From Acidobacteriaceae bacterium (GTDB lineage: Bacteria > Acidobacteriota > Terriglobia > Terriglobales > Acidobacteriaceae): a stretch of 64,000 nt of DNA. This document shows positions 1 through 64,000 of the stretch, one piece after another. The notes under the pieces are model-generated. The model had not been told where the DNA came from. It saw only the letters and a list, made by a program, of their open reading frames with translations, and searched no databases. The translations under genes and the position numbers were made by a program. The stretch is from assembly GCA_021323655.1 (NCBI GenBank), contig JAJPKO010000036.1, positions 1 to 64,000 on the forward strand, read 5' to 3'. Numbering within the stretch: the stretch's first letter is position 1; each line of letters starts with the position of its first letter.

Positions 1-21
1 AGGAAGACCGCATGCGCGGCG

Positions 22-1533
22 TCAGGGAATCCGGCTCGCGAATGCGATGCCCTCGCACAGTTCAGAGCCGTGCTGGAAATCGCTACTTACACCACGGGCT
101 GCTAAGGGAGTTGGATGACCATTTAAATACAGGTACGCATTCCCTGTGGAAGCATCGGTCGGTGAACCGTAGAGCCAGTTTTCTGCCGTAGGGTTGAGAT
201 AGTGGACCGAGGGGAACTGGGCAGCAGCCGCAGAGAATGCTGCTGAAGCAGAAGCAGAAGCCGCTTGAGGTCCAATAAAAAAGAGTTGCGCATTTGGAAT
301 GCAATTCTGCAGTTGAGAAAGAAATTGGGCCGCGGCCTGTTGTTCGGCAGGCTCATTCTGAGGATCATTCACGCCTCCCATGATGACCACAATGTCAGGA
401 TCTGGATAGCACAAGTCGGTTTGTTCACGCTGAACAAAATTTTTCTGTGGAGAGTATGGTCCTGTCGAAATAAAGCCGCTTCCACCCAAGCCACTTTCCC
501 ACCAATTGAGGTTCAGATACTCGCCCAGAATTTGACCGTACCCGCTACCATAAACTCCTGATGGCTGGTCCTGCTCATATTGGGTCAATGCTGCTTCTAC
601 CAGGGCTGGCGCCGTCCAGGAGTCGCCAAACAATACTAATTTTTGAGGATTTATTGGTGTCTGAGGAGCCGATATTGTATCTGTGCCTGAAGTAATAATG
701 CCGAAGAAAGGGGTGGCTCTCGTAAAGTTAAGCTTTATCTGCCTTTGCCGTTTGTCCCTGAACTGCACTTTGTAATAAAGCTTGTGCGGAAATTTCAGGC
801 TTGCAGGTACCCAAATCCAATCTGTTGTTGTCCATACGCCGTCCACCCATAAGCGATATCGGTCATACGGCTGAATTACAAACTCAAATTGCTGGCAGTC
901 GCAGGTAAAAGCAACACGATAGGACTGCAATACCTGGATCGAGGGGTCTGGAACGACTGCTCCATTGCTGAGTGGATTGGTGTTTTGTACCAGGGGAGGC
1001 CCCTCAAATCGAAATACAGAAGATGTCTGCGGGTAGGTGATGTTGTTTTGATCGCTGATCTGAGACTGATCAAACTGCGACGTGACCGTTGCCGCGTCTG
1101 CTGCTAAATCGAATCCGGGAACAGCCGTAGCGCTGGCATTGAGAATAGTGCTGTCCAATGGCGTTCCGTAGACAATCGTCCCAGGATTCCATTGGATCGC
1201 GGGCGAGCCCTGTTTGACCATGAAAGAAATCTGTGCGGAAGCAGGAGCATAATCCAGATTGCCCTGCTGTTGCGCTGTGATGGTGACAGTACCAGCTCCA
1301 GTTATGGTGAGAAGGCGCCCGTTCAGGGTCGCGGGTCCGGACGCTGATAACGTGACCGGAAGCCCGGACGAGGCGAGCGCAATCACCTGAAAAGGTGCGA
1401 CGCCATATACCTGGTCCTGGATTGGAACAATGTGAATCGTTTGGGATTGTTGTGCCTTTGCTGATGCTGTGAAAACCAAGGCTGATACAAGAGGGAAAGC
1501 AAGGAGTTTCCTCCACACATTCCAATGGCGCAT
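22..1533 (-). CDS. Secreted SGNH/GDSL hydrolase with N-terminal Ig/MBG-like repeats
   Basis: The protein has 503 residues and opens with a signal peptide (KLLAFPLVSALVFTASAKAQ). Residues ~31-140 resemble the MBG/Ig-like repeats common in acidobacterial secreted proteins (QVYGVAPF and IVYGTPLDST near the repeat starts). A beta-rich stretch follows, and from ~300 an SGNH hydrolase domain begins with the block-I GDSW motif (nucleophile Ser305) and a GGVND block near 383. A late His (NGHPTPLA) would complete the catalytic site. It is probably an exported carbohydrate esterase; the substrate is not readable from sequence. The gene stands alone, convergent with nothing visible to its left and tail-to-head with rsmE to its right. 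The family is fairly sure, the substrate unknown. Confidence 0.75.
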   Translation of the reverse strand: MRHWNVWRKLLAFPLVSALVFTASAKAQQSQTIHIVPIQDQVYGVAPFQVIALASSGLPVTLSASGPATLNGRLLTITGAGTVTITAQQQGNLDYAPASAQISFMVKQGSPAIQWNPGTIVYGTPLDSTILNASATAVPGFDLAADAATVTSQFDQSQISDQNNITYPQTSSVFRFEGPPLVQNTNPLSNGAVVPDPSIQVLQSYRVAFTCDCQQFEFVIQPYDRYRLWVDGVWTTTDWIWVPASLKFPHKLYYKVQFRDKRQRQIKLNFTRATPFFGIITSGTDTISAPQTPINPQKLVLFGDSWTAPALVEAALTQYEQDQPSGVYGSGYGQILGEYLNLNWWESGLGGSGFISTGPYSPQKNFVQREQTDLCYPDPDIVVIMGGVNDPQNEPAEQQAAAQFLSQLQNCIPNAQLFFIGPQAASASASAAFSAAAAQFPSVHYLNPTAENWLYGSPTDASTGNAYLYLNGHPTPLAARGVSSDFQHGSELCEGIAFASRIP

Positions 1534-1696
1534 CTCAACTCCGAATCAAAAGATATGTGAACAGTTAAGCGGCACCAAATATGGTGTTCAAAACTTTTAC
1601 TTGTGGTCTGGAATCACTGAAGGGGGAGGGTTCTTTCAGGATTTGGCAACTTATATATCAAACAAGAACGGCAGTTGCAATCAGAAAAATTGTGCC

Positions 1697-1719
1697 GTCG
1701 TCTCCTTTCAGGAGACGAC
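1697..1719 (-). terminator. Intrinsic terminator of rsmE
   Basis: A perfect 9-bp stem (GTCGTCTCC / GGAGACGAC) with a 5-nt loop lies about 35 bases past the rsmE stop. On the minus strand a T-run (ATTTTTC) follows about 7 bases later. An outer TGTGCC/GGCACA pair at 1691-1696 and 1729-1734 could lengthen the stem through an internal loop. Confidence 0.6.
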
Positions 1720-1753
1720 TTGTGAGGTGGCACAGAAGAGAACCAAAGGTATC

Positions 1754-2485
1754 TTATTCCAGCAGCGCAGCCACCACGGAGGTTGCGGTCATCGCCGCCG
1801 TCTCAGCCCGAAGGATGCGCGGTCCCAGGCCCACCGGCCGCCATCCCTCCGAATCGAAGAGCGCTTCTTCTTCCGCCGTCCATCCACCTTCCGGGCCCAC
1901 GGCCATGCGAATCGCGGGCATTTCGTCTCCGGAGTTTTTGAGCGCCTCTTCCACTGCGCGACGCAGTGTTGTTGAGCGCTCCTGCTCGGCCAGCAACAAA
2001 CGCACGGCATCGCTGGACTGCCGGGCGGCCGTCTTCAGCGGCAGGACGTCTTCGACTTTCGGCACATCGGAGCGGCGCGATTGCTGCGCTGCCTCACGCG
2101 CAATCTTCCGCCAGCGCTCTACTCTCTTTTCCGCCGATTGCACCAGGTGCTTTTCACTCCGGCGCGCGATGATGGGGATGATCCGCTCCACTCCAAGTTC
2201 CGTCGCTTTCTCAATGGCCCATTCCAGGCGGTCAAACTTGAAGATGGAAAGCAGCAGCGTGATGGGCAGCGCCGGATCGGCTTCCACTTCTGCGACCAAA
2301 TTGAAGCGCACGGCATCGCCCGCAATTCCAGCAATTACGGCATGCCAAACGCGATTTCCGGCGACGATGTCGTACTCCATGCCCGCCTGCGCGCGTAGCA
2401 CGCGAATGAGGTGCGCGGCCTGCTCGCCTGTGAGCGATGCGGTCCCTTCGTCCCATGTATCGGCAATCCAGCGACGGCGTGTCAT
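1754..2485 (-). CDS. rsmE: 16S rRNA (uracil-1498-N3)-methyltransferase RsmE
   Basis: RsmE methylates N3 of U1498 in 16S rRNA within the 30S subunit, using SAM in a SPOUT (trefoil-knot) fold. The 243-residue length is normal for the family. Residues 1-~70 form the PUA-like N-terminal part (EQAAHLIRVLRAQAG). The C-terminal knot shows the signature AVGPEGGWTAEEE (~197-209) and LGPRILRAETAA (~221-232), which bind SAM. It is transcribed leftward and seems monocistronic, with a hairpin terminator about 35 bases downstream and a Lys-rich micro-ORF about 75 bases upstream on the same strand. Confidence 0.95.
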   Translation of the reverse strand: MTRRRWIADTWDEGTASLTGEQAAHLIRVLRAQAGMEYDIVAGNRVWHAVIAGIAGDAVRFNLVAEVEADPALPITLLLSIFKFDRLEWAIEKATELGVERIIPIIARRSEKHLVQSAEKRVERWRKIAREAAQQSRRSDVPKVEDVLPLKTAARQSSDAVRLLLAEQERSTTLRRAVEEALKNSGDEMPAIRMAVGPEGGWTAEEEALFDSEGWRPVGLGPRILRAETAAMTATSVVAALLE

Positions 2486-2558
2486 CTCATCCCATTGTCA
2501 CAGAAACACGAAGGGGAACGCTTGGTGCGTCCCCCTTCTGTGTTGCCTGGAACGAAGT

Positions 2559-2627
2559 TTACTTCTTCTTTGAAGTTTTCTTAGCTGCCTTCTTCGTTGC
2601 CTTCTTGGCTGCCTTTTTCGTTGCCAT
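2559..2627 (-). CDS. 22-residue Lys/Ala-rich histone-H1-like peptide
   Basis: This very short frame encodes 22 residues made almost only of Lys, Ala and Thr in an AAKK/ATKK repeat, ending TSKKK. The ATG has a good Shine-Dalgarno (GGGAG, 8 bases before the start), and the TAA stop is in frame. The composition is that of the C-terminal tails of histone H1 and bacterial HU/AlgP-like proteins, so binding to DNA or RNA is a reasonable guess. It lies upstream of rsmE on the same strand with about 73 bases between. A chance repeat is possible, but the SD and the exact in-frame repeat favour a real gene. Confidence 0.55.
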   Translation of the reverse strand: MATKKAAKKATKKAAKKTSKKK

Positions 2628-2775
2628 GTTCTATTCTCCCTATTTGTGTACTGCGGAACCTCTTCGCCGCAGTTAACGAATGTATAGAGTGCGGAGGAAC
2701 GAGTGTCAAGAAAAAAATGCAGAGAAAATCAATTTCTGCCGCGTTCGAAAAATACTCAGCGAGCAGGCAGCACGC

Positions 2776-3522
2776 TCACAGCACACGCGAGTGATGAAGG
2801 ACCATCAGCGCAATTCCCGAAAAGATGTCGTGCCACGCATGCGCGATCATTCCCGGGCGCAGGCTTCCGCGTGCAAGCGCAGGCGCGCAAAACATCGCGC
2901 CATACGCGGTGATGGCGATGATTCCCGCGACCCCTTCATATCCATGCGCAACACCAAACAGGAGTGAGGAAGCGAGCACTCCGACCCACAAGCGGCGACT
3001 TACGCTTGCAAACTGCTGCAGAAGATAACCGCGAAACACAAGCTCTTCGCAGATTCCCGCGGAGACACTGAGGAGAATCCAAAGCATCAATTCCACAGTG
3101 TTCTCAGGCGCGAGTTGTGCCAGGGTCTTCTCCGGAACTGAAAAATGCGCGAGGTGGAGGAGCATTCCAATCGCCGCAAGCACAATGGAAGCCGCAATCC
3201 AGAAAGCGGCGGCAATCGCCAGGTCCTGTCCCCACTCGCGGCCAGATGTTGGCCAGACGCCAAGTAGCTGCCGCAGAGGCACGCCGCGCATTCTTATTCC
3301 CCACCACACCACGGCCGCCAATACCCATTCCCACACTAGCGTGAGGACGTATTGCAGTACGTGGTGCTGGCCAATGTTCTGGTGCGCCGTGCGTTGGCCG
3401 CCAAGAAATGAGAACAGAAGGACCGGAGCAATCAGCAGTGCCGTATGCCACCACGGCGCGATCGGACGCTGTGGAACTTCCTGCATAGTTTTGATTGTTT
3501 CATGCGGGTCTGCTATCTTCAT
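2776..3522 (-). CDS. CPBP family intramembrane glutamic endopeptidase
   Basis: This is a polytopic membrane protein of about 248 residues with the three motifs of the CPBP (CAAX prenyl protease/bacteriocin-processing, Abi) family: EELVFRG (EExxxR), FGVAH (FxxxH) and HAWHD. These residues form the active site of Rce1-like glutamate proteases inside the membrane. The chosen ATG at 3522 leaves 37 bases to the divergent thiolase start; an ATG at 3486 is an alternative, and longer starts would overlap the thiolase. No strong Shine-Dalgarno is visible for any of them. The substrate is unknown. Confidence 0.8.
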
Positions 3523-3559
3523 CGGTTCGCCGTCTAATAAAAGGTGGGGATTTTTTGTC

Positions 3560-4744
3560 ATGGAAGATGTAGTGATCGTTTCCGCCGTGCGCACGCCGGT
3601 GGCCAAATTTCAAGGGGCCCTGTCGGGCTTTTCCGCTACTCAACTGGGCGCCATCGCCGTGCGTGAAGCGGTGAAGCGCGCAAAGCTCGATCCCGCGCAG
3701 GTGGACGAGTGCATCATGGGCAACGTGGTTTCCGCCGGTCTCGGGCAAAACCCAGCCCGGCAGGCCGCACTCTTTGGAGGACTTCCACCCTCCGTCGGCG
3801 CCATGACCATCAATAAAGTGTGCGGCTCAGGATTGAAGGCGGTTGCTCTTGCCGCACAGGCCATTCAGACAGGCAACTCTGAAATCGTTGTTGCAGGCGG
3901 GATGGAGTCCATGACGAACGCACCCTATCTCCTGCCGCAGGCGCGCAGCGGTTTCCGCATGGGGAATGCGACTGCGGTGGATTCCATGGTCCACGACGGT
4001 CTGTGGGACGTTTACAACAACTACCACATGGGCCAGACTGCGGAAAACGTCGCCGAGAAATACAAGATCACCCGCGAAGAGCAGGATGAGTACGCGCTCA
4101 ACTCGCACCGTAAGGCCGCAGCCGCATGGAAGGAAGGCCGCTTCTGTTCGCAGGTAGTCCCCGTTGAGGTGCCGGCAAAGAAAAAAGGGGAAGCGCCGAC
4201 ACTCTTTGAGCGTGATGAGTCAGTACGCGAGGATGCGAGCATTGAGGCCCTTCGCGCCCTCAAGCCCGCCTTCAAAAAAGACGGCACGGTGACTGCGGGC
4301 AATGCTCCGGGAGTAAATGATGCCGCCGCCGCACTGGTGGTCATGTCCGCTGCAAAAGCAAAGTCGCTTGGTCTGGAGCCGTTGGTCCACATCCGTGCGC
4401 AGGCCACCAGTGGAGTCGAGCCGCAATGGGTCATGATGGCGCCCGTCAGCGGCGTGCAGAGAGTAGTCGCCAAATCCGGGTGGAGCACAGACAGCGTGGA
4501 CCTATATGAACTGAATGAGGCTTTTGCGGTGCAAGCCATTGCGGTGACGCGTGAGCTGGGCATTCCGTTTGAGAAAGTCAATGTGAATGGCGGCTCGGTC
4601 GCCATCGGACATCCCATCGGTGCCAGCGGCGCACGCGTTCTGGTTACTCTCATCTACGAAATGATTCGACGCAATGTGCATCGCGGCGTGGCCGCACTGT
4701 GCCTGGGTGGCGGGAACTCTGTTGCTATGGCAGTGGAGAGATGA
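3560..4744 (+). CDS. Acetyl-CoA C-acetyltransferase (thiolase)
   Basis: This thiolase interconverts two acetyl-CoA with acetoacetyl-CoA, or cleaves 3-ketoacyl-CoA, in the cytoplasm. The protein has 394 residues, the usual length. The nucleophilic Cys88 lies in NKVCGSG, His351 in [16 protein letters not shown], and the second catalytic Cys381 in CLGGGNS. The ATG at 3560 follows a G-rich Shine-Dalgarno (AGGTGGGG) and the protein begins [17 protein letters not shown], as in AtoB/ThlA. The next gene, a methyltransferase, overlaps its stop by ATGA, so the two are probably co-translated. The sequence cannot separate a biosynthetic from a degradative role. Confidence 0.93.
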
Positions 4745-5499
4745 AGGCAACAGAGCGCTTTACCGGACGGGTGGAAAACTACCGTCAGCACCGGCCACGG
4801 TATCCCGAAGCCATTGTGGACCTTCTGCATGCAGAATGCGGATTGACGGTGGATTCCCGTATCGCCGATGTTGCCGCGGGGACGGGGCTGCTGGCAGAAA
4901 GCTTTCTTGCTCGCGCTTACAACGTAATTGCTGTAGAGCCGAACGACGAGATGCGTGCCGCCTGCTCGACCCTGATGGGACGCTTCCTCAAACTTCAATG
5001 TCTTGCAGGTACGGCAGAAGACACGGGCCTTCCTGCGCATTCCATAAATATGATTACCGTCGGCCAGGCGATGCACTGGTTTGATCTCAAGCGCACACGA
5101 GATGAATTTGTGCGCGTGCTGCGCCCCGGCGGCTGGTGCGCCGTCATCTATAACCATCGCAAACCTGGCGGAGATGCTTTTCACGACGAGTACGAACGCT
5201 TGCTGCAAACGTTTGGTCTCGATTACGCATCAGTCTGCGAGCGCCACCTCACGCCGCAAAAGCTCAAAGGCTTTTTTGCTCCTTGCGAGATGAAGCAGGC
5301 CACATTTCCCAATGCGCAATCCTTAGATATAGAAGGACTGGAGGGCCGGATACTCTCCTCCTCCTATATGCCTTCTGTGGACCATGCAGACCATGCTGCA
5401 ATGCGCGCGGCCATTGCAGAGCTGTTCCATAAGCATGAGCGAGAGGGAAAGGTCAGTCTCGAATACGAATGCGTAGTCTGCTATGGGCAATTGTCTTGA
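4741..5499 (+). CDS. Class I SAM-dependent methyltransferase
   Basis: The protein has 252 residues. Motif I ([14 protein letters not shown]) and the acidic post-I loop (AVEPNDEM) form the SAM site of a Rossmann methyltransferase of the Methyltransf_11/UbiE-like type, and GQAMHWFD follows where motif III/IV is expected. The ATG overlaps the thiolase stop (ATGA), which points to translational coupling, though no shared pathway is evident. The substrate is unknown; relatives act on small molecules such as quinones or fatty acids. Confidence 0.8.
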
Positions 5500-5618
5500 G
5501 CGGGCCGCTGACAACGTTCGACATGGCGCAATTTATATAAAATGTCGCAGGGCAAATTTTAATAGACGATGTAAGCGCTTCCATTTATCATCGCTTTGAC
5601 TCTCCCTGGAGGAAGCTT

Positions 5619-6734
5619 TTGTTCCAACGTCTTTCTTTTCTGGCCTTGTTGGCCTGCTTGTTCCTCTCCGGCCCCCCGCTCCATGCGCAGCGCTGGCCGG
5701 AAGAAAAAGCCAAAGCCTGGTACGCGCAGCAGCCCTGGCTCGTAGGCAGCAATTACATTCCGGAAGATGCCATCAACCAGCTCGAAATGTGGCAGGCCGA
5801 TACCTTCGATCCTCAGCAGATAGAAAAAGAATTGGGCTGGGCACAAAGCATCGGCATGAACACGATGCGCGTCTTTCTGCATGACCTGCTCTGGCAGCAG
5901 GATGAGGCCGGTTTCCGCCAGCGCATGGACACCTTTCTTAGGATCGCCAGCAAACACCACATTCGGCCCGTCTTTGTGCTCTTTGATTCCTGCTGGGACC
6001 CTGACCCGAAGCTGGGACCGCAGCATCCGCCGATTCCCGGTGTCCATAACTCAGGCTGGGTGCAGAGCCCCGGTGACAAGGCTTTGGCTGACAAATCACA
6101 GTACCCGCGCCTGAAGGCCTACGTACAGGGAGTCATTAGGTCATTTGGGAAAGACCAGCGCGTGCTGGCATGGGACCTGTGGAATGAGCCAAGCAATGGT
6201 AACAACAGCTCCTATGGAAAAGCCGAGATGCAGAACAAAGGCGAGCTGATTCAGGCATTGCTTCCGCAGGTCTTCGCCTGGGCGCGCGAGGAGCACCCCA
6301 TTCAGCCACTCACCAGCGGCGTGTGGGAGGGAGACTGGTCCTCACTTGACACCATGGACCCCATTTCCCGCATTCAGATTCAGGAGTCCGACGTCATCTC
6401 CTTCCATAACTATGGATGGCCCGAGGACTTTGAGCAGCACGTGCGCTGGCTCCAGCAGTTCCATCGCCCGCTTATCTGCACGGAATATATGGCACGCGGC
6501 GCGGGCAGCACCTTCGATACGATTTTGCCCATTGCGAAAAAGTACCATGTTGCCGCCATCAACTGGGGCTTTGTCGCCGGAAAAACGCAGACGTATCTCC
6601 CATGGGATTCATGGCAGCGCCCGTATGTCCTGATTAAGCCGACAGTCTGGTTCCACGACATCTTCTATCCGGATGGAAGGCCTTATCGCCAGCATGAAGT
6701 GGATTTAATTCGAGAGCTGACCAGCGAGAAGTAG
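5619..6734 (+). CDS. Secreted GH5-like (cellulase family) glycoside hydrolase
   Basis: The gene begins with TTG, supported by a strong Shine-Dalgarno (TGGAGGAAG). A 23-residue signal peptide (LSFLALLACLFLSGPPLHAQ) marks export. The 371-residue protein has the TIM-barrel landmarks of GH5/clan GH-A: Arg84 in NTMRVF, the acid/base Glu190 in DLWNEPSN, HNYG at ~263, and the likely nucleophile Glu289 in ICTEYMA. It probably attacks beta-linked plant or microbial polysaccharides; the subfamily and linkage cannot be told. It ends 13 bases before the stop of the broken DUF433 gene on the other strand. Confidence 0.8.
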   Translation: MFQRLSFLALLACLFLSGPPLHAQRWPEEKAKAWYAQQPWLVGSNYIPEDAINQLEMWQADTFDPQQIEKELGWAQSIGMNTMRVFLHDLLWQQDEAGFRQRMDTFLRIASKHHIRPVFVLFDSCWDPDPKLGPQHPPIPGVHNSGWVQSPGDKALADKSQYPRLKAYVQGVIRSFGKDQRVLAWDLWNEPSNGNNSSYGKAEMQNKGELIQALLPQVFAWAREEHPIQPLTSGVWEGDWSSLDTMDPISRIQIQESDVISFHNYGWPEDFEQHVRWLQQFHRPLICTEYMARGAGSTFDTILPIAKKYHVAAINWGFVAGKTQTYLPWDSWQRPYVLIKPTVWFHDIFYPDGRPYRQHEVDLIRELTSEK

Positions 6735-6747
6735 AAAGAGAGTGGGG

Positions 6748-7072
6748 CTACTTTTTCTTGCGCGGACCCAGGACAAGGCATGTTTCTGGGTCAGCGTTTA
6801 AAGCCTGTTTAAGCCGAGGAGGCAGATTTCCATCCAGAAAGGAGATTCGCGTGATCAGCACTTCCAATTTCCGCTCACGCTCTGCCGCAAAGGCAAGACA
6901 GGCGCGGATGTCCTCTTCTGTGAGATATGGAAAGTCCCTGAAGTATCTGCTCATGACTCATGCCGGATGCAAGATATTCGAGCACATCGGAAACCGTGAT
7001 ATGCAACCCGCGAATACATGGCTTTCTGTTGCGCTTTCCTGGCCAGATAGTGATGATCTTCGAGGAATCCAT
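6748..7072 (-). pseudogene. Frameshifted DUF433 antitoxin fused to a DUF5615-like toxin stub
   Basis: From ATG 7072 one frame reads the DUF433 core (RKPCIRGLHITVSDVLEYLASGM, shown only in part), then leaves phase. The other frame resumes at once with DFPYLTEEDIRACLAFAAERE, the rest of the same domain. Taking one base out of the CCC run at 6936-6938 (GGG on the coding strand) restores a continuous protein of about 107 residues. After the antitoxin the same frame runs into FLDGNLPPRLKQAL, which resembles the N-terminus of DUF5615 (PIN-like, VapC45) toxins, and stops about 20 residues later. It therefore looks like a decayed VapBC45-type toxin-antitoxin pair. A sequencing error could explain the frameshift, but not the missing toxin body. 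Confidence 0.7.
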
Positions 7073-7231
7073 GCTGTACGGCGTAACGAACCAAAGCCCG
7101 GCAGACAACGCCAAAACTGCAGCGGAACAAGCTTTAGATTGAGAAGGTTTCCGGGGGACCAGCTGCTCGAAAAATCCATCTACAACTTTCGATGGAGACA
7201 AGCCTACATACGAATCTGCTATATTCAGCGC

Positions 7232-9133
7232 GTGTCCCGTTTCATCCAGATCAATGCGTTGTATGCTGGCCGCCGTGTGTTTACGGCCCTTTCCTTCCTT
7301 CTCCTGGCCGGAACGCTCGCTGCGCAGACAGCTCCGAACGCCCCGGCATCTCAGCAGCCGATGGGGGGCGGTAATTCAACCGGCGGCGTCCATGCGCCTG
7401 TACACGACGCGCAGAACCGCCCCATTACCGCTGGCGGTTTTGTGGACTCTGGCCCCGTGGTCTTCAAGGACATCTCAAAGGAGTCGGGCCTGACCACCTG
7501 GCGGCACACCATGGGCACTCCGGAGAAGCAGTTCATTATTGAAACAAACGGCTCCGGCGCCTGCCTGATTGATTACGACAATGACGGCTGGCTCGACATT
7601 TATCTTGTCAATGGTTCCACTTACGATGCCATGAACGGCAAGGCCCCCGCGCCTCATGCCGCGCTCTTCCATAACAATCACGACGGCACATTCACCAACG
7701 TCTCAGAAAAAGCGGGAGTGACCAATGAGCGTTGGGGCTTCGGCTGCGCGGTCGGCGATTTCGACAACGACGGCTGGCCGGATCTCTACGTCACCAACTA
7801 TGGTAAAAACCGCCTTTACCACAACAATCACGACGGCACATTCACTGATGTCGCAGAGAAGGCCGGAGTGACACTGGGCAACTGGTCCACCGGCCCCACA
7901 TGGGGCGACTACGACGGCGACGGGCGGCTCGATCTCTTCGTTCCCGGCTATGTGCATTACGACATGAGCAATCCCCCGGTGCCCGGATCCAAGGCCGTCT
8001 CTTATAACTTCTGTCAGTTCCGCGGCGTCAGCGTAATGTGCGGCCCACGCGGCCTCCAGGGAGAGCACGACCACCTCTTCCACAACAATGGAGACGGCAC
8101 CTTCACCGACGTCAGCGAGAAGGTGGGCGTCAGCGACCCGAACGGGTATTACGGATTCACCGGAATTTTTGCCGACGTGAACAACGACGGCAAGGTAGAT
8201 TTGGTTGTTGGCGACGACTCAACGCCGAATTATCTCTACATCAATAAAGGCGACGGCACTTTTGAGGACGACAGTTACGCCTCGGGCTTTGCCCTGAACC
8301 AGGACGGGCGCGAGATCGCCGCCATGGGTATCGCTGTCGGCGATTATCAGAACAATGGCCGTCTCGATCTGCTCGCCACCGACTTTTCTGATGACTACAA
8401 AGTGCTCTATCACAATGATGGCGACGGCAACTTTACTGACGTGAGCTATCACGCAGGCATCGCGCAGGACACCATCTCCTTCCTGGGATGGGGCGACGGC
8501 TTCTTTGACTATGACAATGACGGTTGGCTCGACATCATGATGATCAATGGCCACGTCTATCCGCAGGTTGACAAGCAGGACTGGGGTACTACCTTTGCCG
8601 AGCGTCCGCTGCTCTACCACAACAACAAGGGGCAGAAGTTTGAGCTGGTGCCGCCAGTGAAGGGGACGGGCCTGGCCGATGTATTCCCCGGACGCGGCGC
8701 AGCCTTTGGCGATCTCTTTAATGATGGCAAGATTGACGTCGTCGTCAACGCAATAGACAACACGCCGGTCCTGCTACGCAATGTTCATCCGGACAAGAAC
8801 CACTGGATTGCCTTCAAACTCATTGGCGGCGCAAAGGGCCCACGCGATGCCGTGGGTGCGCAGGTCTACCTCACCGTCAATGGACTGAAACAGCGACAGG
8901 ACGTCATCAGCGGCGGCAGCTATCTTTCCTCCAATGACCAGCGTCCGCACTTCGGGTTGGGTGACGCAACCAAAGTTGACCAGGTGGAGATTCGCTGGCC
9001 AGACGGTCAGGTGGAGAAGATCACTCCTCCGAATGTGGACCGCATCTACACCGTGCAGCAAGGCAAGGGCATCGTGGGCGAGCTATGCACCGCCTGCGAA
9101 AAGCAGCCGCAGAATGAGGCGAAGGCCAAGTAA
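7232..9133 (+). CDS. CRTAC1-type FG-GAP/VCBS repeat protein with ASPIC/UnbV domain (copy 1)
   Basis: This is a secreted beta-propeller protein of about 633 residues. After a signal peptide (RVFTALSFLLLAGTLAAQ) come seven FG-GAP/VCBS units carrying Ca-binding DxDxDGxxD loops (for example DYDNDGWLD, DFDNDGWPD, DVNNDGKVD). The C-terminal ~100 residues form the ASPIC/UnbV domain (NHWIAFKLIGG, SGGSYLSSNDQRPHFGLG). The GTG at 7232 is chosen because the signal peptide follows it; TTG 7259 is possible, and neither has a clear Shine-Dalgarno. The frame is open far upstream, but that part lies antisense to the DUF433 gene. The next gene encodes a paralogue, starting right after the stop. The function is unknown; families of this type are common in acidobacteria. 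Confidence 0.85.
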   Translation: MSRFIQINALYAGRRVFTALSFLLLAGTLAAQTAPNAPASQQPMGGGNSTGGVHAPVHDAQNRPITAGGFVDSGPVVFKDISKESGLTTWRHTMGTPEKQFIIETNGSGACLIDYDNDGWLDIYLVNGSTYDAMNGKAPAPHAALFHNNHDGTFTNVSEKAGVTNERWGFGCAVGDFDNDGWPDLYVTNYGKNRLYHNNHDGTFTDVAEKAGVTLGNWSTGPTWGDYDGDGRLDLFVPGYVHYDMSNPPVPGSKAVSYNFCQFRGVSVMCGPRGLQGEHDHLFHNNGDGTFTDVSEKVGVSDPNGYYGFTGIFADVNNDGKVDLVVGDDSTPNYLYINKGDGTFEDDSYASGFALNQDGREIAAMGIAVGDYQNNGRLDLLATDFSDDYKVLYHNDGDGNFTDVSYHAGIAQDTISFLGWGDGFFDYDNDGWLDIMMINGHVYPQVDKQDWGTTFAERPLLYHNNKGQKFELVPPVKGTGLADVFPGRGAAFGDLFNDGKIDVVVNAIDNTPVLLRNVHPDKNHWIAFKLIGGAKGPRDAVGAQVYLTVNGLKQRQDVISGGSYLSSNDQRPHFGLGDATKVDQVEIRWPDGQVEKITPPNVDRIYTVQQGKGIVGELCTACEKQPQNEAKAK

Positions 9134-10849
9134 ATGAGGTGTCTGTTTCCTACCCTTGTTGCCGGACTCTTTTCTGCTGCGGCCTGCTTCGCCCAGACTG
9201 CGAAGACCACCGACTCGAACCTTGTTCCGGGAAAGTTCGTCGAAGTCACCAACCAGGTGGGCGTACATTTTCAGCATGTCGCCCCACACACATCAAAGAA
9301 GTACCTCATCGAGACGATGGGCTCCGGCACCGCACTCTTTGATTACGACAACGACGGCCGTCTCGACATTTTTCTCGTCAATGGTGCTCCTTTCGGCGAC
9401 CCGACGCCCAAAGGCACCATTCCGCAAAAGAGCGGCCCACAGGACTGGAATCGTCTTTACCACCAAAAGCCCGATGGCACCTTTGAAGACGTGACCGAAA
9501 AGGCCGGACTCCAGGGCGTCGGCTATGGAATGGGCGTGGCTGTTGGCGACTACGATAACGACGGCTACGAAGATCTCTACGTGACCGCTTATGGCGGAAA
9601 CAAGCTCTACCACAATAACGGCAACGGCACATTTACGGACGTAACGGAAAAGGCCGGCGTGGGCGGCAGCGGCTGGTCCACCAGTGCTGCGTGGGTAGAT
9701 CTCGACGGTGACGGCCTGCTCGATCTCGTCGTACTGCGCTACATCCAGTGGGACTGGGACGACATCTGGTGCGGTGAGCATCGTGAAGGCTATCGCGGAT
9801 ATTGCCATCCCGACGTCTTTCAGCCCATCGCCATGCTCGTCTACCACAACAACGGCGATGGCACATTTACTGAAGAGGCGCACAAGCTCGGCCTCGACAA
9901 GCCAGCCAAGGCGCTCGGTATCGCCATCGGTGACTACGACCACGATGGACACATTGACATCATGGTTGCCAACGATTCCATGGTCGAGTTCCTCTTCCAC
10001 AACAAGGGCGACGGGAGTTTTGAAGAAGTTGGCCTCGAATCAGAAATCGCCGTGGACGGCGAGGGGCGTACCTATGCCGGGATGGGCGTGGATTTCTCCG
10101 ATTACAATAACGACGGTCTACCGGACCTCATCATCACCAACCTCGCCAACCAGAAGTACGCACTTTACCAGAACAGCGGTGACGGCTCATTTACCTACGC
10201 CAGCTACACCAGTGGCATTGGCGGCATGACGCTACTGCATTCCGGCTGGGGCATCCGCTTTATGGACTACGACAACGACGGTTGGAAGGACCTGCTCATC
10301 GCGCAGGGGCACGACCTGGACACTATCGAAAAGACCTTCCCGCAACTGCACTATCGCGAGCCGATGCTGCTGGCCCGCAACATTGATGGGAAGAAGTTTG
10401 TGGATGTTTCGCCCATCTCCGGCGACGTTTTCACAAAACGCTGGGTCGGCCGCGGAATGGCCGTAGGCGACATCAATAATGACGGCAAGCTGGACGCAGT
10501 CGTAACTGAGAACAACGGTCCTGCGCACGTGCTCATCAATCAGACGGAAACTGGCAACCACTGGCTGGGCCTGAGCCTCATTGGCCATAAGAGCAACCGT
10601 GACGCCATTGGCGCAATGATAAAGATCACCACCTCAGCCGGACCGCAGTGGGAGACCGTGACCACCTCATCCAGCTACCTGTCTTCCAACGATAAGCACG
10701 TTCACTTCGGGCTGGGTAAAGACACCGCAGCGCAGACCGTCGAAATTCACTGGCCGAGCGGCGTCGTCCAGACACTGAAAGATGTAAAGGGCGACCGTTA
10801 TGTAACTGTGGACGAGCCATCGAACACTGAAACTGCGGCCAAAAAGTAA
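9134..10849 (+). CDS. CRTAC1-type FG-GAP/VCBS repeat protein with ASPIC/UnbV domain (copy 2)
   Basis: The protein has 571 residues, with a signal peptide (LFPTLVAGLFSAAACFAQ), seven FG-GAP units with DxDxDG loops (DYDNDGRLD, DLDGDGLLD, DYNNDGLPD, DINNDGKLD), and a C-terminal ASPIC/UnbV domain (NHWLGLSLIG, SSYLSSNDKHVHFGLG). The ATG abuts the TAA of copy 1 (TAAATG), so the two are translated together. The copies share architecture and many motif positions but differ widely between motifs, so the duplication is old or the two have distinct roles. Cell-surface carbohydrate or protein binding is a guess from the propeller fold. Confidence 0.87.
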   Translation: MRCLFPTLVAGLFSAAACFAQTAKTTDSNLVPGKFVEVTNQVGVHFQHVAPHTSKKYLIETMGSGTALFDYDNDGRLDIFLVNGAPFGDPTPKGTIPQKSGPQDWNRLYHQKPDGTFEDVTEKAGLQGVGYGMGVAVGDYDNDGYEDLYVTAYGGNKLYHNNGNGTFTDVTEKAGVGGSGWSTSAAWVDLDGDGLLDLVVLRYIQWDWDDIWCGEHREGYRGYCHPDVFQPIAMLVYHNNGDGTFTEEAHKLGLDKPAKALGIAIGDYDHDGHIDIMVANDSMVEFLFHNKGDGSFEEVGLESEIAVDGEGRTYAGMGVDFSDYNNDGLPDLIITNLANQKYALYQNSGDGSFTYASYTSGIGGMTLLHSGWGIRFMDYDNDGWKDLLIAQGHDLDTIEKTFPQLHYREPMLLARNIDGKKFVDVSPISGDVFTKRWVGRGMAVGDINNDGKLDAVVTENNGPAHVLINQTETGNHWLGLSLIGHKSNRDAIGAMIKITTSAGPQWETVTTSSSYLSSNDKHVHFGLGKDTAAQTVEIHWPSGVVQTLKDVKGDRYVTVDEPSNTETAAKK

Positions 10850-10895
10850 AAGCGAAGTAACCCATTCCGTGACGGACAGAAGCACCGATGAATAA

Positions 10896-10932
10896 AAATG
10901 GCCAGAGCATTTCAATCGCGGCCTGGCCATTT
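10896..10932. terminator. Bidirectional terminator between CRTAC1 copy 2 and the alpha-galactosidase
   Basis: A 10-bp perfect stem (AAATGGCCAG / CTGGCCATTT) with a 17-nt loop lies between two convergent genes. Reading leftward, a T-rich tail (TTTTTATTC) follows, which best suits the alpha-galactosidase transcript; rightward the tail is weaker. Confidence 0.7.
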
Positions 10933-10944
10933 CACAAAACCAGA

Positions 10945-13155
10945 CTACTGCATCCGATCCAGCCTGAACGCCGTCGCCTGAAAGTCTCCGCGCAGATCAA
11001 GGTCCACACCGTGGTCCATCCAGTAGGCACCGCTGGCTGATTCCGGCAGATGTGAGCCCACTTTTTCCGTGATCCAATGCACCCGGTATTGCGCATTGCG
11101 GTCAAGTCCGCGCAGAAAGACACGAGGATATGGATACCCCATCTGGCTGGAGTGCAGAAACGCAAAGACCGCCGCCTGACTTCCGTCTTGGGCCACCGAT
11201 TCCGTCACCGAATACTCGCTTCCGTCCGTGGGCAGAATCAGCCGATAGAGCGCCCCATGCTGCACCGTCTCACGAACCTGCTTGTACTCCTCGATCAGGT
11301 GCCTGGCTGTGGCAAAGTCTTCATCTTTCCAGTTGTTCAGATTTGCTCCCACTCCGAGCGAGCCTTGCATCGAGGAAAGGAAACGGTATTCAAGCGACGT
11401 GGTCCGTTGGTTCACCCAGTTCGGCGAATCCGTAACCCACGCCATCATTACGCCTGGAGTGTATGCGTAGGTAAATCCGTTCTGGATCGTAAGCCGGTCA
11501 AACGGATCGGTATTGTCCGAGGTCCAGATTTCATCTGTGTAATGTAGAATGCCGAGGTCCACGCGCCCGCCGCCGCCTGAGCAGTCTTCAATCTCCACCT
11601 TCGGGTGCTTCTCGCGCAGCTCCCTCAGAATTGAGTACAGATTCTGGATGTACTTGACGTAGACCTTCTTCTGCTCGTCCGGAGCAACAGCTGGCCAGCC
11701 CGGCTCTGACCAGTTGCGGTTGTAGTCCCACTTGAGGAAGGCGATATTGTTTTCGCTCAGCAGCTTGTCCAGAAAGCCGAAGACATAATCGCGCACATCC
11801 TGCCGCGCCAGGTTCAGCACAAGCTGGTTGCGTCCTTCAGTGCGCGGACGCCCGGTAAAGTTCAGCACCCAGTCCGGATGCTTGCGGTAAAGGTCGCTGT
11901 CCGGGTTCACCATCTCCGGCTCGACCCAGATGCCGAAATCCATGCCCAGCGAATGCACCTTATCAATCAGCGGCTTCAGGCCTTCAGGGAACTTCTGCTT
12001 GTTCACATACCAGTCGCCCAGTCCGGCATGGTCGTCTTTGCGCTGGCCAAACCACCCGTCATCTATCACAAACCGTTCCACGCCAATTTTTGCAGCTTTT
12101 TCTGCAAGCGCCTCCTGCCCCTGTTCGGTCACGTTGAAGGCAGTTGCTTCCCACGAGTTGTAAAGCACCGGACGAGGCCGCGGCTTCGGCGATTCAGGCA
12201 GCACGTTCGCAAGCTCAAACTCGTGCAGCAGGCGCGACGCTCCGCCAATCCCATGCTCGGTAAATCCACCATAGAAAACAGGAGTTTCCAGCTCCTCACC
12301 CGGCGCCAGTTTGTAGCCAAAATCGAACGGATTGTAGCCGCCCGTAATGCGTACCTGGTCCATCACGTCCTGCTGGATCGTGATGCGCCACGATCCGCTC
12401 CATGCCAGCGCGCCAAACCACACATCCCCTGTGTCCTGGTCTTTGCTGTAACCGCGTTCAATCGCAAACCAGGGATTGTTCTGGTGTCCGGTCGAGCCGC
12501 GGCGGCTCTCAATCACGCGTGCACCCTGTCGCACCGGCTCATGCTGCACGCTCCATTCGCTGCCCCAGCGTCCGGTCAGGTAGTAGAGCCAGTAGTCTTT
12601 TTCATTGGGCAGCGACCACGATGCGGCCGCGGCCTCCTCAACCATTACCGGTGAACTCGTCTTGTTTGTAATGACAGCTGAACGGGCAAGAATGCCGGTC
12701 TTAGCATCAATCTGGTACTTCAGCTTTACATAGATTTCACGCTGAATGTCTTTCAGCCGGACAGTCAGCGTGTCTCCGTGGATACTGTGGTCCACATAGT
12801 GCAGAACCAGATCGCGATTGCCATCCGGGAAGGTGACCTTGAGCGCAGGCTCGTAATAAAAGGCCGATCCCCAACCAGGAAACTCCTGCAGAGTACTGCT
12901 GTTTGCCAAATCAAACGATGCATTGCCCTCACTTGCATGGGCCGGCCCCAGCGGATCACCTGCGCTCAGCCGCGCTCCCCAATAGATGGGCTGCAGCTCA
13001 TCATCGTTATTCACGCCAAACGCATAGGACACATCGCCGCCACTCAGGCGAAACACACGCGTCTGCGCGTCAAAGGCAACGGGCGCAGTCTGCGCAAATG
13101 TATGCGTGTACATCAGAAGAAAAACAACAGCGGCAAGCAGTCTTGCAATCTTCAT
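10945..13155 (-). CDS. Secreted alpha-galactosidase, GH36
   Basis: This enzyme removes terminal alpha-1,6-linked galactose from melibiose, raffinose or galactomannan side chains. The 736-residue protein starts at ATG 13155, preceded by AGGAG about 10 bases upstream, and has a signal peptide (ARLLAAVVFLLMYTHTFAQ). An N-terminal beta-supersandwich runs to ~320, then a TIM barrel. The retaining nucleophile is Asp477 in LKWDYNRNWSEPGW and the acid/base is Asp547 in WTSDNTDPFDRL; RFVIDDGWF and IWVEPEMV are further GH36 signatures. Length and catalytic positions match bacterial GH36 enzymes of about 730 residues. It is monocistronic, leftward, with a terminator 13 bases past the stop. Confidence 0.93.
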   Translation of the reverse strand: MKIARLLAAVVFLLMYTHTFAQTAPVAFDAQTRVFRLSGGDVSYAFGVNNDDELQPIYWGARLSAGDPLGPAHASEGNASFDLANSSTLQEFPGWGSAFYYEPALKVTFPDGNRDLVLHYVDHSIHGDTLTVRLKDIQREIYVKLKYQIDAKTGILARSAVITNKTSSPVMVEEAAAASWSLPNEKDYWLYYLTGRWGSEWSVQHEPVRQGARVIESRRGSTGHQNNPWFAIERGYSKDQDTGDVWFGALAWSGSWRITIQQDVMDQVRITGGYNPFDFGYKLAPGEELETPVFYGGFTEHGIGGASRLLHEFELANVLPESPKPRPRPVLYNSWEATAFNVTEQGQEALAEKAAKIGVERFVIDDGWFGQRKDDHAGLGDWYVNKQKFPEGLKPLIDKVHSLGMDFGIWVEPEMVNPDSDLYRKHPDWVLNFTGRPRTEGRNQLVLNLARQDVRDYVFGFLDKLLSENNIAFLKWDYNRNWSEPGWPAVAPDEQKKVYVKYIQNLYSILRELREKHPKVEIEDCSGGGGRVDLGILHYTDEIWTSDNTDPFDRLTIQNGFTYAYTPGVMMAWVTDSPNWVNQRTTSLEYRFLSSMQGSLGVGANLNNWKDEDFATARHLIEEYKQVRETVQHGALYRLILPTDGSEYSVTESVAQDGSQAAVFAFLHSSQMGYPYPRVFLRGLDRNAQYRVHWITEKVGSHLPESASGAYWMDHGVDLDLRGDFQATAFRLDRMQ

Positions 13156-13347
13156 GGACAACGGTTCTCCTAGGGGAAAGCTATGTAAGCTAAACCATAT
13201 ATGGAGTGGCAGGAAGGTGTCATCCCGTCTCATCAAACCGAGTTACCTTGCACATGGGGTCAAGAAGGGAATAGCAATGGCATCTTTCCCAGGATTCCGG
13301 TACTCTATTAGGAGCCCCGTTTGGGCAAGTCTGGAGGTGTAGTTCCA

Positions 13348-13545
13348 TTGGCAGAGGTTCGTGTGCAGGAAGGCGAGCCGCTTGAAAATGCATTGCGCCG
13401 GTTTAAGCGTAAGGTGCAGCAGGAGGACATCATTAAGGAAGTGAAGCGTCATTCCTTCTACCTGAAGCCCGGTGAAAAGCGCCGCATGAAGGAAGCGCTG
13501 GCGCGCAAGCGGAACCGCAAAAAGGCCCGCAAAGAGCAGGACTAA
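13348..13545 (+). CDS. rpsU: 30S ribosomal protein S21
   Basis: S21 sits on the small subunit near the anti-Shine-Dalgarno and aids initiation. The 65-residue protein begins at TTG 13348, nine bases after a GGAGGT Shine-Dalgarno, and reads AEVRVQEGEPLENALRRFK, then KRHSFYLKPGEKRR and a basic tail (RKRNRKKARKEQD), all typical of the family. A longer in-frame start at 13321 (also TTG) would put the Shine-Dalgarno inside the gene, so it was not used. A palindrome CCATATATGG lies at 13195-13204 in the upstream region shared with the alpha-galactosidase gene. Confidence 0.93.
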   Translation: MAEVRVQEGEPLENALRRFKRKVQQEDIIKEVKRHSFYLKPGEKRRMKEALARKRNRKKARKEQD

Positions 13546-13566
13546 CACCTTCCAACCAGAAACCCA

Positions 13567-13597
13567 TGCCCCCTGTGCTTTCCAATGCGCGGGGGCA
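13567..13597 (+). terminator. Hairpin downstream of rpsU
   Basis: A 7-bp GC-rich stem (TGCCCCC / GGGGGCA) with a 17-nt loop begins 21 bases after the rpsU stop. No clear T-run follows, so termination is likely but not sure. Confidence 0.4.
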
Positions 13598-13779
13598 AGA
13601 ATCTGCAGTCCGATTGGCCAGTTTTCTTAAATTCTGGCGTTCGCCGCCGTTCTCAGCGGCATGGGCCCCTTGTAAATTCAGCCGTGCAGTTGTAATCGAA
13701 CAGATCTCCCGCCAGACCTTAAAGCGGAGGTTCTGCGCCTTTGCTGCGGCAGTTCCACAGCAGGGCTGGGGACGCCAAC

Positions 13780-14103
13780 ATGGACTTCACTGACAGGATC
13801 CTCAAGTGCGTAGACTGCGGCAACGAATTTGTCTTTACCGCAGGCGAACAGCTTTTCTTCCACGACAAGCAATTCAGGAACGATCCCAAGCGCTGCAAAC
13901 AGTGCAAAGCAAAGCGTGCTGCGGGTGGCGCCTCCGCCCGCACAGAAACGCGGACGGTCTGCTCTGAATGTGGAGCGGAAACTACCGTGCCATTTAAGCC
14001 AACCCAGGGACGCCCCGTGCTCTGCCGCGAATGCTTCCAGAAGAAACGCAGCGCGCCGACATCCGGGCCTGCCGCTGGTGTAGGCCGCCCGGCAGCTTTA
14101 TAG
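13780..14103 (+). CDS. Double zinc-ribbon protein
   Basis: This small protein of 107 residues contains two zinc ribbons: C10xxC13 ... C39xxC42 and C61xxC64 ... C82xxC85. The first half (KCVDCGNEF, FHDKQFRNDPKRCKQCK) matches the probable zinc-binding domain seen in many acidobacterial and chloroflexal proteins; the second is a rubredoxin-like knuckle pair. The role is unknown; nucleic-acid or protein contacts are usual for such ribbons. The ATG at 13780 begins MDFTDRILKC. It is convergent with the response regulator gene. Confidence 0.75.
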   Translation: MDFTDRILKCVDCGNEFVFTAGEQLFFHDKQFRNDPKRCKQCKAKRAAGGASARTETRTVCSECGAETTVPFKPTQGRPVLCRECFQKKRSAPTSGPAAGVGRPAAL

Positions 14104-14185
14104 GTGTTTCCGAAGAGCTACAGACCTGCGCCTGATCGCGCCGGGGCTTTGCCAATTTCTGAGCAGAGAAGTGTAACGAGCGAGT

Positions 14186-14213
14186 ACCCCCATCCTTAGA
14201 GGGAGATGTGGGT
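14186..14213. repeat. Diverged copy of the GATGTGGG hairpin repeat
   Basis: An imperfect stem (ACCCCCATC / GATGTGGGT, one mismatch) lies between the convergent zinc-ribbon and response-regulator genes. It resembles the third hairpin of the repeats flanking atpA (CCCACATCTC / GAGATGTGGG) and is followed by the same TTTC. It may also serve as a weak terminator for either gene. Confidence 0.4.
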
Positions 14214-14228
14214 TTCAGTCGGGGAAAC

Positions 14229-14696
14229 CTACTTGCTGCGGCCGGACGCCACTTTTGAGGTAGAACGCTTACCGGAACCTGTACTTACGCCAGCGAAGGC
14301 AAGGTCATGCGCGCTGCGAACACGCTTCTTGTCCTCATGTGTTACCAGCAGGGCCTCAATCTGCACCAGCAGGTCCTGTGTGTTCATCGGCTTCACCAGC
14401 ACTTCATCTGCGCTCTGATCCTCCATCTCGGAGTCCGCCGCGGGGTACGCTGTCAGCATGGCAACAGCAGGCTTATATGGCGCTTTTCTTGCCGCCTGCA
14501 CAACATCCAGTCCGGCGGTGTCACTTTCCATGCGCATGTCCGTGATGACCATGTGATATTGCCCGCTCTTGATTTTGGACTTTGCTTCGCGGGCGGAGGC
14601 GGCTGTTTCCACCTCGAAGCCGTTGATTTCAAGAACAGCCTTCAGCGTCAGCAAAATTGCCAGTTCATCGTCCACAAGCAAAATGCGCCGTTTCAT
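14229..14696 (-). CDS. Single-domain response regulator (CheY-like receiver)
   Basis: The protein has 155 residues. The receiver domain covers ~1-120, with the acidic pair D9/D10 (LVDDE), the phospho-acceptor Asp53 (VITDMRM), and Lys102 in VKPMN; Thr83 lies in MLTAYPA. The C-terminal ~35 residues are Ser/Lys-rich and hold no output domain. ATG 14696 is preceded by GGAG at 5 bases. No histidine kinase is nearby, so its partner is elsewhere. It faces away from mtaB across a 79-base gap. Confidence 0.88.
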   Translation of the reverse strand: MKRRILLVDDELAILLTLKAVLEINGFEVETAASAREAKSKIKSGQYHMVITDMRMESDTAGLDVVQAARKAPYKPAVAMLTAYPAADSEMEDQSADEVLVKPMNTQDLLVQIEALLVTHEDKKRVRSAHDLAFAGVSTGSGKRSTSKVASGRSK

Positions 14697-14775
14697 ACAT
14701 ACTCCTGTGCATGGTTGGTGGCCGACCACTCCGGACCAGCCACAGATGCCCTTGTCCGGTTGTTACACTTAACAT

Positions 14776-16116
14776 GTGGAAGGATATCACGTTGAGAACT
14801 TTGGCTGCCGCGCCAGCCGCTCCGATGGAGAGGCCATTGCTTCCGAATTGCGCCATCGTGGTCTCCGCTCCGCCGATGATTTTTCCACCGCCACCGTCGT
14901 CGTTGTCAATACCTGTAGCGTCACCGACGAGGCCGACCGCGAAGCGCGCGCATATATCCGCCGCGTCCACCGCCGGAACCCGCAGGCAAGAATCGTAGTC
15001 ACGGGATGCTATGCGCAGCGCGCTCCTGAAGAAGTGGCAGCGATAGAAGGCGTCCATGCTGTTATTGGTAACAGCCACAAGTCTCTGGTGGTATCTGAGA
15101 TCACTCAGCCTTTCGGCTTCGTGCCCATCGCGCGGCTGGTCAACAGCGTTCCTGTTCTGCACGATCAGGACTTCGCGCATACAGAATTGTCCGTTCTCCC
15201 ATTTGCTGAAGACGCACAGCAGACCCGTCCCAATCTCAAGGTGCAGGACGGCTGTGCCAACCGCTGCTCCTTTTGCATCATCCCGGAAACACGCGGTCCC
15301 AGCCGTTCAATCCCGCTCGCGGAATGCGTGGCCTCCATCCACCGCTTTGTCGAGAGTGGCGGCAAAGAGCTCGTTCTGTCCGGCATCAATCTGGGCCGCT
15401 GGGGACGCGACCTCCACCCGCAGCAGCGATTCGCTGATCTCATCGCCGCAATTCTTGAAAAGACATCGCTGCCGCGCCTACGCCTCAGCTCCATCGAGCC
15501 AATGGACTGGACGCCGGAGATGCTCGCGCTCTACGCGCAATATGCGCCCCAGGGGCGTCTCGCCCGACATGCGCACCTTCCACTGCAATCCGGTTCCGAT
15601 ACGATTCTGCGCAAAATGCATCGCCGCTATCGTCCATGGCATTACGCAGAAAAGCTCGCAAACATTCGCGCCCTGATGCCGGACGCGGCGATTGGCGCAG
15701 ACGTCATGGTCGGCTTTCCCGGAGAAACAGACGCACTTTTCCAGGAAAGCCATGACTTCATCGCCGCGCAGCCTTTTACCTATCTGCACCTTTTTCCGTT
15801 CTCTGCGCGCCCCGGAACACCCGCAGCCGCGATGCACCGCGAAATTCCGGTCTCGTCGCGGCAGGTGGACGAACGCATGGCCGCTCTGCGCAATCTGATC
15901 GCAGGGAAGAACCGTGCCTTTCGTGAATCATTCCTCGGTCGTGAATTAAGCGTCATCACATTACAAGGCCACTGGGAAGGGGCCACCTTCGCGCTGTCTG
16001 ACAACTTCATCAAAGTGGAAATCAACGCAGAACTCCCCGCGAACCGCCTTGTGAATGTGCGCATCACAGACCTGGGCGAAACCGGCCTTCGCGCTTCCCA
16101 TCTGCCGTCAACCTGA
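14776..16116 (+). CDS. mtaB: tRNA (t6A37) methylthiotransferase MtaB
   Basis: MtaB is a radical-SAM enzyme that adds a methylthio group to t6A at position 37 of tRNAs reading ANN codons. The 446-residue protein starts at GTG with EGYHVENFGCRASRSDG, as in MtaB rather than MiaB. The UPF0004 domain carries Cys11, Cys47 (NTCSVT) and Cys78 (TGCYAQ) for the auxiliary 4Fe-4S cluster. The radical-SAM cluster is C160ANRC164SFC167. The C-terminal TRAM region is present but short. It ends 23 bases before the convergent iclR-type gene. Confidence 0.92.
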   Translation: MEGYHVENFGCRASRSDGEAIASELRHRGLRSADDFSTATVVVVNTCSVTDEADREARAYIRRVHRRNPQARIVVTGCYAQRAPEEVAAIEGVHAVIGNSHKSLVVSEITQPFGFVPIARLVNSVPVLHDQDFAHTELSVLPFAEDAQQTRPNLKVQDGCANRCSFCIIPETRGPSRSIPLAECVASIHRFVESGGKELVLSGINLGRWGRDLHPQQRFADLIAAILEKTSLPRLRLSSIEPMDWTPEMLALYAQYAPQGRLARHAHLPLQSGSDTILRKMHRRYRPWHYAEKLANIRALMPDAAIGADVMVGFPGETDALFQESHDFIAAQPFTYLHLFPFSARPGTPAAAMHREIPVSSRQVDERMAALRNLIAGKNRAFRESFLGRELSVITLQGHWEGATFALSDNFIKVEINAELPANRLVNVRITDLGETGLRASHLPST

Positions 16117-16139
16117 GCAGAACCGCGGACCCAAAGCCA

Positions 16140-16943
16140 TTACCTTCGCCCGGCCTTCTTCTCCCCCTGTGTCGCCGGATGCGCTACTCCACCGATCGCC
16201 TCCGTCAGCTTCACGCTCGCATTCCGCAGTGCACAGCGCACCTGCTTTGGAGTGGTTGGGTCTTCCATGCGTGCAAGATAAGGCACCGTCAGCGCAGCCA
16301 CTGCATTTCCCTGCTCATCCAGTACCGGGTAACTGATGTTGATGACGCCACGAATCTCATAGCTGTCGCGCTCCTCATATCCCTGCGCCTGAATTTTGGA
16401 AAGGTGTTCGTCCAGGTCTTTCGGAACTTTGTTACCAGTGCGGTGTTGCCATGTTTCCACCGCACGCTCACGCGCCTCTTGTGGAAGATGCGCCAGAATC
16501 ACATGCCCTGTAGAAGCATGCATCAGATCAACAATGGATCCGGCCTTGACATAGAACCCCGGACTGATGGGCGAGTCGGCCTGCGCCACAATCACTACCT
16601 GCCCGGCTTCGAGCACTCCCAGGTGGCACGACTGGTTCAGCTCGTGTACCACCTCCTGCATAATCGGCAGCGCCTCTGAAACCAGACGCTTCGTCGGCGG
16701 ATACTCCTGCGCCATGCGAAACATCTTCAGCGTCAGTCGAAAGCGGTCATCTCCATCGGAGCGCGCGATATAGCCACGGTCTTCCAGGCACAGCAGCATG
16801 CGGAATATTTCTGAGACTGTGCGGTTCAGCCTTCGCGCCACATCGCTTTTTGTCAGTCCGGAAGGCTCCTGGGCAAACAACTCAAGAATATCGAGTCCTT
16901 TTTCAAGAGCAGGAGCAGGGTAGCTTCTCTTAATCGTTTTCAA
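16140..16943 (-). CDS. IclR family transcriptional regulator of the fucose locus
   Basis: The 267-residue protein has an N-terminal winged helix (LEKGLDILELFAQ, SDVARRLNRTVSEIFRMLLCLEDRGYI) and a C-terminal GAF-like effector domain (SCHLGVLEAGQVVIV, STGHVILA, ISYPVLDEQGNAVAALTVPYL). IclR proteins usually repress a neighbouring catabolic operon until a pathway metabolite binds. Here the gene is divergent from the fucosidase-led run, so it most likely controls that run; an L-fucose-pathway intermediate would be the natural ligand. That assignment comes from context only. Confidence 0.88.
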   Translation of the reverse strand: MKTIKRSYPAPALEKGLDILELFAQEPSGLTKSDVARRLNRTVSEIFRMLLCLEDRGYIARSDGDDRFRLTLKMFRMAQEYPPTKRLVSEALPIMQEVVHELNQSCHLGVLEAGQVVIVAQADSPISPGFYVKAGSIVDLMHASTGHVILAHLPQEARERAVETWQHRTGNKVPKDLDEHLSKIQAQGYEERDSYEIRGVINISYPVLDEQGNAVAALTVPYLARMEDPTTPKQVRCALRNASVKLTEAIGGVAHPATQGEKKAGRR

Positions 16944-17082
16944 CGTGTATGTCCGGCATCGCAGAATTTTTATTAGCAGAAATTGTATATCTCAAGACCC
17001 GCCCAATCTATGCATTGTTCATCAAAACCACTTTTAGCGTATAAAAAAGGGGCAATTGTTTTTTCCAACCGGAGAGATGAAA
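16944..17082. promoter_or_regulatory. Divergent iclR/fucosidase promoter region
   Basis: This 139-base AT-rich gap separates the regulator from the fucose run. A possible rightward promoter is TTGTTC at 17015-17020 with TATAAA at 17040-17045, but the 19-base spacing is long. No clear IclR palindrome was found. Confidence 0.3.
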
Positions 17083-18660
17083 ATGAAAGCTTCCCACCAC
17101 CCAGCGAGATTCCTGGCCTCGGCCCTGTTGGCGCTCTCACTCTCGGCCTTTGCCCAGCAGCCCAATCAGGACGATCTGATCTGGCAGAAGTCTGTCAGCA
17201 AGTTCAACAAGACACGGCAGTCCTTCTTAAACGTCGTGGATAAAGACGCGCACGAAGGCCCCTTCCAGCCTGACTGGAACTCGCTGAAGGGCTACAAAAT
17301 CCCGGAATGGTATCAGGATGCGAAGTTCGGCATTTTCATTCACTGGGGCGTGTACTCTGTCCCCGCCTTTGGCAATGAATGGTATCCGCGCAACATGTAC
17401 CGCCAGGGAACGCCGGAGTTTAAGCACCAGGTGGAAACCTACGGCCCGCAGACAAAGTTCGGCTACAAAGACTTCATCCCCATGTTCCATGCGCAGGACT
17501 TTGACCCTAAAGCGTGGGCCGCCCTCTTCAAGGAGTCTGGCGCGCAATATATAATTCCCGTGGCCGAGCACCACGACGGCTTTCAGATGTATCAATCTGA
17601 GCTGAGCGACTGGAACGCCGCGAAGATGGGGCCGAAGCGCGACATCATCGGCGAGTTGCGCTCCGCGATCCTCTCCGAAGGTCTTCATTTCGGCGCATCG
17701 TCCCACCGCGCCGAGCACTACTGGTTCATGAATGGAGGACGTCAGTTCCCATCCGATGTGCAGGACCCGAAGTATGCCTCCTTCTATGGCCCCGCGCACG
17801 TTGGTATTGACCCGGAAAAGAACGGAACAGGCCACCCGGACAACGCATACCTGAACGATTGGCTCGCCCGCAGCGCGGAAATCGTCGAACGCTATCACCC
17901 TGAGCTCGTCTATTTTGACTGGTGGGTCGAGCAGGACACCTTCCAGCCCTATCTGAAACGGTTCGCTGCCTTCTATTACAACCAGGCAGCAGAGAACGGC
18001 CAGCAGGTTGTGCTTTTCCGCAAGAACAATGCTTTCCCTGACGGCACCACGGTCCTTGATATTGAACGGGGAGGTCTCGACAATATCCGCCCTCAGCACT
18101 GGCAGACCGACACTTCAGTCAGCGACCGCTCCTGGGGCTACGTCAAAGGCGATACCTATAAGTCACCTGAGAGTCTCATCTGGCAGCTCGCAGATGTCGT
18201 CAGCAAGAACGGCAATCTTTTGCTGAACATTGGCCCGAAATCTGACGGAACCATTCCCGAAGAGGCCGTGAACATCCTGCGCAAAATGGGCGCATGGCTC
18301 AAGGTGAATGGCGAGGCCATTTACGGAACGCGCCCCTGGACCACCTATGGAGAAGGTCCCACTAAGGTCGTTGCAGGCGCTTTCCGTGACACAGCGACCC
18401 AGCCTTATACCGCGCAGGACATTCGCTTCACCACCAAAGGCAAGACCTTGTATGCCATTGCGATGGGCTGGCCCTCTGACGGACATCTCCTGATTCATTC
18501 CGTAGGCACTGGCAGCGGATTCAAGGTCGGCTCAGTCTCGCTGCTGGGCCCAAACGCCACCATTCACTTCCAGCAGAAAGAGGATGGTCTTCACCTCGAT
18601 CTCCCAGCGCAGGCGCCCGGAGAATACGCATTCAGCTTCAAGCTGACTCCCGCGGAGTAG
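17083..18660 (+). CDS. Secreted alpha-L-fucosidase, GH29
   Basis: GH29 enzymes release L-fucose from glycans by a retaining mechanism. The 525-residue protein has a signal peptide (FLASALLALSLSAFAQ). The barrel shows KFGIFIHWGVYSVPAFGNEWY, AEHHDGF and the nucleophile Asp279 in VYFDWWVEQ. ATG 17083 lies 8 bases after GGAG; ATG 17077 is only 2 bases away and less likely. It is the first gene of a rightward run whose later genes oxidise and split fucose, so it supplies the sugar outside the cytoplasm. Confidence 0.94.
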   Translation: MKASHHPARFLASALLALSLSAFAQQPNQDDLIWQKSVSKFNKTRQSFLNVVDKDAHEGPFQPDWNSLKGYKIPEWYQDAKFGIFIHWGVYSVPAFGNEWYPRNMYRQGTPEFKHQVETYGPQTKFGYKDFIPMFHAQDFDPKAWAALFKESGAQYIIPVAEHHDGFQMYQSELSDWNAAKMGPKRDIIGELRSAILSEGLHFGASSHRAEHYWFMNGGRQFPSDVQDPKYASFYGPAHVGIDPEKNGTGHPDNAYLNDWLARSAEIVERYHPELVYFDWWVEQDTFQPYLKRFAAFYYNQAAENGQQVVLFRKNNAFPDGTTVLDIERGGLDNIRPQHWQTDTSVSDRSWGYVKGDTYKSPESLIWQLADVVSKNGNLLLNIGPKSDGTIPEEAVNILRKMGAWLKVNGEAIYGTRPWTTYGEGPTKVVAGAFRDTATQPYTAQDIRFTTKGKTLYAIAMGWPSDGHLLIHSVGTGSGFKVGSVSLLGPNATIHFQQKEDGLHLDLPAQAPGEYAFSFKLTPAE

Positions 18661-18714
18661 TTTTATTGACAGTTAGATATTTTTATTTATAGAACTTAGA
18701 AAGCTGAATTCCAG

Positions 18715-19821
18715 ATGGGCGCCGATATCGAATCCCGACTACAGCAGGCGTTGCGCGAAGCCGCACCTCCATGCCCGAAATCTTCTCGCCCCGTGGTCAT
18801 CATTGGAGCAGGGAGCATCGTGCATGACGCGCATCTGCCTGCATATCAAAAAGCCGGCTTTCCGGTCACGGCGCTCGTGGACGCAAGCCAGGAGCGTGCA
18901 TCAGCGGTTGCGCAGAAATTCGCCGTGCCCTTCGCGACAAACTCGATCGAAGAGGCAATCCGCAAATCCCCCGGGAACAGTGTCTTTGACGTCGCCGTAC
19001 CTGCGGGCTCCATTCTCAGCGTATTACCGCACCTTCCCGACGGAGCAGCCGTGCTCATCCAGAAGCCAATGGGCAACACGCTCCACGAAGCCGAACAGGT
19101 TCTTGCGCTCTGTCGCAGCAAGAGCCTCACGGCAGCAGTCAATTTCCAGCTCCGCTATGCGCCGGTGATGCTGGCGGCGCGACAGGTATGCGAATCTGGC
19201 CTCGTCGGCGAAATCCATGACATGGAGGTCATCGTCAGCGTTTACATGCCGTGGGACCTCTGGACCTTCCTGGCGACGGCACCGCGTCTGGAAATCCTCT
19301 ACCACAGCATCCACTATGTAGACCTCGTGCGCTCCTGGTTGGGAAACCCGCAGCGCGTCTTTGCCAAAACTGTGCGCAATCCGCTGACGCCAAAACTCGC
19401 CGCCACCAAAAGCATCATCACGCTCGATTACGGCGAATGGAAGCGCGTCCACATTGCAGCCAATCACGGTCACCAATACCAGGGCTCGCAACAAAGTTAT
19501 GTGCAGTGGGAAGGCACAGAAGGCGCTCTACGCGCAGTTATGGGGGTGAATCTCGACTATCCCAGAGGCAAGCCGGACGCGCTCAGCTTTGCCCGGCGTG
19601 GTGAACCCTGGCAGGTGTTGCCCACGCAGGGCAACTGGTTTCCAGACGCTTTCATCGGCTCCATGGGCTCCTTGCAGGCATATCTCTCCGGCGACGCACC
19701 AACACTGCCCACCAGTGTTGAAGATGCCATGGACACCATGCGCACGGTCGAGGCCGCCTACATCTCCAGTGAGCGTGACGGAGTTCCACTCCCGGAAACA
19801 CAAAGGACCAATGTTCAATGA
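18715..19821 (+). CDS. Gfo/Idh/MocA family NAD(P)-dependent dehydrogenase
   Basis: The 368-residue protein has an N-terminal Rossmann fold (VVIIGAGSIVHDAHLPAYQKAGF) and the family lysine in LIQKPMGN, where most members have EKP. The C-terminal alpha/beta domain contains YHSIHYVDLVRSWLG, holding the catalytic His. In this setting it may act as the L-fucose dehydrogenase that makes fuconolactone, a step not otherwise filled in the run, or it may handle another sugar. The stop overlaps the next gene by ATGA. The family is sure; the substrate is inferred from neighbours. Confidence 0.82.
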   Translation: MGADIESRLQQALREAAPPCPKSSRPVVIIGAGSIVHDAHLPAYQKAGFPVTALVDASQERASAVAQKFAVPFATNSIEEAIRKSPGNSVFDVAVPAGSILSVLPHLPDGAAVLIQKPMGNTLHEAEQVLALCRSKSLTAAVNFQLRYAPVMLAARQVCESGLVGEIHDMEVIVSVYMPWDLWTFLATAPRLEILYHSIHYVDLVRSWLGNPQRVFAKTVRNPLTPKLAATKSIITLDYGEWKRVHIAANHGHQYQGSQQSYVQWEGTEGALRAVMGVNLDYPRGKPDALSFARRGEPWQVLPTQGNWFPDAFIGSMGSLQAYLSGDAPTLPTSVEDAMDTMRTVEAAYISSERDGVPLPETQRTNVQ

Positions 19822-20576
19822 GTGAAGGAAAAGAAGCATTTTGCCTTAATGGAAAACACGCTCTCGTTACCGGAGGGGCCAGCGGCATCGGTGAGGCCAC
19901 CTGCCGAGAACTTGCCCGCGCTGGGGCATTTGTAACCGTCGCTGATATAAATCTCGAAAAAGCCGAATCTCTGGCAAAACAGCTGCCGCAGGCGAAGGCG
20001 GTGCTCATGGATGTGACGAAACGAGCATCCATTGAGGCAGCAGCAGCGCGGCTTGATCAGCTTGACATCCTCGTCAACAATGCGGGCATCGCGCATGTAG
20101 GTGATATTTCTCGCGTCGAAGAAGAAGAGTTTGACCACCTCATGGAAGTCAACGTCAAGTCGGTCTATCTGGTCACAAAAGCGATGCTGCCGCTGCTGTT
20201 GAAGGTCCGCGGCTCTATTGTGAACATCGGCTCCGTCGCAGGGCTGGTCGGCATCAAACAGCGTTTCGCCTACTGCACAACCAAGGGCGCGGTCGTGGCC
20301 ATGACGCGCCAGCTTGCCGTCGAATTTCCCAAAGAACTGCGCGTGAACTGCATCTGTCCTGGCACCGTGTATACGCCGTTTGTGGAAGGCTACCTCGAAA
20401 AGTACCACTCCCAAGAGAAAGACAAGATGATTGCAGAACTGAATGCGCGTCAGCCTATGGGCCGCATGGGAAAGCCCGAAGAGATTGCGGCCATGGTCCG
20501 CTACATCTGCTCTGAGGAGGCTGAGTTCATGACCGGCTCTGCGCTCACCATTGACGGCGGATGGACCGCTGCGTAA
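19818..20576 (+). CDS. SDR oxidoreductase, probable 2-keto-3-deoxy-L-fuconate dehydrogenase
   Basis: This is a classical short-chain dehydrogenase of 252 residues. The NAD(P) site is TGGASGIG near residue 17, followed by NNAGIAHVG, the catalytic Ser in IGSVAGL, and Y-x3-K in YCTTKGAVVA. In the route described in Xanthomonas, an SDR oxidises 2-keto-3-deoxy-L-fuconate to the 2,4-diketo acid, which a FAH-family hydrolase then splits. The direct neighbourhood of a fuconate dehydratase and a FAH-family gene fits that step. L-fucose dehydrogenase is the alternative. Its start overlaps the previous stop by four bases. Confidence 0.85.
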   Translation: MSEGKEAFCLNGKHALVTGGASGIGEATCRELARAGAFVTVADINLEKAESLAKQLPQAKAVLMDVTKRASIEAAAARLDQLDILVNNAGIAHVGDISRVEEEEFDHLMEVNVKSVYLVTKAMLPLLLKVRGSIVNIGSVAGLVGIKQRFAYCTTKGAVVAMTRQLAVEFPKELRVNCICPGTVYTPFVEGYLEKYHSQEKDKMIAELNARQPMGRMGKPEEIAAMVRYICSEEAEFMTGSALTIDGGWTAA

Positions 20577-20594
20577 GAAGGAGAACGATCTCGA

Positions 20595-21890
20595 TTGAGT
20601 GACCTGAGGATCATAAACGCGCGCGTCATAGACCTGCGCTTTCCCACATCTCGTGACAAGATCGGTTCGGACGCGGTCAACGTAAACCCCGACTACTCGG
20701 CGGCCTACTGCATCCTTGAAACAGACCACGGCCCCACCGGCTACGGCCTTACCTTTACCCTGGGCCGCGGCACCGAGCTGTGCGTGGAAGCGCTGAAATA
20801 CCTCTCGCGCTTTGTGGTTGGGCGTCCGCTCTCTGCGCTCACAGATGATCTCGGCGCTTTCTACCGCGACCTGACCTCCGACAGTCAGTTCCGCTGGCTT
20901 GGTCCGGAGAAAGGCGTCATCCATCTGGCCACAGGCGCGCTCATCAATGCGGTCTGGGACCTCTACGCGCGCGTGCAGCAAAAGCCGCTCTGGAAGCTGC
21001 TGGCCGACATGGATGCGGAGGAAATTGTTCGCGCCATAGATTTCCGTTACATCACGGACGCCATCACTCCTGAAGAAGCAAAACAATTGCTCTGCGATCG
21101 CAAGGCCGGAATGGATGCACGCCTGAAGCAACTGAAGCAGACCGGATATCCCGCATACACCACGTCCGTGGGATGGTTCGGTTACAGCGACGAAAAAATT
21201 GTGCGCCTGTGCGATGAGGCCCTGGCCGAGGGCTGGACACACTTCAAGCTGAAGGTCGGCGGGCGGCCAGAAGATGATCTGCGGCGCGCGCGGCTGGTCC
21301 GCAGAGAGATCGGCCCAGAACGCAGGCTAATGATGGATGCCAACCAGAAGTGGGACGTCGGCGAAGCCATCGAGCGCACTCGCGCTCTGGCTGAAGTCAA
21401 CCCCTGGTGGATGGAAGAGCCAACCAGCCCGGATGACATTCTCGGCCACGCGCGCATTCGTCGTGAAGTGCCGCAGGTGCGCATTGCTACTGGCGAGCAC
21501 TGTCACAACCGCGTCATGTTCAAGCAGTTGATGCAAGCCGGGGCCATTGACGTATGCCAGATTGACAGTTGCCGACTCGCAGGCGTGAATGAAAACCTTG
21601 CCGTCATTCTCATGGCAGCCAAATTCAACATCCCTGTATGCCCGCATGCCGGAGGAGTCGGGCTATGCGAATACGTACAGCATCTCTCGGCCTTCGATTA
21701 TCTGCGCGTTTCCACAACACTTGAAAATCGTGTCACAGAATTTGTCGACCACCTGCACGAGCACTTTGCTGATCCGGTAAGGATTCGCAACGCACACTAT
21801 ATGCTGCCGGAAAAGCCAGGCTACAGCGCGGAGATTTATCCTGAGACATATCGTGATTATGCATACCCAACTGGACGTATCTGGAGTTAA
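20595..21890 (+). CDS. L-fuconate dehydratase (enolase superfamily)
   Basis: This enzyme removes water from L-fuconate to give 2-keto-3-deoxy-L-fuconate, using Mg2+. The 431-residue protein starts at TTG (SDLRIINARVIDLRFPTS), with GGAG 11 bases upstream. Fuconate-dehydratase features include SDAVNVNPDYSAAYCILETD near the N-terminus, KLKVGG (base lysine), metal ligands in MDANQKWD, WMEEPTSPDD and TGEHCHNR, and the late CPHAGGVGLCEYVQH. The length matches FucD enzymes (about 430-440). It is the anchor gene for naming this run a fucose pathway. Confidence 0.92.
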   Translation: MSDLRIINARVIDLRFPTSRDKIGSDAVNVNPDYSAAYCILETDHGPTGYGLTFTLGRGTELCVEALKYLSRFVVGRPLSALTDDLGAFYRDLTSDSQFRWLGPEKGVIHLATGALINAVWDLYARVQQKPLWKLLADMDAEEIVRAIDFRYITDAITPEEAKQLLCDRKAGMDARLKQLKQTGYPAYTTSVGWFGYSDEKIVRLCDEALAEGWTHFKLKVGGRPEDDLRRARLVRREIGPERRLMMDANQKWDVGEAIERTRALAEVNPWWMEEPTSPDDILGHARIRREVPQVRIATGEHCHNRVMFKQLMQAGAIDVCQIDSCRLAGVNENLAVILMAAKFNIPVCPHAGGVGLCEYVQHLSAFDYLRVSTTLENRVTEFVDHLHEHFADPVRIRNAHYMLPEKPGYSAEIYPETYRDYAYPTGRIWS

Positions 21891-21893
21891 AAG

Positions 21894-22742
21894 ATGAAAT
21901 TTGTCACCTTTTCTGAGGCCGATGGAAACCCGCGCGCTGGCGCGTTGGCAGATGGTGCCGTCGTGGACCTTTCCTCACGCTTTCGCAGCGTGCTTTCCAT
22001 CATTCATGGCGGAGTAGAAGCCGTTCATGCTGCTGCAGAGCTGGTCAATTCTGAAGCGCCGCGTATTCCTCTCGGCGACATAAAACTCCATGCGCCCATT
22101 GCGGATCCGCCGCGCATCTTCTGCATCGGGCTGAACTATCGCGACCATGCAATTGAATCAAAGATGGAGATCCCGAAAGTCCCCACAGTTTTCCTCAAGC
22201 TGCCCTCTGCCCTGGTGGGACATCGGGCCGCCATCGAACTGCCGTCCATCTCTACGCAGCCCGATTACGAGGTGGAGTTCGCATGCGTTATCGGCAAAGA
22301 TGCTCGCCGTGCTGCGCAAGACAACTGGCAGGACTACATTTTCGGCTACACCATCCTGAATGATATAAGCGCCCGCGATGTGCAGCTTGCTACTTCCCAA
22401 TGGACACTCGGCAAGAGTTTCAACAGCTTTGCACCGCTCGGCCCGGCAATCGTCACGAAGGACGAGATTGCCGATCCGCACGCACTCGATATCCAGCTTT
22501 CCATCAATGGCGAGCTTCTGCAGCACTCCAACACCCGCGAGCTCATCTTTAAGCTGCCCGATCTGATTGCGTACATCTCATCCATCGTTCCGCTGCTGCC
22601 CGGCGACATCATCAGCACCGGCACGCCTGCGGGCGTGGGCCTGGGGCGCTCACCTCAACGCTGGCTCAAGGCCGGAGAAACCATCACTGCTGAAATCGCC
22701 GGCCTGGGGCAACTGGTCAACCCTGTCGTCGCTGGAGAATAA
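21894..22742 (+). CDS. FAH family hydrolase, probable 2,4-diketo-3-deoxy-L-fuconate hydrolase
   Basis: The 282-residue protein belongs to the fumarylacetoacetate hydrolase family. It shows FCIGLNYRDHAIE, the metal-binding DYEVEFACVIGK, the long NDISARDVQ and the terminal STGTPAGVGLG. In the non-phosphorylative fucose route such an enzyme cleaves 2,4-diketo-3-deoxy-L-fuconate to pyruvate and L-lactate. It begins 3 bases after the dehydratase stop. FAH proteins accept many substrates; this call rests on the neighbours. Confidence 0.87.
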   Translation: MKFVTFSEADGNPRAGALADGAVVDLSSRFRSVLSIIHGGVEAVHAAAELVNSEAPRIPLGDIKLHAPIADPPRIFCIGLNYRDHAIESKMEIPKVPTVFLKLPSALVGHRAAIELPSISTQPDYEVEFACVIGKDARRAAQDNWQDYIFGYTILNDISARDVQLATSQWTLGKSFNSFAPLGPAIVTKDEIADPHALDIQLSINGELLQHSNTRELIFKLPDLIAYISSIVPLLPGDIISTGTPAGVGLGRSPQRWLKAGETITAEIAGLGQLVNPVVAGE

Positions 22743-22751
22743 TCAGCATCC

Positions 22752-24014
22752 GTGTCCATCGCGCGCCCTGCATCTTCGTCCACTCCGCAAACAGGCGGGC
22801 CGCTTACCGAGCGGCGCTACATTGCGCCGTTCGCACTCATCACCAGCCTGTTTTTCCTGTGGGCAGTGGGAGTCAATCTCAATGACATTCTCATCCCGCA
22901 TCTCAAGGGCGCCTTTCATCTCACCGACTTCGAGTCCTCCTTCGTGCAGGTTGCATTCTTTGGCGGATACTGCCTCGCCGCCTGGCCCGCCGGACGCATC
23001 ATGGAGCGCATCGGTTATCAGCGCGGAATCGTCTGCGGCCTGCTCATCTGCGCTACAGGAGCATTTCTCTTCATACCTGCCGCCGCAGCCGGAACGTACT
23101 GGTTTTTCCTGCTGGCGCTCTTTATCATGGCCTGCGGACAGTCGTTTCTTGAGGTCTCCTCGAACCCGTATGTCACCTTCCTCGGCCCGCCATCGTCTGC
23201 TGAGCGGCGCCTGAATCTCGCCCAGTCCTTCAATGCTGTCGGCGCAGTCGTCACGCCCATCTTTGGCTCGGCCCTCATCCTCTCCCGCGCACATTCCGCG
23301 CACTCTGAGACCGACGTAGTCCGTCTGCCATACCTTCTCATTGTCGGTATCTTTCTCATCATGGCTTTCATGATCTGGTCAGCAAAGCTGCCGGTCATTC
23401 AGGAAGAAAGCGCCGAAGAGGAATCGCCGCGCTTCTCCGGAATCTTCGCGTTTCCCCACCTCCTGAAAGGCGTGGCCGCGCAATTCTGCTATGTCGGAGC
23501 GCAGGTCGGAGTGGCCAGCTTCGTCATCCGCTATGTGCAGCACACGCAGCCGGGCACGCTGGACACGGTCGCCGCCAACTACCTCAAGCTGCACCTCGTC
23601 GGCTTCATGGCAGGCCGCTTTGCCGGCTCCGCACTCATGAAAAAGATCCGGCCCGCGCACCTGCTTGCTGCCTTTGCCGCCGGATGTCTTGTCTCCGTGC
23701 TGCCCATCATCTTTCTGCATGGTCCGCTGGCGCTTGCAGGAATCGTGCTGCTTGGGTTCTTTCACTCCATCATGTTTCCCACCATCTTTGCCCTGAGCAT
23801 CCGTCACCTGGGCCCCTACACCAAGCGCGGATCATCGCTTGAAGTCATGGCCATTCTGGGGGGCGCTATCTTTCCGGCCATTATGGGCAAGATTTCTGAC
23901 GCCTCAGACATCCAGCATGCTTTCTTTATCCCTCTCGCGTGCTACATTGTCGTGCTCTACTTCGCCACGAAAGGATACAAGGTAAAGGCTGTTGTCGCAG
24001 AGCGCAGAGTTTGA
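22752..24014 (+). CDS. fucP: FucP-type L-fucose:H+ symporter (MFS)
   Basis: This is a 12-helix major facilitator of 420 residues in the FHS (fucose-galactose-glucose) family. FFLWAVGVNLNDILIPHLKGAFHL is shown here only in part (LWAVGVNLNDILIPHLK); its acidic residue in helix 1 corresponds to the fucose-binding Asp of E. coli FucP. FFGGYCLAAWPAGRIMERIGY and FLEVSSNPYVTFLG are further family blocks. The start is GTG 22752, ten bases after the FAH stop. It would import the fucose released by the fucosidase and closes the operon. Confidence 0.9.
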   Translation: MSIARPASSSTPQTGGPLTERRYIAPFALITSLFFLWAVGVNLNDILIPHLKGAFHLTDFESSFVQVAFFGGYCLAAWPAGRIMERIGYQRGIVCGLLICATGAFLFIPAAAAGTYWFFLLALFIMACGQSFLEVSSNPYVTFLGPPSSAERRLNLAQSFNAVGAVVTPIFGSALILSRAHSAHSETDVVRLPYLLIVGIFLIMAFMIWSAKLPVIQEESAEEESPRFSGIFAFPHLLKGVAAQFCYVGAQVGVASFVIRYVQHTQPGTLDTVAANYLKLHLVGFMAGRFAGSALMKKIRPAHLLAAFAAGCLVSVLPIIFLHGPLALAGIVLLGFFHSIMFPTIFALSIRHLGPYTKRGSSLEVMAILGGAIFPAIMGKISDASDIQHAFFIPLACYIVVLYFATKGYKVKAVVAERRV

Positions 24015-24053
24015 CCGCATTTCTTCCACCCTATATACTCAGAAAGTAATTCT

Positions 24054-24128
<75 letters not shown>

Positions 24129-24197
24129 GTCAGCCGAGAAAAAATTCTGCGCAGACTGGCTTCACAGTCGCCTATTGAAGTAAGATTTCCTGTCCAG

Positions 24198-24272
24198 GGC
24201 GCGGTACCCAAGTGGTAAGGGAGAGGTCTGCAAAACCTTTATGCGTCGGTTCGATTCCGACCCGCGCCTCCA
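24198..24272 (+). tRNA. tRNA-Cys (GCA)
   Basis: The 75-nt cloverleaf has acceptor arms GGCGCGG / CCGCGCC, anticodon loop CTGCAAA with anticodon GCA, T-loop GGTTCGATTCC, and an encoded CCA. It lies 69 bases after tRNA-Gly. A tyrosine-recombinase remnant points towards it from 74 bases downstream, so its 3' end is a likely attachment site. Confidence 0.97.
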
Positions 24273-24346
24273 TCCTTTTCAACAGCTTAAGACGATTGAA
24301 TCCAAAGGCTGCACCCTCTGGTTGCCAATTGGCGCTTCAAACGTCC

Positions 24347-24682
24347 TCAGTCACCAGCCTGGGCGGCTGCAGCGGCCGAAGATGGGCCGCTCAGCTGTCC
24401 ACTCAGGGTCTTTGCCGACAGGTCTGCCGATTCGTCGAGGACATGGGCGTAGAACTTGAGAAGAATGTCCGGGCGCGAGTGTCCAAGGCGCTCTTGCGCC
24501 GCCTTGACGGGCACACGTCCTTCCTCCATCTGCGTGGCCTCCCAGTGACGGAGAAGACGCCAGGCGATGTGCGGAAGATTGAGTTCCTTCGCGACCGGTT
24601 GAATGCTCCGGGCGAGAAGGTCCTCATGCCAGATAGAAGCCTTGCCAGTATGCTGGATCGCGATCCTCACGCAACCGGACAC
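24347..24682 (-). pseudogene. Tyrosine recombinase/integrase, C-terminal remnant
   Basis: About 111 residues of a phage-type integrase remain. The catalytic region shows LLRHWEAT (Arg and neighbours), GRVPVKAAQERLGHSRPD (the LGHS box) and the tyrosine in LKFYAHVLDE. The core-binding half and the first catalytic Arg region are absent, and no continuation is visible between 24683 and the next gene at 24867. Its position beside tRNA-Cys, pointing towards it, is that of an integrated island whose integrase has decayed. Confidence 0.75.
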
Positions 24683-24866
24683 TGCCGGTCTGAAATCAAT
24701 GGGGTTCCCAGGTTTTTAAGCCAGCGTGTGATCCCTGCGAATGGTATTTTTGTTGCGGCGCGGAGTACGTATGACTCATTGTTGGTCGCCTTGCGCGGAG
24801 TGAACATGAAAAAGTGAGAACATTTAAAGCCCGAAGGCTGTAAATGCCTTTGGAGCAGAGCAGAAC

Positions 24867-25946
24867 ATGGCGACCGCCAACCAATACACGGAAAGTCTAC
24901 CCCACGAAGACTCCCAGCAGCTTGATCCCGAAGTGCTTCGTCGTCTTTATACTTACATGCTCAAGTGCCGAATGGTTGAGGAGCGTATCCGCGTCCTTTA
25001 CCGCCAGGGAAGGTTCGCCGGAAACTATTTTGCTGCCGTAGGTCAGGAAGCAACTGAAGTTGGCGCGACGATTGATCTGTTACCCGAAGACACGGTTGGA
25101 CCCTCTCACCGCAACTTCGTCACGAACATCATGAAAGGCACACCGCTGACGTTGTTGTTGGCGCATATTTATGGAAGGGAGACGAGCCCTGACCAGGGGC
25201 GCTCGGCCCCAGCCCATTGCGGGTATGCGCCATTGAATGTCATTACACCGTCATCGACGATAGCGGCTCAACAGAATATCGGTGTTGGAATCGCCCTGGC
25301 CTACAAGATGCAGAGAAAGCCCAACGTTGTTGTCGCGCTTACCGGCGAGGGTGCCACCAGTCTCGGCTTTTGGCACGAAGCGGTGAACTTCGCAGCGGTA
25401 CACAAGCTGCCCATCATCTTCGTGATTGAGAACAACGGTTACGCGGAATCTGTTCCGCTGTCGCTGCAGACAGCAGTCGAGAACTTGAGTTCGAAAGCCG
25501 CAGGCTACGGGATTCCCGGCGTCACGGTCGATGGCAATGATGTCGTGGCCGTGTACACCGCGATGCGCGAGGCGATTGATCGGGCGCGCTCGGGCCGAGG
25601 AGCGACACTCGTCGAATGCAAGACCTACCGCTGGTACGGTCATTCTGAGATTGATCCCGCCAAGTATCGTGATCCAGTCGAGGTCGAGTACTGGAAAGCG
25701 CGCGATCCCATTCCAGCGATGGAACGCTACCTCGCAGCGCGGAACCTCTGGTCTGATCAGTGGAAGCAGGAACTGGCTGCCGAGATTAATCGGGAGATCG
25801 ACGAGGCCGTCGCGTTCGCAGAGAATTCTCCTAAGCCGAAACCGGATGAGGCGCTCGATCACGTCTACTCCTTCAGCATCCGGGAGCGTGAGTTGAAGCG
25901 TAAGGTTTGGCCTCCACGACCCGAAGGGAGTCCATCATGGCGGTGA
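24867..25946 (+). CDS. 2-oxo-acid dehydrogenase E1 alpha subunit
   Basis: This is the TPP-binding alpha chain of a pyruvate, branched-chain 2-oxo-acid or acetoin dehydrogenase E1 heterotetramer. The 359-residue protein shows the TPP/Mg motif GEGATSLGFWHEAVNFA...ENNGYAES, with KCRMVEERIRVLYRQGRFAG near the start and a late phosphorylation-loop-like YRWYGHSEIDPAKYR. The last ten bases overlap the E1 beta start. No E2 or E3 gene follows, so it must borrow these from elsewhere. Which keto acid is used cannot be told. It is the first intact gene of the putative island. Confidence 0.88.
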   Translation: MATANQYTESLPHEDSQQLDPEVLRRLYTYMLKCRMVEERIRVLYRQGRFAGNYFAAVGQEATEVGATIDLLPEDTVGPSHRNFVTNIMKGTPLTLLLAHIYGRETSPDQGRSAPAHCGYAPLNVITPSSTIAAQQNIGVGIALAYKMQRKPNVVVALTGEGATSLGFWHEAVNFAAVHKLPIIFVIENNGYAESVPLSLQTAVENLSSKAAGYGIPGVTVDGNDVVAVYTAMREAIDRARSGRGATLVECKTYRWYGHSEIDPAKYRDPVEVEYWKARDPIPAMERYLAARNLWSDQWKQELAAEINREIDEAVAFAENSPKPKPDEALDHVYSFSIRERELKRKVWPPRPEGSPSWR

Positions 25947-26923
25947 TGACCTATATCGATGCCATTAACGCGGCGCTCAGCGAAGAGATGGAACGTGATC
26001 CCAATGTTTTCATTATTGGTGAGGACGTCGGCAAGATGGGTGGCGCCTTCAAAGCCACCAAGGGGCTACTAGAAAAATTCGGTAGCGAGCGGGTCATCGA
26101 CTCGCCCCTTGCAGAAGGCGCCATTATCAGCTCTTCGATCGGCGCGGCGATGGCGGGCATGAGACCTGTGCCGGAGATCCAGTTTGTCGACTTCATTACG
26201 CCGGCCATGGACGCGCTTACGCAACAGGCGGCGAAATTGCGCTATCGCAGTGCCGGGACGCAGACCTGCCCGATGACAGTCCGCGTTTGCTATGGCGGAG
26301 GCGTTGGCGGCGGACTCTACCACTCGCAAAGTAACACCAGCTGGTTCATCCATTGCCCGGGGCTCGTCGTCGTCGCTCCATCGACCCCCTATGATGCGAA
26401 GGGGATGCTCAAAGCTGCGATCCGCAATGACGATCCGGTGATGTTTTTCGAGCACAAGAAGCTCTATCGATCGATTAAGGAAGAAGTGCCGCAAGAGGAT
26501 TACACTGTTCCCCTCCTGAAAGCTGCGGTCCGCCGCAAGGGAACGGATCTAACTGCAATCTCCTATGGGTATACGTTGCAGCTTACGCTGCAGGCCGCCG
26601 AGCAGATGAAGCAGAAGCACGGAGCCGAAGTCGAAGTGATTGATCTGCGGACGCTTTCCCCACTCGATACCGATACGTTTCTAGAATCCGTCTCCAAGAC
26701 CAGCCGCGCCGTGGTTGTACACGAGGATAACCGCACTCTCGGGATCGGAGCCGAAGTGTCCGCTGTCATCGCCGAACAGGCATTCGACTGCCTCGATGCT
26801 CCTATTTTGCGAATTACGGCGCCCGATGTTCCATTGCTTCCCGCAGCAGCGGAGTTGGAGCATTTTTGTACGCTGTCAGTAGAGAAGGTCATTGTCGCAA
26901 TGGAACGCACTCTGGATCACTAG
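25937..26923 (+). CDS. 2-oxo-acid dehydrogenase E1 beta subunit
   Basis: The 328-residue beta chain begins MAVMTYIDAINAALSEEM, six bases after GGGAG. It carries the transketolase pyrimidine-binding domain (IGEDVGKMGGAFKATKGL, SPLAEGAIISSSIGAAMAGMRP shown in part) and the transketolase C-domain (DLRTLSPLDTDTF, VHEDNRTLGIGAEV). These blocks are slightly closer to branched-chain (2-oxoisovalerate) than to pyruvate E1 beta chains. It overlaps E1 alpha by ten bases, so the two are translationally coupled, and it is followed by a hairpin. Confidence 0.88.
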   Translation: MAVMTYIDAINAALSEEMERDPNVFIIGEDVGKMGGAFKATKGLLEKFGSERVIDSPLAEGAIISSSIGAAMAGMRPVPEIQFVDFITPAMDALTQQAAKLRYRSAGTQTCPMTVRVCYGGGVGGGLYHSQSNTSWFIHCPGLVVVAPSTPYDAKGMLKAAIRNDDPVMFFEHKKLYRSIKEEVPQEDYTVPLLKAAVRRKGTDLTAISYGYTLQLTLQAAEQMKQKHGAEVEVIDLRTLSPLDTDTFLESVSKTSRAVVVHEDNRTLGIGAEVSAVIAEQAFDCLDAPILRITAPDVPLLPAAAELEHFCTLSVEKVIVAMERTLDH

Positions 26924-26955
26924 GCGTGTCTTGGGAGCACCGCCGCAAGACACGC
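26924..26955 (+). terminator. Hairpin directly after the E1 beta stop
   Basis: A perfect 10-bp stem (GCGTGTCTTG / CAAGACACGC) with a 12-nt loop begins immediately after the TAG. The tail (GCAAAACGG) lacks a T-run, so termination may be Rho-dependent or the hairpin may protect the 3' end. Confidence 0.5.
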
Positions 26956-27184
26956 GCAAAACGGCCTTTGCGAGCGGTTCAGCTCGAAGATGGCGCAGGC
27001 TCCTGTTAGACTCACTCGGCGGATCCCATATACCATTATGCAAAGTACTGATTCGATTGCTTAAATGCTGATCTGCCAAACGGTTGCGCTGACAGGGGGA
27101 CAAAAGTCACTGTTGCTTTATGAAGGGTGACGCGATTCTCAGATAAGAAAGGTGATGTAGAAGTCTCTTCGCGGGGGTATGCAC

Positions 27185-27838
27185 ATGCTGGAAGCCGAAC
27201 TCTTCGCTTTCCTGGCTGGAGCCTCTGACGGCGTCTTTGCGGTTCGAGAGTCAGGCGAAATTTGCTATTGGAATCGGGCTGCCCAGGAACTCTTTGGCTA
27301 CTCCGAAGAAGAAGCCCTCGGCAAGACCTGCTCGCAACTTCTCCACGGTGTGGGCACGCTGGGGACGCAGGTCTGTCTTGATCGCTGCGTAGAGCTGCAA
27401 TGCACGCTGAAGCCGAAAGACATGCCGAACTTCGATCTGAACGTGACGATGCGAGATGGAGAACGAAAGTGGGTGAATATTTCGACCATCCCGTATCTGG
27501 ATCGCAGAACACAAAAGACGCTTGTCATCCATCTGGCCCGCGACATCAGCGAACAGAAGAAACGCGAGGAAGTCTTCCGTAAGATGATCGCGATCTCGCA
27601 TGAAGTGGCAAGTCTCGAACCCACTACGAACGGAGCTGCGCCGATCACTCCCTTGTCACCACAAGAGCTTGAGATTCTACGGATGTTTGCTGCGGGGAGC
27701 GATGCCCCGAAAATCGCGAAGGCACTCGGAATCAGCCCACAGACTCTACGGAATCATCTCCACCACATCAACAAAAAATTGCGGACCCACAACCGCCTGG
27801 AAGCGGTGACACATGCGGTGCATCGCCACCTCATCTGA
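27185..27838 (+). CDS. Cysteine-rich PAS domain - LuxR-type regulator
   Basis: The 217-residue protein has an N-terminal PAS domain (LEAELFAFLAGASDGVFAV, WNRAAQELFGYSEEEALG) and a C-terminal LuxR helix-turn-helix (LSPQELEILRMFAAG, KIAKALGISPQTLRNHLHHINKKL in part). The PAS core carries Cys49, Cys64, Cys68 and Cys73 in a C-x14-C-x3-C-x4-C pattern, which could hold a metal or redox centre; PAS-LuxR proteins with a similar Cys block exist, but the ligand is unknown. ATG 27185 is 7 bases after GGGGGT; ATG 27179 is too close. It stands alone between the E1 genes and the nar operon and is the only regulator in the island. Confidence 0.83.
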   Translation: MLEAELFAFLAGASDGVFAVRESGEICYWNRAAQELFGYSEEEALGKTCSQLLHGVGTLGTQVCLDRCVELQCTLKPKDMPNFDLNVTMRDGERKWVNISTIPYLDRRTQKTLVIHLARDISEQKKREEVFRKMIAISHEVASLEPTTNGAAPITPLSPQELEILRMFAAGSDAPKIAKALGISPQTLRNHLHHINKKLRTHNRLEAVTHAVHRHLI

Positions 27839-27844
27839 AAAAAC

Positions 27845-27881
27845 TGATCACATCGATGTGTCGAGCACATTGATGTGACCA
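27845..27881. terminator. Long dyad after the PAS-LuxR gene
   Basis: Two 16-nt arms (TGATCACATCGATGTG and CACATTGATGTGACCA) pair at 14 of 16 positions around a 5-nt loop, beginning 7 bases after the stop. The left arm contains the perfect palindrome CACATCGATGTG. A terminator is the simplest reading (ACTTTTTGCC follows about 10 bases later), but a protein-binding site is possible. Confidence 0.5.
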
Positions 27882-28064
27882 GCCGCCGTTACTTTTTGCC
27901 TGGTCGCGAGCAGCGAACCGAGTCGTCAACCGAGGACTAGCGCCCGCCCGTGGATCCTGCGGCTTGCCATTGGACACACAGGTTGCTGGAGGAAATTTGA
28001 GGCGAGTCTCATCGCCCGTGCCTCGGGAGATTGGCAGACATCTTTAGTTACGCTCGAGTACCAG

Positions 28065-28637
28065 CTACTCATTCGCTACTCTCGATTTCTTGCATGCTTC
28101 TTCCTCCATTGCGACTGCGCGTGGGAACAGAAGGTCATCTTCATACTTAATGTGCTGTTGCATATCGCGGTCGAATGCCGAAAGTGCCTCGTAAAGCTTC
28201 GCATAGCTGTCGCAGGCGCCATCGGGTGGAGTGTAGTCATTGCTGAGTTTCCGAATTTGATTAAGTTCATCGTCCGTTTTGACGTGTTCGAGAACCATGA
28301 TCCGAATTGGGTTCTCCACTGTCCCAAATGGTGGCCAGGATACGGAAGCATCCCGGACGACCTCCGCTTCGACTTTGGCTATATAAGGAAAGAGCGTCTG
28401 TTCCTCTTTGAGCAGGTGCATCAACAGGTCCCGGCTCATCTGGGAAAAAAGATCGTGAATCCGCTTCAGCTCTGGATGACTTTTCCCCTGCTTGTCAATT
28501 GCTTCTTTGGAGAGGAGCGCGATCCGAGTGATTTCCCGTCGGCAAAATGCATGGTGAGTGCCGACAATGTGCTCGATTAGGCTGGCCAGCGATTGGTCGC
28601 TCCAATCCTTGCTTGATTTGCTTAAATCCAAGTTCAT
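28065..28637 (-). CDS. Hemerythrin-like di-iron protein (last gene of the nar operon)
   Basis: The 190-residue four-helix protein has hemerythrin iron ligands in HIVGTHHAFC, HLLKEEQTLFPYI, LEHVKTDDEL and QQHIKYEDDLLFPRA. It resembles the C-terminal part of RIC/YtfE iron-sulfur repair proteins but lacks their N-terminal ScdA domain with its CC motif. ATG 28637 follows AGAGGAG by 6 bases. It is 18 bases downstream of the cyt b/c fusion gene on the same strand, so it is probably co-transcribed. NO or O2 binding and cluster repair are likely roles. Confidence 0.83.
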   Translation of the reverse strand: MNLDLSKSSKDWSDQSLASLIEHIVGTHHAFCRREITRIALLSKEAIDKQGKSHPELKRIHDLFSQMSRDLLMHLLKEEQTLFPYIAKVEAEVVRDASVSWPPFGTVENPIRIMVLEHVKTDDELNQIRKLSNDYTPPDGACDSYAKLYEALSAFDRDMQQHIKYEDDLLFPRAVAMEEEACKKSRVANE

Positions 28638-28655
28638 CAGATTCTCCTCTTGCAA

Positions 28656-30086
28656 TTACTGGCCCGAATCAGGCGGCGGCTCGATGGGTTGGCGGTGGCG
28701 AGATCGAAGAAACGCAAGCAGAGCGGACAACTGATCCGAGGTCATATTGTTGCGATACGACGGCATATTCTCGGCTCCGCTGTAAATGCGCGTCGTGATT
28801 TGTGCCGGCGTCAACGTATCACCCGCGTACGTAAGGTCCGGCCCGCGAATGCCACCATACCCGGATACCTTATGACAATACTCGCAACCCTTATCGTGAA
28901 ATACGCGGGCGCCGTCGGCAATCGGCCCGCTGGTTACGCCGACGACCTGGACAGGCAGCGGAGGTGCTTCCATTCGGGGAGACCACGGCGCTATTTTGCC
29001 AACTTCGCCATAGTACGCGATCATGAACAGAATCGCTGCCACAATGACGAACGACCATGGACGCCGTAGCGGGCTACGCTGCCCCTTGCGAGCCACAAAA
29101 GGAAGCAGAATCAGCGCAGCTCCGAAGATTGCTGGCCCCCAGACCATCACCAGAGCTTCCGACCATTTCGGAATGAGAGAGAGAATGGCGTAGTACCAGA
29201 AGAAATACCACTCTGGACGAGGTGTAGCTTCGATGATGGACGGATCCGGTGGCTTGCCCAGCATTGGAGGCCCAACCACAATCGCAAGCCCCACAACCGT
29301 CAGCACCACCAAAAAACCGAATACCACATCGCGCCAGGCGGCGTCCGGCCAGAAGGGTTCTCCCTCGCGGGCGAGCAGCGCATGAAACCAAGGACGATAA
29401 GTCTTAGGATCAACCGGTCGATCGACGGATGGAGGCTCGGAGATTCCGTTGTGGACGACAAGGTAGAGATGGAAGCCGACGATGAGAAAAATAAGCCCGG
29501 GAAAGAGAAAGACGTGGGCGACGAAGAAGCGACTCAACGTGGCGCCCCCCACGGTATCTCCTGCGAGGATGAAGTGGCCCAACCAATTGCCAATAAGCGG
29601 AACCCGGCCCGCCTGCTCGGCGGCGATGAGTACGGACCAGAAGCCCGTTTGATCCCAGCGCAGCAATTGTCCCGTGAAGACCATCGCGAGCGTCAGCAAC
29701 AACAGCGCGACGCCACTCAGCCAGTTCATCTGGCGCGGATACTTGTAGGACGCCATCAAATACACACGAATCGTATGCAGTCCGATGAGAATAATCATCG
29801 CCGAGGCGCCGAAGTAGTGAATGCCTCGTACGATCCGCCCGATAGGAGCGCCGGAAATGAATTGCAGGGTACTATAGGCCTGGCCTGAAGACGGAACATA
29901 GCCGCTTGCGAGCGCGATTCCGGTCACGACCTGAATCAAAAAGGCGATCAGGGTCGCACTGCCCAACACATAGAACCATGCGGATTTCCGGGCCTTGGGG
30001 ACCGGGTGATCCAACAGCGGACCTAATATCTTTGAAACACCGGTCAGGTCGTCGAACCAGAGCCATGCCTGTTTCAACATTCGCAT
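28656..30086 (-). CDS. Cytochrome b - cytochrome c fusion of a bc-type complex
   Basis: The 476-residue membrane protein has a cytochrome b N-domain with two heme b His pairs (RGIHYFGASAMIILIGLHTIRVY and AHVFLFPGLIFLIVGFH, parts of them), then a subunit-IV-like part with PEWYFFWYY, the Qo-site PEWY motif. It ends in a c-type heme domain, C401EYC404H405 with Met441 (NMPSYR) as probable sixth ligand. Together with the Rieske gene just upstream it makes a minimal quinol:cytochrome c oxidoreductase. ATG 30086 has GGAGGAG 6 bases before; an upstream ATG at 30110 would overlap the Rieske gene. Confidence 0.9.
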   Translation of the reverse strand: MRMLKQAWLWFDDLTGVSKILGPLLDHPVPKARKSAWFYVLGSATLIAFLIQVVTGIALASGYVPSSGQAYSTLQFISGAPIGRIVRGIHYFGASAMIILIGLHTIRVYLMASYKYPRQMNWLSGVALLLLTLAMVFTGQLLRWDQTGFWSVLIAAEQAGRVPLIGNWLGHFILAGDTVGGATLSRFFVAHVFLFPGLIFLIVGFHLYLVVHNGISEPPSVDRPVDPKTYRPWFHALLAREGEPFWPDAAWRDVVFGFLVVLTVVGLAIVVGPPMLGKPPDPSIIEATPRPEWYFFWYYAILSLIPKWSEALVMVWGPAIFGAALILLPFVARKGQRSPLRRPWSFVIVAAILFMIAYYGEVGKIAPWSPRMEAPPLPVQVVGVTSGPIADGARVFHDKGCEYCHKVSGYGGIRGPDLTYAGDTLTPAQITTRIYSGAENMPSYRNNMTSDQLSALLAFLRSRHRQPIEPPPDSGQ

Positions 30087-30102
30087 GTCGATCTCCTCCG
30101 GA

Positions 30103-30618
30103 TTAGGCAATCGGAACTGGCATCGTTAAAATCTGAACGGAGTTTTTGTTGATACGTACTGGGTATTGATTAAGTGGTTTTGGCGGAGGGCCTGAGGCAA
30201 CCTGCCCGTCGGCATAAAACACCCCGCCATGACAAGGACACATAAAAAGGTCTGCTTCAGCCAGCCAACGCACAGGGCACCCGAGATGAGTACAGATGGT
30301 CGAAAACGCGATAAATTCTCGCTCGTCCACGCGGCGCAGCCAGGCTGTTGTTTGCGCGGTCACCCCGGCCCAGGGAAGTGGTGATGGGTCCTCGAAGGCG
30401 ACGTTCACGGTTGAACCGATCTTGAAGTCATCGAGCGAACCCACCGTTCGCCAGATCTGAGGTGACTTCCTCAGACCCAGCAAGAACGCGACGCTGGGCA
30501 AAGCTATCAGGGCAGCGCCAATCGAACTCAGGGTGATACTGAGGCGAACGAGAAATCTCCGCCGGTTGATTTCCGGGCCGTGCTTTACTGGGGCCTCCGA
30601 TGGGGGAATCTCAATCAT
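30103..30618 (-). CDS. Rieske 2Fe-2S protein
   Basis: The 171-residue subunit of the bc-type complex has a short N-terminal region with RRRF followed by one membrane helix (SITLSSIGAALIALPSVAFLLG, in part), a Tat-type anchor. The cluster is bound by C109/H111 (CTHLGC) and C127/H130 (CPCHGG), with a probable C114-C129 disulfide; the disulfide and GG are typical of high-potential Rieske proteins. ATG 30618 sits 7 bases after a perfect AAAGGAGG. The start overlaps the narI stop (ATGA), so this protein is made from the nar message. Confidence 0.92.
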   Translation of the reverse strand: MIEIPPSEAPVKHGPEINRRRFLVRLSITLSSIGAALIALPSVAFLLGLRKSPQIWRTVGSLDDFKIGSTVNVAFEDPSPLPWAGVTAQTTAWLRRVDEREFIAFSTICTHLGCPVRWLAEADLFMCPCHGGVFYADGQVASGPPPKPLNQYPVRINKNSVQILTMPVPIA

Positions 30619-31313
30619 TTTGCGACCTCCTTTACGTACGAATCTGGCTTCCGGCGGTTCCAGATCACGACTTGGTAGGGTCGCCAGAGATACTGAAGCG
30701 GAAGCATGACTAGATGGACCAGACGGCCGAATGGGAACAAGAGAATTACGAGGAACCCGACAACAAAATGCAGCTTTACAAAAGCTGGAAGGGATACCAC
30801 CGTCACCAGTTCCGGGCGGAACGTAGCCAGCGACCAGAACCACGGAACAGCGGTGTGTAGGTACCACAATCCTCCCCATCGATCAAAGATAGCTATGGTG
30901 GTCCCACTCCCGATCTGAATCAGAAGCACAAAGAGAATCAGGCCATCCATGTAGGTGGTTGCCGCCTGGACCAGCGATTTCGGAGCCAGCCGGCGAATGA
31001 TCAGCACAACCAAACCGAAAAATGTGTACAGGCCCAGAGCCATTCCAGTCACCTCGAGAACCAGGCGACGAGTCTGGTCTCCGAGAAGCCATGCGGCGGG
31101 GCCTGGTAAAAAAGCTGCCAGCAAGTGTGCCAGCAGGATCAGCGTGATCCCATAGTGAAAAGGCACAGATCCCCAGAACAGCTTCCGCTTCTCAAGAATT
31201 TCGGAGGAAAGGCTGGAATAGGTATAGGGTTGCCGCAGGCGGCGATATATGCTGACACCGATAGCCAGGGTGAGCGCAATATAAGGGAACGCGATAAAGA
31301 GAAAATTATCCAT
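30615..31313 (-). CDS. narI: Respiratory nitrate reductase gamma subunit
   Basis: NarI is the diheme cytochrome b that anchors NarGH and oxidises quinol. The 232-residue protein has five membrane spans and the expected heme-b histidines (VPFHYGITLILLAHLL, KLHFVVGFLVILLFPFGRLVH in part). MDNFLFIAFPYIALTLAIG is the usual start. It overlaps narJ by 8 bases upstream and the Rieske gene by 4 downstream, an unusual link between a Nar membrane anchor and a bc-type Rieske protein. Confidence 0.93.
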   Translation of the reverse strand: MDNFLFIAFPYIALTLAIGVSIYRRLRQPYTYSSLSSEILEKRKLFWGSVPFHYGITLILLAHLLAAFLPGPAAWLLGDQTRRLVLEVTGMALGLYTFFGLVVLIIRRLAPKSLVQAATTYMDGLILFVLLIQIGSGTTIAIFDRWGGLWYLHTAVPWFWSLATFRPELVTVVSLPAFVKLHFVVGFLVILLFPFGRLVHLVMLPLQYLWRPYQVVIWNRRKPDSYVKEVAK

Positions 31314-31881
31314 GCCGGTCCTCTCCGGGCGGAATTGTTATCCCATCAGGCGTCCACCACTTCAGCGCGGATGCGGCCAATATTTCGTGCTGATGATGCA
31401 CCAACCTCAGGAGAGCGCGCAGTGCATGCTCATAAGGGTTTCCACTCGCTTTAAGGACCTCGATCATCCGAGTGACCGCGGGCAGAAGGCAGTCCTCGAT
31501 CATTGCAGGCCGTTCTTCTTCGGCCAGGTCCAGGTAGTCCAGGATGAAAGTAATGTGATCGGGCAACTCGACTCCGAGCACCATGCCGCGAGTTTCCATC
31601 CGCCCCTTCAACTCCGCCAGAAAAACTCCGCGCCGTGCATCATCGCCAAACAAGTGATATCCAAGGTTCGGCGTGCAATCGGGCCGCAGGTCGAAAGCTC
31701 CGGTGTAGGCCTCCTGGAGTTGGCCAAGCGTTTTCTGCGCTACCGAAGCCTGAAAATCAAGCAGATGTGCCTGTGCGTCTGGAGCCTCCGATGCGAGGTC
31801 TGCGGCACAGTCCTCCAGCACCTCTGTGAAAGGGACCTTCGGATAATCAAGAATCACGGCAAACATCGAATAAATGGTCAT
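31306..31881 (-). CDS. narJ: Nitrate reductase assembly chaperone
   Basis: NarJ binds apo-NarG and permits molybdenum-cofactor insertion; it is cytoplasmic and not part of the final enzyme. The 191-residue helical protein has the TorD/NarJ family features YSMFAVILDYP, the AYTGAFDLRPDCTPNLGYHLFGDD stretch (partly quoted), LPDHITFILDYLDL and NPYEHALRALL. It begins three bases after the narH stop and overlaps narI. Confidence 0.9.
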   Translation of the reverse strand: MTIYSMFAVILDYPKVPFTEVLEDCAADLASEAPDAQAHLLDFQASVAQKTLGQLQEAYTGAFDLRPDCTPNLGYHLFGDDARRGVFLAELKGRMETRGMVLGVELPDHITFILDYLDLAEEERPAMIEDCLLPAVTRMIEVLKASGNPYEHALRALLRLVHHQHEILAASALKWWTPDGITIPPGEDRHG

Positions 31882-31884
31882 GCT

Positions 31885-33375
31885 TCATAACCCCCGTGTC
31901 GGCCAGATGAGATTGCCAAATCCGCGATGTTCTTGAAAGTCCTGCGTATCCATTCCCATCTCAATGGCTTGTTCGCGCAGGAAGGGCGGAACAACCATCC
32001 GCTCGTCGGCTCCTGCGATTGCTGTCAAGTGGTAAATGCCTTCCACATCTTCAGGTGTCAATCCAGCTTCCTTGAGTGCCTGAAATGCGGTTTCCATGGA
32101 AATATCGCCAACGCTTTCTGCTCGTTTATAAATGCGCACTCCCAGCAGTTTGCGATACACCGCAACGACCTCAGCTTCATCGCCAGAGGTAAACAAGCTT
32201 GCCATGTAACGGATGGGTAGCCGTGCACTTTCAAGTGAACTAAAGAACTCGGAGTCCATCTCGTAATAACCCTCCTGGCTCAGGGTGGCAGTGACTGGAA
32301 GCAGGGGCGGGATATAAAACAGCATGGGCAACGTCCGCCATTCCGGGTGTAGAGGCAGAGCCATTCGCCATTGCTTTACGTACCTGTAGATCGGAGATTT
32401 CTGAGCGGATTCGATGATCTTCAGATCGATGCCACAGATGAGCGCCTGCCGAACCACCTCCGGATCGAACGGATTCAGAATGAGGTCCCTTTGCGCTTCC
32501 ACCAATTCAGCTTCTGGCTTTGAAGCAGTCTCCTCAATCCGATCCGCATCGTAGAGAACGACCCCGAGATAGCGAATCTTTCCCACGCAGGTGTGCATGC
32601 ACGCCGGCGGTTCGCCCATTTCCATGCGCGGATAGCAGAGGATGCATTTCTCCGCTTTTCCGCTGTTCCAGTTGAAGTACACCTTCTTGTATGGGCAGCC
32701 GGAAATACACATGCGCCAGCCCTGACATTTTTCCTGGCTCACGAGCACAATACCGTCTTCGCCCCGTTTGTAGATTGCTCCAGAGGGACAGGCCGCGACG
32801 CAACTCGGGTTCAGGCAGTGATTACAGATTCGTGGGAGGTAAAAATAGACCAGTTGCTGGAGTTCAAAAAATTGCCGTCGCTCCTCTTCAGTCAAGGATT
32901 TAAGGTTCGGATCGTTTGCAGCATAAATCTCTGAGCCGCCCATGGAGTCGTCCCAGTTTGGGCCGGCCTCGATCTCCATGTCCTCGCCCGTAATCATCGA
33001 TATCGGCCTCGCGACCGGTTGATCCTCGCCCGGCGGTGCATCGATCAGGTCCTGGTAACGGTAGGTAAAGGGATGGTAGTAGTCATCGAGGGCAGGCAGG
33101 CGCGGATTATAGGATATGTTGACCAACTCGCTTTTCCTGCTACCGAGTCGCAGGCGAAGTTTGCCGTTCTCCACTACCCAGCCGCCGCTATATTGCTCCT
33201 GGTCTTCGTAAAGGGTGGGATAGCCTGTTCCTGGCTTGGTTTCGACATTATTCCACCACATGTACTCGGTACCCGGCCGATCAGTCCACAGATTCTTGCA
33301 AGCGAGGCTGCACGTGTGGCATCCGATGCACTTGTCGAGATGAAAGACCATCGAAACCTGAGCGCGGATGTTCAT
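31885..33375 (-). CDS. narH: Respiratory nitrate reductase beta subunit
   Basis: NarH carries four iron-sulfur clusters that wire NarI to NarG. The 496-residue protein shows the four Cys groups CIGCHTCSLAC, CNHCLNPSCVAACPSG, CQGWRMCISGCPYKKVYFN and KCILCYPRMEMGEPPACMHTC. The Trp in CxxW is the mark of the 3Fe-4S site in Nar beta chains. ATG 33375 has AAGGAG upstream. It lies between narG (40-base gap) and narJ (3-base gap). Confidence 0.95.
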   Translation of the reverse strand: MNIRAQVSMVFHLDKCIGCHTCSLACKNLWTDRPGTEYMWWNNVETKPGTGYPTLYEDQEQYSGGWVVENGKLRLRLGSRKSELVNISYNPRLPALDDYYHPFTYRYQDLIDAPPGEDQPVARPISMITGEDMEIEAGPNWDDSMGGSEIYAANDPNLKSLTEEERRQFFELQQLVYFYLPRICNHCLNPSCVAACPSGAIYKRGEDGIVLVSQEKCQGWRMCISGCPYKKVYFNWNSGKAEKCILCYPRMEMGEPPACMHTCVGKIRYLGVVLYDADRIEETASKPEAELVEAQRDLILNPFDPEVVRQALICGIDLKIIESAQKSPIYRYVKQWRMALPLHPEWRTLPMLFYIPPLLPVTATLSQEGYYEMDSEFFSSLESARLPIRYMASLFTSGDEAEVVAVYRKLLGVRIYKRAESVGDISMETAFQALKEAGLTPEDVEGIYHLTAIAGADERMVVPPFLREQAIEMGMDTQDFQEHRGFGNLIWPTRGL

Positions 33376-33415
33376 GCTATCTCCTTAGTTGCCACTGCGT
33401 TGATGCATTCCCCTG

Positions 33416-36400
33416 TTACCACTGCGGCTTACCTTCAAGTTTGTGAACAATGACGTAGGTGTCCCGATCCGTGCCCGGTGGGCCGTAGTCATTGAAGCGG
33501 TAGCAATTGTGTGCGTATCCCCCGGCCATCAGCACTGGCTTCAGGCGCATACGCGTCAGGCTGTTGGTTCCTCCAGGGCGCCGATTTTTGCGCATCGGGG
33601 ATTTCGGGAAAGAAATTGTCCGCTCTGGTGCGTGATAGAAAATGCAAATTCCTCGCGGGATGCGAGCGCTGACGACGGCGCGCGTCACCACGACGCCGTT
33701 GTCGTTGTAAGCTTCCACCCAATCGTTGTCGAGAACACCAATCTCGGCGCCGTCCTTATCATTCAGCCAGAATGGCTCGATTCCTCGTGAGAGAGTCAGC
33801 ATCCGCAGATCGTCGTAGTAGGTGGAGTGGATATGCCATTTTCCATGGGGCGTAATGCAGGCCAAAGTGATGGATCGTCCGGCTGGTTTGCTCTCGATGA
33901 CATTGAACGTGTCTTCGAGGGAGATGCGCGGCTTGAAGGATGGGCATGCTTCACCGAACGCACGATAGGCTTCATGATCTTGATAAAGCTGCTGACGGCC
34001 GGTCAGTGTCCGCCACGGGACGAGCCGCTCGACATTGGTGACAAACCCGCTATAGGCACGGCCGTCATTCACGATACCCGACCAACAGGGGCTGGTTAGA
34101 ATCCGGCGTGGCTGCCTGGTGAGATCGCTGAAGCTGTAGCGGACTCCGCGGCGAGCCTCCGCCAGATCTGCCAGTGGTAATCCCACGCTCCGTTCTCGAT
34201 CCTTGAACCCCCGATAAGCAACCTCCCCGTTGGCTTCGGGCGCAAAGAAGAGCACAGCGTCGGCAGCGTACTTCGCATCTTCCAGAGAAGGATAGCGGTG
34301 GCCGCCCCATTCATAAGAAGGCACGAGCTTGGCGAATTCATCGTACAAATCCGCGACCTTCATCTCAATTCCGTGGTCCTCCACTCCGTGTTGTTTGATT
34401 CCCGGGCCGAGCGAATTGAAATGATGCGTCAGGTTGACGTAATCGCGCTCAACAATCGAGAAGTGTGGCATGGTCTTACCCGGAATTGGTTCGCATTCCC
34501 CTTTGGTCCAATCGCGCACCTCCGGTTGGGCAATCTCATCAGGTGTGTCGTGCAGCAGGGGAGTCGCTACGAGATCTTTGAACGGCTCTGGGAAATGCTT
34601 TTTTGCCAGTTCGCTCGTCTTTGCCGCGAGCGCGCGGAAGATGTCCCAATCGCTCTTCGATTCCCAGCAAGGAGGTACCGCAGCACCCAGCGGATGAAAA
34701 TAGGAATGAAGATCGGTGGTGTTGAGGTCGTTCTTCTCGTACCAACTCGCCGATGGCAGAATGATGTCCGAGTACAGGGCTGAAGTATCCATTCGGAAAT
34801 TTAGATCAACCACCAAGTCCATCTTGCCTTGGGTTGAAGCCTCCCGCCATTGCACCTCCTGGACAGATTCCTGCGCTGTCTCCGCCGCAATCGCATTGGA
34901 GTGTGTGCCCAGATAGTGACGCAGAAAATATTCGTGACCCTTGGCGCTGGTGTGGAGGGCATTGGCCCGCCAGATCAGCCATACGCGAGGCCAGTTTTCC
35001 GGCAGATCAGGCTCTTCGACTGAGAAGCGCGTTCGTCCAGTACGGAGTTGCTCCACTAGCCAATCGGAGATTTCGTGAGGCTTGTGCGCTCCTGCTTCCC
35101 CGGCCTCATGCACGAGGTGGATTGGATTGCGATTGAATTGCGGGTAGAAAGGCAGCCAACCCATGTGCACCGCGTCCACCTGCAGGTCCATGCAGTGCTC
35201 GCGCGCAAAGTGGCCGCTGGCAGGGTGATGGTCAGCGTGGGTCTTCTCATAGCGCCACTGATTACTGTGAACATAGTGGAAGGAAGGACCGTTTTGCAGG
35301 CGCGGCGGTCGAATCCAGTCGAGTGCCATCGCTATACTGCTCCAGGAAGCCATGGGCGTGAGCTTTTCCTGGCCGGTGTAGTGGTTCAGTCCACCACCAT
35401 TTACCCCCACACACCCGCAAAGGATCAGAACAGAAATCCCCGAACGATAATGCAGATTGTTGTGATACCAATGGTTTACGCCCGAGCCAATGATGATGGT
35501 GCATTTGCCCTTGGTCTTCTCCGCCGTAATCGCGAACTCACGCGCCAATTGAATGACGGTCCTTCTCCCGACTCCGGTGAACTTCTCCTGCCATGCCGGA
35601 GTGTAGGCGATCTCATCATCTTCGTAGTTGGCCGGATAATCTCCGGGCAATCCTCGCGACACGCCGTACTGAGCCATCAGCAGATCGAGTCCCGTAGTGA
35701 CCGCAATCCGCCCGTCGATCGTGTCGATATGGCGGATGGGTACGGTCCGCCGAAACGTCCGCCCACCTCCGAAGTCGAGGAACGAAACTTCGAGGGCTTC
35801 CTCGCGATGATCGATCAGGCTAAGTTGAGGATCGATCACGGAGCCATCCAGACCATCTTTCATTTCGAGATTCCACTGGCCTTCCTGCTTCTGCCAGCGA
35901 AATCCAATGGAGCCTTGCGGCATCCGCACCTCACCACTCCGGCTGTCGAATACCAGAAATTTCCAGTCGCCGTTGTCTGTATCGCGATAACGGTTTATCC
36001 GGTTTGCGCGAACAAATCGTCCCGGCGTGTGGCCGTCTGCGGTCTTCTCGATCTCGATCAAAAGCGGTGTATCGGAGTAGCGCTTGAGATACTCAACGAA
36101 ATAAGGAACCTGTCGCTCCACATAGAACTCTTGAAGGATGACGTGATTGACGGCCATCCAGAATGCCCCGTCCATGCCGGCGTTAATCGGCACCCACCAG
36201 TCTGCCTGCTTAGAAACGTCGCTGAAGTCCGGAGACAGGACTACCAACTTTGCACCGTGGTGGCGCGCCTCGATCGCGAAATGCGCATCCGGCGTGCGGG
36301 TCATGTTCAGATTGCTTCCTGTAACCACAATGTACTTACTGTTGAACCAATCCGCACTCTCGGCAACATCTGTTTTTTCCCCCCACGTTTCCGGTGAGGC

Positions 36401-37027
36401 AGGCGGGAAATCAGCGTACAAGTCGTAAAAGCTGAGCAGCACCCCACCAAAAAGTTGCAGAAAGCGTGAGCCGGCAGCATAGCTGAGCATGGACATGGCA
36501 GGAATCGGGGAAAAACCAACCACTCGATCCGGCCCATATTTTTTCGCGGTGTAGAGCATCGAAGCGACGACAATCTCCAGGCACATGTCCCAAGTTGTGC
36601 GGCGGAATCCACCCTTGCCGCGCGCAGTCTGATAGTGATGTCGCTTCTCCTCATCCTCGACGATAGAAGCCCACGCCTCGACCGGATCGACGTGTCTGGT
36701 TCGCGCGTTCTCCCACAAGTCCATGAGTACGCCGCGCAGATAGGGGTACTTGATCCGCAAGGGGCTGTAAACGTACCAGGAAAATACAATGCCGCGCTGA
36801 CATCCGCGAGGCTCATATAGCGGCAGAGCACTTTCGAGCTTGGGGTAATCGATGGCCTGCATCTCCCAGGTGACGATGCCGTTTTTTACATAGATATTCC
36901 ACGAGCAGCCGCCGGTACAGTTCACTCCATGCGTGCTACGCACAACCGTATCGTGCTGCCAGCGGTTGCGGTAGAACTCTTCCCACTGCCGCATCTTCGG
37001 GTTAAGGATGTCTTTGATCCAGCTCAA
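33416..37027 (-). CDS. narG: Respiratory nitrate reductase alpha subunit
   Basis: The 1203-residue molybdenum bis-MGD catalytic subunit reduces nitrate to nitrite. The FS0 cluster motif is H33-x3-C37-x3-C41-x34-C76 ([18 protein letters not shown]), and Asp206 in [13 protein letters not shown] corresponds to the Mo-ligand Asp222 of E. coli NarG. The start is TTG 37027 with AAGGAG 7 bases upstream; it overlaps the cytochrome c stop as TTGA. It begins SWIKDILNP and has no Tat signal, so the active site should face the cytoplasm. Nitrite oxidoreductases are related, but the operon with narJ/narI favours a reductase. Confidence 0.95.
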
Positions 37028-37614
37028 GATCTCACTCCTTGTCCTGTGGCTCTGGCGACGAGAGCCCGCCGTACCGACAGCACGCGCTTTCTCCAGAAGA
37101 ATGCAGTGAGAGCGACAAAGATAATGCCCAGCACGAAAGCTGCGAGAATCAAAATCTGGGTCGCCCACTGCTCCTGTGACTTGGCTTCAGCGGCTGTTGC
37201 CTTAAAATACGCCACCATGTCCGCCTGTTCTTGTGGAACCAGTTGATGGTCACGGTAAACGGGAATCATGGTCGGGAAGTATAGAGTCTGCATCGCTGCT
37301 TGGGTTCCCGTTGGACCCAGCTTTGCGTAGGTGTGCGTCAGGTCGGGTCCTAGTGTTCCTCCATTCGGGAACGGGAGTCCGGTAATGCTATGGCAGGAAA
37401 TACAAGAGGGTCCTTGATTGTGGAAGAGGGTTCTCCCTGTGAACAACGCCTCACCGCGGGACACCGAACCTTGCTGGTCTTCAGGAACAGGCGATGTGAC
37501 AGGATAAAGCCCGGCCGAACTCATTGAGGGAAACAGGATGAATAGCACAAAGACAGCACCGGCCCATCGAACTTTGTTCAGTAGCCGCGCGGGGATGACA
37601 CAATACGTTTTCAC
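37024..37614 (-). CDS. Membrane-anchored monoheme cytochrome c at the head of the nar operon
   Basis: The 196-residue protein has a signal peptide ([18 protein letters not shown]), one heme motif C71ISCH75 with a possible Met ligand in YFPTMIPVY, and a C-terminal membrane helix (~152-172, [21 protein letters not shown]) before a basic tail. It is translationally coupled to narG (TTGA). Thermus nar operons also begin with a cytochrome c gene (narC), though that one is diheme. It could carry electrons between the bc-type complex and Nar or a terminal oxidase. Confidence 0.85.
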
Positions 37615-37805
37615 GGTCGTTGTCGATGCGATCGAAGCGACAGTTCTTCAAAGCCAGCGTAGAGATTTGCTGGTATGGAAATCATCTACCTTATGGCAAT
37701 ATTTGTGATTAGTTCATTCGTACTTAGAATTGAAACAGACGTCACATTGTTCCGGTGGCATTCCTGCCGCAACACTAGCATTGATGGTGCTTGAGGGAGG
37801 AAATG
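37615..37805. promoter_or_regulatory. Divergent promoter region between the nar operon and ric
   Basis: This 191-base gap holds the start sites of both the leftward nar/bc operon and the rightward RIC gene, so the two are likely to respond to the same signal. I searched by eye for FNR/NnrR (TTGAT-N4-ATCAA) and NsrR-type palindromes and saw no convincing match. A weak leftward -35-like TTGCCA (revcomp of tggcaa near 37695-37700) is present. Confidence 0.35.
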
Positions 37806-38528
37806 ATGACAGCCGCAACACAAACCGTTCGTGAGATCACGCAAACCCAGCCGACATCCATCCGCGTATTCGAGAAGTTCGGAATTGAGTATTGCTGCGG
37901 AGGACGTAAGCCGCTCGCCGAGGCGTGCGCAGCAAAGGACGTTGACGTTGAGACAGTTATTGCTGCACTCGAAGCTGCTTCCCACAGCGAAAATACGCAA
38001 GTGAAGGACTGGACGAAGGAATCCCTTGCGAACCTAACGAAGCACATCGTCGCGACGCATCACGCCTATTGCAAGGCAGAACTTCCACGGCTGTCGGGCC
38101 TGGCGATGAAGGTGGTCAAGGCCCACGGAGGTACAAATCCGGAACTGGCCATGATCCGAGTGAAACTGGCCGATCTGGCCGAGGAACTGACGGACCATCT
38201 GGCAGAAGAAGAGGTTTTTGTATTCCCCCTGATCGCGAAACTCGAAGCAGAAAAGGCAAGCACCGGCGTCGAGGCAGCGGATTCCTGCATCTCTATCGGG
38301 AACCCCCTCGCGCTTCTCATCAAGGAGCACGATAATGTGGGAGTTCAACTCGCAGAGATCCGTAGTCTGAGTCGCGATTTCAACGCGCCCGTACATGCCT
38401 GCGCGACTTATCACGCCTTCTTCGACGGACTGAGGGATTTCGAGCACGATCTGCACAGACACGTCCATCTTGAGAACAATATTCTCTTCCCACGTGCGAT
38501 TGAGTTGGAGTCAATTCCTGGTCAGTAG
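37806..38528 (+). CDS. ric: RIC iron-sulfur cluster repair di-iron protein (ScdA/YtfE/DnrN type)
   Basis: RIC proteins restore iron-sulfur clusters damaged by NO or peroxide. The 240-residue protein has an N-terminal ScdA_N/DUF542 domain (FEKFGIEYCCGGRKPL, vicinal Cys pair) and a C-terminal hemerythrin-like domain with iron ligands in HIVATHHAYC, DHLAEEEVFVFPLI, KEHDNVG and HRHVHLENNILFPRA. ATG 37806 is 5 bases after GGAGG. It faces away from the nar operon, and NO is a by-product of nitrate respiration, so co-regulation makes sense. Confidence 0.92.
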   Translation: MTAATQTVREITQTQPTSIRVFEKFGIEYCCGGRKPLAEACAAKDVDVETVIAALEAASHSENTQVKDWTKESLANLTKHIVATHHAYCKAELPRLSGLAMKVVKAHGGTNPELAMIRVKLADLAEELTDHLAEEEVFVFPLIAKLEAEKASTGVEAADSCISIGNPLALLIKEHDNVGVQLAEIRSLSRDFNAPVHACATYHAFFDGLRDFEHDLHRHVHLENNILFPRAIELESIPGQ

Positions 38529-38905
38529 GTGGGCAAGCCGCCGTGCTCCACTGCTCCGCTGCGCTGAAACCTAATCAGAGGGGTTCCTCAGCTCAACCCA
38601 ACAAACCTCTGGTGCTCCAATCGAAATGCAGCATTATGGGCAGCTGTGTCATCTGTACTCAATCGAGTGACGGGAAGCCTATTGCGCGTCAGAACGATCT
38701 TAATGAAGCTGGTTGTGTTGGTGTTGCGGCGTAACTCGTTCCCCATTCAATAAGTAAGCGCCCGCCAACGTACCACCTTTGGTGCCGGATATGTATCTAT
38801 GTATCCATGTGCTGACTTGCAGCTTTTCGTAAATGATGGGGCGCTGCGGGTCCACACGGGGCAGGCTCTGCACTGACGAATTGACTGTACGAGGGAGGAT
38901 CGTTG
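38529..38905. other. 377-base gene-free stretch between ric and nuoA
   Basis: No frame here looks coding. An imperfect hairpin (CAGAGGGGTT ... AACCTCTG near 38576-38611) may end the ric message. Two tandem TATGTATC units lie near 38788-38803. The nuo promoter must lie here, but no clear -35/-10 pair was found; nuoA has a good Shine-Dalgarno (GGGAGG). Confidence 0.5.
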
Positions 38906-39283
38906 ATGACTACTTGGCCATTGGCCATTTACTTTGCAGCAGTTCTCTTCATCGTCGTGGTGATGCTTGGAGTTTCCTATGTCCTGGGACAACGCCACCG
39001 GGACCCCGCGACGGCGTCGCAATACGAGTCGGGTATCGTCTCCCAGGGTTCGGCGCGTTCTCGTGTGTCGGTGAAGTTTTTTCTGGTGGCGGCCCTTTTC
39101 GTTGTCTTTGACCTGGAAGCGATCTTTCTCTTTCTTTGGGCTGTCACCGGTCGCGAGCTGGGCTGGCCCGGCTACATAGAAACTCTCATTTTCGCCGGCG
39201 TCTTACTTGCGGCGTTTATCTATCTCCTGCGCACGGGTGCGCTTGACTGGTACCAGACCGCATTTGACAAGGAGCGGTCCTGA
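38906..39283 (+). CDS. nuoA: NADH-quinone oxidoreductase subunit A
   Basis: The 125-residue membrane subunit of complex I has three helices and the conserved [12 protein letters not shown]...[21 protein letters not shown] blocks (partly quoted), whose acidic residues lie in the E-channel near the quinone site. ATG 38906 follows GGGAGG by 7 bases. It is the first gene of a 13-gene run in canonical order; its TGA overlaps the nuoB ATG by one base. Confidence 0.95.
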
Positions 39284-39924
39284 TGCCGTCACCCTCTGCT
39301 CAACGCAATGCCTTGGTAGAACTCGTGCGGCCGGGCGAAGATCCAATAGAAAACGCAATCAAGCGCAGCGTCATCTTTTCGCGTCTGCAGGACCTTCTCA
39401 GCTGGGGGCGAAGTAATTCCATTTGGCCGTTCAATTTCGGGCTTTCCTGCTGCTATGTCGAGATGGCAACGAGCCTGACCAGCAAGTACGATATCTCGCG
39501 ATTCGGCGCGGAGGTAATTCGAGGCACGCCGCGGGAGGCGGATCTGATGGTCGTCGCTGGAACGGTCTTCATCAAGATGGCTCCAGTTATTCTTCGCCTT
39601 TACGAGCAGATGATGGAGCCGCGTTGGGTGATCTCCATGGGCTCCTGTGCAAATTCCGGAGGAATGTACGACATCTACAGCGTGGTGCAGGGTGTTGATA
39701 AATTTCTGCCCGTGGACGTCTATGTGCCCGGCTGCCCGCCGCGTCCCGACGCATTTGAACAAGGACTGTTGTTGCTTCAGAAGGCGGTTGGGACCGAGCG
39801 CCGCCCATTGAGTTGGGTGCTCGGCCCGCAGGAAACAACGCGTGCACCACTGCCATCGGAACGCGATTTCCATCGCGCGGAAAGACAACGCACCACAACG
39901 CTTCGCCCGGTGGATGAAATCTGA
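39283..39924 (+). CDS. nuoB: NADH-quinone oxidoreductase subunit B
   Basis: NuoB holds cluster N2, which reduces quinone. The 213-residue protein shows [13 protein letters not shown] (the tandem Cys pair), [13 protein letters not shown] and [12 protein letters not shown], giving the four ligands. The N-terminus (~30 residues) and a C-terminal arm (~40 residues) extend beyond the common core. It overlaps both neighbours by one base. Confidence 0.95.
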
Positions 39925-41708
39925 TGATGCTCAGCGTTGCCCGACAACCCGAAACGCAGGCCTCTGCCGCTGCCTCCATTGGCGACGAACTCCGTTCTCT
40001 GGTTGGAGAAGATACAGTCACACCGCAGGCGACCGCGGACGCTATTCCCACTTTGTGGGTTGCACCGGAGAACATCCACAAGGTGCTGACCCGATTAAAG
40101 ACGGGAGTCGATCAACCATATAGGATGCTCTACGACCTCACGGCCATCGATGAGCGCATGAAGACTTATCCGCAGGATGACCCGGCGAGTGACTTCACCA
40201 TCGTCTATCACCTTCTGTCCTTCGATCGCAATGAATATATCCGGATCAAGACGCCCCTCAAGGAAGAGCGCGCAACGATTAACACGGTGTCCGATCTTTG
40301 GCCGGCGGCGAACTGGTATGAACGTGAAGTCTGGGATATGTTCGGGATCCGTTTTGATGGGCATCCGCACCTGGAGCGAATTCTCATGCCCAGAACCTGG
40401 AGCGGCCATCCGCTGCGCAAGGACCATCCAGCGCGTGCGACGGAGATGGGCCCCTTTCAGCTTTCTGATGCAAAGCAGGATGCCGAGCAGGAAGCACTCC
40501 GTTTTCGTCCCGAAGAATGGGGCATGAAGCGAGGCCGCGACGGCGAGGATTTCCTGTTCCTGAATGTGGGTCCGCAGCATCCCGGCACGCACGGCGTGCT
40601 GCGGGTGATTTTACAGTTGGACGGCGAAGAGATCGTCGATGCTGTGCCTGACATAGGCTATCATCACCGCGGTGCCGAGAAGATGGGTGAGCGGCAATCG
40701 TGGCACACCTACATTCCTTACACCGATCGAGTCGACTATCTTGGCGGCGTGATGAACAACATGGCCTACCTGATGGCACTGGAGAAACTCGCCGGAATTC
40801 AGGTACCGCCGCGCGCCCAAGTCATCCGAGTGATGCTGGCGGAACTCTTTCGCATCATCAGTCACCTTGTCTGGTACGGAACGTTCGCGCAAGACCTAGG
40901 GCAGCTCTCTCCGGTGTTCTACACCTTTAATGATCGTGAACGCGCGTTTGGGATCATCGAAGCAATTTGCGGCGCGCGCATGCATCCCAACTGGTTCCGC
41001 ATTGGCGGAGTGGCGCAGGATCTTCCGAAAGGCTGGGATGGGCTGATCCGTGATTTCCTGAAGTACCTTCCACCGCGGCTCGCCGAGTATGACAAGGAAG
41101 TGATGCAGAACAGGATATTCAAGAGGCGCACCCAGGGTGTGGGTGCCTTCACAAAAGATGAGGCCATCGAGTGGGGGGTCACCGGGCCGGGGCTGCGCGC
41201 ATGTGGATTTGCGTGGGACTTCCGCAAGACCCAACCCTACTCCGGCTACGAGCATTTCGAGTTTGATATCCCGACAGGGACTCATGGAGATTGCTACGAC
41301 CGCGGTCTGGTGCGGGTCGAAGAGATGCGACAAAGTCTCCGCATCGTCGAGCAATGTGTTGATAACATGCCGGAAGGCCCCTACAAATCACTCGACGCGC
41401 GCGCCTGCCCTCCACTGAAAGAGCGCACCATGCACGATATCGAAACGCTCATCACCCACTTTCTGGGTGTGAGCTGGGGACCGGTGATTCCGCCTGGGGA
41501 AGCACTGGGCGCAGTAGAGGCTACAAAAGGAAACAACGGCTATTACCTGGTGAGCGATGGGGGCACGACTTCCTATCGCACGCGGATTCGCACGCCTTCC
41601 TTCGCACATATGCAGATGCTCCCCCAGTTGGCTCGCGGTCGGATGATTCCCGACTTGCTTGCCATCCTGGGCGCGATGGATTTTGTACTTGCGGACGTAG
41701 ACCGATGA
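39924..41708 (+). CDS. nuoCD: NADH-quinone oxidoreductase fused subunits C/D
   Basis: A single 594-residue protein joins NuoC (residues ~1-180, with [20 protein letters not shown]) to the 49-kDa NuoD part, starting near 210 ([17 protein letters not shown]). NuoD features include [15 protein letters not shown] with the quinone-site His, and late DPC-like ends. The C-D fusion is found in E. coli and a limited set of other lineages; most acidobacterial and other bacterial operons keep nuoC and nuoD apart, as far as I know. This supports a foreign origin of the operon. Confidence 0.95.
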
Positions 41709-41727
41709 CAATACGGTGAGGACACGC

Positions 41728-42192
41728 ATGCTAACAGTTGCGGAACGAGAGGAGATCGAGGCGGAGCTAGCGCGTTACCCAACTAAAGAAGCGGTATGCA
41801 TTGACGCCATGAAGATCGTGCAACGGCACCGCGGATGGGTTTCTGACGAGAGCGTGCGCGATATCGCGGAACTGCTTGAAATGTCTCCGGCGGACCTCGA
41901 TGGGGTGTCGACTTTCTACAACCTCATCTTCCGTAAACCCGTAGGTCGGCACGTGGTGATGGTCTGCAACAGCGTGAGCTGCTGGATTCTGGGCTACGAG
42001 AAGATGCGCGAGCACCTGACCAAGCGATTAGAGATTGAGTTCGGAGAGACCACGGCCGACAACCGGTTCACTCTCTTGCCGATCGTATGTCTTGGCGCGT
42101 GCGATCATGCGCCGGCAATGCTGGTGGACAACGAATTGCACACCGATCTTGGCCCAGACCGAATCGATCAAGTGCTGGAGGCATACAAGTAG
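41728..42192 (+). CDS. nuoE: NADH-quinone oxidoreductase subunit E
   Basis: The 154-residue thioredoxin-like subunit binds the 2Fe-2S cluster N1a through CNSVSC and CLGACDHAP. The N-terminal helical part includes VSDESVRDIAELLEMSPADL and STFYNLIFRKPVG. ATG 41728 has GAGG 6 bases upstream; an in-frame GTG at 41716 is less likely. NuoE and NuoF form the electron-entry tip of the peripheral arm. Confidence 0.94.
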   Translation: MLTVAEREEIEAELARYPTKEAVCIDAMKIVQRHRGWVSDESVRDIAELLEMSPADLDGVSTFYNLIFRKPVGRHVVMVCNSVSCWILGYEKMREHLTKRLEIEFGETTADNRFTLLPIVCLGACDHAPAMLVDNELHTDLGPDRIDQVLEAYK

Positions 42193-42194
42193 CC

Positions 42195-43475
42195 GTGGCC
42201 CAAGAGAAACCACTTACCGAGGCAATTCCACTTGATGGCCAGGCGCTCAGCCTGCGCGGATATGAGCAGGCAGGTGGCTACCAGGGACTGCGCAGAGCTC
42301 TGCGCGAGATGACTCCTCAAGCCGTCCAGGAGGAAGTGAAGAAGGCAGGCCTGCGTGGCCGCGGCGGCGCGGGCTTCCCCACAGGAATGAAATGGAGCTT
42401 TGTCCCTATGGGCAGCGATGTGCCACGGCCTAAGTATGTGATTGCCAATGCCGACGAGATGGAGCCAGGTACCTTCAAGGATCGCTATTTAATGGAAGGC
42501 AATCCACACCAGTTGATCGAGGGACTGATCCTGGCTGCCTACGCTACCCAGGCGGATGTAGCTTTCATTTTCATTCGCGGCGAATACAGGCTGGCCCAGG
42601 AACGATTGGCCAGAGCAATCGCCGAGGCACATACGGCTGGATATCTGGGAAAGAACATTCTCAAGTCGGACTTCGCATTGGAGATGATTCTGCACGTGAG
42701 CGCAGGCCGCTACATGTGCGGCGAGGAAACGGGATTGCTCAACGCGCTTGAAGGCAAGCGCGCCAACCCACGCTCCAAGCCGCCCTTTCCGCCCGTCGCT
42801 GGTCTTTGGGGTAAGCCGACCACGGTCAACAACGTCGAGACCCTGGTGAACGTGCCGCACATCATTGCGAAGGGTTTTACCTGGTATCAGGGTCTGAGCC
42901 GAAGCAAGGATTATGGCACGAAAATCTATGGCGCGAGTGGCAAGGTCAAGCGGCCTGGGCTATGGGAATTGCCGATGGGCACGACGATACGCGAAATCCT
43001 GGAAGAACACGCTGGCGGCATGCGCGAAGGTCTGCGCTTTCGAGGAGTGCTTCCGGGGGGCGCTTCAACAGATTTCCTGGTCGAAGAGCATCTCGACGTT
43101 CCCATGGACTTCCTCGAAGTGCAGAAGGCCGGAAGTCGCCTTGGAACCGGCACCATGATCGTCCTCGACGATCGCACCTGCCCGGTGGGAATGACGTCGA
43201 ATCTGATTCACTTTTTCGCCCAGGAGTCTTGCGGCTGGTGCACGCCTTGCTGGAGCGGGCTGAACTGGGCGAAGCAGATTCTCGCCGCGATGGAGGCAGG
43301 GCGCGGAAAGCCCGTCGATATCGACAAGCTTTCATTTCAAACGAAATTCCTGGCGCCCGGCAACACCTTCTGTGCGCTTGCGCCAGGCGCAGCCGAGCCA
43401 CTCCAGAGTGCATTGAAGTACTTTCGCGAAGATTTTGAGCGCCATATCCGCGAGCAGCGTTGTCCCTGGAAGTAG
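42195..43475 (+). CDS. nuoF: NADH-quinone oxidoreductase subunit F
   Basis: NuoF oxidises NADH with FMN and passes electrons to cluster N3. The 426-residue protein has the NADH/FMN glycine motif GRGGAGFPTGMKWSF, NADEMEPGTFKDR, the FMN-site CGEETGLLNALEGKR, and cluster ligands in ESCGWCTPCWSG plus the later Cys in NTFCAL. The Trp residues in the cluster loop replace the usual Lys/Arg (CGKCTPCREG) and are slightly unusual. The start is GTG 42195, two bases after the nuoE stop. Confidence 0.93.
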   Translation: MAQEKPLTEAIPLDGQALSLRGYEQAGGYQGLRRALREMTPQAVQEEVKKAGLRGRGGAGFPTGMKWSFVPMGSDVPRPKYVIANADEMEPGTFKDRYLMEGNPHQLIEGLILAAYATQADVAFIFIRGEYRLAQERLARAIAEAHTAGYLGKNILKSDFALEMILHVSAGRYMCGEETGLLNALEGKRANPRSKPPFPPVAGLWGKPTTVNNVETLVNVPHIIAKGFTWYQGLSRSKDYGTKIYGASGKVKRPGLWELPMGTTIREILEEHAGGMREGLRFRGVLPGGASTDFLVEEHLDVPMDFLEVQKAGSRLGTGTMIVLDDRTCPVGMTSNLIHFFAQESCGWCTPCWSGLNWAKQILAAMEAGRGKPVDIDKLSFQTKFLAPGNTFCALAPGAAEPLQSALKYFREDFERHIREQRCPWK

Positions 43476-43491
43476 TGGCTATGGAGAGCTG

Positions 43492-46149
43492 ATGGGAACC
43501 ATCTACATCGACGGAAAGCCCTACGAAGCCGACCCGCAGAACAACCTGCTGCACGTTTGTCTCTCGCTCGGGTTCGACCTGCCGTACTTCTGCTGGCACC
43601 CAGCTTTGAACTCAGTGGGCGCCTGCCGTCAATGTGCTATCAAACAATTCAAGGGCGAACAGGACAAAAAGGGCAAGCTCGTGATGGCGTGCATGACGCC
43701 AGCCTCGCCGGATACGCGGATTTCTCTGCTTGACCCGGACGCAGTGGCTTTTCGCGCGGGAATCATCGAAGGAATGATGTTGAGTCATCCTCATGACTGC
43801 CCTGTGTGCGACGAGGGCGGCGAATGCCATCTTCAGGACATGACGGTGATGACCGGCCATGACTACCGCCGGGCGGAATTTCAAAAACGCACTTTCCGGA
43901 ATCAGGATCTTGGTCCGTTTCTCAATCACGAGATGAACCGCTGCATCCAGTGTTATCGCTGCGTACGTTTCTATCGGCAATATGCCGGCGGAAAGGATCT
44001 GAATGCTTTCAGCATCAACAATACCGTATATTTCGGACGCAACGAGGATGGCGTCCTTGAGAACGAATTCGCAGGGAATCTTGTCGAAGTTTGTCCAACT
44101 GGTGTTTTCACCGATCGCACGCTCAAACAGCACTATACACGCAAATGGGATTTGCGCATGGCACCCTCGGTCTGCGGCCATTGCGGGGTCGGATGCAATG
44201 TGACACTAGGAGAGCGATACAGCCTGCTACGCCGTGTTGTAAACCGGTTCAATAGCGAAGTGAACGGCTATTTTCTCTGCGACCGGGGCCGCTTTGCTTA
44301 CGAGTTCGTCAACAGTCCAAACCGAATTCGCACGCCACAACTTGACGGAGAAGCAATTTCCGGCGAGGCAGCGGAGTGGGAATTCCAGAATCTGACCTCC
44401 AGCCGGGATCGGCTGATCGGTATCGGATCGCCGCGAGCATCGCTGGAGGCAAACTTTGCGCTTCGGCAGCTCGTTGGCGCGGATCGGTTCTTCGCCGGCG
44501 TTGAGAGCAAAGAGTGGACGCTGATTACAACAATGATCGATATCCTCAAGCGAGGGCCCGCACGTTCCCCAGCATTGAACGAAATTGAACACTCCGATGC
44601 GGTTCTGATCCTGGGTGAGGATGTGACCAACTCAGCGCCGCGGATGGCGTTGAGTCTACGACAGTCGGTTCGCCAGCAGCCGATGGAAATCGCCAAGAAG
44701 CTGCAGGTTCCTCTTTGGATGGATGACGCTGTCCGTGAAGTGGTTCAGGACCAGCGAGGACCGTTCTTCATCTCGGCACCGTTCGCCACGCGCCTCGATG
44801 ACATTGCAGCCATTACCTACCGCGCAGCACCCGACGACGCGGCGCGCCTTGGTTTCGCCGTGGCCCATGAGATTGATGCAAATGCCCCTCCGGTCCCTGG
44901 GCTGCATGAGAAAATGCGCGCCATGGCTCGTGTTATCGCGGATGCGCTGAAAAAGGCGAAGCGGCCGTTGGTTGTCTCCGGGCCGAGTTGCCGCAGTCTT
45001 GCAGTAGTGGAATCGGCAGCTAATGTGGCCAAAGCGCTCTGCGGTTTTAGTCAGCCTGCGATGCTCGGCCTGCTTACACCCGAGTGCAACAGCTTTGGGT
45101 TGGCTCTTCTCGGCGCGCATGCGCTTGATGAGGCGGTGGCGCTGACCGGAAAAGACGCAACGGTGATCGTGTTGGAGAACGATCTCTATCGTCGCCTTCC
45201 TCTGGAGAAAGCAGACGCGCTTCTCGGATCCGCCGCTCGCGTCATTGTACTCGAGCACTTGTCTAATACGACCAGCGCAAGGGCCAGCCTGCTGTTACCT
45301 GCTGCCACGATCGCCGAATCGGATGGCACGCTGGTCAGCAACGAGGGCCGGGCGCAGCGATATTTTTCTGTCTTTCCGCACCAAGCAGAGGTACGCGAGA
45401 GTTGGCGATGGTTGCGAAAACCGCAGTGGTCTTCACTCGACGATGTGCTGAGCGATCTCGCGAAGGAAGTGCCGCAATTGGCTGCCGTGGTCAATGCCGC
45501 GCCATCGTCTAAATTCCGAGTAGACGGGGCCAAAGTTCCTCGAGAGCCTCACCGTGCGAGCGGGCGCACAGCGATGACGGCCAATCTGACTGTTGTTGAG
45601 CCCAAACCGCCAGTCGATCCGGACTCTGCGCTCTCGTACACCATGGAAGGTGCCCCGCTTCAGCCTCCCGGCGCGTTGCAGCCGTTCTTCTGGTCACCGG
45701 GCTGGAACTCGATTCAGTCCGTCAACAAATTCCAGAGCGAGATTGGCGCGTCGTTGCGCACTGGCGATCCGGGAGTTCGCCTGATCAAACCGTCGGGCAA
45801 GGGCGAATACTTCACCCAGATTCCGAGCCACTTTGTGCGGCGCGAGCGGGAATGGCTTGTCATCCCGATCGAACACATTTTTGGCACTGAAGAACTGAGC
45901 CAGCATGCTCCCGCCATCGCAACACTCGCATTCAAGCCGTATCTTGCTTTGAATGCCAGCGATGCCGGCAGCCTTGGCCTGGCGAATGAAGGCGAAGAGC
46001 TGGAAATCGAACTGGGCGGGGCAAAACACCGTTTGCCGGCCAAGATCCTGCCCGATTTGCCTGCCGGTGTTGCTGGTATTCCGAATGGTTTGGACTTCGC
46101 CTTCGGTGAGGTGTTTCCAACCTGGCGCCGGATCGAACGAGTCTCATGA
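43492..46149 (+). CDS. nuoG: NADH-quinone oxidoreductase subunit G
   Basis: The 885-residue subunit holds several clusters: 2Fe-2S N1b ([17 protein letters not shown]), the His-ligated N5 ([18 protein letters not shown]), N4 ([10 protein letters not shown] ... CPTGVF), and the extra N7 site (CGHCGVGCN ... FLCDRGRF). N7 is absent from mitochondrial and many bacterial complexes but present in E. coli and Thermus. The molybdopterin-like C-terminal domain is complete. ATG 43492 follows GGAG by 5 bases, and its end overlaps nuoH by ATGA. Confidence 0.93.
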
Positions 46150-47096
46150 TGATCTCTCATCCCATCGCGTCCATCATCGGCATCCTCATTGTGGCGTTGA
46201 GCCTCTCGGCGTTTCTGATCTGGGTGGAACGAAGGCTGCTGGCGCTCTGGCAGGACCGCTACGGCCCCAATCGCGTGGGGCCGTTCGGGCTGCTGCAAGT
46301 GCTCGCCGACATGATCAAGATTTTTACAAAGGAAGACTGGATCCCGCCCTTTGCCGACAAACCCGTCTTCGTGATCGCACCCGCCATCATCATGGTCACG
46401 GTATTGATGTCGTTCGCCGTTCTTCCTGTCGCCCCAGGAATCATAGTTTCCGATTTGAACATTGGCCTGCTCTTCTTTCTGGGTATGTCATCGCTTGGCG
46501 TCTACAGCATCGTACTGGCAGGTTGGGCGTCAGGAAACAAGTATTCGCTTTTGGGCGGTCTGCGTGCGGCGGCGCAGATGATCAGCTACGAAGTCTTCAT
46601 GGGGCTGTCATTGATGGGAGTTGTGCTGCTCGCCGGCACATTTAATCTAACCCGTATTGTGGAAGCACAGCGGGGCCTCTGGTATGTGGTTCCACAGTTC
46701 CTCGGTTTCGTACTCTTTCTCATTGCTGGCGTTGCCGAGGCACGCCGTCTGCCCTTCGATCTTCCCGAGGCGGAAGCGGAACTGGTCGCCGGCTTTCACT
46801 CCGAATATTCGGGCATGAAGTTTGGGATGTTCTTCGTTGGTGAGTATCTGGGCATCACCCTGATCTCGTCGATGATCGCGGTGCTGTTTCTGGGAGGATG
46901 GAACGGCCCATGGCTGCCTCCACTAGCGTGGTTTCTGATCAAGGTCTTTGCTTTTCTATGCTTTTTCATCCTGCTGCGAGCTTCGCTTCCGAGGTTACGT
47001 TTCGACCAGCTGATGTCTCTCGGATGGAAAGTGATGTTTCCGCTGGCGCTCGCGAATCTGCTGGTCACCGGAGCAATCGTCCTGGCGAAAAAGTGA
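46146..47096 (+). CDS. nuoH: NADH-quinone oxidoreductase subunit H
   Basis: The 316-residue, eight-helix subunit forms the quinone entry channel and first half of the E-channel. Family blocks include [23 protein letters not shown] (partly quoted), [27 protein letters not shown] and [21 protein letters not shown], with the conserved acidic loops. It overlaps nuoG by four bases and is followed 22 bases later by nuoI. Confidence 0.95.
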
Positions 47097-47118
47097 GGAA
47101 GGAGAGGAAGTCAATGCG

Positions 47119-47634
47119 ATGCTGAGCGTGATTCGAACCATCTGGAACGTGTTTCTGCACTCCTTCCGCCGGCGTGTCACGATTCAATATCCGGACGAAA
47201 AGCCATATCTGACGCCACGCACCCGAGGCCGCATTATCCTCTCGCGTGATCCGGACGGCGGCGAACGCTGTGTCGCCTGCCATCTCTGTTCCGCCGTTTG
47301 CCCGGTCGACTGCATTGCGCTGCAGGCGACGGAAGATGAGAATGGGCGCCGCTATCCTGAATTCTTCCGCATCAATTTTTCGCGATGCATCTTCTGCGGG
47401 CTCTGCGAAGATGCCTGCCCAACCTATGCCATTCAACTCACCCCGGATTTCGAGATGTCTGAGCATAACCGCCAAAACCTGGTTTACGAAAAACAAGACC
47501 TGCTGATCAGTGGACCGGGCAAGTACACCGGTTATAACTTCTGGCGTGTTTCGGGAGTTCAGATTGAAGGCAAAGACAAGGGCGAGGCGGAGAACGAAGC
47601 TCCACCGACAGATGTGTACAGGTTGACGCCATGA
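47119..47634 (+). CDS. nuoI: NADH-quinone oxidoreductase subunit I
   Basis: The 171-residue ferredoxin-like subunit carries clusters N6a and N6b, shown by [15 protein letters not shown] and [15 protein letters not shown]. An N-terminal amphipathic helix ([22 protein letters not shown]) docks it on the membrane arm. Its stop overlaps the nuoJ start (ATGA). Confidence 0.95.
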
Positions 47635-48155
47635 CGAATCCGATGGAAATCCCATTTTTCGCTGCAGGTGCTGTGGCCGTGATTGCGACGCTCCTGGCGA
47701 TTACGCGGACGATTGCGGTTCACGCACTCCTGTATTTGATCGTGTCGCTTCTGGCCGTGGCTGTGGTCTTTTATACGATGGGCGCTCCTGTGGTGGCGGC
47801 GCTTGAAGTCATCATCTACGCGGGCGCGATTGTGGTCCTCTTCGTTTTTGTAGTGATGATGATGAATCTCGGAGCACAGGACAGCGAAACCGAACGCAAG
47901 TGGCTGGCCTGGCGCGCCTGGATTGGTCCTGCTGTTCTGTCTGCGTTACTTCTTTTCGAAGTGATTTATCTGGTCGTGCGTGCTCCGGTATCTGCAACCA
48001 TTGGTTCGATCTCGACGCCGAAGGAGATTGGCCTGGCGCTCTATGGTCCCTATCTTCTTGGCGTAGAACTTGCGTCGATGCTGTTGCTAGGGGCACTGGT
48101 GGGCGCGTGCCACGTGGGACGGATCTCGAGGTCTGGAAGGGAGGTACAGCAGTGA
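47631..48155 (+). CDS. nuoJ: NADH-quinone oxidoreductase subunit J
   Basis: The 174-residue membrane subunit has five helices, with the pi-bulge helix block [26 protein letters not shown] (in part) typical of ND6/NuoJ. It overlaps nuoI at its start and nuoK at its end (GTGA). Confidence 0.94.
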
Positions 48156-48460
48156 CAGCGATTCCAATGGCCGACGGACTCATCCTTGGAGGCATTCTGT
48201 TTGCCGTCGGATTGGCCGGTGTTCTCCTGCGACGCAATCTGCTCCTGATTCTGGTGTCTATCGAGATCATGCTCAATGGCGCCGGTGTCACGTTCGTTGC
48301 CGCCGGGAGCCGCTGGGGGCAGGCTGACGGCCAGGTGATGTTCCTCTTTATTCTTGCCGCGGCGGCAGCGGAAGTTTCTGTCGGTTTAGCCCTGCTGCTC
48401 ACGTACTATCACCGTCGGCAAACACTCGACGCCGATTATGTAAACGAGATGAGAGGGTAG
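48152..48460 (+). CDS. nuoK: NADH-quinone oxidoreductase subunit K
   Basis: The 102-residue, three-helix ND4L homologue has the proton-path glutamates in [16 protein letters not shown] and [15 protein letters not shown]. The start is GTG 48152, inside the nuoJ stop and 7 bases after GGGAGG; an ATG five codons later (48167) is possible but leaves the Shine-Dalgarno too far. Confidence 0.93.
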
Positions 48461-48462
48461 CG

Positions 48463-50328
48463 ATGCTGCGACTTCTCTGGCTTGTCCCGGCTATCCCGCT
48501 TGCGAGCGCCCTGGCGCTTGCGGTTCTGCGGCTGTCGCAGAAGACTGTCGCATGGCTTGGGACTTGCTCGATCACTGCATCTTCTGTCATTTCCTTGTTG
48601 GTCTCCATCTCGTTTCTGAACGCCCCACCAGCTTCGGGCGCGTACACGCAGATCCTGTGGAGATGGTTCGATGTCAACGGCCTCCGGCCCGAGATCGCGC
48701 TCTATCTCGACCCACTTTCACTCGTCATGATGGTCGTGGTGGCGTTTGTCAGCTTCCTCATTCATCTATACTCAACCGAGTTTATGAGCGGCGATGATGG
48801 CTATGGGCGCTTCTTTGCCTACATGAATCTGTTCGTCGGTTGCATGCTGACCCTGGTCCTCGCGAACAATCTACTGCTCCTCTACCTCGGTTGGGAGGGC
48901 GTGGGGCTGTGCAGCTATCTGCTCATCGGTTTCTGGTATCGCGATCCGGCCAACGGCCGCGCCGGGCGGAAAGCATTCATCGTCACGCGCGCTGGCGACA
49001 CCGCAATGGTGATCGGCCTGTTTTTGCTCTTTCATGATCTGGGCACCTTAAACATTCAGGACCTCATGCATCGCGCTGTACTTCAGTGGCCAATCGGTTC
49101 TTCCGGAGCTCTGGCTGCGGCTTTCCTGCTGTTAAGCGGCGCCGTAGGCAAATCGGCGCAATTGCCATTGCAGACCTGGTTGCCTGACGCCATGGCCGGC
49201 CCAACTCCGGTAAGCGCCCTTATCCACGCGGCTACGATGGTGACGGCGGGCGTATATCTGATTGCGCGCACGCACACTCTCTATTCCCTTGCGCCCCAGG
49301 CGCAGTTCGCGGCCGCGGTCATCGGCGCGGCAACATTGCTGATGGCGGGCTTCAGCGCACTCACGCAGCATGACCTCAAGCGCGTTCTGGCCTATTCGAC
49401 GATCAGCCAAATCGGGTACATGTTTCTTGCGCTTGGCGTCGGCGCATGGCCGGCGGCAATTTTTCATTTCATGACCCATGCCTTTTTCAAGGCATTGCTC
49501 TTCTTAGGCGCCGGTATTGTCATTGAGTCTTTGGGCGGCGAACACGACATCTTTCGTATGGGTGGACTTCGACAAAAGCTTCCAGTGACATTTTGGACAT
49601 TCCTGGTCGCCGGATGCTCGCTTGCGGGCTTGCCCCTCATCACCGCGGGGGCCTTCAGCAAGGGCTGGATTGTATGGGGAGCTTACAGCGCGGCCAACGG
49701 GAGCGCAGAACTCTGGGTAGTCGCACTGGCGGGAGTATTCCTGACCGCGCTCTATACCTTCCGGATGATTTTCCTCGTCTTTTTCGGGCAGCAGAACAGC
49801 CAGGTGACACGCAAGCCGGGCCCGGCGATGGTCATCCCATGCCTCATTCTTGCATTTCTTTCGATAGCGGGTGGTTACATCAGAACTCCGTTTGCGAGCT
49901 ACCTTAGTACAGTTCTTGCCTGGAATCCGGGCATCACGCGTAGTCCTTCCTTCGGCGAGATGTTTTCCGAAGCAATTGTCGCGCTGGTCTTTTTCCTGGG
50001 ACTGTGTCTCGCCTACGTGTTCTTCCTGCGCAGGCGGGACTATTCCACGGTGCTGGCTTCAAGCCCGGCGGGCAGTGTCCTGCATCGCTTCTGGTTTTCA
50101 GATTGGGGAATGGATTGGCTTTATGACCACCTGTTCGTGCGGCCGGTAGTGTGGATCGCAAAAGTTGGCAAGGGCGATCCGATCGACGGATTCTACGCCG
50201 GCGTTGGCCGGTTGAATGAGATTGCCTGGCGCGGCCTAAGCCTCTCTCAATCAGGGAGGCTGCGCTGGTATGCGGCCGCTGTTGCCGCGGGAACGATCGT
50301 CCTGATTGGAGTGGTGATCTTCTCATGA
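48463..50328 (+). CDS. nuoL: NADH-quinone oxidoreductase subunit L
   Basis: The 621-residue antiporter-like subunit sits at the distal end of the membrane arm and includes the long lateral helix. Conserved Glu and Lys are found in LLYLGWEGVGLCSYLLIGFW and in KSAQLPLQTWLPDAMAGPTPVSALIHAATMV (in part), with THAFFKALLFLGAG later. It begins two bases after nuoK and overlaps nuoM by ATGA. Confidence 0.95.
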   Translation: MLRLLWLVPAIPLASALALAVLRLSQKTVAWLGTCSITASSVISLLVSISFLNAPPASGAYTQILWRWFDVNGLRPEIALYLDPLSLVMMVVVAFVSFLIHLYSTEFMSGDDGYGRFFAYMNLFVGCMLTLVLANNLLLLYLGWEGVGLCSYLLIGFWYRDPANGRAGRKAFIVTRAGDTAMVIGLFLLFHDLGTLNIQDLMHRAVLQWPIGSSGALAAAFLLLSGAVGKSAQLPLQTWLPDAMAGPTPVSALIHAATMVTAGVYLIARTHTLYSLAPQAQFAAAVIGAATLLMAGFSALTQHDLKRVLAYSTISQIGYMFLALGVGAWPAAIFHFMTHAFFKALLFLGAGIVIESLGGEHDIFRMGGLRQKLPVTFWTFLVAGCSLAGLPLITAGAFSKGWIVWGAYSAANGSAELWVVALAGVFLTALYTFRMIFLVFFGQQNSQVTRKPGPAMVIPCLILAFLSIAGGYIRTPFASYLSTVLAWNPGITRSPSFGEMFSEAIVALVFFLGLCLAYVFFLRRRDYSTVLASSPAGSVLHRFWFSDWGMDWLYDHLFVRPVVWIAKVGKGDPIDGFYAGVGRLNEIAWRGLSLSQSGRLRWYAAAVAAGTIVLIGVVIFS

Positions 50329-51800
50329 TCCTCGGCTGGCTCATTGTGATCCTCATTGCCGGTGGGCTCATCGCCTGGCCGCTCGCACGTCTGCATCCGC
50401 TACTCAGCCGTCTGATCGCACTCTCCGCCGTCACTCTTGATCTGGCCCTTGCTTTGGTTTTAGCAACGCGCGATTTCGGCCCAGGTAGCACCGCCGGCGG
50501 CGGATGGCGCGAGGAACTGGATTGGAGCTGGATTCCTCAGTTCGGCATTCATTTTCATCTCGGGATGGATGGGCTGAGTTTCTTGCTCGTGCTGCTCACG
50601 CTCTTTCTTGGAGTAGTCGCCGTGGTTGTTTCATGGACAGAGATCGCCACGGCCGTTGGCTTTTACCACTTCAATTTGTTATTGATTCTTGCCGGAATTC
50701 TCGGAGTCCTGCTCTCGCTCGACTTGTTCCTTTTCTATTTCTCGTGGGAGCTGATGCTTGTCCCCATGTACTTCCTCATTTCGGTCTGGGGACGAGAAAG
50801 GCGGACCCATGCGGCGGTCAAGTTCTTCCTTTTCACTCAGCTGAGTGGGTTGTTGATGCTGATCGCTCTTCTGGCTCTCTACTTTGCGCATCACCAGGCA
50901 ACGGGTATCTACACCTTCGAGTATCAGGATCTTCTCGGCACGCCGCTTGATCCTCATCGAGCGATGTGGATCATGCTCGGCTTCCTCGCCGCGTTCGCGG
51001 TCAAATTGCCGGCCTTTCCATTTCATACCTGGCTTCCCGATGCCTGTGCCGAAGCTTCCGCGGCGAGCAACCTGGTACTGGCGAGCCTGATGGCCGCTAC
51101 TGCAGCGTACGCCATGATCCGCTTCCTTCTGCCGCTCTTTCCTGAAGCAGTCCATACCATCAGCCCTCTGATGATCGTGCTTGCCGTAATTGGAATTCTT
51201 TATAGTGCCATCCTGGCCTTCTCCCAAACCAATCTCATGCGCCTTGTCGCCTATGCCAGCATTGGCCACCTTGGGTTCGTGTTGCTTGGGATCTTCGCTG
51301 GCAATTCGCTCGCGTTGCGCGGCACCGTCATGACGGTGATTGCCCATGGCGTCAGTATTGGTGCGCTCTTTCTGGTCGCCGGAGCAGTCGAGAAGCGAGT
51401 GCAATCGCGCGAGATCGACACCATGGGCGGCCTCTGGGATACGATACCTTGCCTGAGCGGCGTCGGGTTATTCTTCGCGCTCGCGGCGCTGGGGCTTCCC
51501 GGGCTGGGTGATTTCATCGGCGAGTTTCTCATCCTCATAGGTACTTATCAGGCTCACATCGCTGCGGCCGCCGTTGCAGCATTGGGAGTTCTTGCGGCAA
51601 CCTTTTATGCGCTGCGTTTTGTACAGTATGCATTCCAGGGGACGAATATTCATTCTTGGCACCTACCGGATCTTGCGGCGCACGAGGGATTCGTATTGGG
51701 CGTTCTGATCGCAGTGCTGCTCTGGCTGGGTCTTTACCCACAGCCGGTGCTTCAAACTCTGGCGCAGGCCGCGAGTCATGCTCCGGCTCTTTGGAGATGA
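50325..51800 (+). CDS. nuoM: NADH-quinone oxidoreductase subunit M
   Basis: The 491-residue antiporter-like proton channel has LFYFSWELMLVPMYFLI with the key Glu, KLPAFPFHTWLPDACAEASA with Lys and His (where most relatives read HTWLPDAHTEAP), and MRLVAYASIGHLGFVLLGI. The substitution CAEASA for the usual HTEAPT is a small departure. It overlaps nuoL by four bases and ends three bases before nuoN. Confidence 0.94.
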   Translation: MILGWLIVILIAGGLIAWPLARLHPLLSRLIALSAVTLDLALALVLATRDFGPGSTAGGGWREELDWSWIPQFGIHFHLGMDGLSFLLVLLTLFLGVVAVVVSWTEIATAVGFYHFNLLLILAGILGVLLSLDLFLFYFSWELMLVPMYFLISVWGRERRTHAAVKFFLFTQLSGLLMLIALLALYFAHHQATGIYTFEYQDLLGTPLDPHRAMWIMLGFLAAFAVKLPAFPFHTWLPDACAEASAASNLVLASLMAATAAYAMIRFLLPLFPEAVHTISPLMIVLAVIGILYSAILAFSQTNLMRLVAYASIGHLGFVLLGIFAGNSLALRGTVMTVIAHGVSIGALFLVAGAVEKRVQSREIDTMGGLWDTIPCLSGVGLFFALAALGLPGLGDFIGEFLILIGTYQAHIAAAAVAALGVLAATFYALRFVQYAFQGTNIHSWHLPDLAAHEGFVLGVLIAVLLWLGLYPQPVLQTLAQAASHAPALWR

Positions 51801-51803
51801 GCC

Positions 51804-53243
51804 ATGGGCTGCGTTCACGTAATTTCGCTCCTGCCGCTGTTGATCATCGCTGCAACTTCTGTTGTGGTGCTTCTAGCGATCGCTGTCCGCCGTAATCATG
51901 CTGCCGCCTTTGGCCTTACGCTTGCGGGACTCGCAGCGGGTATCTGTTCGACGTTCTTTACGCCGCCAAATCAGGCAACTCAGCTGCTCCTGATGGACAG
52001 GTACGCGTTCTTCTTCATGGGTCTGCTGATGGCGGCCAGTCTCTTCATTGCGCTGTTGTCCTATGGCTATCTCGCCGCACGGGAAGCTAGGAGAGAGGAG
52101 TTCTATGTTTTGCTACTGGTTGCCACGCTTGGCGCCATGACGCTCACTGCAAGCAGCCATTTTACCTCGCTCTTTCTCGGTATTGAGATTCTCAGTGTCG
52201 CGCTATACGGTTTGATCGCCTATCTCCGCGATCGTTCGCTGCCCCTCGAAGCCGGAATTAAGTATCTGGTTCTGGCCGGCTCTTCCTCCGCATTTCTGGC
52301 TTTCGGGATCGCCCTCGTCTACGCCGACCTCGGCGTCCTCGATTTCGCAACCGTAGCGCAACGCATTAGCAGTACTCAAAGCGGATCTGCACTGGGACTC
52401 CTGATTCCCGGCACTGTTCTGATTCTTGTCGGTGTCGGTTTCAAACTAGCACTCGCGCCGTTCCACATGTGGACGCCGGATGTCTACGAGGGTGCGCCTG
52501 CTCCCGTCACCGCATTTGTGGCCACGGTCTCGAAAGGCGGGATGTTCGCCCTTCTCCTGCGTTATTTCAGTCTGTCTGGAGCCGACCGATCCCCTCGCTT
52601 GCTTCTTGTACTATCGATCATCGCCATCGCCTCTATGCTGGCCGGCAACCTGCTGGCTCTGTTCTCCACCAACATCAAGCGTATCCTGGCTTACTCTTCG
52701 ATTGCCCACATGGGCTACCTGCTCGTGGCAGCTGAGGTGAGCAGCCGCCTCGGCGTGGGTGCCGGTGCGTTCTATCTGGTGGCCTATTTCGTTATGATCC
52801 TCGGCGCGTTGGGCGTCGTGACCTTGCTTTCGAGTGGCGAGCGCGATGCAGATCGATTTGAGGACTATCGAGGTCTCTTCTGGCGGCGTCCAGTGCTTGC
52901 GCTTATCTTTACAGCTATGCTGCTGTCACTTGCAGGCATTCCGCTCACTGCCGGCTTTCTAGCTAAGTTTTACCTTGTGGCTGCAGGTGCTGATTCTCAT
53001 GCTTGGCTGCTCATCTTCGTTTTAGTCGTCACCAGCACCATCGGCCTCTTCTACTATCTGCGAGTGGTCGGGGTGATGTTTCATCAGCCAGCCTCGGAGC
53101 GTTTGGTGCCTGAACCTTTGCCGCGCCGCACACCGGCTGTATCGGTCGTCCTGGTGGCGCTCTCGGCATTTCTGATTTGGTTTGGAGTCTTCCCATCGCC
53201 GTTGCTCCGTCTCATTCAATTCGCAATTGGCAAAATCTTTTGA
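51804..53243 (+). CDS. nuoN: NADH-quinone oxidoreductase subunit N
   Basis: The 479-residue antiporter-like subunit has FTSLFLGIEILSVALYGLIAY (in part) with the essential Glu, KLALAPFHMWTPDVYEGAPAPVTAF with Lys and the NuoN signature PDVYEGAP, and KRILAYSSIAHMGYLL. It is the last of the contiguous nuo genes; an AhpD-like gene follows 17 bases later and may share the message. Confidence 0.94.
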   Translation: MGCVHVISLLPLLIIAATSVVVLLAIAVRRNHAAAFGLTLAGLAAGICSTFFTPPNQATQLLLMDRYAFFFMGLLMAASLFIALLSYGYLAAREARREEFYVLLLVATLGAMTLTASSHFTSLFLGIEILSVALYGLIAYLRDRSLPLEAGIKYLVLAGSSSAFLAFGIALVYADLGVLDFATVAQRISSTQSGSALGLLIPGTVLILVGVGFKLALAPFHMWTPDVYEGAPAPVTAFVATVSKGGMFALLLRYFSLSGADRSPRLLLVLSIIAIASMLAGNLLALFSTNIKRILAYSSIAHMGYLLVAAEVSSRLGVGAGAFYLVAYFVMILGALGVVTLLSSGERDADRFEDYRGLFWRRPVLALIFTAMLLSLAGIPLTAGFLAKFYLVAAGADSHAWLLIFVLVVTSTIGLFYYLRVVGVMFHQPASERLVPEPLPRRTPAVSVVLVALSAFLIWFGVFPSPLLRLIQFAIGKIF

Positions 53244-53260
53244 TACGAGGAGTCGAAATC

Positions 53261-53611
53261 ATGGAAGAAGCCCTATATCCTGCTGCTACTCTCGAAATCG
53301 CAAAGAAACGCGAACAGCTTACGCCTGAAACCCTAAACGCCTGGCGCGCCTTTAGCCGGCAGGTCTTTGCCGACGGAGCCTTGCCTGCCAAGACGAAGGA
53401 CCTCATCGCGATTGCAGTCGCTCATGTAACCCAATGCCCCTATTGCATCCGCGCGCACACCAAAAGCGCTCTTGCCAGGGGAGCAACTGAGAAGGAAATC
53501 ATGGAGGCCATCTGGGTGGGTGCGGAGATGCGGGCCGGAGGTGCCGTGGCGCATTCAGCGCTCGCCATCGATGTGATGAAAGATCATGCTTCGCACGAGG
53601 AGGAACAATGA
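53261..53611 (+). CDS. AhpD/carboxymuconolactone decarboxylase-like protein
   Basis: The 116-residue helical protein has the AhpD active-site CPYC-x-RAH motif (VTQCPYCIRAHTKSALARGA), with Glu and His nearby as in alkylhydroperoxidase D. ATG 53261 begins MEEALYPAATLEIAKKREQL. It is placed 17 bases after nuoN, so antioxidant protection of the respiratory chain is a fair guess. Its stop overlaps the ATG of a 19-codon frame (53608-53667). Confidence 0.85.
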   Translation: MEEALYPAATLEIAKKREQLTPETLNAWRAFSRQVFADGALPAKTKDLIAIAVAHVTQCPYCIRAHTKSALARGATEKEIMEAIWVGAEMRAGGAVAHSALAIDVMKDHASHEEEQ

Positions 53612-53908
53612 CTTTGGCCGCGCACGAGCAACGCGCATTAGATATTCCCATCGAAAATCATCCATGATGCTGCGCCCTGTATCCGGTACGGGCTGGAGGG
53701 GGTGGGCCGCTGTGATTCCCATATGCGTTCACCTGATGGCTCGCCGGCGCAGGGTGCGGCCGATGCGAGCCTCTAACCTATCCGATTTCCAAGCCTTGCC
53801 TGATTCGAAGATGTCGATGACAGATGTACCCTTTGTCGGGATGTTTGATTCATTTCCCACGACTCGACACCTGGTCGAGACTATAACTGTTAGAAGAATG
53901 GTGATGCA
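53612..53908. other. 297-base stretch without a convincing gene
   Basis: An ATG at 53608 overlaps the AhpD stop (ATGA) and opens a frame of only 19 codons (TLAAHEQRALDIPIENHP). A second frame crossing the region (53586-53912) is Arg-rich and resembles no family I know. The ATGA overlap suggests that a third gene once followed AhpD and was lost by deletion. Confidence 0.4.
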
Positions 53909-54442
53909 ATGATTCAGGCTGAAGTTGGCGGTGCGGCGAGGGTTGATCCAGGGATTGGCGTACAAAGGCCTGGCTTCATGATCCGGGATTTCACGCTCGT
54001 TTCTAATCGTGGTGAAGATATTCGAATATCGAGCTTCCGTGGCCTATCCAATCTGGTTGTGGTATTTCTCGGGCACTCGGACGCGATGCGCATTTTCCTC
54101 CACGAGGTCGAGCAGCACGGTCGCCAGTTCTCAGAGCAGGATACGACGGTTGTAGCAGTTGTTCCTTACGGGCGGGAAGAGCAAGCATTCCCGATTGAGA
54201 GCAGTTCACCAGTCGTTGTCCTCTATGACAAGACGCACGCAGCGTATCATATCTCCGGAGCAACGGATGAGAACGGCCGTCCAGTTCCGCTCGTTTACCT
54301 GACCGATCGCTATGGAGAGATAGTGTCAACCTATGTTGCGCCCGGCCACTCGATACCCCCAAACGTTGCGGAGATCTTAAGCACGCTCGACTTTGTGAAC
54401 CAACAGTGTCCAGAATGCGAACCGCCGGAATGGCCGCGATAG
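53909..54442 (+). CDS. Peroxiredoxin-like protein without the peroxidatic cysteine
   Basis: The 177-residue protein has a thioredoxin/AhpC-TSA fold: RPGFMIRDFTLVSNRGEDIRISSFRG, quoted in part, then VVVFLGHSDAMRIF. In peroxiredoxins the last segment would read FxPxxxTxxC; here the Cys is replaced. The only cysteines are a C-terminal CPEC pair in FVNQQCPECEPPEWP. It may use CPEC for redox work or serve as a binding protein. It follows the 300-base gap after the AhpD-like gene. Confidence 0.7.
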   Translation: MIQAEVGGAARVDPGIGVQRPGFMIRDFTLVSNRGEDIRISSFRGLSNLVVVFLGHSDAMRIFLHEVEQHGRQFSEQDTTVVAVVPYGREEQAFPIESSSPVVVLYDKTHAAYHISGATDENGRPVPLVYLTDRYGEIVSTYVAPGHSIPPNVAEILSTLDFVNQQCPECEPPEWPR

Positions 54443-54675
54443 TGCGAGCGCAGGGGCGGAACGAGTCCCTTTCATGTTGGCAGTAGCACTCCTAAGCAGG
54501 CCCGATGACATCGAGAGGGCACACCTTATTTGCCGGATATTGACAATGACAAATTGCAACAAGCGTCACCCCACCAAGGACGAATGGCCCATTGCTGGGG
54601 AGCTGTTATCGGACTATAAGGGAAATCGTTCACGAGGAAGACAAACCTCATTAACTCAAAAGAATGGAGGGCTTG

Positions 54676-55035
54676 ATGAAATCAGCACTGTTAGCGCTTA
54701 CCGCGTTTGTACTCATGGGAGCGGGTACCTATGCAGCGCCCAAGTCGGCCGGTCGAACCTTCAGCGGCGAGATCATGGACAGCACCTGTGCGAACATGGG
54801 CAATCATGATGCCGGCTACAAGATGAGCAGTACGCACACCCCCAAGGATTGCACTTTGGCATGTGTCAAGTCGGGCAGTAAGTTTGTCCTCTACAACTCC
54901 GCAACCAAGACGGCTTATCAACTGGACAATCAGAACAAACCCAAGGAATTTGCCGGACAAAAGGTAAAGGTCATTGGAACCTACAACACCGGCACAAAGA
55001 CGATTCATGTCGAAAAGATCGAAGCTGGCTCATAG
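54676..55035 (+). CDS. Secreted DUF5818-type protein
   Basis: The 119-residue protein starts at ATG 54676, five bases after GGAGG, with a signal peptide (SALLALTAFVLMGAGTYA). The body (FSGEIMDSTCANMGNHD, TPKDCTLACVKSGSKFVLY, YQLDNQNKPKEFAGQKVKV, GTYNTGTKTIHVEKIE) is a small OB-like beta fold with three cysteines, matching a domain frequent in acidobacteria. The function is unknown. Frequency in acidobacteria hints that this part of the island is native or was exchanged among relatives. Confidence 0.7.
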   Translation: MKSALLALTAFVLMGAGTYAAPKSAGRTFSGEIMDSTCANMGNHDAGYKMSSTHTPKDCTLACVKSGSKFVLYNSATKTAYQLDNQNKPKEFAGQKVKVIGTYNTGTKTIHVEKIEAGS

Positions 55036-55130
55036 CGGAGATCATTATCCTCGCAGAGGTCCCCGGTTACGTTGAATTCTTTGGCGAATCCAGAGGTCGT
55101 GTGTTCTGATTCGCGCTGTTCTCAGAATGA

Positions 55131-55628
55131 ATGACAAGGTCTAATTCTCGCTTGCCCCGATTCTTTAGCGGCGCTGTCGCTATCGCGATTCTGGCTGCGA
55201 TTGTCTATTGGATCGTAACGCGTAGTATCAGCGCGCTTCCGGAGCCGGGACCGCTTGAAACGCGCATCTTCGCGATCGTTCGCAACGGGTACATCCACGA
55301 GGCAGCGGTCCATTCGTACTCCAAAGCGCCTCTCGACGACCCCGCCGAGATCTCAGCCGGCCAAGGATTATTCAGTATGGCTTGCGCCTCATGCCATGGC
55401 AGCGATGGACGTAGTCCTACCAACATTGGAAAGGCGATGTATCCACGCTGCCCGGATCTCGGATCGCCTGAAGTTCAACGGTTATCGAACCCTGAGCTCT
55501 TTTGGGTAGTTAAGAATGGCATCCGTTTCAGCGGCATGCCAGGTTTCGGAAATACCTTATCAGACGATGAAATCTGGCAAGCAACATATTACGTACGGAG
55601 CTTGAGAACAACGGCAAAACAGAAGTAG
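55131..55628 (+). CDS. Membrane-anchored monoheme cytochrome c
   Basis: The 165-residue protein has an uncleaved N-terminal helix (FFSGAVAIAILAAIVYWIV), one heme motif (MACASCHGSDG) and a Met ligand in FSGMPGFG, typical of class I cytochrome c (SoxX/CccA-like domain 'cytochrome C oxidase cbb3-type subunit III'). It could carry electrons from the bc-type complex of the same island. It lies alone; the next gene is on the other strand. Confidence 0.85.
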   Translation: MTRSNSRLPRFFSGAVAIAILAAIVYWIVTRSISALPEPGPLETRIFAIVRNGYIHEAAVHSYSKAPLDDPAEISAGQGLFSMACASCHGSDGRSPTNIGKAMYPRCPDLGSPEVQRLSNPELFWVVKNGIRFSGMPGFGNTLSDDEIWQATYYVRSLRTTAKQK

Positions 55629-55771
55629 GCGGACCTTGTCATGATTGCAGAAGCGCAGGCAGGCAGTTGCACAAACGATTATCGAACGTCCTGCCGTCAG
55701 CAGGTCCACGCATGCTATGGAACAACCAGACCTCTTCATGGAACAGGTGCCCTATTGCATGGTGTGGTGTT

Positions 55772-56773
55772 TCAGCGAGCGCTCTCGAGGAGAACCTTCG
55801 ATTGTGTAAGTCCTTCGAGGAGCAGATGAAAGTATACGAAGCCGCTGTACGGATGCCATCGCCTGACCGCATGCCGTACGGCTTCATAATCCATGGGTCC
55901 ATCGCGTCCGAGCCATTGCGCCAAACGATTTCGTGCACCTACATCATCTCCGGGGAAGACATCAATTCTGCCGAGGCCGCGTAGCAGGGCATACTCTGCG
56001 GTCCATCGGCCGATCCCGCGCAGGTTTATCAATCGCTCTATCACCTGATCATTATTGAGCTTGTTCAGCTCTTCTTGTTCCAACTGTCCCGTCTCGGCCG
56101 TTTGTGCGAGTTCCAGCAGAGAACGAGCTTTAGCAAAGCTGAAACCGAGAGTGCACAGGGAATCTGGATTCAGGCGGAGAATGCCGGCCGGTTGCGGGAA
56201 CCCATGCTGTACAGCACCATCATAGTGAACGGTGGGGCCACATTTCTCCGCAAGACGATTCAATACCCAGATTCCCGCTGTCAGTGATAATTGTTGGCAT
56301 GCAATCGCGTTCACCAGCCCTTCGAAGACTGAGGGAAAACGCGGTGGCTTTAGCCCGCGGAAGCGCTGGACCAGCGGGGCCAGACGCCCGTCGCGGGCGG
56401 CAAGATGATAGAAGGCAGAGAGATCGGTCGCGAGGCCGAACATTTGCCGTAGAAGCCCGGACGCATGTTCTTTGGTGTGTTCAGAGATGCGATTGCCGGT
56501 CAGAGTCACCTTCAGACGAGGCCGCTCGGATGTTCCGAGTTGCGTAAGTGCTGCTTCGAGCGGCTCATTGTCAATCACCAGGACACGCCGCCAACTGGTT
56601 CCATCCCAGAGATCTACCGTATTGTGCGTACGCCGGCGCAAAGCCCAAGCAGTGTAGTCCAGCCGAAACGGCGGAACCGGGCGCAACTCGAAACTCAACG
56701 ACTTCATCGGCAGCTCGACTGCGCGGAGGTCGGCAGCGGTTGCTGCCTTCTCCGCAAATGTGCTCTCGCTCAA
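55772..56773 (-). CDS. DNA-3-methyladenine glycosylase, AlkA type
   Basis: The 333-residue protein has an AlkA-like N-terminal half and the HhH-GPD domain: VFEGLVNAIACQQLSLTAG, then LINLRGIGRWTAEYALLRGLG with the hairpin and the catalytic Asp in VFPGDDVGARN. It excises alkylated bases from DNA. No Ada/AraC domain is attached. The start is TTG 56773 with GGAAGG four bases upstream; ATG 56707 is an alternative. It runs leftward, opposite to the cytochrome c gene. Confidence 0.83.
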   Translation of the reverse strand: MSESTFAEKAATAADLRAVELPMKSLSFELRPVPPFRLDYTAWALRRRTHNTVDLWDGTSWRRVLVIDNEPLEAALTQLGTSERPRLKVTLTGNRISEHTKEHASGLLRQMFGLATDLSAFYHLAARDGRLAPLVQRFRGLKPPRFPSVFEGLVNAIACQQLSLTAGIWVLNRLAEKCGPTVHYDGAVQHGFPQPAGILRLNPDSLCTLGFSFAKARSLLELAQTAETGQLEQEELNKLNNDQVIERLINLRGIGRWTAEYALLRGLGRIDVFPGDDVGARNRLAQWLGRDGPMDYEAVRHAVRRWHPYSGFVYFHLLLEGLTQSKVLLESAR

Positions 56774-56797
56774 AGAGCCTTCCGGTATAGAAAAGGC

Positions 56798-57058
56798 CTA
56801 GTGTCCGTAGTGCTGGGCGTTCACGTCGGCAAAGTGCTTCCATCTTTCCGGTAAATCGTCGGCCGCATAGATAGCGGACACGGGACAGACCGGCACGCAC
56901 GCGCCGCAGTCAATGCATTCCACCGGATCAATGTACAATTGCCGTTCGGTTCCAAAGGTCGGCTCATCCTTCCTCGGGTGTATGCAATCTACGGGACAGG
57001 CATCAACACAGGCAGTATCCTTGGTTCCGATGCAGGGCTCAGCTATGACGTATGCCAT
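56798..57058 (-). CDS. 7Fe-type ferredoxin
   Basis: The 86-residue protein begins AYVIAEPCIGTKDTACVDACPVDC, quoted in part, with a C-x7-C-x3-C-x3-C group for a 3Fe-4S or 4Fe-4S cluster, followed by CIDCGACVPVCPVSAI for a 4Fe-4S cluster. It is a soluble electron carrier of the FdxA type. ATG 57058 lies 9 bases after GGGAGG. It is 24 bases upstream of the alkA-like gene on the same strand. Confidence 0.92.
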   Translation of the reverse strand: MAYVIAEPCIGTKDTACVDACPVDCIHPRKDEPTFGTERQLYIDPVECIDCGACVPVCPVSAIYAADDLPERWKHFADVNAQHYGH

Positions 57059-57244
57059 AATGGGCAACCTCCCGGATTCAGCGTAGGGGAAGCTACCCCG
57101 GTGAAGCAGTGACAAAAGTCGTTGCCGAACGGCGGGCGAAGCGCTATTCAATATAATGTGCCGGTCCGCTCGATGGTACCGACTCACACCGATCGCAACT
57201 TCAGCAGGCCGAACTCTGTTTGGGATCGTCCACGGATCTCCCGC

Positions 57245-57715
57245 TCAATTTTGTGATCGATTCAGAAGCTTGTCCAGCGTGAATCCGTCCGGCTCCTGGA
57301 ACGCCAGTAAGAATGCTGCTGCGGCCGCCGAGAAAACCGAATAGTCGAGTGGTTTTTTGATGCCAAGGCCTGTGGCCATGCCCAGAGCAAATGACAAAAG
57401 GAGAAGGCCGGAGAAGACAGAGATAATTCGCGTTTTGAAGCCTGCGATGAGCAATATCCCAAAGACTGTCTCTGCGACGGTAGCTGCCCATGCAAAGGAC
57501 ATCGTCAATGAACTGGGAAAGAGAGAGAGCACCGCACCCGTGTATTCCACGAAATGAGCGAAATCTCCCCAGGATACGTTCCTTGCTCCATGCGGTCCCC
57601 ATAAGCCGAAACGATCAGCCACAGCGGATAGAAAGGAAGCTCCCAGCGCTAACCGTGCGAACAGACGGACAATCTCTGCCCCGTTCTCGGTGAGTTGCCT
57701 GGTCTTTGAATTCAT
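57245..57715 (-). CDS. DoxX family membrane protein
   Basis: The 156-residue protein has four predicted helices and the DoxX pattern RLALGASFLSAVADRFGLWG, then FAWAATVAETVFGILLIAGFKTR, each partly quoted. ATG 57715 is four bases after GGAGG. DoxX proteins are linked to quinone or redox functions, often poorly defined. It is the last gene of the putative island before the native atp operon. Confidence 0.83.
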   Translation of the reverse strand: MNSKTRQLTENGAEIVRLFARLALGASFLSAVADRFGLWGPHGARNVSWGDFAHFVEYTGAVLSLFPSSLTMSFAWAATVAETVFGILLIAGFKTRIISVFSGLLLLSFALGMATGLGIKKPLDYSVFSAAAAAFLLAFQEPDGFTLDKLLNRSQN

Positions 57716-57788
57716 CGGGCCTCCAAACAAGGAAGGTTGATTTTAAGTAAAAAGGTGTCCTCGGGGAAATCTGAAAGGCAAAAGAAAG

Positions 57789-57813
57789 CCCCGGTTTCTG
57801 CGGAAAACCGGGG
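57789..57813. terminator. Strong stem-loop upstream of doxX
   Basis: A 9-bp stem (CCCCGGTTT / AAACCGGGG) with a 7-nt loop. No T-run follows on either strand, so it may be part of the repeat element rather than a terminator. Confidence 0.45.
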
Positions 57814-57985
57814 TCAGGAGGTTTGTGTTATCAAGAGACATTCTCAGGATAGATATCGAGCCGGCATTCCGTCTTGGGCCCAGCGATGGTTTTTTTAATC
57901 CACCTTTGGGTTGAATTTCCTGCCCGAGAAGGGAAGTACCCCCTCCTCCTCCCTCGCTGGGGCGATTCCTTTGTTTTCAATCACT

Positions 57986-58008
57986 TAGCGGGGGATCATC
58001 CCCCGCTA
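57986..58008. repeat. Near-perfect palindrome TAGCGGGGGAT-C-ATCCCCCGCTA
   Basis: Two 11-base arms are exactly complementary around one central base. It begins inside the first TTTTCAATCACTTA repeat. It could form a cruciform, be a protein site, or be the core of a mobile intergenic element. Confidence 0.6.
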
Positions 58009-58073
58009 TCCTTTTGATTCCAAAAGAGTAAACTGCAATCTAGTATTTTCAATCACTTACGAGGGGGTCTGAA

Positions 58074-58101
58074 GAAACGCCCGCTTGGGAGCGGGCGTTT
58101 C
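58074..58101. terminator. Terminator of the atp operon
   Basis: An 11-bp perfect stem (GAAACGCCCGC / GCGGGCGTTTC) with a 6-nt loop lies about 140 bases downstream of the atpC stop on the minus strand. The short TTTC tail on both sides suits a bidirectional terminator. Confidence 0.6.
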
Positions 58102-58243
58102 GTTGGAACTCTGTTCTTAAATTCAGAATATCAAATTAAGGCGAAATAACCGGCCAATTCTTTTGAAGAATAAATGCTTTGTTTTCTGTAGCTTCGATCA
58201 GGGTTGAAGGCCGCAGAGGCTTGACAGGAGTTTTCCACAGCCG

Positions 58244-58657
58244 CTAGGAGCGGGAGGAGGCGCTTGCCAGCTTCGCCTCCGCCTCTTCGATGACGTGGTT
58301 GGCTTCCTCGTACTTTTCGGCGTCGTCGCCGGCCTCGCTCCACAGCTTTTCTCCGCGCTCGAGTTCCTGATGGGCCTCGGTTGCGTTGATTTCTTCCGGC
58401 TTGAGTGCTGTTTCGGCAAGAATGGTGACGCGGTCCGGCAGGACTTCCACAAAGCCCCAGCTTACAAAGTAGCGCTGCTCGCCGGCGTGACCGCCATGGG
58501 TGCGCACCTCGCCTGCGCCCAGCTCCGAAAGCAAGGGAGCGTGCCCGAAGAGCGCCTCCATGTAGCCATTGCGCGCAGGCAGCTCGATGGCATCCGCCGT
58601 GGAGTCTACCAGCACGCGATCAGGGGTGACAAGCCGGACATGAAGTTGGTTGGCCAT
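58244..58657 (-). CDS. atpC: ATP synthase epsilon subunit
   Basis: The 137-residue F1 epsilon subunit has the N-terminal beta-sandwich (LHVRLVTPDRVLVDSTADAI, PARNGYMEALFGHAPLLSEL) and a C-terminal helical hairpin rich in Glu/Ala that regulates ATP hydrolysis. It is the last gene of the leftward atp operon, five bases after the atpD stop. Confidence 0.93.
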   Translation of the reverse strand: MANQLHVRLVTPDRVLVDSTADAIELPARNGYMEALFGHAPLLSELGAGEVRTHGGHAGEQRYFVSWGFVEVLPDRVTILAETALKPEEINATEAHQELERGEKLWSEAGDDAEKYEEANHVIEEAEAKLASASSRS

Positions 58658-58662
58658 GGCTC

Positions 58663-61189
<2,527 letters not shown>

Positions 61190-61252
61190 TGATTTATAAA
61201 GTTGTCATCCTGAGCGCGTGCTTTTCGCTTCAAATCGCCGCTGCTCTCAATC

Positions 61253-61365
61253 TTTACCCTCAGGGGCCAAAGCCCCTTCGTATGCTTCAGCGGCACGGCC
61301 AAGGCCGTGCCTTTCAAAACTGCCACTCCTGGGGGTACTCGCATCCCGGAGAGATGTGAGTGCCC
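61253..61365. repeat. Composite hairpin repeat, copy 1 (atpG-atpA gap)
   Basis: Three stem-loops follow each other: AGGGGC-caaa-GCCCCT, GGCACGGCC-aa-GGCCGTGCC, and a GGTACTCGCATC / GATGTGAGTGCC stem with two wobble pairs. Copy 2 at 62986-63101 has the same order and shares the unit CAGGGGCCAAAGCCCCTTCG and the word AAAACTGCCAC. A GTCATCCTGAGCG word, common in acidobacterial repeats, lies just upstream at 61204-61216. The repeat ends about 9 bases from the atpA stop. Confidence 0.8.
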
Positions 61366-61373
61366 AGGAAATC

Positions 61374-62921
<1,548 letters not shown>

Positions 62922-62985
62922 TGCTTTTTGCCTTACTTACCTAAAATTTGTCATCACGAAGCGTAGGGCCGTTTTCTATCGCCAT

Positions 62986-63101
62986 TTACCTCAGGGGCCA
63001 AAGCCCCTTCGTACGCCTCGCCTGATGGCATGGCCAAAGCCGTGCCCCTACAAAACTGCCACGCTCCGGGCGCCCCACATCTCTTGAGAGATGTGGGATT
63101 T
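62986..63101. repeat. Composite hairpin repeat, copy 2 (atpA-atpH gap)
   Basis: It shows the same three-hairpin order as copy 1: AGGGGC-caaa-GCCCCT, an imperfect GGCATGGCC-aaa-GCCGTGCC arm, and a perfect CCCACATCTC-ttga-GAGATGTGGG. A related TTTGTCATCACGAAGCG word lies just upstream at 62948-62964. It ends 3 bases from the atpH stop. Confidence 0.8.
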
Positions 63102-63104
63102 CTC

Positions 63105-63641
63105 TCACCCTGCCAACTGCTTTCTCAATCTCTCCAGCCTGCCCCGTACCGAGCCGTCATACACCGTACTGCCGACGCGTACGACTACTCCGCCGAGCAG
63201 CGATTTGTCCTCAAAGTACTGTGCACGGACCTGGGTCCCAGTCATGGCGGCCACCCTCTGCTCGATGCCGTGCCGCTCGTCTGCTTCCAGAGGCCGTGTC
63301 GCGGTCACCTGCACCTCAGAAATTCCCAGCCTGCTGTCCATCTCCCTGCGGTATTCGCTGAGAATCTCGCTGAGAATGTCCAGGCGGTCGTGCTGAATCA
63401 GGACCGCGAGAAAATTCCTTACCTGTTGCGACATCCCCAGCCGCTCATTCAGCTTATCCAGAATGGATACCTTCTGGCCGGCCGGGAAGGTCGGGTCGAG
63501 AAAGACCTCGCGCAGATCGTCGCTTTCCCACCAGACGGCGACAAAATTGTCCAGTTGCGCCTGAACATCATTTGTATTCAGATGCGCTTCTAGCACCACA
63601 TCCGCAAAGGCCCTTGCGTAAGGAGCAGCCACCGCAGCCAT
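63105..63641 (-). CDS. atpH: ATP synthase delta subunit
   Basis: The 178-residue peripheral-stalk subunit (OSCP-like) has AAVAAPYARAFADVVLEA at the N-terminus, FLAVLIQHDRLDILSEILSEYRR in the middle (partly quoted) and the C-terminal domain ending LLGGVVVRVGSTVYDGSVRGRLERL (in part). Its start overlaps the atpF stop by one base. Confidence 0.93.
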   Translation of the reverse strand: MAAVAAPYARAFADVVLEAHLNTNDVQAQLDNFVAVWWESDDLREVFLDPTFPAGQKVSILDKLNERLGMSQQVRNFLAVLIQHDRLDILSEILSEYRREMDSRLGISEVQVTATRPLEADERHGIEQRVAAMTGTQVRAQYFEDKSLLGGVVVRVGSTVYDGSVRGRLERLRKQLAG

Positions 63642-64000
63642 CAGTTCTGCCCTCCTTTGCTGTTTTGGGTGTTAGCCAGCTCTGAGGTGAAGTTCTGTAC
63701 CAGGATGCGGTCCGCATCGGCGCCGAGGTGGATGCGCTGGAGCGCCCGTTCGACGGCGAGATCGGCGGCAAACTTCTTCAGATCGCGCTGCGCGGCGGCG
63801 CTGAAGGACTCAATCTCGTGCTCGGCGGACTCGATGATGCGCTTGCGCTCTTCCTCAATCTGGGCTTTGATGCGCTTTTCGTCTTCCAGAATCTCCTGGT
63901 CGGTCTGGCGGCGGATGGCCTCAATTTCGGTATCCAGTTTTGCCAGCCGGGCCTCCACCGCACTCAGCCGCTGGTTGGCGTCTTCGGTGGCCGAACGGGC
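63641..64000 (-). CDS. atpF: ATP synthase b subunit, partial (start beyond the window)
   Basis: The frame stays open to the window end, so only the last 119 codons are seen. They form a charged coiled coil (RLAKLDTEIEAIRRQTDQEI, RIKAQIEEERKRIIESAEHE, each partly quoted), then a C-terminal part that contacts delta. The N-terminal membrane helix is off the window. It is the first visible gene of the leftward atp operon. Confidence 0.9.
   Translation of the reverse strand, partial: ARSATEDANQRLSAVEARLAKLDTEIEAIRRQTDQEILEDEKRIKAQIEEERKRIIESAEHEIESFSAAAQRDLKKFAADLAVERALQRIHLGADADRILVQNFTSELANTQNSKGGQN

Follow-up and report, generated by a model that had tools for sequence, protein, structure and literature searches.

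Among the Lys/Ala-repeat proteins of the histone H1-like type are Chlamydia Hc1/Hc2, AlgP and the Bordetella-type H1, while ribosomal protein THX and similar tiny ribosomal peptides are stand-alone, highly basic and about 25 residues long. The size of Hc2 varies with its number of repeats, between 165 and 237 aa (PMC2848022). Dual-function RNAs of the SgrS/SgrT kind are small stand-alone transcripts with a 5' ORF, a conserved downstream segment and an intrinsic terminator, all of which they have in common with the locus described here. According to PMC4021124, SgrS remains in Yersinia, which lacks the sgrT ORF, and in E. coli O157:H7, where sgrT has an altered start codon; PMC5521070 argues for peptide coding by small RNAs in general.

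The micro-gene analysed here lies in a window of 64,000 nucleotides (the whole stretch of DNA that was analysed) from an Acidobacteriaceae bacterium and encodes a Lys/Ala-repeat micropeptide whose size, like that of Hc2, varies by repeat number. In contrast to Hc2, which is well over 100 residues long, the micropeptide has 12-30 residues and is the product of a separate gene with its own conserved UTR; the HC1/HC2 profile gave no match for it, and so short a peptide could hardly score. By comparison with the general description of THX, it is likewise tiny, basic and stand-alone, but it is repetitive and contains no Arg in 150 copies. Lys-rich proteins of the DUF6496 type (PF20106), found in the same genomes, also have a MATKK-type start after a Shine-Dalgarno (SD) element and a Lys/Ala repeat but, unlike the micropeptide, are 79-132 aa long and carry a C-terminal domain. 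As judged by sequence, the locus has two attributes of a dual-function small RNA, namely its own promoter and terminator (144/150 copies each) and an ORF under coding selection. The retention of SgrS without an intact sgrT parallels the copies described below in which the Lys/Ala ORF is gone, and is the closest precedent in kind; unlike in SgrS/SgrT, the ORF of the micro-gene is a Lys/Ala repeat and makes up some 40% of the predicted transcript. No paper on this gene, or on such small RNAs or peptides in the phylum, was found in the open-licence literature. The micro-gene appears to be widespread in an order of soil bacteria, and searches of the Pfam, NCBIfam and Rfam libraries gave no match to it. 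We consider that it probably specifies a bifunctional RNA, at once the messenger of a Lys/Ala micropeptide and the carrier of an RNA function independent of the ORF.

Organisation of the micro-gene

The micro-gene is read on the minus strand, and its parts are the following, from the promoter to the next gene (window coordinates; basis of each assignment in brackets):

2704..2709, minus strand: -35 hexamer TTGACA, with a 17-nt spacer to the -10 (by eye; relatives)
2681..2686, minus strand: -10 hexamer TATACA (by eye; TTGAC-N18/19-TATA in 144/150 copies)
2651..2672, minus strand: 5' UTR hairpin 1, CTGCGG...CCGCAG, at the predicted 5' end of the transcript (fold; covariation in relatives)
2631..2640, minus strand: Shine-Dalgarno element GGGAGAATAG (sequence; alignment of relatives)
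2559..2627, minus strand: micro-ORF MATKKAAKKATKKAAKKTSKKK and stop, 22 aa, ATG to TAA (ORF list; homologues; coding selection)
2543..2548, minus strand: AGGCAA motif in the 3' UTR (sequence; recurs in the 3' UTRs of relatives and is repeated in ORF-less copies)
2510..2538, minus strand: intrinsic-terminator-like hairpin GAAGGGGGACGC / GCGTTCCCCTTC, ahead of rsmE (terminator scan; fold)
2485..1754, minus strand: rsmE (PF04452), the next gene after the terminator-like hairpin (Pfam match)

The initial annotation had placed here a gene for a 22-residue peptide with a proper SD, start and stop; position and length hold, the strand, which had been left unstated, is minus, and a GGGAG SD, an ATG and a TAA are all in place, but the peptide MATKKAAKKATKKAAKKTSKKK has 11 lysines by count and not the 12 claimed. 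The element GGGAGAATAG ends 3 nt ahead of the ATG, and its GGGAG core 8 nt ahead. The promoter scanner, whose rule demands a T as the last base of the -10, called no promoter at the micro-gene. With its consensus-like promoter and its own terminator, the unit is predicted to be transcribed separately into a small RNA of some 165-170 nt, whose fold is much more stable than those of its shuffles (z -6.08). Rfam gave no match at the gathering threshold in window positions 1-6000 and, at E values up to 5, a single sub-threshold hit in the region 2480-2780, on the opposite strand; neither in Pfam nor in NCBIfam was a family found for the 22-aa peptide or for a 30-aa homologue. On the plus strand, a 79-aa Phe/Ala-rich open frame (2437-2676) mirrors the Lys/Ala repeat and is probably not a gene.

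Conservation across Terriglobales

A DNA search with window positions 2500-2780 as the query matched 70 of 120 relatives, and in part of these the sole match was to other Lys/Ala genes. All 29 of the best-matching loci from other genomes (L003-L031) contain a homologous Lys/Ala micro-ORF and the promoter, in a sample biased by its having been picked for similarity to the whole unit. A scan of GTDB contigs with the pattern GGGAGAATAGN{2,6}ATGGCNNNNAARAAR returned at least 117 stretches; among the matches listed, a micro-ORF of 12-30 residues is present in 103 of 117 (in L117 it is cut by the stretch edge), and the remaining 14 are other genes, including L084, with an ORF cut after 6 residues, L078, with a 124-aa Lys/Ala protein, and L104. 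The genera with the micro-ORF among the matches listed are Edaphobacter, Granulicella, Acidobacterium, Terracidiphilus and Candidatus Sulfotelmatobacter. In the 11 loci examined from outside the order (L032-L042), the short pattern matches longer genes, such as that for the 149-aa Lys/Ala protein of L041.

The pooled set comprises 198 loci, 166 with a complete micro-ORF (150 non-redundant) and 32 without. The promoter pattern TTGAC-N18/19-TATA is found in 144 of the 150 copies, with identical spacing in 142; two of the six others are cut short and four have an altered -10. A GGGG..CCCC stem-loop lies downstream of 144 of the 150 ORFs, the exceptions being two copies cut short, one with Ns, two with a similar stem of another core and one with one C fewer. 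Many loci were retrieved with patterns that include the SD, ATGGC and KK, so that these features are biased; the patterns do not cover promoter, terminator, ends or lengths. A search of 21 genomes for the exact motif GGGGACGC..GCGTCCCC found it in 10, at one site in nine and at two in G004, and the site is at the unit in eight of the ten (G002 and G006 are outside the comparison); it is absent from the window's own genome, where the stem has a G-U pair, and from 8/8 f2 genomes.

A sequence-only model of the 5' half of the unit, used for an order-wide search, matched 238 of 298 genomes of Terriglobales (206 of the 251 good ones) in 65 of 70 genera. Thirteen of the 238 were read as having no Lys/Ala ORF in the unit: G031, G334, G358, G389, G412, G420, G502, G505, G521, G526, G543, G554 and G610 (in G526 the downstream end alone is visible, and the G521 match is a 79-aa Lys/Ala gene elsewhere). 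When extended to the class, the model search matched 67 of 250 genomes, 13 of these outside the family; a Lys-rich ORF was detected by script at ten of those 13 loci and at none of the three in G744, G111 and G709. In G086, G099 and G835, from other families of the class, ORFs of 14-21 aa are accompanied by a similar SD and terminator; the promoter is visible in G086 and G835, and the G099 sequence ends before the promoter region. G810 has a 94-aa Lys/Ala ORF, and the ORF of G847 looks unrelated. At the level of sequence comparison, the micro-gene is confirmed as real and conserved across most Terriglobales, and the same micro-ORF with conserved SD and Lys/Ala repeat, which the initial annotation proposed to look for in relatives, is found there.

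Coding selection on the Lys/Ala ORF

Over the 150 non-redundant copies, the peptide ranges from 12 to 30 residues with peaks at 22 and 13, the smallest products (12-13 residues) being of the type MATKKKAKKKKKH. Its N-terminus is MATKK in 132 copies, its C-terminus is KKK in 93 and KKH in 44, and its overall composition is 51% Lys and 30% Ala, acidic residues and Arg being absent. Among the 44 copies of 22 aa, pairwise differences at codon positions 1, 2 and 3 number 3807, 3285 and 9672; in frame, 6068 codon differences are synonymous vs 4866 non-synonymous, and the corresponding figures for the other two frames are 1389 vs 10470 and 144 vs 11582, all counted over pairs that have common ancestry and are not independent events. 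The 13-, 14-, 15- and 23-residue classes show the same codon pattern. This concentration of differences at third codon positions indicates that the peptide is under selection, and comparison of the copies shows an ORF that, by its pattern of change, is translated and kept by coding selection. Lack of conservation of the frame in relatives, which had been named as the finding that would speak against the peptide gene, is not what the 44 copies display, and the earlier interpretation is, overall, partly supported. It did not include the separate transcription unit, the 5' UTR hairpins kept in relatives or the survival of the unit past the loss of the Lys/Ala ORF in several lineages. As to function, we infer from composition only that the peptide may act on the nucleoid or on RNA.

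Codon 2 is GCA in 147 of the 150 copies; in 569 mechanically picked neighbouring ORFs, GCA accounts for 13% of the Ala codons not after Lys. A bias towards AAG-GCA was also considered as an RNA motif inside the ORF and rejected: synonymous shuffles match the AGGCA count (154; mean 135.5, maximum 155), and several long Lys/Ala genes have the same bias.

Hairpins of the 5' UTR

The 5' UTR contains one or two hairpins, the second of which is missing in the two copies of the window's genus. A structure of 11 pairs was sketched by eye, and its pairs were tallied over the alignment of 76 sequences that RNAalifold was also given, where the f2 rows are out of register at hairpin 1. This structure has 90.5% of its cells paired and nine pairs with two-sided changes, a number reached by 13 of 500 shuffles. 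The covariation amounts to 0.322 vs 0.179 (sd 0.010) when shuffled (0 of 500) and to at most 0.076 when the structure is slid along the alignment, which supports the structure. RNAalifold, run on the 76-sequence alignment, returned no common structure and no pair. Pairing of the start codon with hairpin 1 (GCAAC/GUUGC, by eye) was dropped as a candidate, the window and L043 having no GUUGC.

Units without the Lys/Ala ORF

In 30 genomes with a weak or no match to the model, the sequence ahead of rsmE was inspected directly, rsmE being present in 29. Promoter, GGGAG and terminator occur there without a Lys/Ala ORF in 11/11 g64, 10/11 g31 and 2/6 g44 loci, the GGGAG being kept also where there is no such ORF to translate; two g64 loci have an altered -10, and of the eleventh g31 locus (L249) the downstream end alone is visible. 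No unit stands upstream of rsmE in four g44 loci and in G544 (g34). Within g34, the units of G358, G543 and G610 are ORF-less, and the ORF is present in G458 and G465. In a tree of rsmE, a single gene (95 rows, bootstrap unsettled, g34 copies with the ORF left out), g31 and g64 (with G544) group together with support (100/96), and the g44 rows retaining a unit fall outside this clade. This placement implies at least two losses of the ORF, and counting g34 there were probably three.

In the g64 unit (11 loci), mean identity is 78.5%, vs 41.3% in the spacer to rsmE and 41.2% at rsmE fourfold sites; in the g31 unit (10 rows) the corresponding values are 60.1%, 35.6% and 40.5%. A 23-nt run, TGGGAGCGCAGGCAAACGCAACC, is invariant in 10/10 aligned g64 rows, L235 having been left out of the alignment as nearly identical to L233. 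The g64 terminator stem shows compensatory changes, and parts of the GGGAG...AGGCAA stretch are predicted to be paired. Viral contigs gave no match to the g64 core. On these comparisons the RNA-level argument appears strong only in g64, the g31 copies being less conserved.

Short frames are left in these units, none of which is a Lys/Ala repeat. In 11/11 g64 copies, an ATG (6) or TTG (5) stands at the GGAG, overlaps the invariant run and starts a frame with (M/L)GAQANAT; 1-nt indels after the run split this shared frame into diverging ones, with 12-70 residues in all. Half of the g31 copies (5/10) have an ATG 19-26 nt past the GGGAG start, opening MR.GGK..., a GTG is found in 7/10, and in three the stretch examined is without a start codon. 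Such frames speak slightly against the RNA-level reading, since they may have a new coding role in g64 and g31.

The AGGCAA motif

AGGCAA is present in 24 of 26 ORF-less units, with 58 copies vs a mean of 2.2 and a maximum of 11 in single-base shuffles, a count to which related rows contribute and are not independent. It also lies in 83 of the 147 3' UTRs of units with the ORF, where dinucleotide shuffles give a mean of 11.0 and a maximum of 22. The extended form AGGCAAC is partly the foot of the terminator stem, in which AACAC pairs with GTGTT. By eye, seven of the ten g31 units (L234, L239, L243, L245, L248, L252 and L254) have [CG]CGGTGGCAAAG[AG]C[CT]GC, an apparent hairpin with GGCAAAG in its loop.

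A messenger with a proposed RNA function

Promoter, 5' hairpins, GGGAG, AGGCAA and terminator are conserved where the ORF is gone, which suggests an RNA function without need of the Lys/Ala ORF; comparison supports it in g64, and we infer it elsewhere. In the bifunctional RNA proposed here, the consensus-like promoter, the strong SD and the GCA second codon would ensure high expression, and the abundant peptide, a free polycation resembling the tail of histone H1, would neutralise and bridge polyanions, the candidates being the nucleoid, rRNA, mRNA, polyphosphate or another. The RNA itself would work in trans through the GGGAG...AGGCAA stretch by pairing with targets (an Hfq gene is present in 11/11 genomes checked) or, alternatively, the same stretch would hold an RNA-binding protein. 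Lineages that have lost the ORF but kept the RNA offer a natural experiment separating small-protein from RNA roles. More tentatively, it is possible that the unit is an order-wide regulatory RNA of Acidobacteriota, characterised by its 5' hairpins, GGGAG and repeated AGGCAA, which also encodes a pure Lys/Ala polycation. One repeat would then provide codons and RNA recognition sites at once, the peptide being dispensable in several genera and the RNA mostly kept. If, in addition, the peptide binds the partners or targets of its own RNA, a minimal RNA-plus-chaperone unit would be contained in one transcript.

If the transcript were only an mRNA, the peptide would be its sole product, and the ORF-less copies would be decaying relics in which promoter and terminator still linger, or would have started to encode another small peptide. 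Coding selection in the copies with the ORF is what such a gene would show; the g31 copies are more diverged, short non-Lys/Ala frames persist in ORF-less units, and an eroded ORF can be made out in the g64 core (ATGGCAACCAAG vs ACGCAACCAAG). However, at 78.5% identity the g64 unit is far above the 41% of rsmE fourfold sites, its 23-nt run is unchanged in 10/10 rows with no synonymous changes, and the frames past the run diverge via 1-nt indels; moreover, the ORF was lost in separate lineages and yet AGGCAA is retained in 24/26 units, and we regard a pure messenger as unlikely. The enrichment of AGGCAA in ORF-less units (58 vs 2.2) and in the 3' UTRs of the others (83/147 vs 11.0), like the GGCAAAG in an apparent hairpin loop of 7/10 g31 units, would also suit a sponge for an RNA-binding protein that reads this motif, translation being secondary and serving, for example, to time the release of the protein. 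Selection at the level of the peptide is nonetheless clear, and the motif falls partly within the terminator stem, which make the sponge a distinctly unlikely explanation; we know of no protein for the AGGCAA motif.

It is scarcely credible that the ORF is a chance or low-complexity artefact or the truncated end of a longer H1-like gene, although the repeat is of low complexity and the longer Lys/Ala proteins of L078, L179 and L190 begin with similar DNA: a chance ORF is rejected on coding selection, seen as the in-frame synonymous excess, and on the conservation of start, stop, promoter and terminator over 150 copies, while truncation is not supported by the three long paralogues, whose upstream sequences differ from that of the micro-gene and by eye do not have its promoter. 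In favour of a leader peptide or attenuator of rsmE, this gene follows the micro-ORF in the same orientation in the window, and in the clustering of mechanically picked neighbours it comes first downstream in that orientation at 39 loci (the window, where an overlapping ORF was picked, is outside the 39); in addition, 45/146 loci checked have the rsmE start motif MTRRR[WF] on that strand no more than 400 nt away. A terminator-like hairpin nevertheless stands between micro-ORF and rsmE. A downstream ORF is visible at 137/150 loci, and rsmE lies on the opposite strand at 16, as first or second gene, whereas two large clusters, of 41 and 24 loci, are followed by other opposite-strand ORFs. As the downstream gene and its orientation vary, a leader-peptide role is unlikely; on terminator and synteny it is rejected as highly improbable, the unit having no fixed place ahead of a gene to be regulated, and we know of no link between rsmE and lysine supply. 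The bifunctional RNA is the reading that we retain as the most probable.

Other Lys/Ala genes

Seven loci (L078, L179, L190, L212, L223, L225 and L228) encode Lys-rich proteins of 79-132 aa with a MATKK start (MAIKK in L190) after an SD, and have a C-terminal stretch in common where the end is visible; L179, the only one scanned, matches DUF6496, and the others were likened to it by eye. The second DNA match in the window's own genome, L002 (82% over 67 bp), is a different gene: at 1501-2052 on the minus strand (contig C61), it encodes a 183-aa protein with an acidic N-terminal half and a Lys/Ala C-terminal tail, whose weak YL1 match, just above the cut-off, is probably due to composition. In an unrelated phylum, L104, from a Candidatus Dependentiae MAG, encodes a 106-aa Lys/Arg protein with KKRVVRKAAKK units behind GGGAGAATAG.

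Two f2 genomes contain further tiny Lys/Ala ORFs, of 16 aa in L218 (G079) and 20 aa in L227 (G072), with promoter-like and terminator-like sequences that differ from those of the main unit; Lys/Ala micropeptide genes may have arisen more than once. In g319 (family f6), L270, L273, L275, L276 and L280 have Lys/Ala ORFs of 25-90 aa behind a different upstream region, which has in common a AACATTTTT...CATAAT run and an SD-proximal GGAGAAT.
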